Position numbers and translations under genes: made by a program
The notes under the pieces: generated by a model
Told to the model about the DNA's origin: nothing
What the model saw: the letters and a program-made list of their open reading frames with translations, nothing else
Databases searched by the model: none
Shown: piece after piece, positions 1-44,062 of the stretch
Numbering within the stretch: the first letter of the stretch is position 1
Layout: each line of letters begins with the position of its first letter
Assembly (NCBI GenBank): GCA_903919615.1
Contig: CAIXIX010000539.1
Location: 1-44,062, forward strand
Length of the DNA: 44,062 nt
Source of the DNA: an uncultured Chthonomonas sp.
Lineage (GTDB): Bacteria; Armatimonadota; Chthonomonadetes; Chthonomonadales; Chthonomonadaceae
Direction of reading: 5' to 3'

Positions 1-188
1 AGTCTCGTGGGCTGGGAGGCATGAGAAATGCCTGGTCGGGAGCATATTCGCGAAATTCGTGTGCCATAAGAGTAAGTTCACCATCTGCTAACGAAATGAC
101 TCTCTGGCGATAAAAGATTTATTCCGGGACAGGCTCCTAGAACCGAGCATTATATTGTTCGTAAATGACAACCGAAGAATATTTATAA
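1..188. other. Left-edge stretch with no recognisable gene
   Basis: No convincing reading frame is visible before the first gene at 366. A small perfect hairpin (AGGCAT, loop GAGAA, ATGCCT) lies at 17-33 and may be the end of an upstream unit. A 60-codon minus-strand frame across 137-319 has no ribosome binding site and overlaps the promoter of the next gene, so I do not call it. Confidence 0.4.
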
Positions 189-217
189 TTGAAATGCTCA
201 TTCGAAAGTGATATACT
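189..217 (+). promoter_or_regulatory. Sigma-70-type promoter for the small Cys-rich gene
   Basis: TTGAAA at 189-194 and TATACT at 212-217 are separated by exactly 17 bases, a near-consensus housekeeping promoter. Transcription should begin near 224, giving a leader of about 140 nt before the gene at 366. Confidence 0.65.
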
Positions 218-365
218 GTTGCAACACTGGGTACAATCCGTCAAAAAGAGGATGTGTGCTCGGCAGACTGCAGCGGAGCAAACTTTCGTCAGGTTGTTCC
301 GCCAGGCGCCTATGGCCACTGGCGCCGTTCTGTCCCGTTAATCGGTATCAGCAGGAGAATTTATC

Positions 366-626
366 ATGAACAAGACATTTGCAAAACTCGGCGCCATTGC
401 GCTTATGGGTCTAACCGTAATCCCAGCGCTCGCGCAGACCGACAAGAAGGCAGAAGGTCCTACTTGCCCAGCGTGCAAGATGGTGTTGAGCGCCAAGAAG
501 TCGGACAAGACCACGGTTGCGGTTCAGCTGAAAAAGGGCGGCAAGGTCATGTACTGCTGCGCTCATTGCAAAATGGATCCAAAAATCGTCGTCAAGACCA
601 AGTCCAAGGGTGATACCAAAATGTAG
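366..626 (+). CDS. Small exported Cys-rich protein, YHS/TRASH-like
   Basis: The 86-residue product begins with a clear signal peptide (basic N-terminus, hydrophobic core, ALA-Q cleavage near residue 23). The short mature part carries C34-P-A-C37-K-M39 and, after a Lys-rich segment, M62-Y-C64-C65-A-H67-C68-K-M70. This CPxCxM then YxCCxxC layout resembles YHS/TRASH-type metal-binding motifs, so periplasmic or surface binding of a soft metal such as copper is a reasonable inference but is not proven. An AGGAGA ribosome binding site precedes the ATG. The gene stands alone, with its own promoter upstream and a strong terminator downstream. I do not recognise a named family. Confidence 0.75.
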   Translation: MNKTFAKLGAIALMGLTVIPALAQTDKKAEGPTCPACKMVLSAKKSDKTTVAVQLKKGGKVMYCCAHCKMDPKIVVKTKSKGDTKM

Positions 627-665
627 TTTGCCTTGCCGGAAGGCAATAGCAGTTACACGATTCTG

Positions 666-701
666 AAAAGCGCGTAAGGATGTTCATCCTTACGCGCTTT
701 T
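666..701. terminator. Bidirectional intrinsic terminator
   Basis: A perfect 16-bp stem (666-681 with 686-701) with a 4-nt GTTC loop begins with AAAA and ends with TTTT. It lies between two convergent genes (ending at 626 and 707) and can serve both strands. Confidence 0.9.
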
Positions 702-706
702 TGTTT

Positions 707-1687
707 CTATACCGATACAGAAACACCCAGACGCGTCGACTTGTAAACCGCGTCTATGACGCGCTGCTGCTTAATTGCATCCTCCGTTCCGTATCGAAGT
801 GTCTCCTCACCAGCAACCGCACGTGAAAAGTGTTCAAACTCTAGAACGTACTGATTAAAGCCCGGGAATGTCTCTGTTCGAACACCATTGTTCGCGTGGA
901 CATGGATCTCTGCATTCTCGCCAGGCAGGATGGAGAGTGGGCAGACAATTCGGCCCTTGCTGCCAGCAACCTCATACTCGCATCGGAATGGGAGCTCAAA
1001 CCCACAATCGAAGGATGCACGGCCGCCCGGAAACGTTAGGATGCCTGAAGCTAGCATATCAACATTGTATTCGGGATCGTAATCTGCAATAGCGAATACA
1101 GATGTTGGCTCTGCGTCAAATAGAAATCTGGATTGGCTTATACAATAGCAGCCAACATCCATGATGCCTCCACCGGCAAGTGCGTCGCTGAGGCGCACAT
1201 TAGGTTCGCGGGCAATACTGAACGTAAAAGCAACCCGCACGTTGCGAATTGTTCCGATCTCGCCTTCTGCAATCAATTCCCGGACGCGCAGGTGCATTGG
1301 ATGGAAGCGCCACATGAACGCCTCCATGGCAAGAACTCCGTGCTGTTTGATAGCAGCATCAACAGCTTTAGCCTCGTCCAATGATACCGTAAAGGGCTTT
1401 TCGCAAAGGCTGTGCTTTCCTGCAATCGCAGCTTTGATGGTCCACTCGCCGTGCATTCCGTTAGGGAGTGGATCGTATATCGCTTCAACATCCGGATCGG
1501 CCAGCAACTCTTCGTAGCTTCCATACGCTTTATCGAACCCAAAATCCCGTTGAAACTGCTCGGCCCGACCGATCGTTCTACTGGCGACCGCAGTGAGCTC
1601 CACGTTGTTACTTTTCAACATGGCCGGAATTGCGGTGTTACGCGCAAAGTTAGCGCATCCAAGTACTCCCCAACGTACCTTTCTCAT
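707..1687 (-). CDS. Gfo/Idh/MocA-family NAD(P)-dependent oxidoreductase
   Basis: The 326-residue protein has an N-terminal Rossmann fold with a GVLGCA dinucleotide-binding motif (residues 7-12) and the family's E96-K97-P98 motif, where the lysine is the usual catalytic residue. The C-terminal half fits the GFO_IDH_MocA substrate domain. Family members oxidise or reduce sugars, inositols or dihydrodiols; the overall look is close to the D-xylose 1-dehydrogenase/dihydrodiol dehydrogenase branch, but the substrate cannot be read from sequence. A GGGGG ribosome binding site precedes the ATG. It is a single gene, convergent with the Cys-rich gene and divergent from the gene at 1894. Confidence 0.85.
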   Translation of the reverse strand: MRKVRWGVLGCANFARNTAIPAMLKSNNVELTAVASRTIGRAEQFQRDFGFDKAYGSYEELLADPDVEAIYDPLPNGMHGEWTIKAAIAGKHSLCEKPFTVSLDEAKAVDAAIKQHGVLAMEAFMWRFHPMHLRVRELIAEGEIGTIRNVRVAFTFSIAREPNVRLSDALAGGGIMDVGCYCISQSRFLFDAEPTSVFAIADYDPEYNVDMLASGILTFPGGRASFDCGFELPFRCEYEVAGSKGRIVCPLSILPGENAEIHVHANNGVRTETFPGFNQYVLEFEHFSRAVAGEETLRYGTEDAIKQQRVIDAVYKSTRLGVSVSV

Positions 1688-1893
1688 TTTGCCCCCTAAA
1701 TTGCGAATTATTTGGTATTGTGAATAGTCGGCTTAGCGGCGGATCGAAACTACCTATTGATGCCGTCTAATAAGATGTACTGTACTAGCGCACCAATTTC
1801 AGGCAAACCTGATGGAGCAAAGCGCCTAATGTTAACACAGTTTCAAAGGCGCCGCAACCGCATTTATTTATAAGACACGGAGACAACAACTTT

Positions 1894-2445
1894 ATGGCTA
1901 AAGTAGTACGAAGGTCCAAGGCGCCCACGGAGGGAGCTTACGGAATTAAGTTCACCGAGATCCTGGTCATCGGTATGGTGCTATTCGCAATCGGTGTCGG
2001 GGTTAAGTATTCACTCGACTACCGCAAATCATCAGGTTATGCGCTACAACAGTATTTTGGCGCTGTTAAAGCGGGCGATGTAAAAGCGCAATATGAGCTC
2101 TTGGACGACGAGGACAAGGCAAACTACATGCCCGACACCGCCGCCTACACTAAACTTTTTGTGCAGGCTCATGGCTATACATCGCGCGTAAGCAATGTGA
2201 CCATTGAACCTACGCCCGTTACACCGCAAACCACAGAGGTTACGCTCACTGCAACAGTAAGCATACTTGCTAGCGGCACGGGTAAGGAGCTATATCAAGC
2301 CGGAACATCGAAGAGCTTCACCGATAAGTACGTGATGCGCAAGGACAAAGCCGGCTTATGGAAGCTCGTACTGAGCAAATCTGGAGACGGGAATGGCGTC
2401 CTCACCCTGAAAGATGCAGATCCAACCCCAGAGAGCCACTATTAA
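1894..2445 (+). CDS. Membrane-anchored hypothetical protein with NTF2-like ectodomain
   Basis: The 183-residue protein has a basic N-terminus, one transmembrane segment at about residues 24-41, and an outside domain. The domain opens with a helix (YFGAVKAGDVKAQYELL) followed by alternating beta strands, and the segment before the C-terminus contains LWKLVLSK. This pattern resembles small NTF2/DUF4878-like domains, in which a short duplicated-gene-style helix precedes a curved sheet. No catalytic residues are evident and I do not recognise a specific family. A CGGAG ribosome binding site lies upstream. The 206-nt divergent spacer at 1688-1893 should carry the promoters of both flanking genes. 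Confidence 0.7.
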   Translation: MAKVVRRSKAPTEGAYGIKFTEILVIGMVLFAIGVGVKYSLDYRKSSGYALQQYFGAVKAGDVKAQYELLDDEDKANYMPDTAAYTKLFVQAHGYTSRVSNVTIEPTPVTPQTTEVTLTATVSILASGTGKELYQAGTSKSFTDKYVMRKDKAGLWKLVLSKSGDGNGVLTLKDADPTPESHY

Positions 2446-2510
2446 ACAAAAACACTTGGGGTTAAGTCAGCATTGCGTCACAACTGTTAACACCTTGCCA
2501 TAATTGACTC

Positions 2511-2578
2511 TTGCGCCGCGACTCTAAATCTGCTAAACTGTACTCTAGTTCGGAATCTGCTGCGAGTTCGGCAGCAGA
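2511..2578 (+). promoter_or_regulatory. Candidate promoter and leader hairpin for yggS
   Basis: TTGCGC (2511-2516) and an extended -10 TGCTAAACT (hexamer 2534-2539) are 17 bases apart. The leader then forms TCTGCTGC/GCAGCAGA (2556-2563 with 2571-2578) around a 7-nt loop. The promoter is only moderately close to consensus. Confidence 0.4.
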
Positions 2579-2622
2579 CTCGCTCATTTACGTTTTTTAG
2601 AATGGGCGTAAGCGCACGCTGA

Positions 2623-3327
2623 ATGTCAGATCTCTCCGATAGAATCGCATGCACCCAGGATCAAATTTTCGCGGCCGCATCTCGAGCTGGCCGGGATCCC
2701 TCTTCCGTCACACTCGTCGCTGTAACAAAACGAGTAGATCGGGAAATAATTCTGGAAGCTTATCGTGCAGGACTACGCGATTTTGGTGAGTCGTATTTGC
2801 AGGAAGCGCTTCCGAAGATTGATCAGCCACCTTTACATGAATTGCAGGACATCCAATGGCATTTCATTGGTCACCTGCAAACTAACAAAATCCGTGACGT
2901 CGAGCCGCGATTCATGCTTATACACAGCGTAGATTCGTTTAAAGCGGCAGCGGAAATAAGCCGTCGCGCGACTGATGCCGGGCGACTTGCGCGGATTCTG
3001 TTGGAGGTGAAGCTCGACGCTACGGATACAAAGTTCGGAATTGAACCTGAAAGGGTTCTTGAAGAGGCCCTCGGCATCTCGGAACTTACCGGGATTAGAC
3101 TAGAAGGGCTGATGGGGATCGCACCGTACGCTGCAGCGGCCGACGCAGGAGCAGGAGCCGAAACAAGTCGACTGGCTTTCAGACGACTTGCGGGGCTCTT
3201 TTGCCGGTTGCCTGAGACGTGTAGGCAGACGCTTTCCATGGGTATGACTGGCGATTTTGAAATCGCCATTGAAGAGGGGTCAACAATGGTACGTATTGGT
3301 ACCGGCCTCTTCGGCAATAGAACATAA
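2623..3327 (+). CDS. yggS: PLP homeostasis protein, YggS/YlmE/PROSC family
   Basis: The 234-residue length and sequence fit the YggS family of single-domain TIM-barrel PLP-binding proteins. LVAVTK at residues 31-36 contains the lysine that carries PLP, and the C-terminal SMGMTGDFEIAIEEGSTMVR followed by IGTGLFG is the family's phosphate-binding end. These proteins buffer pyridoxal phosphate and affect amino-acid metabolism. In Firmicutes, Actinobacteria and related groups the gene sits beside sepF in the division cluster, exactly as here. The three genes yggS, sepF and proC probably form one operon, with 80 nt to the chosen sepF start. Confidence 0.93.
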   Translation: MSDLSDRIACTQDQIFAAASRAGRDPSSVTLVAVTKRVDREIILEAYRAGLRDFGESYLQEALPKIDQPPLHELQDIQWHFIGHLQTNKIRDVEPRFMLIHSVDSFKAAAEISRRATDAGRLARILLEVKLDATDTKFGIEPERVLEEALGISELTGIRLEGLMGIAPYAAAADAGAGAETSRLAFRRLAGLFCRLPETCRQTLSMGMTGDFEIAIEEGSTMVRIGTGLFGNRT

Positions 3328-3407
3328 ACCATGCCGTTTTGCCGGCAACGCGCCTGCTTTCCATTCTAGGGTCGCAGGCCATGTCCGTAACCAGGAGGAA
3401 CCGCGCG

Positions 3408-3902
3408 GTGAACGCACAACCCATTCGAGAAGAACACCAGGGCAGAGGACGTCGCTTCAGCTTCAGTGCAGCGCGTGATTGGCTTCTTGGCCACGAATAC
3501 GAAGAGTATGTCGTTGAAGAAGACAGCCAGGAACAAATACAACCGGAGCAGGAAGAGACGATGGAACAGCCCAAGCCAGACCTTCGCTACCACGCCCCCA
3601 AATACGGCAGAGTAGCTGTACGGCGCAATGCACAAGTATTTGATGACGCCAAAGCCGCGGCGGATGGCCTGAAAGAGGGCGAGCAGCAGATTGTAAACCT
3701 TGAGCGAGCGACTCCTCTCATGTCCGAGCGAATTATCGACTTCCTGAATGGCGTATGTTATGCGCTTGACGGATCCGTTGAAAAGGTAGGAGAAAAGGTA
3801 TACATGTTTGTTCCTCACGACGTCCAGGTAGAAGTCGATGAGGGCCAGACCGTAACACCCCAATCACACACCTCATCCACACGCAGGAGCCAGTACGAAT
3901 AG
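3408..3902 (+). CDS. sepF: Cell-division protein SepF
   Basis: SepF bridges FtsZ filaments to the membrane in groups lacking typical FtsA dependence. The C-terminal core (KPDLRYHAPKYGRVAV onward, with FLNGVCYALDGSVEKVGEKV and a final beta segment MFVPHDV) is the SepF fold. It is preceded by an acidic, Gln-rich linker and a short amphipathic-looking N-terminus. I chose GTG 3408 (164 residues) because AGGAGG at 3393-3398 is perfectly spaced; an in-frame ATG at 3381 lies upstream of that site and is a possible alternative. The stop codon overlaps the proC start by one base, so translation is probably coupled. Confidence 0.88.
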   Translation: MNAQPIREEHQGRGRRFSFSAARDWLLGHEYEEYVVEEDSQEQIQPEQEETMEQPKPDLRYHAPKYGRVAVRRNAQVFDDAKAAADGLKEGEQQIVNLERATPLMSERIIDFLNGVCYALDGSVEKVGEKVYMFVPHDVQVEVDEGQTVTPQSHTSSTRRSQYE

Positions 3903-4960
3903 TGGCAAAGCGGCACTCTGCGCCGGGCAAGACCGCCACGTCTGATGTGGAAAGCTCCTTGCCTGGCGACCGGGAAAACGCATCATCCGGGGCGACGGCA
4001 GCGTCGCCCCGAGAAGGTGCACCCGCGATCAAATCACCAAGGCGCGTCCTCTCAGGCGCCCCAAAACCGGTGAAACCACGCGGCCGCAGCCGCACTCCCC
4101 AACCTGAACCTGCATTTTCCGCGAGCTGCCTGGGTAATAGCCGTATCGGTATCATCGGCGCAGGAGCGATGGGAGGCGCGCTCTGCCGTGGGCTTGTCGA
4201 CTCGCGTATTGTGCCAGCCAATCGTGTCATGGTCAGTGATCCGCACACGCAGCACGTGCAAGATCTGGCTAGATCTCACGGAATAGTGGTAGCGACCGAT
4301 AACTGCCAACTTGCGTCCACGGTAGATATAATTGTCCTCGCCGTCAAACCATACAATGTCGATCTAGTTATCGAAGAAATTGCACCTAGCCTTAATCATG
4401 AAGGCGGCATTCCGCTAATCATCTGCATTGCGGCGGGAATAGCTACATCAAGGGTTGAGATTAAGCTGGCATCGATACCAGAAGCCCCTGCTGCGCCTGT
4501 AATTCGCGCGATGCCAAATACACCGGCGCAGGTTGGTAAAGGCGCCTGTGCTTACTGTAAGGGCACGCACACCACACCAGCCCACCTTGCCCAGGCAGGA
4601 GATATATTCCGATCTGTGGGCATCGCTGTCGAGGTACCTGAAACGATGATGGACGCAGTCACGGCACTTTCAGGTTCCGGCCCCGCGTATATCTATCTAA
4701 TGATCGAAGCGCTCGTTGATGGTGGCGTTCGCGCTGGATTGCCGAGGGACATCGCGGCCAAACTCGCCTCACAAACGGTGTTGGGCGCTGCACAGATGGT
4801 GATCGACACAGGGATGCATCCAGCACAACTTCGAGATATGGTCACCACGCCTGCAGGCACCACCATAGAGGCGATTGCCTCACTCGAGCACTCGGGGCTG
4901 CGTGCAGCGCTTATCGATGCAATTGGTAAAGCTGCGGCTCGATCTAAAGAGCTTGGCTAA
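3902..4960 (+). CDS. proC: Pyrroline-5-carboxylate reductase
   Basis: This enzyme makes proline from 1-pyrroline-5-carboxylate with NAD(P)H. The Rossmann motif IGIIGAGAMGG sits at residues 82-92, much later than usual. Family signatures follow: RAMPNTPAQVGKGACAY, ALSGSGPAYIYLMIEALVDGG and MVTTPAGTTIEA. Without the first 80 residues the length is normal for ProC. Those 80 residues are Ser/Pro/Arg-rich and low in complexity, and no better internal ATG, GTG or TTG lies near the core. The GTG start overlaps the sepF stop (TAGTG), suggesting coupled translation. PLP protein, SepF and ProC clustering is common in SepF-containing phyla. Confidence 0.9.
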   Translation: MAKRHSAPGKTATSDVESSLPGDRENASSGATAASPREGAPAIKSPRRVLSGAPKPVKPRGRSRTPQPEPAFSASCLGNSRIGIIGAGAMGGALCRGLVDSRIVPANRVMVSDPHTQHVQDLARSHGIVVATDNCQLASTVDIIVLAVKPYNVDLVIEEIAPSLNHEGGIPLIICIAAGIATSRVEIKLASIPEAPAAPVIRAMPNTPAQVGKGACAYCKGTHTTPAHLAQAGDIFRSVGIAVEVPETMMDAVTALSGSGPAYIYLMIEALVDGGVRAGLPRDIAAKLASQTVLGAAQMVIDTGMHPAQLRDMVTTPAGTTIEAIASLEHSGLRAALIDAIGKAAARSKELG

Positions 4961-4966
4961 GATGCA

Positions 4967-4992
4967 TGGCGGCAGTACTGCAACTGCCGCCA
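4967..4992 (+). terminator. Hairpin after proC
   Basis: A perfect 10-bp stem (TGGCGGCAGT with ACTGCCGCCA) encloses a 6-nt loop 7 bases after the proC stop. No strong T tract follows, so it may be a weak or Rho-assisted terminator, or a 3'-end stabiliser. Confidence 0.6.
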
Positions 4993-5037
4993 CACCCAAC
5001 AAAATACGTTTTAGACAGCGCCTCCGGGAATCACGTA

Positions 5038-6408
5038 ATGCAACATAGCGCTAACGCGTATTTATCGTTCTTTGCCCCTCTGCTGCTGCTTGCTTCAATA
5101 ACAACGGCCCCTGCCCCAGCGGCTGCAAAGCCACCGCGTAATAACAACAACCGGACCGAGAAGGCGCACAGAAATGGCCGCTCTGCGCTTACCATTTCAA
5201 CAGGATGGAAAATCGCCTTAGACGCTTCAGACGTCGGCATGAAAGCGGGTTGGCAAAGTAATGTTCCCGCTGCTGCAACGGGCGCAACCGTGCCAGGCTA
5301 TGCGACGCCGGACCATTCAAACACGCGAATTGCGTGGTACTGGGCTCCACTGGATGTTCCGGCCGAATGGAAGGGACAAACGGTCCGACTCGTTTTTCAT
5401 GCAGCAGCCGAAAATGCCATGATCTGGATAAACGGCAAGCTGATTGGCGAACACGTTGGAGGCACGACGCCATTCGACTTCAACGTCACCAAATCGATCA
5501 CCATTGGTGGAACCAACCTACTAGCTGTTCAACTATCTGGCGCGCCAGGTGACCCAATCGGATTGACACAGCCAGTCGAACTGATTTCGCACGATGAAGC
5601 CTATATCGCTCGTAGCTATCCTCAAACAGACGGCTTTGGGAGGATTGCCGCGGACATCCTGCTGCTAAACACGTCACAGTCTACGGGAGATGCGACGCTG
5701 GAGAGCCGCGTTACGCCTGTACAAAACCCCACGCACATTGTCAGTCTCTCAAATCAGAACCTGCACGTAACTCCAGGCGAAAACGTCACACAATTCTTCA
5801 GCACCGTGAAGAAGAGCGAGGTAACACTATGGAGTCTCGATAATCCGAGCCTATATCGGTACCATCTTGCATTTCGTCAGGACAGCGACATTCTGGACAC
5901 GATAGACTCCGTCGTGGGATTTAGATACTTCGCTTTCTCTAATTCGGAGAAGTCGATTAGCTTGAACGGCGTCAAACTCCAACTGTCGGCGTTCGTCGCT
6001 CCGCCTGAGTTCTCTGCACCCGGCCCGGGCAAAGCTGAAGAGTTCAAAGCCTATGTCCAGGCTCAGAAGCAGGCTGGTTTCAACGTTCTTCTTATTAGCG
6101 CACCGAATCCGACACTGTTAGATATCGCGGATTCAGAAGGAATTCTGGTGGTTGAGGGAGGTCGTCCTGCACTCATAGGGGCAAGGCATGAGGATGAGAT
6201 TAAGTCGCTAGTTGCCAGAGATCGAAGTCACGTGTGTATCCTTGGATGGCAGGCCGGAACTGGCAGCAAAGAGCTCATCAGCTCACTGATTGCTCTCGAC
6301 AACAACAATCACTTTATCCTTACTGGTGAGCACAACGAAAATCTGATCCCACCCGGGAGCACAACTCCGATCACAACTCCGGCCACACTGCTACCCTCAG
6401 GACATTGA
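5038..6408 (+). CDS. Secreted GH2-like protein without catalytic acid/base
   Basis: From ATG 5038 the product is 456 residues with a signal peptide ending near AAA-KPP. It then shows a galactose-binding-like jelly roll (W-Y-W-A-P-L-D-V-P then MIWINGKLIGEHVGGTTPF), an Ig-like sandwich, and the beginning of a GH2 TIM barrel (ISLNGVKLQL; LLDIADSEGILVVEG). The segment at residues 394-409 aligns by eye with the GH2 motif RxxNHPSIxxWSxGNE, but the Asn-Glu is replaced by Thr-Gly. The barrel stops soon afterwards, so the nucleophile region is missing too. It is probably a non-catalytic carbohydrate-binding or decayed relative of beta-galactosidase/glucuronidase. An upstream in-frame ATG at 4966 lies inside the proC hairpin. 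Confidence 0.72.
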   Translation: MQHSANAYLSFFAPLLLLASITTAPAPAAAKPPRNNNNRTEKAHRNGRSALTISTGWKIALDASDVGMKAGWQSNVPAAATGATVPGYATPDHSNTRIAWYWAPLDVPAEWKGQTVRLVFHAAAENAMIWINGKLIGEHVGGTTPFDFNVTKSITIGGTNLLAVQLSGAPGDPIGLTQPVELISHDEAYIARSYPQTDGFGRIAADILLLNTSQSTGDATLESRVTPVQNPTHIVSLSNQNLHVTPGENVTQFFSTVKKSEVTLWSLDNPSLYRYHLAFRQDSDILDTIDSVVGFRYFAFSNSEKSISLNGVKLQLSAFVAPPEFSAPGPGKAEEFKAYVQAQKQAGFNVLLISAPNPTLLDIADSEGILVVEGGRPALIGARHEDEIKSLVARDRSHVCILGWQAGTGSKELISSLIALDNNNHFILTGEHNENLIPPGSTTPITTPATLLPSGH

Positions 6409-6411
6409 CAT

Positions 6412-7503
6412 TCAGTACAGCGAAACTTCCCAAAGCTTGCCATCTCGCATGAAACTCACAGTGCTCTCATCCGGTCGCCATTGCAATTGAACTATCATGT
6501 TGCTGAATTCAATCTGCTTGTTCTGCTCAAATTCAGCAATCTCGACTGCATGCATGCCATCAAGATGTGCAACCCATATTGAATATAACGGCGCAGAACG
6601 AAAACGCCGCAGATAGGGTATCAGACGAGTAACTGAGTCTGAAAAATAACACTGGCCAGGTACAGAATTAATGTATGCGACCCTGTCTCGCATTGGCGAA
6701 ATTATGGCATCGGTAACGAGAGACTTGTTGGCTGAAACTTTCAATGGAGCAGACGAAATTAGCTTCCCCGTCTTGGCATTGTAGGTTTCGAGATTAGGTC
6801 CGGTTCCCGCATCTGCAAGGACAATTGGATTTCCAGGCCTGTCGCAGCCAATAATGTCTCCAAACCATTCGGCTGAAGGACCTGTTCGCACTGTTTGTCC
6901 CAGGCCAGATTCAATTAGTCTCCCTTTAGCGCCCTGGGTTTCCGCTATCGCAAGCCAGTGAACACTATCTGCCAGCCATTCGGGTGCAGCGAACGACTCA
7001 TTGGCGATTGTGCTCGCAGATGTCGGCGCGATTGTGCGTCCCGGTTCTGCATCGGAGGTGGAAATGGTTTCTATACGGATGACACCATTTTTTCCAACGA
7101 TCTGGGCAAGCATCCATTTGCCATCGGGTGAAACTGAGCGCGTGAGGTCGACCATCCACGCGCCCTTCATGGCTCGCGCAAGCCCCGTTGGTGCTGCACT
7201 CTGCAAACCACTGTCGGTATCAAACACGTACGCGCTCTGAGTTGCCGCTATCTGCTGACGGAGTACCAACACTTTTATTGGGGAGATCCACACATACTGA
7301 TTCATCATCGACATCGACTGAGTGCCCGACTCGATACTGAACAATACATGAGGCCTTTTGAACTGAGTGCGTGGGGGATGCGTAATTCGGTAAAAACTGG
7401 ATACCGAGTAGATAAGCCCAACTACGGCAAAAATGCCGAGTAGCGCGGCTCTCCGTTGCCCTGAGAAGCCGGTGCGAGCAGGTGTTTTCGATTTTTTCGG
7501 CAT
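6412..7503 (-). CDS. Membrane-anchored beta-propeller-like protein behind SMC
   Basis: The 363-residue protein has a basic N-terminus, one transmembrane helix at about residues 19-38, and a large outside domain. Repeated segments such as SVSPDGKWMLAQ, APEWLADSVHWLAIAE, SPMRDRVAYI and LQWRPDESTVSFMRDGKLWEV look like TolB/WD40-type propeller blades. No enzyme motif is visible. Its start is 8 nt after the SMC stop codon on the same strand, so it is very likely co-transcribed with smc, although a mechanistic link is unknown. Its stop lies three bases from the stop of the convergent GH2-like gene. I cannot name a family. Confidence 0.75.
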   Translation of the reverse strand: MPKKSKTPARTGFSGQRRAALLGIFAVVGLIYSVSSFYRITHPPRTQFKRPHVLFSIESGTQSMSMMNQYVWISPIKVLVLRQQIAATQSAYVFDTDSGLQSAAPTGLARAMKGAWMVDLTRSVSPDGKWMLAQIVGKNGVIRIETISTSDAEPGRTIAPTSASTIANESFAAPEWLADSVHWLAIAETQGAKGRLIESGLGQTVRTGPSAEWFGDIIGCDRPGNPIVLADAGTGPNLETYNAKTGKLISSAPLKVSANKSLVTDAIISPMRDRVAYINSVPGQCYFSDSVTRLIPYLRRFRSAPLYSIWVAHLDGMHAVEIAEFEQNKQIEFSNMIVQLQWRPDESTVSFMRDGKLWEVSLY

Positions 7504-7511
7504 TCGCGGCT

Positions 7512-10500
7512 CTACCCTTCCGGCGAGGTGAGCACAATTGTTGAGTCGTGCTGAGTCTCCGTCGATTCCTGCGGCACTCGATACGACACGATGCTGCTAA
7601 TTCCGGCCTCTCGCATCGTAACACCGTACCAGGTTGGCGCGGCCTCCATGGTAACCGGGTTATGAGTAATCAGAATAAACTGACTTCGCTGGCTGAAATC
7701 TTTGATCAGCGCAGTGAACTTATCCACGTTCGCGCCATCGAGAGGCGCATCAACCTCATCTAGGATTACGAATGGGCTTGGCCTAACTGCCAGAAAAGCA
7801 AAAAGCAGCGCAGTTGCGGTGAGGGCACGCTCTCCACCCGAAAGCAAAGATAGATTTTGCGGCTTCTTGCCAGGCGGCTGCGCGATCACATCGATACCGG
7901 TTTCTAGCAGATCTTCTGGTGTTGTAAGCAAAAGCCGAGTAGTGCCGCCACCAAACAGCCGTTCAAATAGCCGCTGAAACTCGACCGAAACAGCTTGGAA
8001 TGTCTCCATGAACACACCGCGGGTACTCTCGTCAATTTCCGAAATTGTGTTCAGCAGCGATTCACGTGCTGTCTCTAAATCGGTGCGCTGCGCGCTCATC
8101 TCTGCATACCGCTCGGTCCGGGTTGCATACTCTTCGATAGCACCCAGGTTTACACTGCTCATCGCCTTCAGTTCACGACGCAGCCGACCCACCTCCATCG
8201 ATGTATTCTTATCGAGGGGAGTGTCATCTGGACGGGACAGCGCGTCTTCCCTGGAAATGCCGTACTGCTCTTGCAGTCGAGTGAGTGAGTTGTTAGAATC
8301 GCTCTCGCTCCGGGCAATCCGGACTTCTGCGTCGTGAATGCTCTGACGAAGCGTTTCTCGTGTCTGGTTGATGGTTCTCATCTTGCTTCCGGCTGCCTGG
8401 CTCTCCAGCAGGCACGACTGGCGCCGCTGCCGACACGCTTCGTACACATCGCTAGCGACCTGAAGCCGTTCACGGTCGCCATCAAGTCTGTCTGTCAGTG
8501 AGTGTCGTTCCGCCTCGGATTCATTGCTTTCGGTTTCCGATGCATCACGCAGACGTATCTTCTGTGTCTGCTGCTCTTCAAGTAGGGCCAGAGATGCCCG
8601 ATCGGCTGCTATCGACCGCGTCAGCGCTTCGCGTTCGGCCTTTAGCCTGCTGATCTCAACCTCCAGCCTCACGGCCACACCTCGGCGCTCATCCCTGCGC
8701 ACCGTCAGTTGAGATGCCTCCTCACCCAGCGCTACAATGGCAGTATCTGCCTGCGCGCTCTCCCGTCGGTCGGCCTCGAGCAGCGCAGTCAGGCGCACAA
8801 CCTCCTGCTCCTGAGTGCGCAGGTTTACAGTAAGCTGCCCATGTTGTTGGGTTCCGTCGGAAAGCTCTCGGTCGATGCGAGTCCTATCACGCCCAGACGC
8901 TGCCAGCGCTGCATCAAGCCGAGCAAGCTCGGCTCGAGCTGTCGAACGCTCTCGAAGAATTGCTGCACGCTCCTGTTCACCCTGCTGGAGCGAGGCAATG
9001 TGCGCCTCTGTGGCGGCGTCGAGGCGTCCGACTTCCGCGCGAGTAACCGGCAATTCCGCGCTAAGATCGTCGATCTCACCTTTGCGGCCAACAAGATGTG
9101 CGCCCCGCCCTTGCAGCGAGCCCCCGCTAAGCGCCCCACCGGGAGAAAGAACTTCACCCTCTATGGTAACAATCCGACTCCAGCCCCCACCCTGCCTCGA
9201 AACCCGAATCGCATCATCCATGGTATCGACGACGAGCACTCTAGAAAGCAGCAGCTCAAGTACTGCCTGGTATTCGCGATCACACTCCACGATGTCTGCT
9301 GCATTATGAACGGTGATGCCGGGGATACTCGGTGCGTGTGCCCGCGCGCTGGGCCGCAGTAGCGGGAGGGGCAAGAACGTTGCACGGCCGGCTCTGTTTC
9401 GCTTGAGCCATTCAATGCCCGCCTTTGCTTCAGCCTCAGTATGAGTTACTATATCCTGCAGGCTCCCGCCCAATGCCACCTCAATGGCAATGCGGTACCG
9501 CTCAGGAACGGTTAGAAGATCAACGACCGCAGTGTAATTGCCATTGATCTGCCTTGAGCGGCTGGCATTCAGAACGGCACGAACCCCCTGGTAGAAGCCA
9601 TCGTGATTGTCCTGCAGATCTTTCAGGGTTTGAAGCTTTGCGGCTTGCTCAGCGCCCAAGCGGCGCGCTGCATCCAGACTTGTACGCAGCGATCTTAGCT
9701 CATCCTGCTGCCGCTCGAGGCGCGCTGAAACAGCCTCTTCAAGAGCATTCAGGCGCCCCTGTTCAGCCAAAACAGAGTCGCGTTCAGCAGAAATCTCACC
9801 ATTGCGATCATTGGCTTCTGACAGGGATTGTTGGAGCTCGACGATTGTGGAATTGACTGCAGAGATTCGCGCCGAAAAGTCCTTAATCCGATCCTGGGCA
9901 GTGTTCAGCGCACCTTCGCGCGCGCCTCGTTCAGCAACAAGACGCACGCGCATCGTCTGGCGCTCCTGCTCCTTGCGCGCCGCATCATCAAGCGCCTTGT
10001 CCAGCTCCGTCAGGGCTGCGCGGTGTCCGGCCCAGTCTGCCTTGAGAGCATTTTCGTCCCGATCGACCTTGTCCCGTTCACTTTGGTCGAACTCAATGGA
10101 ATCCGCAAGCTTCTCAATCTGCTGACTAATGTGCCTCAAATCGATGTCAAGCTGATCGCGAGTTCGGCCTGTGCTAGAGGATCGTTCTGCAAGTACGGCT
10201 AGTCGACTTTCGACCCGATCAACTCCGGCTCGAGCTGCCTGTTGCTCCTTGAGCGCTGCATCAAGCTCTCCATCCATGCGGGCGAGTTCATCATTCAGTA
10301 GTGCTGCTGAACTCTCTAGGCTCATCGCCTCAGTATTAAGTGTCTCAAGCTGAACTGTATCGTTTGTACGCTCCTGCCGCGAAGCGTCGAGCTCATAATC
10401 TGCCTTCTGGAACTCGGCAACCAGCATGCCAACTTCGATCTCGTGAAGCCGCTCCTGGAGAAGTAGGTAGCGGCGCGCCTCTTCTGCCTGCCGTTCCAAA

Positions 10501-11111
10501 GGCTCGAGACCGCTTTCAATCTCCTGCATAATATCGCGAACGCGTGTGAGATTGTCTTCGGCGTTATCTAGCCGCCGTAAAGCATCCTTTTTCCGAACCC
10601 GGTACTTCTTGATTCCAGCAGCTTCTTCGAACAGCTCACGGCGATCTTCGGCGCGCGCTGAAAGCACAGCATCAATCTCACTCTGACTTACAAAGGAGTA
10701 CGCACCTTTACCCATCCCTGTGTCAAGAAATAGCTCGACGATGTCCTTAAGCCGGCAGGGTGCGTTGTTCAGTAGATACTGGCTTTCACCAGATCGGTAT
10801 ACGCGTCGGGTAACAACTACCTCGTTAAACTCAATGGGAAGGGTCTTGTCGCTGTTATCGATGGTAAGGCGAACTTCCGCCATTCCTAGAGGCTTTCGCC
10901 GATCAGAACCAGAAAAAATCATATCCTGCGACGACGTTCCGCGGAGCAGCCTCGGGTTCTGTTCCCCAAGCACCCATAGCAGGGCATCTACAATGTTAGA
11001 TTTGCCGCTGCCGTTTGGGCCAACAATTGCGGTTAGGCCGCCGTCAATCTCAATCTCGGTTTTTTCTGCAAAAGTCTTAAAACCAAGAATCCGGAGCTGT
11101 TTAAGTTGCAC
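7512..11111 (-). CDS. smc: Chromosome segregation protein SMC
   Basis: SMC homodimers load onto DNA with ScpA/ScpB and extrude or tether loops during chromosome segregation. The 1199-residue length is standard. Walker A GPNGSGKS is at residues 31-38, followed by the Q-loop region. Two long coiled coils flank a hinge with the glycine-rich VALGGSLQDIV and GGALSGGSLQGRGAHLVGRK segments. The C-terminal head has the ABC signature LSLLSGGERALTATALLFAF and Walker B PFVILDEVDAPLDGAN. Translation starts with GTG behind AAGGGA. The D-lyxose-isomerase-like gene lies upstream and the propeller-like gene downstream; scpA, ftsY and rnc, the usual partners, are not in view. Confidence 0.97.
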   Translation of the reverse strand: MQLKQLRILGFKTFAEKTEIEIDGGLTAIVGPNGSGKSNIVDALLWVLGEQNPRLLRGTSSQDMIFSGSDRRKPLGMAEVRLTIDNSDKTLPIEFNEVVVTRRVYRSGESQYLLNNAPCRLKDIVELFLDTGMGKGAYSFVSQSEIDAVLSARAEDRRELFEEAAGIKKYRVRKKDALRRLDNAEDNLTRVRDIMQEIESGLEPLERQAEEARRYLLLQERLHEIEVGMLVAEFQKADYELDASRQERTNDTVQLETLNTEAMSLESSAALLNDELARMDGELDAALKEQQAARAGVDRVESRLAVLAERSSSTGRTRDQLDIDLRHISQQIEKLADSIEFDQSERDKVDRDENALKADWAGHRAALTELDKALDDAARKEQERQTMRVRLVAERGAREGALNTAQDRIKDFSARISAVNSTIVELQQSLSEANDRNGEISAERDSVLAEQGRLNALEEAVSARLERQQDELRSLRTSLDAARRLGAEQAAKLQTLKDLQDNHDGFYQGVRAVLNASRSRQINGNYTAVVDLLTVPERYRIAIEVALGGSLQDIVTHTEAEAKAGIEWLKRNRAGRATFLPLPLLRPSARAHAPSIPGITVHNAADIVECDREYQAVLELLLSRVLVVDTMDDAIRVSRQGGGWSRIVTIEGEVLSPGGALSGGSLQGRGAHLVGRKGEIDDLSAELPVTRAEVGRLDAATEAHIASLQQGEQERAAILRERSTARAELARLDAALAASGRDRTRIDRELSDGTQQHGQLTVNLRTQEQEVVRLTALLEADRRESAQADTAIVALGEEASQLTVRRDERRGVAVRLEVEISRLKAEREALTRSIAADRASLALLEEQQTQKIRLRDASETESNESEAERHSLTDRLDGDRERLQVASDVYEACRQRRQSCLLESQAAGSKMRTINQTRETLRQSIHDAEVRIARSESDSNNSLTRLQEQYGISREDALSRPDDTPLDKNTSMEVGRLRRELKAMSSVNLGAIEEYATRTERYAEMSAQRTDLETARESLLNTISEIDESTRGVFMETFQAVSVEFQRLFERLFGGGTTRLLLTTPEDLLETGIDVIAQPPGKKPQNLSLLSGGERALTATALLFAFLAVRPSPFVILDEVDAPLDGANVDKFTALIKDFSQRSQFILITHNPVTMEAAPTWYGVTMREAGISSIVSYRVPQESTETQHDSTIVLTSPEG

Positions 11112-11287
11112 TCAACTGTCCCTTATCGATCGATCTGATTTCCTGCGTTCAGCTCGGCCCCATGTCAACTGTTTTCCGGACAGTCTGATTAATCAGCTGT
11201 TCAAACGAAAGTTGGATATAGCCTCTCCCAAGTAGAGCGACAAACGGAAGAGGCCATGAATATGAATGGACGATGTTAACAAAAGAG
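11112..11287. promoter_or_regulatory. Leader region upstream of smc
   Basis: This 176-nt spacer lies between the cupin stop and the smc start. It contains the palindrome CTGATTAATCAG near 11184-11195 and ATCGATCGAT near 11126-11135, either of which could be an operator. No clear -35/-10 pair is visible. Confidence 0.3.
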
Positions 11288-11830
11288 TCAGGCAACTTCA
11301 GTCGCGCGCTGAATCTCCGGATCCTGAAAAACATCGTACTCGTCTCGGCTCTTAGTCGAAAACTCACTCACTACTGCGCCATCGGGACCGCTCTGGAACC
11401 AGTGGCGTATTCCCGGACTCAACGTGTATTGATCACCTGGATTCAGAACGACTTCGTGCCACACCGTATAGTGCGCCTCTCTGCCGGCTGGCGGAGCTGC
11501 CTTTGGGTTCTCTGTTGGTTTTCCCTCTACATAGAGATATACGACGCCCCACCGGCACCGAAAAGTCTCTTCCTTGCCTGGATCATCGGCTACAGGAGGA
11601 TGACGATGCTCCGGGCAGGTCTGACGCGGAAACATCACGAGCTCTTTGGCACAGCACCGATCCGTGTTAATGTAGACCACGATTTCGAGCCCTGTGGAAT
11701 CCAGCTCTGAAAGTCCGAAATCTGCAATTTCAATTTCATTGCGCTCATCGGCGGTAAGCGCAATGCCAGCACGGTCCAGATATCCAAGAGCCCTGTTCCT
11801 TGCTTCGTCCAATTGCACAGTCGTAATCAT
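11288..11830 (-). CDS. D-lyxose ketol-isomerase-like cupin
   Basis: The 180-residue protein matches from memory the D-lyxose isomerase cupin family (YdaE-like), which interconverts D-lyxose and D-xylulose. Characteristic stretches are IADFGLSELDSTGLEIVVYI, CCAKELVMFPRQTCPEHRHPP and EETFRCRWGVVYLYVEG. The expected metal ligands are present: H75, H77, E88 and H143. A GGAGG site stands 6 nt before the ATG. No pentose kinase or transporter is adjacent, so the physiological substrate is open. It is transcribed away from the GNAT gene across a 94-nt divergent spacer. Confidence 0.82.
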   Translation of the reverse strand: MITTVQLDEARNRALGYLDRAGIALTADERNEIEIADFGLSELDSTGLEIVVYINTDRCCAKELVMFPRQTCPEHRHPPVADDPGKEETFRCRWGVVYLYVEGKPTENPKAAPPAGREAHYTVWHEVVLNPGDQYTLSPGIRHWFQSGPDGAVVSEFSTKSRDEYDVFQDPEIQRATEVA

Positions 11831-11924
11831 TTTGTGCCTCCGTTGGGGCTGCGCGACATCACGCCCCAGAATTGTGCGTATTAGTTATATAGCCAATCTG
11901 GCAGTATATTCCCCGGAGAAACCG

Positions 11925-12611
11925 TTGTCAAGACGCGAATCCACTGCGATACCATTCGAACCTTGCCCAATAAAGATTCGATACGCTGCACGAGCCGACG
12001 CACAACAGATTGCCAGCATCCTCACATCTGCATTTCCCGGCCTAATTGCCAGTATCTTCCTCACCACATCCAGAGAACGATGCATCGAAATGCTGGCAGA
12101 AACTGTGAGAGAAGGTATCGTCAGTATCGATACCATCCTGGTTGCAGAGAAGGCTAACTTAGTTGTTGGAGTTGCAATCCTTCAGGTCCGCTCCCCGATC
12201 GTCAGGGGAAGCTACAAACGATTTTTCGAAGTAATCAGAAACAGGGCAGGGCACACACGGGCGGTTCTCGCATGCATCGGTGGCTTTCAATATCGAGTTT
12301 TCGACTCTCGAACACCGTATGCTCCAGATCTTGCATACATCGAGGCTATTGCAGTTTCCGAACTCCATCGGCGCATGGGAGTGGGTACAGCGCTAATGAA
12401 TCAAATTGAGCGAGAGGCGGCCAGGTGGCAGGTTTCGCGCGTCGCTCTACACGTCATCTCAAAGCGAGAAGAGGCACGGCGGATGTATGAGCGATTTGGA
12501 TATCGCCTGTGGCGCCCAGTTCCACTGTTTCCAGTTCGAACATATCTGTCGAGATGGAGTTCGACGCTCTCTGCTAGCCTCATGATAAAGAGTCTAGAGC
12601 GGCTCGATTAG
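11925..12611 (+). CDS. GNAT-family N-acetyltransferase
   Basis: The 228-residue product has the GNAT fold: an N-terminal beta-alpha unit (IRYAARADAQQIASILTSAF), the core strand AYIEAIAVSELHR, and the acetyl-CoA loop RRMGVGTALMNQIEREA, followed by VALHVISKREEARRMYERFG typical of RimI-like enzymes. The acceptor could be a protein N-terminus or a small amine. I chose TTG 11925 because GGAG at 11915-11918 is spaced 6 nt before it; the reading frame stays open further upstream only because it runs antisense to the cupin gene. Its 3' end overlaps the convergent DUF2252 gene by 4 bases. Confidence 0.8.
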   Translation: MSRRESTAIPFEPCPIKIRYAARADAQQIASILTSAFPGLIASIFLTTSRERCIEMLAETVREGIVSIDTILVAEKANLVVGVAILQVRSPIVRGSYKRFFEVIRNRAGHTRAVLACIGGFQYRVFDSRTPYAPDLAYIEAIAVSELHRRMGVGTALMNQIEREAARWQVSRVALHVISKREEARRMYERFGYRLWRPVPLFPVRTYLSRWSSTLSASLMIKSLERLD

Positions 12612-13699
12612 AGTTTATCCGACTGGAACTTCTTCCAACTAATGAAATCAGTCTGGATCGACGCTAGCATGCCAGTCACAACCGGTTCGTACCAGCCCGC
12701 CTTGCGCCTTTCAATATCTGCAATAATCGCAGCCTGCGCGCCTTCCGTTCCCGCATGCACATTCGCCAACTCCTGCCCCATTGCCTTTAGTATGTGCGCT
12801 TCATCACGTTCTTGAGGCAGCGAAGCGAGCTCAATTCTTGAACAGTCTGGAGCCAGTCTTCGAACAATCCAATGGCTCTGTAAGCTTACAAGCGGATCAC
12901 AACAGCGAACTGCCCGATCCAATATCGCCTGATAAAGGATCTCTATTGATCCGGCCTCATCGTGAGTCCAGGCGATTGCAGGAGGTACAAGTGCCTTTGC
13001 TTCGCGAGCAATGAGCCCTCCCTGATAACATGCGATTGCGACAAAACGCGCGTGCCCCAGACTGCCGATTCCCGCAACACGATTCCTCACAGAGTACGTC
13101 AGATTGCGCTGAGGTAGCATTCGCTCAAGGGCCACGACTGCGGCGATTGGCGCTGGGGATTTTGTAGGTTCTAAAGCCAGCATCTTCTTCCAGAAATGCG
13201 CCGGATCGCGAAGGCTGTTAAGCGCCAGAGGGCGCATCCACGCATGGTTTTCTGCAAGAACAAATGGAGTGGCGCCGCGCTTTAATTGAGTAGTGTAACC
13301 GTCGATTATGGCTGCAAATGCCGTTGCCGTGGAAAGCTTTAGGCTGTCCTCATCTATTGCAAGCGAAACACTTACCATAAGGCGGACGAGGTCGAGCGTA
13401 TACGGAACGTGGCACGCTTCGTCGAAATCATTGACGCCCCAGGCTAAGCGCCCCTCTGCATCACGCCATGTACCATAATTCTCAACATGAATGTCTCCGA
13501 CGCCAAGCACAACCGGCGCGTCGGCCACATGTCCTGCTTTATCGCGCCATAACTGGCACCATCTAGAAAATGTTGCGCGCATGAATGGAAACGGGCCAGA
13601 TGCCATGATCTTGTGTTTGGTTTCAAGATCGGTGGGAACCAGGTTAGTATATCGGGTTAGCCAGGACTCGTACTCCCTGGTTGCGGTAACTATATCCAA
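12608..13699 (-). CDS. DUF2252 family protein
   Basis: The 363-residue protein fits DUF2252, whose fold resembles aminoglycoside/choline phosphotransferases. LGVGDIHVENYGTWRDAEG recalls the kinase-like GDxHxxN catalytic loop, and WGVNDFDEA supplies the DFDE-type metal-binding motif. Activity and substrate for this family are not established. TTG is the start, directly behind a strong GGAGGAGAGA site. The gene is divergent from mgtC, with 125 nt between starts, and it overlaps the GNAT gene tail to tail. Confidence 0.85.
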   Translation of the reverse strand: MDIVTATREYESWLTRYTNLVPTDLETKHKIMASGPFPFMRATFSRWCQLWRDKAGHVADAPVVLGVGDIHVENYGTWRDAEGRLAWGVNDFDEACHVPYTLDLVRLMVSVSLAIDEDSLKLSTATAFAAIIDGYTTQLKRGATPFVLAENHAWMRPLALNSLRDPAHFWKKMLALEPTKSPAPIAAVVALERMLPQRNLTYSVRNRVAGIGSLGHARFVAIACYQGGLIAREAKALVPPAIAWTHDEAGSIEILYQAILDRAVRCCDPLVSLQSHWIVRRLAPDCSRIELASLPQERDEAHILKAMGQELANVHAGTEGAQAAIIADIERRKAGWYEPVVTGMLASIQTDFISWKKFQSDKL

Positions 13700-13824
13700 T
13701 CTCTCCTCCAGCGCTCGCGCAGGATAGCGGTTTACACTAAGCGAATGTTAAGCTATCGCAGTATTACGTGATACCACACCCAACGGTAACTTTCGACAAC
13801 TTCACGCTATTACGGAGATCCGCT

Positions 13825-14553
13825 TTGGATACCAACATCTTCTTTGGGCTTCATATCGAGCCGCTTACCATACCTGGCAAGATCGCAGTTTTGCTACTTG
13901 CCGTGTCGTTGGGCGGTGTGATTGGGCTGGAGAGGCAGTGGCGCGGAAATGCAGCTGGATTGCGTACACACGTATTGGTTTGCCTGGGTTCAACGGTAAT
14001 CACTCTTGCCAGCGTGGAAATTGGGCTTGGAGTTCGTGGCGGTATGCGCGGAGACCCGGGGCACATCGCAGCGCAAATCGTATCCGGAGTCGGTTTCCTC
14101 GGCGCTGGAGCGATCATGCGAGAGGGTTTGAGCGTTCGCGGAATTACTACAGCGGCCAGTATCTGGACGACTGCAGGAATTGGAATCGCTCTTGGTGCAA
14201 GTCCGAGGCTGGGCGAACTTGCGGTGATCGCAACAATCATTTCGTTGGGAACACTGGTGCCTCTCGGGTGGGTGGAAAAGCGCTTTCACCTTAAACAGAC
14301 TACGAAGGTGCTTATTGTCGAGGTTCTGGAAGCGGAGCATGGGCCATCGAGGGTTCTGGACCTGTTAGAGACGCTTAATATTACGGTTCAGAGCGTTCAA
14401 TCCCAAGCTGGAGACGCTACGATACACAAGCCTTCAATCGGTCCAACCCGGAACATGAGGATGTCCATTACGATGCCAACAGCGTTCCAAACAAGCAGGC
14501 TTGTTACTCCACTGACCGAACTCAGCGGAGTAGTTGCATTTGAAATTGAATGA
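13825..14553 (+). CDS. mgtC: MgtC/SapB-family membrane protein
   Basis: The protein has the MgtC family's hydrophobic N-terminal half: LLLAVSLGGVIGLERQWRGN, AAGLRTHVLVCLGSTVITLAS, and GFLGAGAIMREGLSVRGITT with ASIWTTAGIGIALGA. It is followed by a soluble ACT-like C-terminal domain. Relatives modulate magnesium homeostasis or inhibit the F-ATPase in intracellular pathogens; in environmental bacteria the role is uncertain. I prefer TTG 13825 (242 residues), which has GGAG seven bases upstream. A GTG at 13768 in the same frame would add 19 residues without a good site. Confidence 0.88.
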   Translation: MDTNIFFGLHIEPLTIPGKIAVLLLAVSLGGVIGLERQWRGNAAGLRTHVLVCLGSTVITLASVEIGLGVRGGMRGDPGHIAAQIVSGVGFLGAGAIMREGLSVRGITTAASIWTTAGIGIALGASPRLGELAVIATIISLGTLVPLGWVEKRFHLKQTTKVLIVEVLEAEHGPSRVLDLLETLNITVQSVQSQAGDATIHKPSIGPTRNMRMSITMPTAFQTSRLVTPLTELSGVVAFEIE

Positions 14554-14710
14554 TAAATAATGAACCCCCATTGTGCCCTGCGCGCGTTATGACTGTCGGG
14601 AGTAAAACTGTTGTCTGTTTGCTGCAGAAGGTAACCCGTGCATAAATGTTGAACTAAATATGCGAATTAACGGGGTAAGGTCTTACGTCTTTACCATCGC
14701 GGAGGTCTCC

Positions 14711-15868
14711 ATGGCAGCGGATAAAGTGCGGTTCGGGGTTATCGGTACGGGAGGAATGGGTTCGGGGCACTGTCGCACGATCCCAAGCATACCTGAGACG
14801 GAACTGACGGCGATTTGTGATATCAACCCCGACACGCGGGCGGCGCTCTCTGAGAAACATGGTGTCCCCGCATTTGCTACGCATACGGAACTGCTTGATA
14901 GCGGGCTCGTAGACGCTGTTACCATCGCGACACCACACTATTTTCACCCACCTATCGCAATTGAGGCTTTCAGCAAAGGCATCCATGTGCTGTCGGAAAA
15001 GCCGCTGGCCGTCACGGTTAGCGCTGTAGATGCGATGATTGCTGCAGCAAGAGCCTCCGGACTAAAGTTCGGCGTAATGTACCAAATGAGAGGTGAGCCT
15101 CAGAACCAGGCAGCCCGAAAAATCGTTGAGTCCGGTGTGTTGGGCGATGTCTACCGCACAAGCCTTGTCATGGCGTGGTACCGAAGCCAGGCCTACTATA
15201 ACTCCGGTGGCTGGCGTGCGACGTGGATAGGTGAAGGCGGTGGGGTTCTGATTAACCAGGCGCCACACTATCTCGATCTTTTCAGCTGGCTCGGTGGCCT
15301 GCCGACTTCGATCACTGCACAGACTCGCACGCGGCTGCATAACATTGAAGTTGAGGATGAAGCCTTTGCGACGCTTGAGTACGCAAATGGCGCTCACGGG
15401 TACCTTTACGCCAGCACCACCGAAATGCCGAATAATAATAAGCTTGAGGTATGTGGCGACAAGGGCAAACTTATACTCGATAACGGGGACATCAAACTGT
15501 ATACTCTGGATGGGTCTCTGCGAGACTTTACTCAGACTTGCGAGTCTATGTGGGGATCGCCAACAGTGACCGAAACACCTGTCGACGTGAAGGTTCAGGC
15601 CGAGGACGAGATTAAGGGGCATGCAGCGATTACACGTAACTTTGCGCGATCAATACTGTTTGGCGAGGAGTTAATCGCCCCCGGGTATGACGGAATAAAT
15701 GCGGTTGAACTTATTAATGGCATGATTCTTTCGAGCAAAACGGGCAAGACAGTAAGCGTGCCAGTGGATCGCGCCGCATACGATCACATCCTTGAAGAGC
15801 TAAAGGCGACATCCATATCGAAGGGCGAGGTCAAGGAACAGCGGATCACCGACCCAAACTTCGTTTAA
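14711..15868 (+). CDS. Gfo/Idh/MocA-family oxidoreductase
   Basis: From ATG 14711 the product is 385 residues and begins directly with the Rossmann strand VRFGVIGTGGMGSGH. VLSEKPLAVTV holds the catalytic Lys motif, and EGGGVLINQAPHYLDLFSWLGG is typical of the inositol/sugar dehydrogenase C-terminal domain. GGAGG five bases upstream supports this start over an ATG at 14660. It differs clearly from the oxidoreductase at 707-1687 and is not a recent duplicate. The dCTP deaminase gene begins 6 nt after its stop, so the two are probably co-transcribed, though no metabolic link is obvious. Confidence 0.86.
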   Translation: MAADKVRFGVIGTGGMGSGHCRTIPSIPETELTAICDINPDTRAALSEKHGVPAFATHTELLDSGLVDAVTIATPHYFHPPIAIEAFSKGIHVLSEKPLAVTVSAVDAMIAAARASGLKFGVMYQMRGEPQNQAARKIVESGVLGDVYRTSLVMAWYRSQAYYNSGGWRATWIGEGGGVLINQAPHYLDLFSWLGGLPTSITAQTRTRLHNIEVEDEAFATLEYANGAHGYLYASTTEMPNNNKLEVCGDKGKLILDNGDIKLYTLDGSLRDFTQTCESMWGSPTVTETPVDVKVQAEDEIKGHAAITRNFARSILFGEELIAPGYDGINAVELINGMILSSKTGKTVSVPVDRAAYDHILEELKATSISKGEVKEQRITDPNFV

Positions 15869-15874
15869 TGAAGC

Positions 15875-17125
15875 ATGACCAAATCCAACACGTACTCTCA
15901 AAATAACGGCGTATACCCGTCTCAGTGGATACGACGCGCAATAGCAAACGGCATTATTTCTGCCGATTTTGGCATTGAGCCCGGTCAGGTACAGCCCAAT
16001 AGCCTGGACTTGCGGCTTGGCTCAGTTGCCTACCGCGTCCAATGCAGCCTGCTTCCAGGTGAAGAGGGCATCCATAAGAAACTGGAGCGTTTCAAGTGGT
16101 ATGAAACCCCAGTGAGCGCCGAAGGCCTGGTCTTGGAACGCAATCAGGCTTACATCTTTCCGCTCTGCGAAAGGCTTAACTTACCGGCTGAGGTTTACGC
16201 CAGAGCAAATCCGAAGAGCACTACTGGCCGGCTCGACGTTTTCACGCGACTTGTGCCCGAGTTCGGACACACCTTCGATGAGGTGATATCAGGATATTGC
16301 GGGCCGCTCTTTCTCGAAGTGGTTCCGCGATCCTTTCCAATCCGAGTGCGGCAAGGCGATTCGCTTGCCCAAATACGGTTTCAGTGTGGTGATCCGCAGC
16401 TCAATCAACAGCAAACAATCGATCTGCTCAACTCTGAAGCAGTTCTGTTTACTCATGAGATGGAACAGCTTCGAGCAGTAGATGTGGTGAAACCGCCGGC
16501 AGTTGGAGTCGTACTCTCGATCAGTCTATCGAGACGGCACGAATCTGCGAAACGATCCGAGTCGACCGTAGGATATCAGGCTCGCAAAAATACTTCACCG
16601 ATCGACCTTCGCGCGATCGGAAAGGCGACGATACGAAACTACTGGGACCGAATATACGACGACAGCAAGCCAGTCATTTTAGAACCGGACGAGTTTTACA
16701 TATTCGCTTCTAAGGAGCTTGTTCGGCTTCCGCCAGAATATTGCGCTGAAATGGTTCCGTTTGATGCTGGCAGTGGTGAAGTTCGAACGCACTATGCGGG
16801 CTTTTTTGACTCTGGATTCGGTTATTCTAGTGTCCGATCGCCGGAGTCGACAGCTGCTGCTGTAGTTCTTGAAGTTCGCAGTCGCGACGTCCCATTTCTG
16901 ATCGAAGACGGCCAGAGCCTGTTCCGAGTCAATCTGCTTCGATGCACCGAACCTCCAGATCTGCTGTACGGTTCGGATCTCGGGTCAAACTATCAATCCC
17001 AACGACTTCGCCTCAGCAAGCAGTTTACTGCTCCTGCAGATCGCGAGATCGAACTACATGTGGAGATTGAGCCCTGTGAGGCTCCAGAAAATCTCCAGCC
17101 CGAATTGGATTTTAGCGCCGTCTAA
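15875..17125 (+). CDS. dcd: Two-domain 2'-deoxycytidine-5'-triphosphate deaminase
   Basis: dCTP deaminase supplies dUTP for thymidylate synthesis. This 416-residue protein belongs to the long DCD type, in which two dUTPase-like jelly rolls are fused. The first half has NSLDLRLG (42-49), YARANPKSTTGRLDVF (108-123), and GYCGPLFLEVVPRSFPIRV with the following LAQIRF. The second half repeats the pattern with AEMVPFDAGSGEVRTHYAGF, FDSGFGYSSV and VVLEVRSRDVPFLIEDGQ. The common single-domain Dcd is about 190 residues. The start ATG has only a weak ribosome binding site, and translation may be coupled to the upstream gene. Confidence 0.85.
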   Translation: MTKSNTYSQNNGVYPSQWIRRAIANGIISADFGIEPGQVQPNSLDLRLGSVAYRVQCSLLPGEEGIHKKLERFKWYETPVSAEGLVLERNQAYIFPLCERLNLPAEVYARANPKSTTGRLDVFTRLVPEFGHTFDEVISGYCGPLFLEVVPRSFPIRVRQGDSLAQIRFQCGDPQLNQQQTIDLLNSEAVLFTHEMEQLRAVDVVKPPAVGVVLSISLSRRHESAKRSESTVGYQARKNTSPIDLRAIGKATIRNYWDRIYDDSKPVILEPDEFYIFASKELVRLPPEYCAEMVPFDAGSGEVRTHYAGFFDSGFGYSSVRSPESTAAAVVLEVRSRDVPFLIEDGQSLFRVNLLRCTEPPDLLYGSDLGSNYQSQRLRLSKQFTAPADREIELHVEIEPCEAPENLQPELDFSAV

Positions 17126-17179
17126 GTCTGGCTATCCTTTTGTACTCGACCCGTTCTTGCACTGACAGGAAATACTTTT

Positions 17180-18841
17180 ATGAGGTTAGCTAGGTCGGAG
17201 ATGGATACGCATTGGTCCATCGATCTGGGAACAACCAATACGCTAATTGCAAAGTGGGCGGGAACTCATGCGGCTACCGTTCCCCTTGAGGAACTCGTAG
17301 ACTACGAGCCCGCCTGGCAAACTCCGCTGATTCCAACCGTCATCTTCTTTCAAGAGGGTGGTCGCGCTCTGATTGGTCGTCAGGCGCTTTCTGCCAGAGA
17401 GATCATGCATGGCGCAGATTTGAGCAGCCTGGGACCGCTTGCGAAATCTTTCAAAAAGACGCTCGCGAGAGCCAGTCAGCAGGCAGTTGCACAGGTTGGA
17501 CCGGAAACGATTTCGGCGCGCGAATGCGCCACCGTGTTCCTGCGCGAACTGCTAGCGACAACAGCAGAGTACGAGCGGGCAAGAACAGACCCACACAGAA
17601 CCCGGGTTCAAAGGCTCATCTCGACCCTAAGGTGGTGGCGTAAGGAGGGTCAAGTCACCCATCTTACGATGACGGTTCCAGTCGAAAGCTATGAGCCTTA
17701 CCGCGCTGAACTGGTATCGATCTCGAAAAAGCTTGGTGTGCGTGACATTCGCACTATTGACGAGCCGGTTGCTGCGGCACTTGGATATGGCCTTGACCTA
17801 ACGGAAGAGAAACACCTGCTGGTCGTAGATTTTGGAGGTGGCACACTCGATCTAGCCGTGGTTAGGACTCACCCTGCAAGTGTGGAGAGGCAAACGAGGG
17901 GACCTGGATCGCATAGAGCGACGCTTCTTGCGGCCCGCGGCCTCATTTATGGCGGCGAGACAATAGACGAATGGATTGCAGACTTTGGCTGCGAAAAGCT
18001 GCGCGCCCATCAGGGGATGCTGCGCCCGGTGCTTCTCGCACAGGCTGAAGCGATCAAGAAGGATCTTAGTAATAAGGCAAGCGTTGCGGATAGCAGTTAT
18101 TTCCTTCTCCAGGGTGGAGGAAGGATAGACATTACCCGCAAAGAGTTCCTGGATTTGCTGGAACACAAGGGCCTTTACAAGACTCTGGAAACGCTCACCG
18201 AAGCGACGCTCGACGACTGCGCGCGCGAAATGAACCCTGCTCAGCTCGACGCTGTGCTGCTTGTGGGTGGTTCAACGCTTCTGCCGGGCGTTCGCGACCT
18301 GTTTGAAAGGATCTTCGGCGCTCAGAGGGTTCACTACTGGGAGCCATTTGAAGCTGTCGTCAAGGGCGCCGCAATCTATGGCGCCGGATTTAGTGTTGAT
18401 CAGATTGTTCACCATGACTACGCAATCCGAGTTTACAACGACAATCTTCAGCGGCCCGAATACGAACGCTTGGTTAAACGAGGCACATCTTATCCGACAC
18501 CAAATCCATTCGAGGTACGTTACTATTCTGTGGCCGAGGGCCAGGCCCTTTTTAGACTTCCTGTGTGCGAAGTTGGCTACGCTGGTCAAATGACATTGCC
18601 CTGGTCGCGCAGAATGAACGGCAACGAATACTGGCTCCCAACTGGTGCAGAAGAGAGCGAGTGTGTGGTAACTTTGAATGAGGGCGATGCGTTAAAGTTG
18701 AATCCTGCAGGTGCAGGTCCTCAAACCAGATTGAGGATTGACTTTACTATCGATGAAAACAGATTCCTCGTGGCGACCATTCACGATCTCTTGAAGCAGA
18801 AAGATTTACGAACCGAAGATCGGGTGGTAAAATTGCGGTAG
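17180..18841 (+). CDS. Hsp70/DnaK-like actin-fold ATPase
   Basis: The 553-residue protein has all actin-fold nucleotide motifs of Hsp70: phosphate-1 IDLGTTNT (14-21), IDEPVAAALGYG (193-204), phosphate-2 DFGGGTLDL (217-225), and adenosine motif LLVGGSTLLPGVRDLF (from about 360). It is shorter than DnaK (about 610-640). An insertion rich in Arg and Trp lies near residues 130-158, and a divergent beta-rich C-terminus replaces the standard substrate-binding lid and EEVD-like tail. It is therefore an Hsp70 paralogue, probably with a specialised client. No dnaJ or grpE is adjacent. A second ATG at 17201 is too close to GGAG to be preferred. Confidence 0.88.
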   Translation: MRLARSEMDTHWSIDLGTTNTLIAKWAGTHAATVPLEELVDYEPAWQTPLIPTVIFFQEGGRALIGRQALSAREIMHGADLSSLGPLAKSFKKTLARASQQAVAQVGPETISARECATVFLRELLATTAEYERARTDPHRTRVQRLISTLRWWRKEGQVTHLTMTVPVESYEPYRAELVSISKKLGVRDIRTIDEPVAAALGYGLDLTEEKHLLVVDFGGGTLDLAVVRTHPASVERQTRGPGSHRATLLAARGLIYGGETIDEWIADFGCEKLRAHQGMLRPVLLAQAEAIKKDLSNKASVADSSYFLLQGGGRIDITRKEFLDLLEHKGLYKTLETLTEATLDDCAREMNPAQLDAVLLVGGSTLLPGVRDLFERIFGAQRVHYWEPFEAVVKGAAIYGAGFSVDQIVHHDYAIRVYNDNLQRPEYERLVKRGTSYPTPNPFEVRYYSVAEGQALFRLPVCEVGYAGQMTLPWSRRMNGNEYWLPTGAEESECVVTLNEGDALKLNPAGAGPQTRLRIDFTIDENRFLVATIHDLLKQKDLRTEDRVVKLR

Positions 18842-18983
18842 CCCCGCCATTGGCACTAGGGATGCCGCATTTTCATTAGGTGCTAAATGTACCTGCAGCT
18901 CCGTTTCCTATTGGGAAGCTGCGTGATTGCAAGAGCGCATGCCGGCAAAGCCATGCTGACAGCGTAAAAAGGAGATATTACCG

Positions 18984-20669
18984 ATGTCGACTGCACGAGA
19001 GACAGGTCTGGCAGCTCTCCAGAGTGGTGATTTGCCTGGGGCAATTACTCAACTGGAATTGGCAATTCAGGAGAATAGCTCCGATTACGATGCGCTTCAA
19101 GCACTTGGTGGCGCCTATACCGGAGTTGGCAGACACCTTGATGCCATCAAAACACTGACTCAGGCCGTACACCTTCAGCCAGCGAGCCCACAGGGGCGCT
19201 TCAGTCTTGGTGTGGCAATGGAAAAAGGTGGCTACGAAGAGCAGGCCCTTCAACTTTATGATCAGGCCATCCAGCTTCAGCATGATTATCCGGAGGCTCA
19301 CGACGCCATCAAGCGGCTTGAAGCCACTTCCAATGATGGCTTCGGCGCGCCTATGGCAGCAGCGCCTCCTCAACAGGAATATCAGCAGGAAACCGAACAG
19401 CCAAGACAGCAGGCTTCTGGGCAGCCATACAATCCGCTGGCGCCTCCGCAACAAGCTCAGCCAGCACAACAGCCATACAATCCGCTGGCGCCTCCGCAGC
19501 AAGCACAGCCAACACAACAGCCATACAATCCGCTGGCGCCTCCGCAGCAAGCACAACCAACACAGCAGCCATACAATCCTCTCGCAGCACAGCAGCAACC
19601 AGGCCAACCATTGCAGCCGCCTGTCATGCGTCCTTCGCCGGCGCAGTTCGCTCCTCCAGCAGGGGAGCCCGGCCTTGGTTCGTACTCTGCGCCTCCGCCT
19701 GCACAGCAGCGTCCAGCATTTGGCCAGCCAACGCCAGGCGCGCCAGGTGCAGCCGGGTACCGGCCAGGAGCTCCACAACAATTCTTCGGTTCATCATACG
19801 ATGATGAGTTCAGCGTTGGACAGGCTATTAAGGATATCGGCAGGGCTCTGTTTACTCCACGCACACTTTTCAGTGAGATGGAAGGATGCGACACCACTCG
19901 AAGCGCCTGGGCAGTGTTCCTCGTGTATGCAATCATTATGTTTGTAGAGGTGGGGGTAGTTGGAGCCACCAAACTCTCAGCGTTGGGGGCAATCGGCATA
20001 ATTGGTGCACTCATTGGAGGAGCAATTGCACTTGTTATACTGCTGGTAGTGTGGGCAATCTTTGCCGGAATCGTCCATTTGTTAAGCAAGGCATTTGGCA
20101 GCAGCTTGAATTATGGCGCTAGCTTCCGCTGTGTCGTGTATGCTGCGGCGCCGATGTTGGTACTTGGTCTCCTGGCTAATATCGTTAATGCAGTAGCGCC
20201 CGGGCAGGCTCCTGCCAACCCATTCATGACAAATGGTGGATCACGAACGATGGTCATCCCAGTGCAGTTCAGTAGTGGCAATAACACGATGCCTGGTCGA
20301 GGTGGTCAGTTTGGCCAAGGTGGACAGTTTGGGCAGGGAGGACAGTTTGGGCAAGGTGGCCAATTCGGTCGGGGCGGACAGTTTAATGCTAGACCAGGCA
20401 CATCGCCATTTGGCGGAGGCGGATCGCCATTCGCAAATGCAATGCAAGCCAGTAATCCAATCGCCATCGCACTGAACATTATTGGCATATTGTGGAGCAT
20501 ACCACTCTTAGGTGTGGCAGCGGCGAATATTCATCAGATATCTGGTGGAGCGGCGACTGGCGTGGTTATTCTGAGTGTAATAATCTCGCTCGTTGTGCTC
20601 GTGGGCATCGCCTTCGTATTAGGCGCAGTACTAGGGCTGGCAATCATGGGAGCTGCCGGCGCGCACTAG
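18984..20669 (+). CDS. TPR-Yip1 membrane protein with tandem repeats
   Basis: The 561-residue protein has three parts. Residues 1 to about 110 form TPR repeats (ALQSGDLPGAITQLELAI; LQALGGAYTGVGRHLDAIKT; YEEQALQLYDQAIQL). Residues about 125-270 form a Pro/Gln-rich linker with a 16-residue unit (QPYNPLAPPQQAQPTQ). From about 275 there is a Yip1-type multipass membrane domain (VGQAIKDIGRALFTPRTLF then several hydrophobic helices), interrupted by a GGQFGQ repeat between membrane segments. The domain order suggests a membrane scaffold with a cytosolic TPR arm. Function is unknown. An AAAAAGGAGAT ribosome binding site precedes the ATG, and a strong terminator follows the gene. Confidence 0.82.
   Translation: MSTARETGLAALQSGDLPGAITQLELAIQENSSDYDALQALGGAYTGVGRHLDAIKTLTQAVHLQPASPQGRFSLGVAMEKGGYEEQALQLYDQAIQLQHDYPEAHDAIKRLEATSNDGFGAPMAAAPPQQEYQQETEQPRQQASGQPYNPLAPPQQAQPAQQPYNPLAPPQQAQPTQQPYNPLAPPQQAQPTQQPYNPLAAQQQPGQPLQPPVMRPSPAQFAPPAGEPGLGSYSAPPPAQQRPAFGQPTPGAPGAAGYRPGAPQQFFGSSYDDEFSVGQAIKDIGRALFTPRTLFSEMEGCDTTRSAWAVFLVYAIIMFVEVGVVGATKLSALGAIGIIGALIGGAIALVILLVVWAIFAGIVHLLSKAFGSSLNYGASFRCVVYAAAPMLVLGLLANIVNAVAPGQAPANPFMTNGGSRTMVIPVQFSSGNNTMPGRGGQFGQGGQFGQGGQFGQGGQFGRGGQFNARPGTSPFGGGGSPFANAMQASNPIAIALNIIGILWSIPLLGVAAANIHQISGGAATGVVILSVIISLVVLVGIAFVLGAVLGLAIMGAAGAH
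19422..19610 (+). repeat. 48-bp coding tandem repeat (Pro/Gln linker)
   Basis: Three complete 48-bp units start at 19422, 19470 and 19518, and a diverged partial unit starts at 19566. Each begins CAGCCATACAATCC and encodes QPYNPLAPPQQAQP plus two residues. Units 2 and 3 are nearly identical, so the copy number probably changes by slippage. Confidence 0.9.
20301..20384 (+). repeat. 18-bp coding tandem repeat (GGQFGQ)
   Basis: Four complete 18-bp units (starts 20301, 20319, 20337, 20355) and a partial fifth encode GGQFGQ-type hexapeptides inside the membrane domain of the Yip1 protein. Confidence 0.88.
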
Positions 20670-20690
20670 CGATCTCTATCTAAGGCTCAG

Positions 20691-20732
20691 GGCGGCAGAT
20701 GGGTAGTATACTATCCTGATGCCGCCTTTTTT
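20691..20732 (+). terminator. Intrinsic terminator after the TPR-Yip1 gene
   Basis: GGCGGCA (20691-20697) pairs with TGCCGCC (20720-20726), and the enclosed GGGTAGTA/TACTATCC region extends the stem. Six T residues follow immediately. Confidence 0.88.
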
Positions 20733-20762
20733 AATCACATCCTTTCTTGAACGAGAACAAAT

Positions 20763-22109
20763 TTGACTACTATTCATCAACGTGACAACTGCAGCCCTCG
20801 CTCCAGGTTCTGCGCTTCAGAACTCTTAACTCTTTGGCACGATTCTCCGGAGCTCGATAGGCAGCCACTGGACCGAATCACTGCGACCTACTTTCGTGGC
20901 CACCACGAACTAAACTCGAGCGAAAGACGGTGGATTCAATCTGCCATATACGGGACGGTACGCCTGCTTATCAGGCAAAAGCGGCTTCTTGCACTTCTTG
21001 GCGAAGCCGTATCGTGTACGAATCTAATTGAATTGTGGCGTCGCGAAGAACAGCTCGACACAGCAACAGACACCGAGTTCGCACAGGCGCTTACCCAATT
21101 ACCCCAGCGCGACAACCCACGTGGTTTCATTCGCGAAACGCTCTCTTTTCCAGATGGCATGGCGGCGGCTTTGGAGGATCTGCCTGGCATTGATCCAATA
21201 GAAACCGCACAGAGCCTTAACAGTCAGGCTCCAACCACTCTCAGAGTGAATACCCTGCTGAGTGACATTGCGCGAGTACGAGCTCTTCTGCCAGAAACAA
21301 AACCTGTAGATTTCTCTCCATGGGGCCTGGAGCTGCCAAAGAGAGTAAACATCCATGAACTTGCAGGATTTAAAGAGGGTCTATTTGAATTGCAGGAAGA
21401 GGCAAGCCAACTTGCCGCGCTAATGACAGATGCACAGCCGGGCATGCGAGTGGTCGACGTGGGCGCTGGAGCAGGCGGAAAGACCCTTGCGCTTGCGGCT
21501 CTTATGAACAATCGAGGGCCGATCACGGCAATCGATCACTCCTATGCACGATTAAATGAGCTTCGTAAACGCGCTGGAAAAGCCAAGGTTACCAATGTAA
21601 CCCTCTGTACCGTTAATGCGACTACAGAAGGACTGTGGGCTGGCAACAATCGTGTCTCTGGCAAGTTGCTTAAGCTCAAAAGAACAGCAGACGTGGTTCT
21701 AATCGACGTCCCGTGTACGGGGTCCGGCACAATGCGCCGAAGCCCAGACTGCAAGTGGCGGGTGGTAGACATGGCGCAAATGACTGGCGTGCAGCTATCA
21801 CTGCTGAAACAGGCGGCCGAACTGGCGACTGTCGGCGGCAGCGTCTGCTACGTAACATGCGCATTTGAACCTGAGCAGAACGAAGACATTGTAGAAGCAT
21901 TCCTTCGATCGAAAGAGGGAGCGGATTTCGCAGTCCTCCCGGTCGCAAACGGACTACTCACCGCAATTGGCCGCGCGGCAGAATACGCGGGAACTTCTAA
22001 CCCTCAAATTGATATCTCAAAACTAATATGTGGTCCGTATTTGCGGACCTGGCCCCAATATGGCGGACTGGATGCATTCTTTGGCGCCAGGCTCGTACGT
22101 AAAAAGTAA
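20763..22109 (+). CDS. RsmB/NOL1-NOP2-type RNA m5C methyltransferase
   Basis: The 448-residue protein carries the SAM-binding motif VVDVGAGAGGKTLALA (about 230-245), motif IV IDVPCTGSGTMRRSPD with C318, and motif VI YVTCAFEPEQNEDIV with the catalytic C366. Both cysteines of the two-Cys RNA m5C mechanism are present. The N-terminus (ATYFRGHHELNSSERRWIQ, YGTVRLLIRQKRLL) looks like the NusB-like domain of RsmB, which modifies 16S rRNA C967 in E. coli. The exact target site here is inferred. TTG is the apparent start with a weak ribosome binding site; no ATG is available nearby. Confidence 0.88.
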   Translation: MTTIHQRDNCSPRSRFCASELLTLWHDSPELDRQPLDRITATYFRGHHELNSSERRWIQSAIYGTVRLLIRQKRLLALLGEAVSCTNLIELWRREEQLDTATDTEFAQALTQLPQRDNPRGFIRETLSFPDGMAAALEDLPGIDPIETAQSLNSQAPTTLRVNTLLSDIARVRALLPETKPVDFSPWGLELPKRVNIHELAGFKEGLFELQEEASQLAALMTDAQPGMRVVDVGAGAGGKTLALAALMNNRGPITAIDHSYARLNELRKRAGKAKVTNVTLCTVNATTEGLWAGNNRVSGKLLKLKRTADVVLIDVPCTGSGTMRRSPDCKWRVVDMAQMTGVQLSLLKQAAELATVGGSVCYVTCAFEPEQNEDIVEAFLRSKEGADFAVLPVANGLLTAIGRAAEYAGTSNPQIDISKLICGPYLRTWPQYGGLDAFFGARLVRKK

Positions 22110-22155
22110 TAGTCAAGCGCGTAAAGACCGTTTGTACTTCGACGAGGAGCATCGT

Positions 22156-22920
22156 GTGACCGCTCATTCGGATAAAGAACAAGAGGCTTACCTGTCGATG
22201 CAGCGCGCCCGTGAACTCCATGCTGCGGGCAAGCTTGACGAAGCTATTGCTGAGATGCGTGAAGCAGTAGTTAAGCTTGCTGCGGCGGACACTGTTGCGG
22301 AAATAATCAGCGATTTTCGAACGGAGCAACGAGCGATTGCCTCTAAATTAACGGCCGAATATTGTGTGCAATTGGAAAAGCATGCGGATGCGGCTGGGTT
22401 CTTTCAGCAGGCTGTCGATAACTACTCACGCCTTCCATCAGAAGAGGCTGAAGAAGCAAGCCGGCGTTGTGCTGCGCGTCTGTTGGAGTGCATTTCTGAA
22501 CTTCGCAACCACCCTTCTGATCGACTTCAGTTGTTGATTGGAAAGTACGAACACCAGCAACAGCTTTTCGCCGCACAGGGTGGATACGAGGTTGAACGAG
22601 CGCACTGCGCCGATCATATCGCCAGGATCTGTATGCGTCGAGGCAGATACGTCGAAGCGGCTGAGAGGTTTAGAGAGGCTCTGCACCTGTACTACGAGGC
22701 GGGGATAAGGGCTTGTGAACCAGAGATAATGATGGCGGCAGGTGAATGCCATTTCCGTCTGGCAGTTTTAGCGGCAACACATTGGACTGATTTCAATGAA
22801 GCGAGGATAAACCTGACTAGGGCTATCAATATATTCGCTGAGTGGGAAGATGACCTGGACGGTGTGAGGCTGCGCTATGCTCGTGCTGAGACGCTTTTGA
22901 ACCGGCTCGACCAGACATAA
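22156..22920 (+). CDS. TPR-type helical repeat protein
   Basis: The 254-residue all-helical protein has TPR-like helix pairs: AYLSMQRARELHAAGKLDEA, YCVQLEKHADAAGFFQQAVD, HIARICMRRGRYVEAAERFR and FNEARINLTRAINIFAE. The spacing recalls alpha-SNAP-like TPR proteins. There is no signal peptide or membrane helix. I chose GTG 22156, which has GAGGAG six bases upstream; the frame stays open into the end of the methyltransferase gene but without a proper site. It probably shares the rsmB-like transcript. No partner is identifiable. Confidence 0.75.
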   Translation: MTAHSDKEQEAYLSMQRARELHAAGKLDEAIAEMREAVVKLAAADTVAEIISDFRTEQRAIASKLTAEYCVQLEKHADAAGFFQQAVDNYSRLPSEEAEEASRRCAARLLECISELRNHPSDRLQLLIGKYEHQQQLFAAQGGYEVERAHCADHIARICMRRGRYVEAAERFREALHLYYEAGIRACEPEIMMAAGECHFRLAVLAATHWTDFNEARINLTRAINIFAEWEDDLDGVRLRYARAETLLNRLDQT

Positions 22921-22956
22921 AATAGAACACACATAGCATGGTACGACTATCCAGCT

Positions 22957-23889
22957 CTATCTCCTGGCGCCGTTGAAGATCCTCTGGTAAGGTTGGTCAG
23001 TCAATCGGCTGATTGCCACTCCGTGCTGGCCAGCGCTCGAATGTATAAAGTACCCGTTACCAATGTAGAGACCTGTATGCGTGATACGGGATCCATGCCC
23101 AAAGTATAGCCGATCGCCGCACTGTAGCTCCGCTGGGGAAACCGGTAATCCAACGTTCATCTGCTCCGCGGCCGTCCGCGGCAATGGATAACCGTTCGCT
23201 GCAAATATCTTCTTTATGAACCCCGAGCAGTCGATACCAGAAGCTGTATTGCCACCCCATTGATACGGCACGCCCAGGTACCGATATGCTTCCCTTAAAA
23301 GGGACTGTGGATCGCCGCCAAAAAACTCTGCGCCAGTTCTTGCTGCAAGGCTCTGATTACCAAAGTCCGGTACCGCTCCAGCATTAGGCGAAACTACCTG
23401 ATAGTCCAGTATGTGTACATACCGCCTGGCAATCCATCCGGTAGTGCCATCTGCCATCAAGACCCCGTAAGAACGCGTTGACTCTTCATTGATTGCGATG
23501 TAGGTGCCCTGTGATACCGTCGCGAGTACTGAAGAGCCTCGGGTAATCGAAGTGCGCACCTGAACCTCTCCGAGCCGCCCGACAACACGCTCAGTTCCAC
23601 CCTGTCGAGAAGGAAAATTACCGCGGACGGCGCCACTTTCCCCCACAATGTGAACGACACGCTTTGAAGTTCGATCTTGCGAGGAACTTGAATGCTGAGA
23701 AAATTCCGTCGCCTGTTGAGCCTGTTGTGCTTGCTGCGCCTTAATTGCAGCCCTGGCTTCCAGCGCTCGCTGTGACGGTGGGAGGTCCAGTGTAAGCGTA
23801 TCATCCGCATATGATACACGTGGTAATACCACCAGGAGGGAACAAACGCTTAAAAATAAAAAGGCAGAATGGCGCAACGGCGTTTTCAC
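22957..23889 (-). CDS. Exported SH3b-NlpC/P60 peptidoglycan endopeptidase
   Basis: The 310-residue protein starts with a signal peptide (cleavage near SYA-DD, residue 28), then a Gln/Ala/Ser-rich stretch. A bacterial SH3 domain covers about 100-160 (GEVQVRTSITRGSSVLATV; GWIARRYVHI). The C-terminal NlpC/P60 peptidase runs from about 195, with catalytic C221 in GIDCSGF, H271 in ITHTGLYIG and H283 in YFIHSS. Such enzymes cut gamma-D-Glu-diamino acid bonds in stem peptides. It is the next minus-strand gene after rpsI, but a terminator-like hairpin separates them. It is convergent with the TPR gene, 36 nt apart. Confidence 0.93.
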   Translation of the reverse strand: MKTPLRHSAFLFLSVCSLLVVLPRVSYADDTLTLDLPPSQRALEARAAIKAQQAQQAQQATEFSQHSSSSQDRTSKRVVHIVGESGAVRGNFPSRQGGTERVVGRLGEVQVRTSITRGSSVLATVSQGTYIAINEESTRSYGVLMADGTTGWIARRYVHILDYQVVSPNAGAVPDFGNQSLAARTGAEFFGGDPQSLLREAYRYLGVPYQWGGNTASGIDCSGFIKKIFAANGYPLPRTAAEQMNVGLPVSPAELQCGDRLYFGHGSRITHTGLYIGNGYFIHSSAGQHGVAISRLTDQPYQRIFNGARR

Positions 23890-23972
23890 TCCATATCAGA
23901 GCGAGGTCTTCTCATCAATTAGAATGAGTCTACCACAAACGATAGTATAGGCAGATGCCCTAAGCATAAGCA

Positions 23973-24002
23973 GCCCCGGGCCGGAAAATTCCAACCCGAG
24001 GC
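23973..24002 (-). terminator. Candidate terminator of the ribosomal cluster after rpsI
   Basis: In minus-strand RNA a 12-bp stem forms (GCCUCGGGUUGG with CCGGCCCGGGGC) around AAUUUU. Its three imperfect pairs are G-U wobbles only in the minus transcript. A short T-containing stretch follows rather than a long T run. Confidence 0.6.
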
Positions 24003-24069
24003 ATGTTTAGATGATATCAGTAGGCACTACCACTTCAGTAGGAAAGTGCTGTGACCACTAATCTTGATT

Positions 24070-24471
24070 TTATCGCTTGCTGAACTGGAAGCCTCGGCGC
24101 GCACGCTTGCGGCCGTACTTCTTTCGTTCTTTGACGCGCGGATCTCGGGTCAGCAACCCGATCCTGCGAAGGCGAGGCCGGAACTCTGGATCAGCTTCAA
24201 GAAGCGCCTTTGAGATTCCGTGGCGAATTGCGCCGGCCTGGCCTGAAAGTCCGCCGCCCTTGCAATGAGCAATAACGTCGAATCGGCCAGACGTTTCCGT
24301 AACGTCAAATGGCTGTTGAACCAGTCTGGATAGAACCGCGCGGCCGAGATACTTCTCGCCGGGGCGATCATTTATAGTGACTGTCCCAGAACCGGGCGCA
24401 ATCCAAACGCGCGCAGTGGCGTTCTTGCGGTGACCTGTTCCGTAATATCGAGTGCGATTTCCGTCTGCCAC
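24070..24471 (-). CDS. rpsI: 30S ribosomal protein S9 (uS9)
   Basis: At 133 residues the protein is of normal length. It opens with [16 protein letters not shown], the S9 signature, and ends with the basic tail RRGFQFSKR whose C-terminal arginine reaches the P-site tRNA on the ribosome. [19 protein letters not shown] is the conserved core. It follows rplM after 6 nt in the universal L13-S9 pair and is the last ribosomal gene of this cluster. Confidence 0.97.
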
Positions 24472-24477
24472 GCTCTG

Positions 24478-24939
24478 TTATTCCTCTCCTCTAGCCTGAA
24501 CGCCGCCAGTGAATTGAATTGGTGACTGAGCAGCATGCGGATGCACAGGACCCGCGTAAACTTTGAGCTTCTTGATGATTGCATCGCCAAGTTTGTTGTG
24601 CGGGATCATTCCGCGAACGACACGCCGGATCGCCTCTTCTGGTCTCTTCTCGAGTTCGTCCTGGCGCTTAATGGACTTAAGTGCACCTGGCCAACCAGTA
24701 TGATGATAGACGTTTTCACCGGGCTTATTTGCACCGGTCATCGCGACCTTGTCGGCGTTGATGATGATTACATGATCGCCAGTATCGACATGCGGGGTAA
24801 AAATCGTTTTATGCTTACCACGCAAGATTTTGGCTGCATCGACCGCAAGTCGGCCAAGGGGCTTATCCGTAGCGTCCATTACGTACCAGACGCGACTAGC
24901 CTCCATATCCTCCGGTCGTGCCGAGACGGTTGTTTTCAT
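24478..24939 (-). CDS. rplM: 50S ribosomal protein L13 (uL13)
   Basis: The 153-residue protein has the L13 core WYVMDATDKPLGRLAVDAAK, GKHKTIFTPHVDTGD, and VVRGMIPHNKLGD near the C-terminus. The N-terminus is about ten residues longer than the shortest homologues. L13 binds 23S rRNA early in 50S assembly. It pairs with rpsI and follows truA after a 72-nt spacer holding two GC-rich hairpins. Confidence 0.96.
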   Translation of the reverse strand: MKTTVSARPEDMEASRVWYVMDATDKPLGRLAVDAAKILRGKHKTIFTPHVDTGDHVIIINADKVAMTGANKPGENVYHHTGWPGALKSIKRQDELEKRPEEAIRRVVRGMIPHNKLGDAIIKKLKVYAGPVHPHAAQSPIQFTGGVQARGEE

Positions 24940-25011
24940 CTGTTTATGTGTCCTCGCCGCCTTCTAGGCGGCCCCTGGCAGCGGCCAGAAACCGGCCGCA
25001 GAATGTCAAAA
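24940..25011 (-). promoter_or_regulatory. rplM leader with two tandem hairpins
   Basis: The spacer between truA and rplM forms GCCGCC/GGCGGC (24956-24961 with 24967-24972, loop 5) and GCGGCC/GGCCGC (24981-24986 with 24994-24999, loop 7). L13 leaders with autoregulatory roles are known in Firmicutes; whether this is one is inference. Confidence 0.5.
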
Positions 25012-25842
25012 TTAGCGCTCTGCCTGTGAGTGCGCCTGGTATTCCGCCACTGCCGTGGCATTGTTTCGCGGATAGTTCCGCCATAAACCATATCGAACAC
25101 GAACGAGACACAGACCCTGTGGTGGCGCAGATGGCCCCGCTGCCCTTCTGTCTCGTGCGTCGAGTATATCAATCAGATCGGTCGGTTTTAGCACACCAAC
25201 GCCAACTTGCATCAACGTACCGACAGTATTTCGCACCATTCCCCGAAGGAAAGCGTTAGCTTCGAGTCTGATAAAGATCAGTTCCCGATGGCGCCTAACT
25301 CTACATTCCGTTAGGTCACGCATCGTTGGCTCACCAGCCACCAGCTGATTAGTGAATGAAGCAAAGTCCCTCTCGCCTAAGAGCAACTGAGCAGCCTCAT
25401 TCATGCGCTCCGCATTTAAAGGCTCACGGCAATGTGCAGCAAACCGTCTCCAGAGTGGACTGCGAACACTGCTGTTATGTATAACATACAGATACACCCG
25501 AGAAGACGCTGAGAATCTAGCGCTGAAATCTGCAGACGCCTCCTGAACATCGCGAACTGCGATATCCGAAGGTAAAGCAGAGTTCAACGCTACAGCCATT
25601 TTGTCAAGCGGTATTCGTGTCTCAACTCCGAAACTGACGACCTGACCAAGTGCATGAACACCAGCATCTGTACGGCCAGCGCCCGTTAACCTGATGATCT
25701 GCCCGGTCCGCTCAGCGATCGCTCTTTCAAGTTCTCCCTGAACGGTTCGAGTGCCGCTCTGCCACTGGAATCCTGCGAACTCAGTGCCATCATATTCGAT
25801 GGTTGCTTTGAAATTCCTCACTCCCAGGGTATCTGCGGCCAA
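25012..25842 (-). CDS. truA: tRNA pseudouridine38-40 synthase
   Basis: TruA isomerises U38-U40 in the anticodon arm of tRNAs. The 276-residue protein shows IEYDGTEFAGFQWQ, the catalytic GAGRTDAGVHALGQ with its aspartate, and ANAFLRGMVRNTVGTLMQVG near the C-terminus. The apparent start is TTG 25842 with a poor ribosome binding site; GTG at 25821 is an alternative that would drop seven residues. It lies between rplQ and rplM, its common position. Confidence 0.94.
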   Translation of the reverse strand: MAADTLGVRNFKATIEYDGTEFAGFQWQSGTRTVQGELERAIAERTGQIIRLTGAGRTDAGVHALGQVVSFGVETRIPLDKMAVALNSALPSDIAVRDVQEASADFSARFSASSRVYLYVIHNSSVRSPLWRRFAAHCREPLNAERMNEAAQLLLGERDFASFTNQLVAGEPTMRDLTECRVRRHRELIFIRLEANAFLRGMVRNTVGTLMQVGVGVLKPTDLIDILDARDRRAAGPSAPPQGLCLVRVRYGLWRNYPRNNATAVAEYQAHSQAER

Positions 25843-25873
25843 TGTCGGTATCCGAAGGTGCTAAGACTGTTGG

Positions 25874-26392
25874 CTACTTGCGCTTGCCAAACAGACCAGG
25901 CTTCTTTTCCGCTACCACTGGCTCCGGCGCCGCTGTCACCGGCTCTACGCCTTCGACAAATTCGAGCAATACCAACGGGGCCGCGTCACCACGTCGAAAA
26001 CCGATCTTGGTGATTCGGGTGTATCCGCCGTTCCGGTCCATATATCGAGGCGCGATAACCTCGAAGAGGCGCGGAACAGAGTAGTGCGGGTTGCGAGCAA
26101 TTTTCTTGCCGCCCTTGCCGTCTATCTGAACTCGGATGAACTCGTCGACATTGCTATCAATGTATCGGCGAACCATGCGGCGTGTGTGCAAGCGTGCCGC
26201 GACCGGAGCATCGACACCACCTTTGCGAGCCATTGTTACCAGCTTCTCGACGATCGGCCGGACTTCCTTGGCGCGGGTTTCAGTGGTTACGATCCTGTCG
26301 TGCAGGATCATGCTGCGGGTAAGGCCCTTGAGCAGCGCTTCTCGCTGGTCGCTCGGTAGGCCGAACTTTCTATACGCCTTACGGTGACGCAT
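25874..26392 (-). CDS. rplQ: 50S ribosomal protein L17 (bL17) with insertion and tail
   Basis: The protein starts with the invariant MRHRKAYRKFG and contains IVTTETRAKEVRPIVEKLV and RYMDRNGGYTRITKIGFRRGD. At 172 residues it is longer than the usual 115-130. About 29 extra residues lie near 70-105, between the helix after LVTMARKGG and LFEVIAPRY, compared with E. coli L17 as I recall it. A 25-residue tail (GVEPVTAAPEPVVAEKK and onward) follows the core. It follows rpoA as in most bacteria. Confidence 0.95.
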   Translation of the reverse strand: MRHRKAYRKFGLPSDQREALLKGLTRSMILHDRIVTTETRAKEVRPIVEKLVTMARKGGVDAPVAARLHTRRMVRRYIDSNVDEFIRVQIDGKGGKKIARNPHYSVPRLFEVIAPRYMDRNGGYTRITKIGFRRGDAAPLVLLEFVEGVEPVTAAPEPVVAEKKPGLFGKRK

Positions 26393-26474
26393 ATTACTGT
26401 CCTTTCGTATCTAATGCGGGAGGTAAGCTACGACGTCCAAAGCTGTGGAATAATCCCACTGGCTGGCGTCGCTC
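26393..26474 (-). promoter_or_regulatory. rplQ leader, weakly structured
   Basis: In the minus transcript CGACG and CGTCG can pair across about 35 nt, enclosing a small TGGGA-TTA-TTCCA hairpin. This is much weaker than the leaders of rpoA or rpsC. Confidence 0.3.
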
Positions 26475-27488
26475 CTATTCGCCGTCCGCGTCCCCGTCAA
26501 TTTCGGATTCATCATCGTCAAGGTCAACTGTGGTGCCGCCCTTAAGCGTGGCACCAAGCTGGCCGAGCTTTTCGCGAACTTCCGTGAGCGACTTTCGCCC
26601 GAAATTTCGGATCTGCATCAGATCATTTTCGGAATACTGCGTCAACTCGGGAATAGTCAGGATGTTTGCCTTCTTTAGGCAATTGTACGTTCTGACAGAG
26701 AAGTCAAGCTCCTCGATTCTAACATTCGGGGGAGCGTCAACCGGACTACCCAGATCTTCGAAGGCGCCAATCAGTGGACCCGCGCCGCGCTCAATGGTCC
26801 CGAACAATCCGAAGAACTGCGTAAGAATACGCGAGGCTTCACGGATCGCAGATTCGGGCGTGATGCTGCCATTGGTCTCAACTTCAAGCACTAGTCGCTC
26901 GAAGTTAGTATTCGATTGGACGCGCGTCGCCTCAACGGTGTAGTTGACTTTCCGTACTGGCGTAAAGGCTGCTCCCATCGGTATGGTACCGATAGGCATC
27001 TGGCTGCGCCGCTCCAGCTTATCCGGAAGTACATAGCCCTTGTTAATCTCGACGGTCATCTCCATTGAAAGAGAAGCATCTTCGTCCGAGATCGTGGCGA
27101 TGTAAGCTTCGGGATTAACGACCTCTACATCTTCTGGGCAGTGCACGTCGGCGCCGGTTACTTGACCTTCACCTTTTACGTCAATCCGAATGGTCTTCGG
27201 CTCAGTGCGCGCATCCGTGCTGGAGCGATGCACTTTCACGTTCAGATCCTTCAGGTTAAGAAGCAGTTCTGTCGTGTCCTCTTTGACCCCGGGGATCGTG
27301 GAGAACTCGTGCATTACCTTATCGATCTTAACATAGGTTATCGCCGCTCCCGGAATTGACGAGAGCAGGACCCTTCGTAGCGAATTACCCAGCGTTACGC
27401 CGTATCCGCGATCCAGTGGCTCGATCACAAACTTGCCATATTTCGGGCTGGATTCGAGCGTCTGAATATTCGGCAGCGTCAGTTCCAT
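26475..27488 (-). CDS. rpoA: RNA polymerase subunit alpha
   Basis: The 337-residue protein has the dimerising N-terminal domain (GKFVIEPLDRGYGVTLGNSL then RRVLLSS, and GAAFTPVRKVNYTVEATRV) and a C-terminal helix-hairpin-helix domain (LDFSVRTYNCLKKANILTIP; MQIRNFGRKSLTEVREKL) that contacts UP elements and activators. It ends in an acidic DDDESEIDGDADGE tail. ATG 27488 follows GGAGAG at good spacing; the frame extends 13 codons upstream through the leader hairpin without a better start. Confidence 0.97.
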   Translation of the reverse strand: MELTLPNIQTLESSPKYGKFVIEPLDRGYGVTLGNSLRRVLLSSIPGAAITYVKIDKVMHEFSTIPGVKEDTTELLLNLKDLNVKVHRSSTDARTEPKTIRIDVKGEGQVTGADVHCPEDVEVVNPEAYIATISDEDASLSMEMTVEINKGYVLPDKLERRSQMPIGTIPMGAAFTPVRKVNYTVEATRVQSNTNFERLVLEVETNGSITPESAIREASRILTQFFGLFGTIERGAGPLIGAFEDLGSPVDAPPNVRIEELDFSVRTYNCLKKANILTIPELTQYSENDLMQIRNFGRKSLTEVREKLGQLGATLKGGTTVDLDDDESEIDGDADGE

Positions 27489-27572
27489 CGTTGCACACTC
27501 TCCTTTGTGTTTTACGCTGTACTTCAAACGTCAATACCTGAAGAGCACATAGCGCAAAACATACAGACAAGA
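27489..27572 (-). promoter_or_regulatory. Structured rpoA leader
   Basis: In the minus transcript UGUUUUGCGCU (27561-27551) pairs with AGCGUAAAACA (27518-27508) over 11 bp with one G-U wobble. Inside, CUUCA (27543-27539) pairs with UGAAG (27526-27522). The outer stem ends about 20 nt before the rpoA start codon, next to the ribosome binding site. Confidence 0.55.
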
Positions 27573-28256
27573 TCAGCGTGAGTAGAATTCGATGATCAAC
27601 TGCTCACGTATATCTCTAACATCACCGGTTGTCTTGATATCGGCAAGTGTTGGGAGTGCTACTACGCGACCCTCAAGTGCCTGAGCATTCAGATTCAACC
27701 ATGTTGGCAGACTTCGCTTGGTGCTGAGAACGCGGTCGCGGGCTTCTTTGATACCACCCGTTTTCGACATCGTTTCGTGGACGCCAATTACATCGCCAGC
27801 CTTAACCTGGTACGAAGGTATGTTGACGCGTCCACCGTTCACCGTAAAACATCGATGACTTACCATCTGGCGAGCCTGTGCACGGGACGCAGCCAAGCCA
27901 AGTCGGAAAATCACGTTGTCGAGGCGGATCTCAAGCAACTGAAGCAGATTCTCGCCGGTAACACCGGGTCGTCGCAACGCTTCTTCGAGGTAGCCATGGA
28001 ACTGGCTCTCCAACACTCGGTAAATTCTGCGCAGTTTCTGCTTTTCTCTAAGCTGCTGGCCGTATTCGGTTATCTTCTTCTGGAAGGAAGGATTGCCGTG
28101 CATGCCCGGGGGCTTATCGCGCCAGCGGGTCTTTCTGTCATCCTTACTTGTCTTTTCAATTGTGCACTTCGGCCCGAAACACTTATCGCCCTTCAAGAAG
28201 AGTCGGACGCCTTCGCGCCGACACTGGCGACAGCGCGGATCATGGTTATTAGCCAT
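27573..28256 (-). CDS. rpsD: 30S ribosomal protein S4 (uS4), zinc-binding form
   Basis: The 227-residue protein begins with the zinc form of S4: C9-x2-C12 and C26-x4-C31. The S4 RNA-binding domain follows (LLQLLEIRLDNVIFRLGLAA; AQARQMVSHRCFTVNGGRVN), and the C-terminus is FYSR. S4 nucleates 30S assembly and in several bacteria represses its own operon by binding a leader structure. A 170-nt structured spacer separates it from rpsK, the longest before any alpha-operon gene except rpmJ. Confidence 0.97.
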   Translation of the reverse strand: MANNHDPRCRQCRREGVRLFLKGDKCFGPKCTIEKTSKDDRKTRWRDKPPGMHGNPSFQKKITEYGQQLREKQKLRRIYRVLESQFHGYLEEALRRPGVTGENLLQLLEIRLDNVIFRLGLAASRAQARQMVSHRCFTVNGGRVNIPSYQVKAGDVIGVHETMSKTGGIKEARDRVLSTKRSLPTWLNLNAQALEGRVVALPTLADIKTTGDVRDIREQLIIEFYSR

Positions 28257-28426
28257 CTCTGATACTTTGCTCCTTGTGGATCTCTGTTACCACCAAGTGA
28301 CTAAGACAACGCGACCCGAATAATCGGTCCTTCGCTTGCCTCAGGGTGTTTACACCCTTATCGGGCTTCCTCCACCAGTGCGTGATCAATATTGACACGA
28401 ACTCTCAGCGGCCAAATCAATAAGAA
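28257..28426 (-). promoter_or_regulatory. Structured rpsD leader between rpsK and rpsD
   Basis: In the minus transcript CCCGAUAA (28365-28358) pairs with UUAUUCGGG (28323-28315) around one bulged base. Just inside lies the hairpin AGGGUGU-AA-ACACCCU (28358-28343), followed by an unpaired purine-rich stretch. The folded element sits about 60 nt before the start codon. It is a candidate S4-binding autoregulatory site. Confidence 0.5.
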
Positions 28427-28837
28427 CTAAACGCGTCTGCGCTTTGGCGGGCGGCATCCGTTGTGTGGGATAGGAGTGACGTCCTTAATAAGGAGCACCT
28501 CAAGACCAACACCTTGCAATGCTCTGATTGCCGTCTCGCGTCCGGCGCCAGGGCCCTTTACGTAGACTTCTACTCTACGTAGACCGTGCTCCATCGCCTT
28601 ACGGGATGCATTCTCAGACGCTATCTGTGCAGCGAATGGAGTCCCCTTTCGAGTCCCCTTAAACATACCCACGCTGCCAGCGCTCGCCCATGATAGTATT
28701 GCGCCCTGCATATCGGAGATCGATACAATCGTGTTGTTAAACGTCGACTGGATGTGAACGATGCCCTGTACTACATTCTTCTTCTCACGGGTTTTCGGTC
28801 GACCTGCAGTCGCTTTTGTTGTCTGCTTATTTGCCAT
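28427..28837 (-). CDS. rpsK: 30S ribosomal protein S11 (uS11)
   Basis: The 136-residue protein shows [20 protein letters not shown], the S11 opening, then [20 protein letters not shown] and the conserved C-terminus [18 protein letters not shown]. It lies in the platform of the 30S subunit near the mRNA exit. The basic N-terminus ([15 protein letters not shown]) is normal. It follows rpsM after 12 nt. Confidence 0.97.
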
Positions 28838-28849
28838 TAAATCGCTCCC

Positions 28850-29227
28850 TTACTTCTTCGCCTTCTTCTTGCCAGCTACGGTGCGCTTCGGACCCTTTCG
28901 AATGCGTGCATTCGTTTTGGTGCGCTGCCCACGAGCTGGCAGACCACGGCGATGGCGCAGGCCACGATAACAGCCAATCTCCATCAGTCGGCGGATGCTG
29001 AGTTGGAACTCACGACGAAGGTCACCTTCCACGCGATATTCTCGCTCGAGGATCTCGCGAATTCGGGCAGACTCACCCTCAGTTAGCTCACGCACCCTTG
29101 TATCCGGATTAATGCCTGCCTGGCTCACGATCTTCTGAGCGCTGGGCAAGCCAATTCCGTAAATGTAGGTGAGCGCGTATTCAATCCTCTTTTCGCGTGG
29201 AAGATCCACGCCAGCTATACGTGCCAA
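28850..29227 (-). CDS. rpsM: 30S ribosomal protein S13 (uS13)
   Basis: The 125-residue protein begins [20 protein letters not shown], contains [13 protein letters not shown] and [20 protein letters not shown], and ends in the Lys-rich tail [14 protein letters not shown] that touches tRNA. It forms the A-site finger bridge with 23S rRNA. It follows rpmJ after 12 nt in the usual order. Confidence 0.97.
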
Positions 29228-29239
29228 ACCGCTCCTCCC

Positions 29240-29353
29240 CTATCCCTGTCTCTGCTTATGCTTGGGGTTGACGCAGATAACACGAACCACGCCCTCCCTC
29301 TTGATAACTTTACACTTCTCGCAAATTTTTTTTACGGAAGCTCGAACTTTCAT
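29240..29353 (-). CDS. rpmJ: 50S ribosomal protein L36 (bL36), zinc form
   Basis: A 37-codon gene reads [20 protein letters not shown] and continues to KHKQRQG. It has the zinc-ribbon ligands C11, C14, C27 and H32 of the classical L36. GGAGGAAGAA immediately precedes the ATG. It sits between infA and rpsM, the standard position, but after an unusually long 185-nt spacer. Confidence 0.95.
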
Positions 29354-29538
29354 TTCTTCCTCCGGGTCCCTTGACCTATCCCTGCTTAAGCCGGATTATT
29401 ATACACCCTTTCGCTGTACTTTGCAGGCGAATCGTAACATTGACCGCGCAATTGCTCATGATCGGCCCATTCCACTGTTGGTAATGCGCTATGGATCAAT
29501 CCGCGGGAGTGCTTTGTTTCGCCAGGTTGACAGACGAG
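29354..29538 (-). promoter_or_regulatory. infA-rpmJ spacer with internal promoter
   Basis: On the minus strand CTGCAA (29426-29421) and a perfect TATAAT (29403-29398) are 17 bases apart, so a second promoter probably drives rpmJ, rpsM, rpsK, rpsD, rpoA and rplQ. Upstream in the same spacer CGCG and ATTG segments can pair with CAAT and CGCG around an internal loop. Confidence 0.55.
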
Positions 29539-29907
29539 TCAGGATTTATACCGATATCGTATTCGACCACGCTCAAGGTCGTACGGCGATAGTTCGACCA
29601 GAACTCGATCGCCTGGGAGAATTCGAATATAGTTCTGTCGCATCTTCCCCGAAACGTGAGCCAGGACGGTTTTCTTCTGGTCGCCAACTGGAATTTCAAC
29701 TCTGAACATCGCGTTCGGTAGGGCTTCGAGAATTACGCCCTCTATCTCGATACCTGGCTCCTTACCGCCTGTTTCATCTTTTTCAACAGGGGCCGGCTTA
29801 GGTCCAGGAGATGGTCTCGGTCCTGAAGGGGGCTTTGTTCCCGGACGGCGCACGCCGCCGGCTCCGCCTGCTCTTGGCGGCCCTCCCGGTCTTCTTGGTG
29901 GTGGCAT
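29539..29907 (-). CDS. infA: Translation initiation factor IF-1 with Pro/Gly arm
   Basis: IF-1 blocks the 30S A site during initiation. Residues 53-122 are the normal S1-like OB fold ([54 protein letters not shown]). The first 50 residues are a Pro/Gly/Arg/Lys-rich arm absent from typical 72-residue IF-1. The arm is real coding sequence: its ATG directly follows the map stop (TGA-ATG) behind GGAG, and no other start codon lies between the arm and the core. Confidence 0.94.
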
Positions 29908-30675
29908 TCAGTCTCCGTTCGTTAGTATCTCTGCGCCATTCGGCACGATGGCAACAGTGTGTTCAAAATGGGCGGATAGACTGCCGTCTTGCGTAACAAT
30001 CGTCCAACCGTCCTGTCGTGTTCTGATGTGTCGTCGACCAGCATTGATCATTGGCTCTATGGCGAAAGTCATGCCACATTGCAGCACGGTGCCCCTGCCC
30101 TTAAAGCCAAAATTCGGAACGTGAAGCTCACCTTCGTGCATTGACTTGCCGACGCCGTGGCCATTGAGCTCTCGGACTACTGAAAAACCAAATGACTCAG
30201 CGTACTTCTGTACCGCGGCGCCAATATCACCTGTTCGGTTACCTGGCTTTGCCTGGGCAATACCGCGGATAAGCGACTCTTCGGTTACCTTCAGCAGCTT
30301 CTGCGCGAGCGGCGAGACCTTGCCTACAGGAAACGTCTTTGCGCTATCAGCCAGCCATCCATTCAGTTCGGCGCAACAGTCTATCGTGACCAGGTCGCCT
30401 TCCTTTATGACACGCGCGCCCGGGATTGCGTGAACGATCTCTTCATTTACTGAAATACATGTCCACGCGGGATAAGGTGGATGCCCCGCTGGCGCATAGC
30501 CAAGGCACGGTGATGATCCGCCTGAATCTGAAATTATCTGAATCGCGTGCTCTTCCAACTCGCCGGTAGTTATTCCAGGTCGTATTAATGCGCCCGTCTC
30601 GTGTATTACTCGATACACCAGACGACCGGCCGCTCGCATCTTTGCTATCTCTTCAGTCGTTTTCAGTTGAATCAT
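29908..30675 (-). CDS. map: Methionine aminopeptidase type I
   Basis: MetAP removes the initiator methionine from nascent proteins. From ATG 30675 the protein is 255 residues and starts MIQLKTTEEIAKMRAAGRL as homologues do. The five metal ligands lie in the usual contexts: DLVTIDCCAELNGWLADSA (first Asp and second Asp), NGHGVGKSMHE (His), FAIEPMIN (Glu) and GSLSAHFEHTVAIV (Glu). An in-frame TTG at 30702 overlaps the adk stop and would add nine residues. The gene lies between adk and infA as in many Terrabacteria. Confidence 0.95.
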   Translation of the reverse strand: MIQLKTTEEIAKMRAAGRLVYRVIHETGALIRPGITTGELEEHAIQIISDSGGSSPCLGYAPAGHPPYPAWTCISVNEEIVHAIPGARVIKEGDLVTIDCCAELNGWLADSAKTFPVGKVSPLAQKLLKVTEESLIRGIAQAKPGNRTGDIGAAVQKYAESFGFSVVRELNGHGVGKSMHEGELHVPNFGFKGRGTVLQCGMTFAIEPMINAGRRHIRTRQDGWTIVTQDGSLSAHFEHTVAIVPNGAEILTNGD

Positions 30676-30698
30676 AGGAAGTGCCGGCAACTCGTACT

Positions 30699-31391
30699 TC
30701 AAAGGACAGGGGTCGTTTGAGCCTTCAGTGCCTCAATAACCGACACGACCTGACCAAATACTGTTTCAGGGTCGCCGGTAGCGTCTATTTCCCTCAATTG
30801 CCCCAAATTTCGATAATAGTCTCGAAGCGGAGCGGTCTTTTGTTCGTAAACTTCCAGGCGACGTCGAACTACATCGGAATTATCATCTGGACGCATGATA
30901 AGCTTCGAATGACAGATATCACAGATACCAGGCTGCTGTGGTGGCTGAGTTACCAGATGATACGTTGAACCGTCTACCGGACAAACTCTGCGGCCACTGA
31001 ACCGGCCGATTATCTCGTTTATTGGCGCCTCAATATCGAGTACGCCATTAAGCGCCTGCCCTTGTTGTTCTAGCATTGCGTTTAGCGAATCTGCTTGAGG
31101 AATCGTCCTCGGAAAACCATCTAATAGAAATCCAGGAATACAATCCGGTTCAGATGTTCGCTCACGAACCGCGTCGATAACGATCTCATCCGGAACATAC
31201 TCGCCCTGATCAATTCTACACTTCTGGACGATCCTGCCTAAACGAGTCCCTCTTTGCACTGCTTCTCTAAACATAGCCCCGGTGGATATCGCCGGAATGT
31301 CATAGTGAACAGCGATCCGTGAGGCTTGGGTACCTTTACCCGCACCAGGTGGACCCAACAGTACCAGAATAATTCGCGCGCTTCCTCGCAC
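30699..31391 (-). CDS. adk: Adenylate kinase
   Basis: Adk converts AMP and ATP to two ADP. The P-loop is GPPGAGKGTQ, the AMP-binding segment is STGAMFREAV, and FLLDGFPRTIPQAD follows. The 230-residue long form has a LID with a partial zinc site: CPVDGSTYH then CDICHSKL, so the first Cys pair is only half present. GTG is the apparent start with a poor ribosome binding site. It follows secY after a 91-nt spacer that contains a 16-bp hairpin. Confidence 0.95.
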   Translation of the reverse strand: MRGSARIILVLLGPPGAGKGTQASRIAVHYDIPAISTGAMFREAVQRGTRLGRIVQKCRIDQGEYVPDEIVIDAVRERTSEPDCIPGFLLDGFPRTIPQADSLNAMLEQQGQALNGVLDIEAPINEIIGRFSGRRVCPVDGSTYHLVTQPPQQPGICDICHSKLIMRPDDNSDVVRRRLEVYEQKTAPLRDYYRNLGQLREIDATGDPETVFGQVVSVIEALKAQTTPVL

Positions 31392-31482
31392 AGATAGCCG
31401 CCAATCACGAAATAACCGACTCGGGCCCTAAATGCCACAAAGTTACGCGACATTCAGGAACCCGAGTTCAGTTAGAACGAGT
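31392..31482 (-). promoter_or_regulatory. secY-adk spacer with 16-bp hairpin
   Basis: Minus-strand RNA 31467-31451 pairs with 31434-31419 over 16 bp (ACUCGGG half, one bulged U, then a second 9-bp half) around a 16-nt loop. Both imperfect pairs are G-U wobbles valid only in the minus transcript. No T tract follows, so a terminator is unlikely; RNase III processing or attenuation are options. Confidence 0.6.
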
Positions 31483-32781
31483 TTATCGTCCGTCGCCCTT
31501 AATGAAACCCTCATAGTTGCGCATCAGCAACTGCGCTTCTATTGCCTGCATTGTCTCTATGGCGACACCGACGATGATCAACAGAGATGTACCGCCAACC
31601 AGCGTGAACTGCTGGAAGCCTGTTAGGTTAGGCACAATGTACTGTAGAACTGCAATGATCGCGAGAAAGACGGCTCCTGCGAGCGTAATGCGAGATATCA
31701 CTCTCTCAAGATACTCGTAGGTTGGCTTACCGGGTCTAATTCCCGGTATGTAGTTGCCATATTTCTTCAGGTTGTCTGCCATCTCCTGAACATTCATCAC
31801 GATTGCCGTGTAGAAGTAGGTAAAGGCAACAACCATCAACGCATAGAGACCAGTTGCGATCGGGTTTGACCCAGGGCGCAATCTGTCCAGCCATAACTTA
31901 AGGGTACCCACGGCTCCACTATCGCTTGGCAGCATGCTCACAATTGTTGCGGGCAGAAGCATCAAGCTCATCGCGAAAATTATGGGAATAACACCTGCAG
32001 TGTTGACTTTGATTGGCAAGAACGAGGCGCCTGCCTGGCTCTGGCGCATACCGATAACCCGCTTTGTGTGCTGGATCGGAATTCGCCGTGTGCCCTGAGT
32101 AATCAGAACGATCAAGTAGGTCGTCGCAATGAAGAACGCAATGAGAACCACGAGGCCAATCCACGGCGTTCCTGCTTTTATCTGCAGACCCATCTGAATC
32201 GCCTGATTGCGCAGGCTCAACAGAATTCCCGCAAAGATGATCAGCGAGATGCCATTGCCAACGCCGTTCTGCGTAACCTGCTCACCGAGCCACAACAAGA
32301 AGGAAGTTCCAGCTGTAAGCGCAACAGTTATTGTGAACTGCTGAAGCAACGAGATATGAACACCAACGCTGTGATTAAGTGCAATCGTGATTCCGAACGA
32401 TTGAACTACCGCGAGTATTACTGTTAGGTTACGCGTGATCTTTGCGATCTGCTTTCGGCCAGATTCGCCCTCTTTTTGCAGCGCGTCCAATTGCGGTATT
32501 GCAATGGTCATCATCTGCATAATAATTGACGAGTTTATATAAGGCTGAATTCCGAGTGCAAACATCGACATGCGCCGGAAGGAACCTCCGGAAAACATAT
32601 CAATGAGGCCAAGAATTCCACCACCACCACGTCCGCGCAGGTACGCATCAATGACGTGGCTACTCACACCCGGAACCGGGATGTGAGCACCCACGGCGAA
32701 TATAAACAGCATTGTCAGGACGAAGCTGATTCTGCGCTTTAGCTCCGGTATAGACCATGCACGTTCCAGCGCCTCAATCAT
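31483..32781 (-). CDS. secY: Preprotein translocase subunit SecY
   Basis: SecY is the ten-helix protein-conducting channel of the Sec machinery. The 432-residue protein has RISFVLTMLFIFAVGAHIPV (TM1), the plug region GGGILGLIDMFSGGSF, LGIQPYINSSIIMQ, GVGNGISLIIFAGI and the C5 loop GIRPGKPTYEYLERVISRIT. Family motifs and length are normal. It follows rplO after 5 nt. The usual partners secE and secG are not in the window. Confidence 0.97.
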   Translation of the reverse strand: MIEALERAWSIPELKRRISFVLTMLFIFAVGAHIPVPGVSSHVIDAYLRGRGGGGILGLIDMFSGGSFRRMSMFALGIQPYINSSIIMQMMTIAIPQLDALQKEGESGRKQIAKITRNLTVILAVVQSFGITIALNHSVGVHISLLQQFTITVALTAGTSFLLWLGEQVTQNGVGNGISLIIFAGILLSLRNQAIQMGLQIKAGTPWIGLVVLIAFFIATTYLIVLITQGTRRIPIQHTKRVIGMRQSQAGASFLPIKVNTAGVIPIIFAMSLMLLPATIVSMLPSDSGAVGTLKLWLDRLRPGSNPIATGLYALMVVAFTYFYTAIVMNVQEMADNLKKYGNYIPGIRPGKPTYEYLERVISRITLAGAVFLAIIAVLQYIVPNLTGFQQFTLVGGTSLLIIVGVAIETMQAIEAQLLMRNYEGFIKGDGR

Positions 32782-32786
32782 CCCGA

Positions 32787-33251
32787 CTATCGCCTCTTCT
32801 CTACGGCGATGACCTCAACGGAGCCGCCTGCCGCGACGAGCTTCTCCTGCGCGCTCTTGCTAAACTTGTGAGCGCTTACTTTCAGGCTTCTGGTGATCTC
32901 ACCATCGCCGAGGATCTTGACGCCATCGCGTATGTCTCGCAGCACGCCCAGCTCAACCAGCGATTCGGGCGTAACCTCCGCACCAGCCTCGAAGGAGCTC
33001 TCGAGATCACTCAGATTTACGAGTGCATAGAACTTCTTATTGACCGGTTTGAATCCGCGGACCTGTGGGAGTCTGCGATGAAGCGGGGTCTGTCCACCCT
33101 CGAAGTTCGGGTTAACCTGACCTCTGGCTTTGTTACCTTTATGTCCTCGCGTTGAAGTCTTTCCATGACCGGATCCAATTCCGCGACCGACGCGCTTGCG
33201 TCGGTGGGTAGATCCGTCGGCAGGCTTCAGATTGTGTATTCCGATTGCCAT
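32787..33251 (-). CDS. rplO: 50S ribosomal protein L15 (uL15)
   Basis: The 154-residue protein opens with the L15 pattern [20 protein letters not shown] followed by [14 protein letters not shown], has [18 protein letters not shown], and ends in the usual mixed C-terminal domain ([19 protein letters not shown]). The Gly/Lys-rich arm penetrates 23S rRNA. It lies between rpmD and secY as in nearly all bacteria. Confidence 0.97.
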
Positions 33252-33269
33252 TTTCTACTCTTCCTACCC

Positions 33270-33479
33270 TTAACCGGCATCACCGTCTGGAGCAATCTCA
33301 ATGCTCTCAACATGAACCAGATGTCTGATCTTATGTACCATTCCACGAATAACCGCGTTATCATCGTGAAGGACGGTCTGCTGCAGCTTCTTGAAGCCAA
33401 GCGACCTTGCCGTTTCGCGCTGCGACTGCTCGTAGCCAATCGGGCTGCGCTGGAGTGTAATTTTCAGCTTAGCTGCCAT
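33270..33479 (-). CDS. rpmD: 50S ribosomal protein L30 (uL30)
   Basis: The 69-residue protein has the L30 signature [20 protein letters not shown] followed by [12 protein letters not shown], and [16 protein letters not shown] in the C-terminal half. Its start codon overlaps the end of rpsE by 11 bases, so translation is coupled. It is slightly longer than the 60-residue average. Confidence 0.95.
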
Positions 33480-34002
33480 GTCCGGCCTCCAGCTTCTTCA
33501 TCCACGGAGCCAGCTCTTCGACGGTAGTGCCGCGTAGTCGCGCAACGTCCTCAACCCGCTTTAACTGCTTGAGAGCGGACATTGTAGCCCACGCTATATT
33601 GGTAGAGTTGGATGAGCCTAGCGATTTACCCAGTACGTCGTGCACGCCGGCCAGCTCGAGAATGGTTCTCATGCTGCTGCCCGCAACAATTCCGGTACCT
33701 GGAGATGCAGGCTTAAGCATTACTTCGGATGCGCCTTCTGTAACGAAGAGCTCATGCGGAATGGTTCCACCAACAATCGGCACCTGGATCAGGTTCTTCT
33801 TCGCCGCTTCTACGCCCTTGCGAATTGCGTCGGGAATTGCGCGCGCCTTGCCGAGGCCAGTGCCAACGTAACCATTCCCATCGCCTACCACAACAAGGGC
33901 GCTCCAGCTCATATTTCGGCCACCCTTGGTGGTCTTCTGACACTTGTTTGTGCGTACAACACGCTCTTCCAGCGCCAGCTTATCAGGATCTATTTTCGCC
34001 AC
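33469..34002 (-). CDS. rpsE: 30S ribosomal protein S5 (uS5)
   Basis: The 177-residue protein has the dsRNA-binding-like N-terminal domain ([37 protein letters not shown]) and the C-terminal fold ([37 protein letters not shown]). S5 helps decoding accuracy and mRNA unwinding at the entry channel. GTG 34002 is the start behind TAGGAG. The 88-nt spacer from rplR is structured. Confidence 0.96.
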
Positions 34003-34090
34003 GAAATGGATGCTCCTATGGAGTTACTGAACAACGCAACGATCGGTTTCACTACCGTTCCGATTGCGGGGCCCAATCACTCCTCCATAA
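34003..34090 (-). promoter_or_regulatory. Structured rpsE leader
   Basis: In the minus transcript UAUGGAG (34089-34083) pairs with CUCCAUA (34023-34017), closing a domain that contains GAUUG/CAAUC (34078-34062) and a CGGT/ACCG hairpin (34057-34044). The closing stem abuts the rpsE GGAG site. Confidence 0.45.
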
Positions 34091-34456
34091 TTAGAACTGC
34101 AGGCCAGCTTCGCGGGCGCCATCCGCCAGCGCCTGGATGCGCCCATGATACTTGTAACCGCCGCGATCGAAAACGATCGTTGTTACGCCCTTGGCCTGAG
34201 CACGCTCTGCCACCAGCTTACCAACTGCGCGAGCTGCCTCGACATTGCCGCCGGATTTAAGCGTGGTACGAAGCGTGGTGTCTACCGTAGAGGCAGAAAT
34301 CAGCGTAGTGCCCGTCGTATCGTCAATAAGCTGCGCGTAAATATGCTGGATGCTTCGAGAAACGTTGAGTCTCGGCCGCTCAGCGGTGCCGCTTACCTTA
34401 TATCGAACTCTTCGGTGCCGCTTCTTTCGAAGTAGCTCCTTATCCTGTAACTTCAT
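34091..34456 (-). CDS. rplR: 50S ribosomal protein L18 (uL18)
   Basis: L18 binds 5S rRNA and mediates its attachment to 23S rRNA. The 121-residue protein has [20 protein letters not shown], the [20 protein letters not shown] strand pair, and the C-terminal [20 protein letters not shown] ending AREAGLQF. The basic N-terminal arm contacts 5S RNA. An internal promoter and hairpin in the 139-nt spacer directly precede the gene. Confidence 0.97.
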
Positions 34457-34595
34457 TAGTAATGGTTTCCTCTCGCGTTGGATTGCCGACCCAACGCACT
34501 ATGCCATCTTTTGGATGTATCGTCGCGAGGGCTATTATACCATAGCGAGGCGCAGCCGACCCGGTAAGAGTCGACTGCACGCAAGCTGTGATAAA
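34457..34595 (-). promoter_or_regulatory. rplF-rplR spacer: internal promoter and GTCGGCAAT hairpin
   Basis: On the minus strand TGGTATAAT (hexamer 34539-34534) is an extended -10 element without a clear -35. About 37 nt downstream, GCGTTGG (34497-34491) pairs with CCAACGC (34481-34475) around the loop GTCGGCAAT. AGAGGAAA and the rplR ATG follow within 20 nt. The loop is identical to that in the rplE leader. Confidence 0.65.
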
Positions 34596-35171
34596 TTACT
34601 TCTTACCCTTGCCGCCCTTACCGCCAGCCTTACCCTGCTTGCGGCGCACAACTTCGCCCTTGTATCGAATCCCCTTGCCTTTGTATGGCTCGGGTTTGCG
34701 AAGCTTGCGAATTTCCGCGGCGGTCTGACCCACGCGCTCTTTGTCAATACCCGTAATCGTAACAACCGGGTTTCTGCTCTGGGGATCCGTCGCTACGCTA
34801 AAGTCAATACCATCGCGCGGCATAACTTCCACAGGATGCGAGAATCCAACGCTCAACTGGAGCGTCTTTCCCGACATCGTTGCACGAAAACCAACTCCGA
34901 TGACTTCAAGCTGACGGGTGTATCCGTTGTTTACGCCCTCGATCATATTCGCGACGAGAGTGCGAGTTAGACCGTGCAGAGAACGATGTTCTTTGCTGTC
35001 GGTTGGCCGCTCAACGATAAGTTGGCCTTCCGCTTCGCGGATTGTAATATCCGGGCTGAACTGGCGTACCAGTGTGCCTTTGGCGCCCTTTACGGTTACG
35101 GTTCCATCTTCATTAGATGTAAGTGTAACTCCCTTGGGCAGTACAATTGGCCGTCTGCCAATTCGTGACAT
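34596..35171 (-). CDS. rplF: 50S ribosomal protein L6 (uL6)
   Basis: The 191-residue protein begins [20 protein letters not shown] and carries the two repeated L6 domains. The C-terminal signature is [20 protein letters not shown] followed by a Gly/Lys tail about ten residues longer than usual. L6 sits near the sarcin-ricin loop where elongation factors act. It follows rpsH after 73 nt. Confidence 0.97.
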
Positions 35172-35244
35172 TGCTTAAACCTTTCGTGTGTTCGGTGATT
35201 GAGCCACGGCTGTTAAGCCGGCTTTTCCCGCATGGTGGCCAGGA
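35172..35244 (-). promoter_or_regulatory. rplF leader hairpin
   Basis: In the minus transcript GCCAC (35239-35235) can pair with GTGGC (35207-35203), and inside it GGCT (35219-35216) with AGCC (35211-35208). The stems are short, so this is only a candidate. Confidence 0.35.
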
Positions 35245-35646
35245 TCAGTACACGTAGCAGAGAACTTCGCCTCCGACGCCTTTTCTGCGCGCCTCGCGAT
35301 CGGTCATCAATCCCTGCGACGTGGAAAGGATCGCGATTCCCAGTCCGCGAAGTACGCGAGGAATCTCTTCTTTGCCACAGTAAACGCGAAGTCCTGGCTT
35401 GCTGACACGCTTGAGGTCAGTAATTACCTTCTCGCGCTTGGCGCCGTACTTCAGGACGATCTTAATCTTGTCCTGGGGCGTCTGCTTGATAACTTCAAAA
35501 CCTTTAATGAACCCTTCTCGGTGAAGGATCTTTGTGATTTCGATCTTAAGTCTCGACGACGAGATTTCCAAAGAATCGTGATTTGCTCGGTTTGCGTTGC
35601 GAATTCTGGTGAGGAGATCTGCGACGGGATCCGTTGTATATGCCAT
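35245..35646 (-). CDS. rpsH: 30S ribosomal protein S8 (uS8)
   Basis: The 133-residue protein opens [20 protein letters not shown] and has the C-terminal signature [20 protein letters not shown] followed by [14 protein letters not shown]8 binds 16S rRNA helix 21 and in E. coli represses the spc operon by binding mRNA near rplE. It follows rpsZ after 12 nt. Confidence 0.97.
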
Positions 35647-35658
35647 TGTGCTTCTCCC

Positions 35659-35844
35659 TTACCAGCTCGACTTTGTAACGCCCGGAATAAGCCCACGGAG
35701 CGCTAATTCTCGGAAGCAGATTCTGCAGATACCAAAGCGTCGAATAACACCACGCGGGCGTCCGCAGCAGTTGCAGCGAGTATATGCGCGGACCGCATAC
35801 TTCGGCTTGCGCTTCTGCTTTTCAATCAGTGCCTGTTTTGCCAA
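35659..35844 (-). CDS. rpsZ: 30S ribosomal protein S14, zinc type (uS14)
   Basis: The 61-residue product is the short zinc-type S14 with C24-x2-C27 and C40-x2-C43, the pattern [20 protein letters not shown] and the C-terminus [12 protein letters not shown] place the start at TTG 35844, which has GGAGG at ideal distance and gives the expected [11 protein letters not shown]-terminus; the frame extends upstream without any homology. Its leader can form two competing long helices. The gene is separated from rplE by an EF-G paralogue, which is unusual. Confidence 0.95.
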
Positions 35845-35993
35845 AAAGATCCTCCATTTAATGTCTCGGGGCTCAGCCCCTGCCGTGCAACAGCCGGTGC
35901 TGCGCGTCGATGGGTCTAAGTACAACCATTTCAGGCTGACGTACCTATCGAAAACGCAGTCACCGGCCATCGACGCCAAGAATGTACGGAGCT
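35845..35993 (-). promoter_or_regulatory. rpsZ leader with two interlocked helices
   Basis: In the minus transcript GCGUCGAUGG (35976-35967) is complementary to CCAUCGACGC (35913-35904). The next segment, CCGGUGACUGC (35966-35956), is complementary with one bulged A to GCAGCACCGG (35903-35894). The order A-B-A'-B' allows a pseudoknot or two exclusive states. GGGGC-UGA-GCCCC (35880-35868) then precedes the GGAGG site. CGGAGC/GCTCCG (35987-36004) overlaps the EF-G stop. Confidence 0.6.
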
Positions 35994-38072
35994 TTAATGC
36001 TCCGCCTCGCGCTCCTTCTTGTGGTTCGCGACGATCGTCTGTGCGATATGAGCCGGCACCTCTTCGTAATGAGAGTGCGTTGCTCCGAATGATCCACGTC
36101 CACGAGTAATGGATCGCAAATCTATCGCATATCGGAGCATTTCGGCATGCGGCACGTTGGCGGTAAGCCGGGTCTTTCCAGGTCCAGCCGACTCCGTGCC
36201 CACAATTCTTCCCCTTTTGCTGGTGAGGTCACTCATGACATCACCCAGCATCGTTTCGGGAATAAACACTTCCACAGTAAGTATTGGCTCTAGCAGCGTA
36301 GGGTTAGCCTTCGCGGCTACCGTAGTGAATCCTATCATGCCAGCCATAATAAATGCTGCTTCAGATGAATCTACGTCGTGATACGAACCGTCGTAACAGG
36401 TAACCTTAATATCGACTACCGGATATCCAGCCTGTATTCCCAACTGCATCGCCTGGTGAACGCCCTTCTCGACAGCCGGAATAAACTGTCGAGGGATAGA
36501 TCCACCAACGATAGCATCGACGTACTCATATCCATTCCCCCGGTTCGGCTCAACTCGTATCCAACAGTCTCCGAACTGTCCTCTACCGCCGGTCTGTTTC
36601 TTATGCCTGCCCTGTCCCTCAGCCTTGGTGCCAACTGTCTCTCGGTAGGGCACGCGGCGCTCAACTACTTCGAGGTTCGCGCCAAATTTCTTCATTCGTT
36701 CTACAACGATGGCAAGATGCGTCTCTCCGGATCCAGCTATAATCGTTTGTCCGGTCTCCGGATCACGATGGAACTGGAAGGCAGGGTCCGAAACCTCTAC
36801 GCGGTGCAACGCTGGCCCCATCTTGTCTTCGTCCACCTTGGATTTGGCAACAACAGCCTGCTCAAAGATCGGCGCAGCGAATTCAATCCCTTCCAATACA
36901 ATCGGGCTTCCACTATCACAAAGCGTATCGCCAGTTCTCGTGTCCGAAAGCTTGGCTGTTACACCGATGTCGCCTGCGTGGATCTCCTGAGTAATCTCCT
37001 GATCCTTGCCTCGGGCGTAGTAGATCTGGCCAACACGCTCTTCTTTGCCTCGAGAGCTGTTTAGTACAGTAGAGCCGGGCTTAAGGATCCCCGACATAAC
37101 TCGAAAGTAGCTGAGTGTTCCTAAATAGGGATCCGCAATCGTTTTAAATATCAGAGCCGATAGAGGAGCAGCATCGGTCGCAGGCCGCCGCTCGGCGGAG
37201 CCAGTTTGCGGATGGCGTCCATGAATATGTTCGATCTCGGTTGGATTTGGGAATTCATGAACGATAATATCCAGAAGATCCGTCATTCCAATATCGCGCG
37301 TCGCTGAACCACATAGCACAGGAACGACCTTGCCAGCGTCGATTCCCTCATGCAGCCCTCGCACAACCTCGTCATGCGTAAGCGTCTCACCGCTTAGAAA
37401 TTTTTCGAGTAGCTCATCATCGCCTTCTGCGGCCGATTCCACCAGAAGCTCGCGATACTTGTTGGCTTCTGAAAGCAGTTCACCCGGTATATCCGTACTG
37501 GCTATGTCTTTGCCAGCGCCAATAAAGGCTTTCATCTCGACGATGTCAATAACGCCGGAAAAATTCTCTGCGCTGCCAACAGGCAGCTGAAAGGGTGCAA
37601 TACAGTTACCATAACGATCACGCAAAAACTCAAGGATCTGTGCGAAGTCCGCATTCTCTCGATCCATTCGGTTAACAAAAACTGCGCGCGGCAGCGACCG
37701 TTCGGCTGCAAGTTCCCATGCATTTTCAAATCCGACTTCAGGCTCACTCTGAGCTGGCGTAACTAGAATCGCGGACTCAACGATAGCCATCGCGCTTGTT
37801 ACTTCGCCGCCAAAATCCAGATACCCAGGAACGTCGACAATGTTTATCTTTGCGCCATCCCACTCACAGGGGGCAAGCGCAATATTGATGCTGATGCGCC
37901 GTTTGTGCTCTTCCGAGTCAAAGTCGCAGGTGGCAGTTCCGTCATCGGTCCGACCCAGACGATCAATCTTACCGGAAACGTACAGCAGGGCTTCCGCCAG
38001 GGACGTCTTACCAGCGCCTTGATGCCCGAACAGACCTACGTTCCGGATCGAACCGATCCCGTAGCTTTTCAT
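35994..38072 (-). CDS. Elongation factor G-like GTPase (EF-G paralogue)
   Basis: The 692-residue protein has all five EF-G domains: G1 GHQGAGKT (16-23), a switch-I region with RRISI (58-62) where EF-G has RGITI, G3 DVPGY (80-84) in place of DTPGH, and G4 NRMD (134-137). The domain IV stretch [19 protein letters not shown] and C-terminal MRYAIDLRS-like end ([18 protein letters not shown]) are present. The DVPGY change removes the usual catalytic His, which places it with EF-G-like paralogues rather than the housekeeping translocase. It lies inside the spc operon between rplE and rpsZ, with a 377-nt structured spacer upstream. Its role may be ribosome recycling, tetracycline-type protection or a stress function. 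Confidence 0.9.
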
Positions 38073-38449
38073 CGTTCACTCTCCTCGCCATTGTATTGAC
38101 TGCGCCACATTTGCATCCCCACAGGGACCACCAGTAAATCGGTAGAAATGCAGCGTTATGTCCTGTCTCGTGAAGGCCGTTCTTCTCGATACCAGTCATC
38201 GTCGTCGAGCTCAATGAACTCGGCGGCGAAGGCAGAGTATTAAGGCAATATATAGTTTTCAAAGAGGAACAGCCTCTAATCTCATCCGTTGAGATACGAA
38301 GCTATTCATGCCACGCGGAGCCAATTCCTCCGCACGTGTGCAGCACCAACGCGATAATTTGCTTGAGGTTGAACTAATCTTCAGAACCACGATGCTTTTC
38401 CTGCTCGCGGAGACAGCAAAGATCTCCGCGAGGCAGTAAACGCAATAAC
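38073..38449 (-). promoter_or_regulatory. 377-nt non-coding spacer upstream of the EF-G paralogue
   Basis: I find no gene here. Reading the minus strand, the spacer has a 10-bp perfect hairpin CTCGCGGAGA/TCTCCGCGAG (38432-38404) 18 nt after the rplE stop, then GCGGAG/CTCCGC (38333-38315, loop 7), then ATCTCA/TGAGAT (38295-38279, loop 5), then an AT-rich patch TTGAAAACTATATATTG with TTAATACT (about 38262-38236) that may be a promoter. GGCGAGGAGAG precedes the ATG. Confidence 0.5.
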
Positions 38450-39007
38450 CTACTTCGTGCGGAATGGCATTCCGAGCGCTTTAAGAAGTGCGCGGGCCTC
38501 TTCGTCCGTAGTAGCTGTGGTACAGACAATGATATCCATACCTCTTACTTTGTCGATCTTATCGTAATCGATTTCTGGGAATACTAACTGCTCCTTCATG
38601 CCCATGGCGAAATTGCCACGACCATCGAAACTGTTTGGCGAAATTCCCTGGAAGTCTCGGATACGCGCAAGCGTAATATTCACGAGTCGATCATAGAACT
38701 CATACATCTTGTCGCCGCGAAGCGTTACTTTGCAGCCGATTCTGGCGCCTTCGCGCAGCTTAAAGTTAGCGATGGACTTTCGAGCGCGAGTTACAACCGG
38801 CTTTTGTCCGGTGATAAGCGTCATATCTTTGACGGCGCCATCAAGTTCCTTCGAAGCTTCGCCCGCGCCTGTCTGGCCTGCACGGCCTACACCCATGTTC
38901 ACAACGATCTTATCGATCTTCGGAACCTGCATTACGTTTGCGTAATTGAACTGCTTGACGAGGGCAGGCACAACCTCGCTCTGATACTTTTCTTTTAATC
39001 GAGCCAT
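38450..39007 (-). CDS. rplE: 50S ribosomal protein L5 (uL5)
   Basis: L5 binds 5S rRNA and contacts P-site tRNA and the S13 bridge. The 185-residue protein shows [40 protein letters not shown], the [20 protein letters not shown] loop, and the C-terminus [20 protein letters not shown]. It follows rplX after a 110-nt spacer with a 12-bp hairpin and a second hairpin shared with the rplR leader. Confidence 0.97.
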
Positions 39008-39117
39008 TCTTCTTCTATCTTCCAGTTCCCATAAATTCGCCGATTGCCGACCGGCGAGGGGGAGAGATTATCTCCGGGCCGCACAGAGTATACACTATGC
39101 GACCCGAGAATTTGTAA
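39008..39117 (-). promoter_or_regulatory. Structured rplE leader with GTCGGCAAT hairpin
   Basis: In the minus transcript CGGGUCGCAUAG (39106-39095) pairs with CUGUGCGGCCCG (39086-39075) over 12 bp with two G-U wobbles. The 8-nt loop contains TATACT (39092-39087), a possible -10. Downstream, TCGCCG (39057-39052) pairs with CGGCGA (39042-39037) around the loop GTCGGCAAT, 30 nt before the rplE ATG. Confidence 0.65.
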
Positions 39118-39522
39118 CTAATCGAGCGACTTGCCGCATTCAGGATGCTTGCATACGCGATACTTGCGTCGCGACAGCTTCTCATCGCCCTCTTTGTAAG
39201 CATAGCCTACGCGCGTTGGGCGCTTGCAGGCAGGGCATACGACCATCACCTTGCTAACAAAGAGAGGAGCCTCTGTCTCAAGACGTCCACCCTTGATAAC
39301 TCGGTTAGCGCCCGCTGCGCCAGCGCGATTGCTGGGCTTATCCTTGGTATGCTTGACTGTGATGTTCGCGCCTTTGACGACGACTTTGTTCTCTCTGGGA
39401 TGAGCGGAAAGAACCTCGCCGCGAGTGCCTACATCTTTACCGGAGATAACTTCTACGGTATCGCCCTTCTTTACCTTGAGCTTTACGGGCTCTTCGGGCT
39501 TACTTGGCTTTGGACGTGGCAT
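39118..39522 (-). CDS. rplX: 50S ribosomal protein L24 (uL24) with zinc ribbon
   Basis: The 134-residue protein has the KOW motif [20 protein letters not shown] and [16 protein letters not shown]. The C-terminus adds [20 protein letters not shown] and [11 protein letters not shown], a four-Cys zinc ribbon seen in L24 of many thermophiles and Terrabacteria. The start follows the rplN stop after 2 nt, with GGAGG located inside the end of rplN. Confidence 0.96.
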
Positions 39523-39524
39523 AG

Positions 39525-39896
39525 TTACAGTACCTCCGGCGCGAGCGACACGATTCTCATGAAGTCGCGCTCTCGCAGTTCGCGAGCGACGGGACCGAAG
39601 ATACGCGTTCCTCGCGGGTTCTGATCGCGTTTGTCAATTACGACGGCAGCGTTATCATCGAAGCGCAGAACCGAACCGTCTTTGCGGCGGATTGGCTGCC
39701 GGGTTCGAACAACGACGCATGTAACTACATCGCTCTTCTTGACAGTCTGGTTCGGGGTAGCGGATTTGACTACGCCGATAATAATATCGCCGACGTAGGC
39801 ATACCGGGCATTCGAGCCTTTCATAACTCGGATGCACATTATTTCTCGCGCGCCAGAGTTATCGGCGCATTTCATTCTGGTGTAAGGTTGGATCAT
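39525..39896 (-). CDS. rplN: 50S ribosomal protein L14 (uL14)
   Basis: The 123-residue protein starts [20 protein letters not shown] and has [20 protein letters not shown] and [20 protein letters not shown], all L14 hallmarks. L14 contacts the 30S subunit at bridge B8. Length is normal, and it follows rpsQ after 19 nt. Confidence 0.97.
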
Positions 39897-39915
39897 CTTA
39901 GCTCTCCGAAGCTCC

Positions 39916-40419
39916 TTATTTGGCCTTTTCGACGATCCGCACTACGCGCCACCGCTTCTCGCGAGAGAGCGGACGCGTCTCCATGATCTCGACAGTATCG
40001 CCTTCACCGCATGAGTTTTCCTCATCGTGGGCTTTAAACTTGGTAGTTCTCTTAAGAAACTTTCCGTAAAGCGGGTGTCGCTCTCGGCTCTCGACAGCAA
40101 CAACAACGGTCTTCTCCATTTTGCTGCTTACGACCTTGCCAACACGCACCTTGCGGCGTCCGCGTACTGGAGCTGGCTCTGCACCAAAGTCGATGACATC
40201 GATCTGGGGCGCGGCCGGTTCTACTACAGGCGCTGCTGCGCGATCGGCTTTAACTCGCGTTGCCTTTACGGGAGCAGGCGCTGGTTCTGCAACCGGCTCT
40301 GGTTCTGCAACCGGCGCTTCTTCTGTTGCTTCAACAGCGACGGGCTCAACTACTGCTGCTTCGATCGGCTCCACTGCGCTCGTCTCCGCTGGATCAGTTT
40401 GGGTTATCTCATCGGACAT
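39916..40419 (-). CDS. rpsQ: 30S ribosomal protein S17 (uS17) with acidic N-arm
   Basis: Residues 86-167 are a normal S17 OB fold ([60 protein letters not shown]). The first 85 residues are an Ala/Pro/Glu/Val-rich arm with repeated EPV and AEP units, so the protein is twice the usual length of about 85. The ATG directly follows rpmC by 3 nt, and there is no other start close to the core. The arm is probably disordered. Confidence 0.94.
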
Positions 40420-40422
40420 AGG

Positions 40423-40653
40423 TTAGTTCGCCTCTTTCTGCGCTGTCAGTTCTCGCTCCCGCAGAATGGTAAGAGCACGCGCAATCTGCTTTCGTGCAGC
40501 ACGAATTGCCGCCGTGTTGTCAAGCTGCCGCATAGCGTGTCGCCTTCGGTAGCTGTACAGAAGTTCGCGCTGGGCAGCAATCTCCCCGTGAAGCTGAGCA
40601 TCGTCCATCTCGCGCAGCTGCTGGCGAATCTGTGTTTGTTTAAGCTCGGCCAT
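40423..40653 (-). CDS. rpmC: 50S ribosomal protein L29 (uL29)
   Basis: The 76-residue helical hairpin protein has [20 protein letters not shown], the [20 protein letters not shown] segment, and [21 protein letters not shown]29 sits at the peptide exit tunnel. I choose ATG 40653, six bases after GGAGG; an ATG two codons earlier abuts that site. The start and its ribosome binding site lie inside the acidic tail of rplP, overlapping it by 14 bases. Confidence 0.95.
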
Positions 40654-41158
40654 CAGCATCCTCCACAGAATCGGCGATCTCTACACCCTCAGCCAATTCA
40701 ACATCATCTACTTCGATATCATCAGCTGCGAGATCTGCATTGGCAGGAGCGGCTGCACGAAGGACAAAACGAGTCTCGATCGGGAGCTTATGCGATGCAA
40801 GTCGCATCGCTTCTCGGGCCTTTGCCTCGTCGACACCCGCTAGCTCAAAGAGAATGCGACCTGGCTTAACGACGGCGACCCATCCATCCGGAGCGCCTTT
40901 TCCAGAACCCATGCGCGTTTCTGCGGGCTTTTTGGTAAACGGCTTATCCGGGAAAATGCGGATCCAGATCTTACCGCCTCTGCGGATGTACCTGTTAATT
41001 GCAATTCTCGCGGATTCAATCTGATTGGCAGTCATCCAGCAAGACTCCATAGCCTGCAGTCCGTACTCGCCAAAACTGACCACGGTTCCGCCGGATGCTT
41101 TTCCTGCTCGGCGGCCGCGATGCTGCTTTCTGTGTTTGACGCGCTTTGGCATCAACAT
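40640..41158 (-). CDS. rplP: 50S ribosomal protein L16 (uL16) with acidic tail
   Basis: The N-terminal 135 residues are standard L16 ([80 protein letters not shown]). L16 lies near the A site and matures late in 50S assembly. About 37 further residues are Ala/Asp/Glu/Val-rich ([20 protein letters not shown]), which is unusual. The tail's coding sequence also holds the rpmC ribosome binding site. Confidence 0.95.
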
Positions 41159-41290
41159 GTTGAACTCTCCTCCATAGAGCGCCTTTAGATTCGCATAATG
41201 ATGCGAATTCCCTGGCGCCGGCCGTCGCCGCTTATGCGGCGACGTGGGACGCAGCCTTATCCTGAGAACAGGATACTTATGACGGTCGGA
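41159..41290 (-). promoter_or_regulatory. rpsC-rplP spacer with three perfect hairpins
   Basis: Three tandem hairpins each have a 4-nt loop: 41258-41275 (7 bp, TATCCTG/CAGGATA), 41223-41244 (9 bp, CGTCGCCGC/GCGGCGACG) and 41189-41208 (8 bp, ATTCGCAT/ATGCGAAT). GGAGGAGAG and the rplP start follow. None has a T tract. Confidence 0.7.
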
Positions 41291-42205
41291 TTACGACGCG
41301 TCACCACCTTCTTGTGGAGCGCGTGCTGGACGCGGTCCGCCAGAGAAGCCACCGCGGCCTCCGCCGCCGCCGCTTCCACCACGGCCGCCACCACCACCAC
41401 CACGGCCGCCACGGCCGCCACCAGGACCGCCACGCCTGTCGCCACCGCGATCAGATCGCTCGCCGGATCGGTCTGGTCTGCCTTCGCCACGAGCCTGGCG
41501 CGGAACTTCTGGCTCCGATTGTCTCGGCTGGCCGGGAAGAACATCACCTTTATAGATCCAGACTTTGATTCCGATATTGCCATAGGTTGTGGCAGCCTCG
41601 GCAAAGCCGTAGTCGATATCGGCTCGGATTGTATGCAGCGGGATCTTGCCCTGTCGATCCTGCTCCTTACGCGCCATTTCTGCACCCGCAAGTCTGCCGG
41701 AACACATAATTCTGATACCACGAATCCCGAGCTTCATGGAGCGGAGAATTGCCTGTCGCATTGCGCGCTTGTAAGCGATTCTCTTTTCGATCTGCTGCGC
41801 AATCGACTCAGCAACAAGCTGAGCATCAATATCAGGATGGCGGATCTCCATCACGTTTACATGGACCTGCTTCTTGGTCAGCGCTTCCAGAGCATTCTTG
41901 AGGTCTTCGACCCCTTTGCCCTGTCGGCCGATGATCATACCAGGCTTTGCGGTGTGAAGCGTAACCTTAACCCTGTTACCCGCGCGCTCGATCTCAACGC
42001 GAGCGATCGCGGCGGAGCTGAGTGCACGCTGGAGGCTCGCAATGCTCTTCTTGGCTGTATCGCTGTCTGTTCCTTTGATGAACCGACGGATCTTCCAGTC
42101 CTCGTAAAGCGCATCGGCAAAAGACCGCTGAGGCAGATACCATTTGCTGTCCCAATCGCGGATTACGCCGACGCGAAATCCAATCGGGTGAACTTTATGT
42201 CCCAA
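41291..42205 (-). CDS. rpsC: 30S ribosomal protein S3 (uS3) with RGG tail
   Basis: Residues 1 to about 215 are normal S3: [20 protein letters not shown], the KH domain with [18 protein letters not shown], and [20 protein letters not shown] with [21 protein letters not shown]3 lines the mRNA entry channel. The last 85 residues form an Arg/Gly-rich RGG-like tail ([15 protein letters not shown]) and make the protein 304 residues long. The tail is coded by repetitive CCA/CCG/CCN-rich sequence on the plus strand. The leader carries a 12-bp hairpin. Confidence 0.95.
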
Positions 42206-42275
42206 AACGATGTCCTTTCATGCGTATCAGCAGAGAAACGAATTAACGTTGTCGTCTCTCTGCATGAAACAGCAC
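42206..42275 (-). promoter_or_regulatory. Structured rpsC leader
   Basis: In the minus transcript 42263-42252 pairs with 42241-42230 over 12 bp with a single G-U wobble, around a 10-nt loop. ATGAAA/TTTCAT segments (42264-42269 and 42216-42221) can extend it. The extended stem touches the AAGGA ribosome binding site of rpsC. Confidence 0.55.
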
Positions 42276-42926
42276 CTACTCCGCGTCGGCTTGTGTCGGC
42301 GCTCCGCTCTCATCTACTCCATCAAGCTCCACCGAAGTGGTCTCGTCTGCTAGCTGAACTTCCGGCGTAGCGATTACAGCTCCTTCGAGCTCAAGTGCGG
42401 CCGTCTCTTCAACTGTAACAGGCGCTGCTGCAGGCGCAACTGCCTGTCGGCGTGCTGCGCGAGCTGCTTCAGAGCGGGAACCAACTGCCTTTTTAGGCTT
42501 TCGTGGTTTAGGCTCGACCTCTTCGACCACCACTGTGATGTGGCTCATTCGCTTAAGGATATGGTAGGCTCGGCCCTGTGCACGAGGCTGCACGCGCTTC
42601 ATGCGCGGCCCTTCGTCAACACGCGCCTCGACCAGTTTCAGCCTGGACTGATCCAGACCATGGTTGTTTGCGGCGTTGGCAACGGCCGATGTTAGGACCT
42701 TTGAGATGTATCCGGCAGCTCGGTTCGGAATGTAGCGCAGGAATGCGAGTGCATCTAGAGCATATTTTCCGCGGACGGAATCCATGACGAGCCTCGCCTT
42801 ACGCGGCGGTACGCGAATGAACTTCGCAACTGCCTGTGCCTGGTTATCTTCTACCTTGCGGCCACGGTTCTTTTTTCGGTTCTCGCGATGCTCGCGCGTT
42901 CGCTCAACCGCTGTATCATTTGGCAT
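42276..42926 (-). CDS. rplV: 50S ribosomal protein L22 (uL22) with both ends extended
   Basis: The L22 core spans about residues 30-140 (AVAKFIRVPPRKARLVMDSV, IPNRAAGYISKVLTSAVANA, RMKRVQPRAQGRAYHILKRM with the tunnel loop). A basic 30-residue arm precedes it, and an Ala/Glu/Val-rich acidic tail of about 75 residues follows, giving 216 residues instead of about 115. L22's loop lines the exit tunnel; the tail would lie on the subunit surface. Confidence 0.95.
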   Translation of the reverse strand: MPNDTAVERTREHRENRKKNRGRKVEDNQAQAVAKFIRVPPRKARLVMDSVRGKYALDALAFLRYIPNRAAGYISKVLTSAVANAANNHGLDQSRLKLVEARVDEGPRMKRVQPRAQGRAYHILKRMSHITVVVEEVEPKPRKPKKAVGSRSEAARAARRQAVAPAAAPVTVEETAALELEGAVIATPEVQLADETTSVELDGVDESGAPTQADAE

Positions 42927-42944
42927 TTTTATCTGCGTCCTTCT

Positions 42945-43232
42945 CTACTTGATACCGGAGCGCCGCTCGACCTGCTGGCCGGCGTGTCCCCGGAAAAGGC
43001 GCGTGACAGCGAACTCGCCAAGCTTATGTCCGACCATGTTCTCAGTGATGAAGATCGGAATATGTTTGCGCCCGTCATGGACTAGCATCGTGTGACCGAT
43101 GAAGTCCGGGAAGATTGTGGAACGACGTGACCAGGTTTTAATGGCCTTTTTCTCGTTCCGGGCATTCATATTCCGGACTTTCTCGAGTAGTTTCGGGTCC
43201 GCGTAGGGCCCCTTTTTCAGTGAACGTCCCAT
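42945..43232 (-). CDS. rpsS: 30S ribosomal protein S19 (uS19)
   Basis: The 95-residue protein begins [20 protein letters not shown] and contains [40 protein letters not shown] and [12 protein letters not shown]. It lies in the 30S head beside S13. Length and order between rplB and rplV are normal. Confidence 0.97.
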
Positions 43233-43244
43233 ACGTATCCCCTA

Positions 43245-44062
43245 TTATTTCGCGCCGCGCTTGCGGACAATATACTTGTCGGTAGACTTGTTATGTCTGG
43301 TCTTATAACCAAGAGCCGGCTTACCCCATGGGGTTGCAGGACCCTTCTTTCGACCAATAGGGCTCTGAGCTTCGCCACCACCGTGTGGGTGGTCTCTCGG
43401 GGTCATTGCTACACCGCGAACATGTGGCTTGATACCACGCCATCGGGATGCACCAGCTTTACCGAGCGACTGGTTCTCGTGCTCGGGATTGCCGACCTGG
43501 CCGATTGTTGCATGGCAAGTCAGGAGAATAAGCCGGGTTTCGCCGGACGGCAGGCGAACCTGCGCATACTTGTTCTCTTTGGCCATCAACTGGGCCCCAA
43601 CGCCAGCGGACCGAACCAACTGGCCGCCCTTGCCAAGGTGAAGTTCGATGTTGTGGATCGTCGTACCCACCGGAATCGCGCGCAACGGCAGGTTGTTACC
43701 TGGCCGAATGTCCGCATTTTCCGATGCGATAATCGAATCGCCTTCCTTAAGCCCTATTGGGGTTAGGATATATCTCTTTTCACCATCTGCATACTCGACG
43801 AGCGAAATTCGGCAAGATCGATTGGGATCATATTCGATTGTCAGCACGGTTGCCGGTACATCCAGCTTATTGCGCTTGAAATCGATGATCCGGTACATCC
43901 GCTTGGTACCACCACCGTGGAAGCGATGTGTAACGCGACCTTTATTGTTTCGTCCACCGGTCTTCTTAATTGGCGTAAGCAGGGGCTTGTGCGGATCTAC
44001 TGGCTGGTTCTTACCCTCTTTCTTGGTAAGCTCCGTAAAGGTAGAAATCGCTCGGAAGCGCC
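43245..44062 (-). CDS. rplB: 50S ribosomal protein L2 (uL2), N-terminus cut by the window
   Basis: The frame runs off the right edge, so about the first 14 residues are missing. The visible part starts [20 protein letters not shown] and includes [40 protein letters not shown], the functional loop [20 protein letters not shown] and the C-terminus [12 protein letters not shown]. The conserved His in HPHGGGE is near the peptidyl-transferase centre. Confidence 0.97.

Follow-up and report, generated by a model that had tools for sequence, protein, structure and literature searches.

A predicted pseudoknotted RNA between an EF-G paralogue gene and rpsZ in one family of Armatimonadota, a candidate ribosomal-protein leader

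The window analysed here, a stretch of 44,062 nucleotides from an uncultured Chthonomonas sp. (Armatimonadota), carries on its minus strand a ribosomal-protein operon encoding S17, L14, L24, L5, a paralogue of EF-G, S14 (type Z), S8, L6, L18, S5, L30, L15, SecY and Adk (identified with Pfam and NCBIfam). The EF-G paralogue is encoded directly upstream of rpsZ in 26 of 30 rpsZ loci from this genome and its relatives, and elsewhere the genome of the window encodes another EF-G, which shares 42% identity with the paralogue. The question raised by this locus is what RNA is formed by the 149-nt intergenic region between the paralogue and rpsZ, in which a preliminary description had found two interlocked helices, interpreted as a possible pseudoknot or two-state switch. 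Comparison with related genomes suggests another answer: the interlocked segments belong to P3, one arm of a new structured RNA at the junction of the two genes, which is a candidate ribosomal-protein leader (r-leader) for rpsZ and the downstream spc genes, a reading to which we assign a probability of roughly 0.62. The genes and the ribosome-binding site concerned are the following (hairpins P1 and P2 are located below).

35994..38072, minus strand: EF-G paralogue, 692 aa; P1 and the 5' half of P2 fall in its final codons (Pfam, NCBIfam NF009381)
35851..35855, minus strand: Shine-Dalgarno sequence GGAGG of rpsZ (from the sequence)
35659..35844, minus strand: rpsZ, type Z S14, 61 aa, with a UUG start at 35844-35842 (Pfam PF00253, NCBIfam NF005974)
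35245..35646, minus strand: rpsH (S8), the second gene downstream of the RNA element and a candidate regulator (Pfam PF00410)

The S17 protein of this operon (39916-40419, minus strand) is extended at its N terminus by some 90 residues in which Ala, Pro, Glu and Val are abundant, its Pfam domain occupying residues 94-161.

Interlocked segments in the intergenic region

The four segments that prompted the pseudoknot proposal were located by complementarity.

35967..35976, minus strand: segment A (GCGUCGAUGG), perfect 10-bp match with A'
35955..35966, minus strand: segment B, 11 bp with B' around one bulged A
35904..35913, minus strand: segment A' (CCAUCGACGC), perfect 10-bp match with A
35894..35904, minus strand: segment B', 11 bp with B around one bulged A

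The A/A' helix is present where it was described, and so is B/B' with its single bulge, although the latter comprises 11 bp and not the 10 previously counted; base 35904 is common to A' and B'. Such an arrangement is indeed unlikely by chance: when the 149-nt intergenic region was shuffled 4000 times with its dinucleotides preserved, a perfect helix of at least 10 bp occurred in 23 shuffles, and one interlocked with another helix of at least 6 bp in 9 (~0.2%). The small GC hairpin (35880-35868) and the GGAGG that follows it (35855-35851) were likewise correctly described. The whole leader is predicted to be strongly structured: it folds at -79.7 kcal/mol, where shuffled sequences average -57.96 with an sd of 4.4 (z = -4.94).

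The inventory of pairings was nevertheless incomplete, for segment A, when G-U pairs are counted, has a better downstream partner within 35899-35884 (CACCGGCUGUUGCACG), and the result is a single long nested hairpin. In the minimum-energy fold of the RNA from 36035 to 35842 (194 nt, -86.4 kcal/mol) A and B lie together in this hairpin, which is closed by CGU 35975-35973 and ACG 35886-35884. Forcing A/A' yields only -70.2 kcal/mol, a cost of 16.2, and the computed probability of A/A' is 0; A/A' excludes B/B' and vice versa, the bias being 16 kcal/mol. When growing transcripts were folded, A/A' belonged to the best fold for one of the 18 3' ends tested (35903), so that it could form briefly during transcription, but for the following one (35899) it had already been displaced. 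A test set beforehand, whether relatives conserve the complementarity, goes against A/A': the sequences of all four segments are unconserved even in a genome of the same genus, where the arm is a short simple hairpin, and the P3 sequence differs from that of the window in each of the other 15 genomes that carry the element, compensatory changes strongly supporting other helices of the same leader instead. A strained pseudoknot or two-state switch made of A/A' and B/B' and specific to the genome of the window would account for real, interlocked matches equalled in so few shuffles, and for the transient optimum at 35903; on folding energy and absent conservation it was rejected as the functional fold, and we regard it as very improbable. 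The broader idea of a structured, probably regulatory RNA containing a pseudoknot survives, with the predicted pseudoknot formed by 36021-36016 and 35982-35977.

Architecture, distribution and covariation of the larger RNA

Alignment of the junctions of the family (the Chthonomonadaceae-like family f1 of the Armatimonadota) indicates that the 149-nt intergenic region of the window is part of a larger conserved RNA, extending from 36031 to the Shine-Dalgarno sequence of rpsZ, the core of which lies mostly outside 35845-35993 and begins inside the coding tail of the EF-G paralogue. The order of its elements is P1, P2, UUCUUG, P3, ACA (GCA in the window), P4, GA and the Shine-Dalgarno sequence.

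36007..36031, minus strand: P1 hairpin UCGCG-AA-CC-[ACAAGAA]-GG-AG-CGCGA, with a 7-nt loop, inside the EF-G-paralogue coding tail (conservation of the 25-nt block, frozen codons)
36016..36021, minus strand: CAAGAA of the P1 loop, 5' strand of the pseudoknot (pairs with 35982-35977 in 16/16 genomes)
35986..36005, minus strand: P2 hairpin GCGGAGC-AUUAAA-GCUCCGU, with the EF-G stop codon (35996-35994) in its loop (minimum-energy helix, covariation)
35977..35982, minus strand: UUCUUG, 3' strand of the pseudoknot (complementarity to the P1 loop, comparison)
35884..35975, minus strand: P3, a variable stem-loop arm of 92 nt in the window (minimum-energy helices, covariation)
35868..35880, minus strand: P4 hairpin GGGGC-UGA-GCCCC, followed by the conserved GA (fold, two-sided changes)

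Segments A, B, A' and B' all fall within P3 except the first base of A. The presence of the P3 stem is conserved, its sequence and length being variable (less than half of 92 nt in the same-genus genome); P3 and P4 are degenerate in genome G007 and altered in G006. The predicted pseudoknot is of the H type, with an S2 of 6 bp, an L1 of 1 nt, no L2, and P2 inside L3; one base of L1 spanning six pairs, together with the absence of L2, is what we take to be classical H-type geometry. Some 120 nt separate the pseudoknot from the downstream Shine-Dalgarno sequence of rpsZ, which is unsequestered in the predicted fold; pairing of a CUCC in the P2 loop with the Shine-Dalgarno sequence was seen by eye in some genomes only, and was dropped. 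In genome G003 (locus L164) the EF-G stop codon and P1 are separated by a long hairpin (GAUCGAGCGAG...CUCGCUCGAUC).

The distribution found by searching is narrow. The model R1, built from 12 leaders with the window left out, recovered the window at 75.7 bits (E 4e-26) and matched upstream of rpsZ in 16 of 17 genomes of the family (E 1e-14 to 1e-47). Across the phylum 21 of 291 genomes matched at E <=1e-3, these being the same 16 and five of the 274 others, which are marginal (E 6.8e-5 to 7e-4); one of the five (G017) matches at the rpsZ junction and has a homologous EF-G tail, with no P1 seen. The element is single copy and upstream of rpsZ in all 16 genomes that carry it, and the P1 pattern occurs once in the genome of the window. 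An apparent second copy in G014 proved to be one locus divided between two contig ends, and a weak second match in G003 (E 0.0017), which covers the beginning of an unrelated ORF, was taken as chance. The sole genome of the family without the element (G008) is nested within the family on a small tree of S14, S8 and L6, with low support, which makes loss of the element likely there.

Support for the helices comes from an alignment (A2) that was fitted to the structure with the pseudoknot written in, in which 96.3% of 487 cells are paired and 15 of 32 pairs show two-sided change; with the partners slid by 1-3 columns, 38-45% are paired, and none of 500 shuffles scored as high on four of five measures of pair counts (6/500 on the fifth). 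Because A2 was fitted, an unfitted MAFFT alignment of 12 leaders was also folded, and from it RNAalifold recovered P1-P4 unaided, with two-sided change in 13 of 28 pairs. RNAalifold also proposes a UG/CA pairing at the base of P3 that uses bases of the pseudoknot and thus competes with it. The individual helices differ in how much they vary: the 25-nt block of P1 is identical in 13 of 16 genomes and keeps its pairing in the other three, two of its seven pairs varying and one of these by two-sided change; P2 has two-sided change in four of six modelled pairs (16 genomes), P3 in seven of nine (relatives), and the outer pair of P4 changes on both sides from G-C to A-U at loci L160 and L164. The pseudoknot was computed to pair in 16/16 genomes with one compensatory change, at L160 (the same locus as L007), where CAGGAA in the loop faces UUCCUG in the strand; when the J2/3 strand was shuffled genome by genome, six pairs formed in 0.3-6% of trials. 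What speaks for the predicted pseudoknot is invariance and a single compensatory event. Taken by comparison of sequences, the junction encodes a conserved, clade-restricted RNA, predicted to be pseudoknotted, directly upstream of rpsZ.

Overlap of P1 with the EF-G coding tail

P1 lies in the reading frame of the EF-G paralogue in eight genomes (G000, G001, G004, G006, G010, G011, G015 and G016), is non-coding and follows the EF-G stop codon in six (G002, G003, G005, G009, G012 and G014), and is present without the EF-G paralogue in two (G007 and G013). In the latter two genomes (completeness 87 and 93%) only one EF-G was found, about 42% identical to the paralogue, and P1, P2 and the pseudoknot strand are all kept. 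Where the overlap exists, six of the seven columns at P1 that are invariant in amino acid are also invariant in codon, versus one of 66 upstream (Fisher p = 2.8e-7; eight genomes); the varying codon among the seven is an Ile codon just outside P1. That P1 is conserved only as the code for the C terminus of the EF-G paralogue might be suggested by its coding position in those eight genomes and by the similarity of the tail across the order, but this explanation is scarcely credible, being contradicted by the frozen synonymous sites, by P1 being non-coding in six genomes and retained after loss of the paralogue in two, and by the change in the L160 loop, which is matched beyond the stop codon. 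Since the EF-G tails of outgroup families resemble, by eye, the peptide encoded by P1, P1 appears to derive from EF-G coding sequence and to have been uncoupled from it later in some lineages; it was probably exapted from the C-terminal codons of EF-G. The junction provides a clear case of a probably regulatory RNA that has apparently grown from the end of a neighbouring protein-coding gene and outlived it.

The EF-G paralogue of G002 (locus L195, G002:C3:89914-91980) has one in-frame TAA over its aligned length, and is perhaps a decaying gene or affected by a sequencing error. In the genus g2 (loci L010, L012 and L013) a short frame begins at an AUG situated a few bases past the GGAG of P1 and ends just after P4, a possible leader peptide that is absent, by eye, in most other genera; a short ORF starting in P1 was dropped as a general feature of the element.

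Candidate function and comparison with known leaders

Two properties of known r-leaders are found here, a position immediately upstream of a ribosomal-protein gene (16/16) and a conserved structure with covariation, and we infer that rpsZ and the downstream spc genes may be under autogenous control by a protein of the operon. The element would then be a cis-acting ribosomal-protein leader inside a long ribosomal-protein operon: an operon protein in excess, most likely S8 or S14, would bind the pseudoknot core, the bound core would lower initiation at rpsZ, and rpsH and further genes would follow by translational coupling. P3 would serve as a spacer arm free to vary, and this freedom could explain the enlarged P3 of the window with its fortuitous alternative pairings. 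In the genome of the window, a ribosome finishing EF-G would come to its stop codon within the P2 loop, melting the element for a short time. A fuller scheme, in which an operator carved from the EF-G coding tail is mechanically reset by translation of EF-G to the stop codon in the P2 loop, tying synthesis of S14 and the spc proteins to that of EF-G, and in which the RNA is kept alone where the paralogue was shortened or lost, is tentative, and the odds are somewhat against it.

Other functions can be envisaged for the same RNA. It might be a processing or stability element, such as an RNase site or 3'-end protector, that divides the operon into an upstream half and a part starting with rpsZ, and is not controlled by a ligand; the intra-operonic location, the long double-stranded arms and the open Shine-Dalgarno sequence would suit such a role, but the most conserved part is the pseudoknotted, sequence-specific core and not a long stem, and the length of P3 is free, so that we consider it unlikely. 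Sensing of a metabolite, ion or trans-acting RNA in place of an operon protein is more doubtful still: a compact pseudoknot with invariant loops does resemble an aptamer, and mimicry of a ribosomal-protein site was not found (the S8 core described below is absent, and P1 and the junction have no clear counterpart in the 16S and 23S rRNA of one genome, G003, the assembly of the window itself having no 16S match), yet the element is single copy and confined to the position upstream of rpsZ in a ribosomal-protein operon, whereas riboswitches usually precede several metabolic operons. An r-leader bound by an operon protein remains the preferred reading.

The E. coli alpha-operon (S4) and rpsO (S15) have operator pseudoknots for autogenous control by ribosomal proteins that involve the start region itself, in contrast to the pseudoknot of the family, at its distance upstream of the Shine-Dalgarno sequence. 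Another candidate leader with a pseudoknot upstream of a ribosomal-protein gene is that of rpsB (S2), which belongs to a different gene and is far more widely distributed (PMC2704228). The r-leaders of Eckert and Weinberg 2020 (PMC7247131) are similarly clade-restricted, immediately upstream of ribosomal-protein genes and supported by covariation; Table 1 of that paper lists neither an S14 or S8 leader nor any Armatimonadota, and overlap with an upstream coding sequence, a feature of the present element, found no mention in the portions of the paper drawn upon. Rfam 15 gave no match to the window at the gathering score, and a search of 10 loci with E up to 10 gave three sub-threshold matches, none to a known ribosomal-protein leader. 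Among open-licence PMC papers, judged by titles and the starts of abstracts, no description of the element was found.

A functional parallel is the S8 operator in E. coli spc mRNA, at rplE, which is likewise a feedback target within the same ribosomal-protein operon and acts with translational coupling; S8 is the known spc regulator of E. coli, and according to the part of that source used here, it is not known how spc is controlled in B. subtilis or in other species (PMC10931766). The E. coli operator lies at the start of rplE, whereas the element of the family lies between the EF-G paralogue gene and rpsZ, is predicted to be pseudoknotted, and lacks the S8 core. This core (G597-C643 with U641, invariant A642, C599-G639, and 1/3 and 2/1 internal loops) was found in 0 of 16 leaders of the family in either strand order, by a pattern that in a control on 16S rRNA found h21 and one other site. 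S8 can bind RNA that lacks the consensus (PMC4176348, in the sections cited), so S8 may yet be the ligand of the leader.

An S8-like core is present, instead, in the leaders of the sister family f3, in which S14 was matched in 11 of 12 genomes and nine loci were fetched, two of the 11 being left out.

f3 leaders (locus:positions): L009:1446-1503, L018:1447-1504, L020:1454-1511, L021:1454-1511, L022:1454-1511, L024:1412-1503, L027:1458-1515, L029:1452-1509, L030:1406-1502

All nine read CGUUACC-stem-CCGACG abutting the Shine-Dalgarno sequence of rpsZ and are unrelated to the leader of the first family. Eight of the nine match the S8 core once its strand order is permuted, versus 16 of 9000 shuffles, a post hoc result since the pattern was written after the f3 leaders had been seen. 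The base triple A+80-(A+81-U+11) of spc mRNA, as given in the cited part of PMC4176348, implies the same permuted order in the E. coli operator; the triple position in f3 is C-C-C, which differs from the A-(A-U) and G-(C-G) already known. Given the S8-like leader of f3, it is plausible that the junction of the EF-G paralogue gene and rpsZ is a point of S8 control in this order, at which the first family would use a different RNA. The junction offers a concrete, testable candidate operator in one family of Armatimonadota, and the sister family has an S8-like one, unrelated to it, in the corresponding place.

The intergenic region between L5 and the EF-G paralogue (38073-38449, minus strand) probably forms another structured leader, one that would serve the EF-G paralogue. 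It contains CUCUUUGAAAACU, which we take to be boxA-like, then a conserved CUCUGCCUUCGCCGCCG...CGACGACG, and a shared GGCGAGGAGAGU before EF-G, an arrangement found in most genomes of the family (L187, L188, L190, L191, L194-L197 and L199); for comparison with the boxA-like motif, the 16S leader of G003 carries GCUCUUUGACAAU.

Follow-up and report, generated by a model that had tools for sequence, protein, structure and literature searches.

A putative ribosomal protein leader resembling helix 84 of 23S rRNA upstream of rplE and rplR in Armatimonadota

Why would two ribosomal protein genes of a single cluster, rplE and rplR, carry the same nine-nucleotide hairpin loop in their leaders? The sequence-only reading of this DNA had reported an identical loop closed by two stems that differ in sequence while each remains self-complementary, and re-reading the minus strand of the window (the whole stretch of 44,062 nucleotides analysed here) confirms it (Table 1). 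The rplE leader reads TCGCCG-GTCGGCAAT-CGGCGA, with the 6 bp already described, and the rplR leader reads TGCGTTGG-GTCGGCAAT-CCAACGCG, where the stem is of 8 bp including one G.U pair rather than the 7 bp first listed. The placement of both hairpins 20-30 nt before the start codon was roughly right, as the gap between stem and start codon is 29 nt for rplE, and only 17 nt for rplR. The assignment of the genes to L5 and L18 agrees with their Pfam domains.

Table 1. Hairpins, genes and leader signals of the rplE and rplR loci, in positions of the window
Feature	Position	Strand	Remarks
Helix-84-like hairpin, rplE leader	39037..39057	-	Loop GTCGGCAAT at 39043-39051; 6-bp stem
Helix-84-like hairpin, rplR leader	34474..34498	-	Loop GTCGGCAAT at 34482-34490; 8-bp stem
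rplE, uL5 (presumed ligand and target)	38450..39007	-	Pfam PF00281/PF00673
rplR, uL18 (presumed target)	34091..34456	-	Pfam PF00861
GAGAGGAAACC with the likely rplR Shine-Dalgarno, abutting the 3' side of the stem	34464..34474	-	Purine-rich sequence there in most relatives
TATAAT, likely -10 of an rplR promoter	34534..34539	-	Similar element in 22/24 relatives
TATACT upstream of rplE, weak -10 candidate within another hairpin (39075-39106)	39087..39092	-	

Across the leaders, the hairpin lies 10-30 nt upstream of the start codon, with a likely Shine-Dalgarno sequence directly 3' of it in most rplR leaders. The -10-like elements reported upstream were also recovered, TATAAT at rplR and a weaker TATACT at rplE. 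A TATAAT or TATACT element is found 41-81 nt upstream of the loop in 22 of the 24 rplR leaders, and no matching -10 was evident in those rplE leaders of relatives that were read. Judging from these elements, rplR likely has its own promoter behind the TATAAT, which would explain the presence of a second copy of the hairpin inside one cluster. Other structures were observed in both leaders. At rplE, the helix-84-like hairpin is immediately preceded by a second, longer hairpin with the TATACT in its loop region, and many rplR leaders have a variable extra stem-loop (34499-34533 in the window, minus strand) downstream of the -10 and ahead of the helix-84-like hairpin. We also considered whether the rplR leaders share a second conserved hairpin and rejected this, as such a structure exists but is variable and shows no consensus.

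The shared loop is not a chance repeat of a common 9-mer. The assembly to which this stretch belongs (7.42 Mb, 614 contigs) contains 93 copies of GTCGGCAAT, all of which were inspected for a flanking stem. Only at two of them, the rplE and rplR leader sites, does the stem reach 5 bp; the next best stem has 4 bp, and 63 copies have no stem. Similarly, a covariance model built from the two hairpins, as the sequence-only reading had suggested, matches nowhere in the genome except in these two leaders. The same loop in many unrelated hairpins, which would have spoken against a specific signal, is therefore not observed in this genome, and no copy of the hairpin was found upstream of its rpmE.

The hairpin is conserved among relatives. 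In the family of this genome (f1), which we take to be the Chthonomonadaceae (order Chthonomonadales, phylum Armatimonadota) because this genome has a Chthonomonadaceae MAG as its best named relative, the hairpin is present in all but one of 16 rplE leaders and all but two of 17 rplR leaders. Two further families of the order (f2 and f3) have it at rplR, so that the rplR conservation spans the order, and it was absent from the rplE leaders examined in these two families. A gapless alignment was obtained for 40 leader hairpins (16 rplE, 24 rplR). For rplR, pairing is seen in 98.4% of cells, and two-sided changes occur at six of the seven stem pairs. The covariation score of 0.743 was attained by none of 500 shuffles, which gave 0.262, and sliding controls scored far lower. 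The joint rplE and rplR set gives a similar score (0.739 against 0.235 shuffled, 0/500), although its number of pairs with two-sided changes is not above that of the shuffles. The outer part of the stem contains a bulge or mismatch in some rplE hairpins.

The leader loops follow the consensus G U C G G N (A/C) A U and are closed by a G-C pair; a rare A occurs at position 4 and, in one leader from outside the order, a U at position 3. Among relatives, all bases occur at position 6 and either A or C at position 7, so the element is not a fixed 9-mer, and the identity of position 6 between the two loops of this genome is partly luck. Indeed, position 6 often differs between the rplE and rplR loops of one genome, and no lock-step variation of the two loops was seen. 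Nevertheless, seven to eight of the nine loop positions are constrained over at least eight families while the stems vary freely. The covariation among relatives thus supports the idea of a conserved RNA ligand site with compensatory stems, common to the uL5 and uL18 leaders, and the opposite pattern, in which close relatives would lack the loop and the compensating stem changes, was not found: the loop is kept and the stem covaries.

How far does this element extend? A covariance model (R2), into which no association with rpmE was built, was run over 291 Armatimonadota genomes and recovered the hairpin in further families, before rplE and rplR and also before rpmE, the gene for bL31. At E<=0.05 and outside the training leaders it gave 12 matches, some of them from sister genomes; nine of the 12 immediately precede rplE, rplR or rpmE. 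Weaker matches correspond to more rplE and rplR leaders in four families (f4, f7, f14 and f15). One genome (G076) has the hairpin upstream of all three genes and another (G159) upstream of rpmE only. The hairpin is thus not confined to the two 5S-binding proteins, since in some families it also precedes rpmE. A fixed scan gave 16 matches in 90 leader windows (not a prevalence, as the scanned genomes were partly picked for having R2 matches) against 3 in the remaining 569 kb of the same loci, or about 0.001 per window. A pattern scan of rplE loci outside the Armatimonadota, nearly all labelled Bacillota, found none upstream of rplE or rplR, and in 36 genomes (two labelled Armatimonadetes) that were reached via these loci, R2 had just two weak matches (E 0.48 and 0.95). 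One strong R2 match (L320, G193:C23:120783-120807, E 0.015) has no ribosomal protein gene downstream; its stem continues further and a T-rich stretch comes next, so that it resembles a transcription terminator.

The source of the motif seems to lie in 23S rRNA. The pattern GU(C/U)GGN(A/C)AU, closed by G-C and with a stem, has a single match in the 16S, 23S and 5S rRNAs of E. coli MG1655, CCUG-GUCGGACAU-CAGG, with its loop at 23S positions 2304-2312, which belong to helix 84. Likewise, its single match in a Chthonomonadaceae rRNA operon is in the 23S rRNA (CCUG-GUUGGAAAU-CAGG), and randomised rRNA sets matched in 20 of 3000 cases. The pattern was matched nowhere in 16S rRNA, and no 5S hairpin of E. 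coli or Armatimonadota matches it. Other Armatimonadota 23S rRNAs agree at the same helix, and loop positions 3, 6 and 7 are variable in the rRNAs as they are in the leaders. A model built from leaders only was run on seven Armatimonadota 23S loci and scores this hairpin in four of them. Two points count against the helix 84 reading: position 3 of the Armatimonadota helix 84 loop is mostly U, while it is C in the leaders, and the best-known RNA partner of uL5 is 5S rRNA, helix 84 being a further contact. In ribosome structures, residues 73-80 of uL5 contact helix 84 (PMC10531944), and bL31 contacts uL5 at bridge B1b (PMC10931766). The leaders thus appear to be a case of rRNA mimicry, as both loop sequence and structure match helix 84, the sole match in rRNA. 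The earlier idea of a shared ligand is retained, whereas the copied RNA would be helix 84 of 23S rRNA and not 5S; its connection to the 5S particle is an indirect one through uL5, which touches both.

The 23S rRNA of the genome studied here is absent from its assembly. In another genome (G013), the loop of a 23S fragment exactly matches that of its rplR leader, a match of little weight because the fragment may be a contaminant. Two small records labelled as E. coli plasmids (NZ_AP027888.1, L405, and NZ_AP027616.1) carry a 23S rRNA annotation and match an Armatimonadota 23S query at ~85%, against ~80% for E. coli 23S; they are probably contaminant rDNA.

The hairpin is a conserved, covarying structure directly 5' of ribosomal protein genes, as in the ribosomal protein leader (r-leader) class, whose members would also bind a ribosomal protein encoded in the transcript they regulate and alter expression when that protein is in excess. 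Our main reading, to which we give a probability of roughly three in four, is that the rplE and rplR hairpins are one such leader element copying helix 84, to which uL5 or a uL5-uL18-5S particle would bind and block initiation. The protein binding the leaders would be uL5, and the outcome would be translational repression. When uL5, alone or within the uL5-uL18-5S particle, exceeds nascent 23S rRNA and 23S sites become scarce, the surplus would bind the helix 84 copy in the mRNA. The hairpin abuts the Shine-Dalgarno sequence in most rplR leaders, within reach of a bound 30S, so its occupancy should block initiation on rplE and rplR, and likewise on rpmE where the element is present. The proteins of the central protuberance would thereby follow the rRNA supply, and in Armatimonadota L5, L18 and, in some relatives, L31 are probably matched to the amount of rRNA by such a feedback switch. 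In a broader version, possible but rather doubtful in our view, one helix 84 mimic before separately encoded genes would constitute a trans-acting regulon, in which the uL5-uL18-5S particle senses free 23S docking sites and jointly sets uL5, uL18 and bL31; ribosomal protein control would then be exerted by an RNP intermediate instead of a single protein.

The distribution of the element must be weighed against the choice of uL5. In f2 and f3 only rplR has the hairpin and in G159 only rpmE, so that uL5 would act there on genes that are not its own, while classic autoregulation predicts the element at rplE. The same leader and the same repression logic could instead serve another protein of the central protuberance, uL18 or bL31, which would suit these genomes; leaders of bL31 have also been described from other phyla (PMC7247131). 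However, the mimicked site is helix 84, and the protein that the literature consulted shows in contact with it is uL5 (PMC10531944); a neighbour common to all three would also be the simpler reader of one motif shared by their genes, making this change of ligand unlikely. Still less probable is a structural element without any protein ligand, such as a 5'-end stabiliser or spacer structure. Small stable hairpins are indeed common near mRNA starts and the folding energy of the isolated hairpins is moderate, but the constraint on the loop with freely varying stems described above, the restriction to three functionally linked genes and the equivalence to an rRNA hairpin contacted by protein all argue against this explanation.

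Sensing of 5S rRNA, by base pairing with the hairpin or by copying part of 5S, was rejected as highly improbable. The loop portion UCGGCA is complementary to UGCCGA of the E. coli 5S, yet the Armatimonadota 5S has CCCGAA at that place; complementarity to 5S spans only 4-6 nt (5 nt for the loop studied here, mostly 4 nt for the common loops of relatives), is not conserved, and is accompanied by no 5S hairpin match. The rplE leader is also the place of the uS8 operator of the E. coli spc operon (PMC10931766), a position that speaks for an operator of that type. This is the least credible of the alternatives, since the hairpin has no match in 16S rRNA, which harbours the uS8 site (h21), also occurs upstream of rplR and rpmE, and has no Rfam match. 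Nor is it another known Rfam leader (L31, S8 or others): neither the window nor nine leader loci contained a match at the gathering threshold of any Rfam 15 family, and at E<=10 only unrelated chance matches were retrieved.

The helix 84 mimic is therefore best read as an uncatalogued ribosomal protein leader, within the sources covered here. The terms uL5, L18, rplE and Armatimonadota do not appear in the 2020 list of 20 new r-leaders, which assigns its five L31 leaders to bL31 (PMC7247131). A 2023 review describes spc control by uS8 in E. coli and gives it as unknown in B. subtilis and other species (PMC10931766). No uL5 leader was found in the open literature, searched at the level of article texts. 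The element resembles the uL1 and bL20 leaders, which are also short RNAs near a ribosomal protein start resembling 23S sites (PMC10931766) with presumed feedback repression, but here helix 84 is copied, the presumed ligand is uL5, and two to three genes that need not be cotranscribed are preceded by it. It shares the spc cluster, the rplE start and rRNA mimicry with the E. coli uS8 operator (PMC10931766), which differs in its sequence and rRNA source, as it mimics 16S h21 and binds uS8. The five bL31 (rpmE) motifs are likewise single hairpins before rpmE, and L31 contacts uL5 and 5S; in contrast, each of these motifs occurs only in phyla other than this one and is presumed to bind bL31 (PMC7247131), and the Armatimonadota rpmE leaders have no Rfam match. 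Finally, autogenous regulation of E. coli bL25 (rplY) is also feedback on a 5S-binding protein, although with another protein and gene (PMC10931766).

Neither uL5 as presumed ligand nor helix 84 as rRNA site was found in the r-leader papers searched. The element offers a concrete, testable candidate in another phylum, which would tie together three proteins building one corner of the large subunit. It would also provide a minimal RNA of 21-25 nt for studying the recognition of helix 84 by uL5 or the 5S particle in the course of late 50S assembly.

The genomic context of the two leaders displays some additional features, all on the minus strand. Within the spc cluster, a gene for an EF-G-like GTPase with Pfam EFG domains (35994-38072) separates rplE from the subsequent small-subunit protein genes. 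Long low-complexity N-terminal extensions are present in two other ORFs of the window, one that is uS17-like by eye (39916-40419) and one identified by Pfam as IF-1 (29539-29907).
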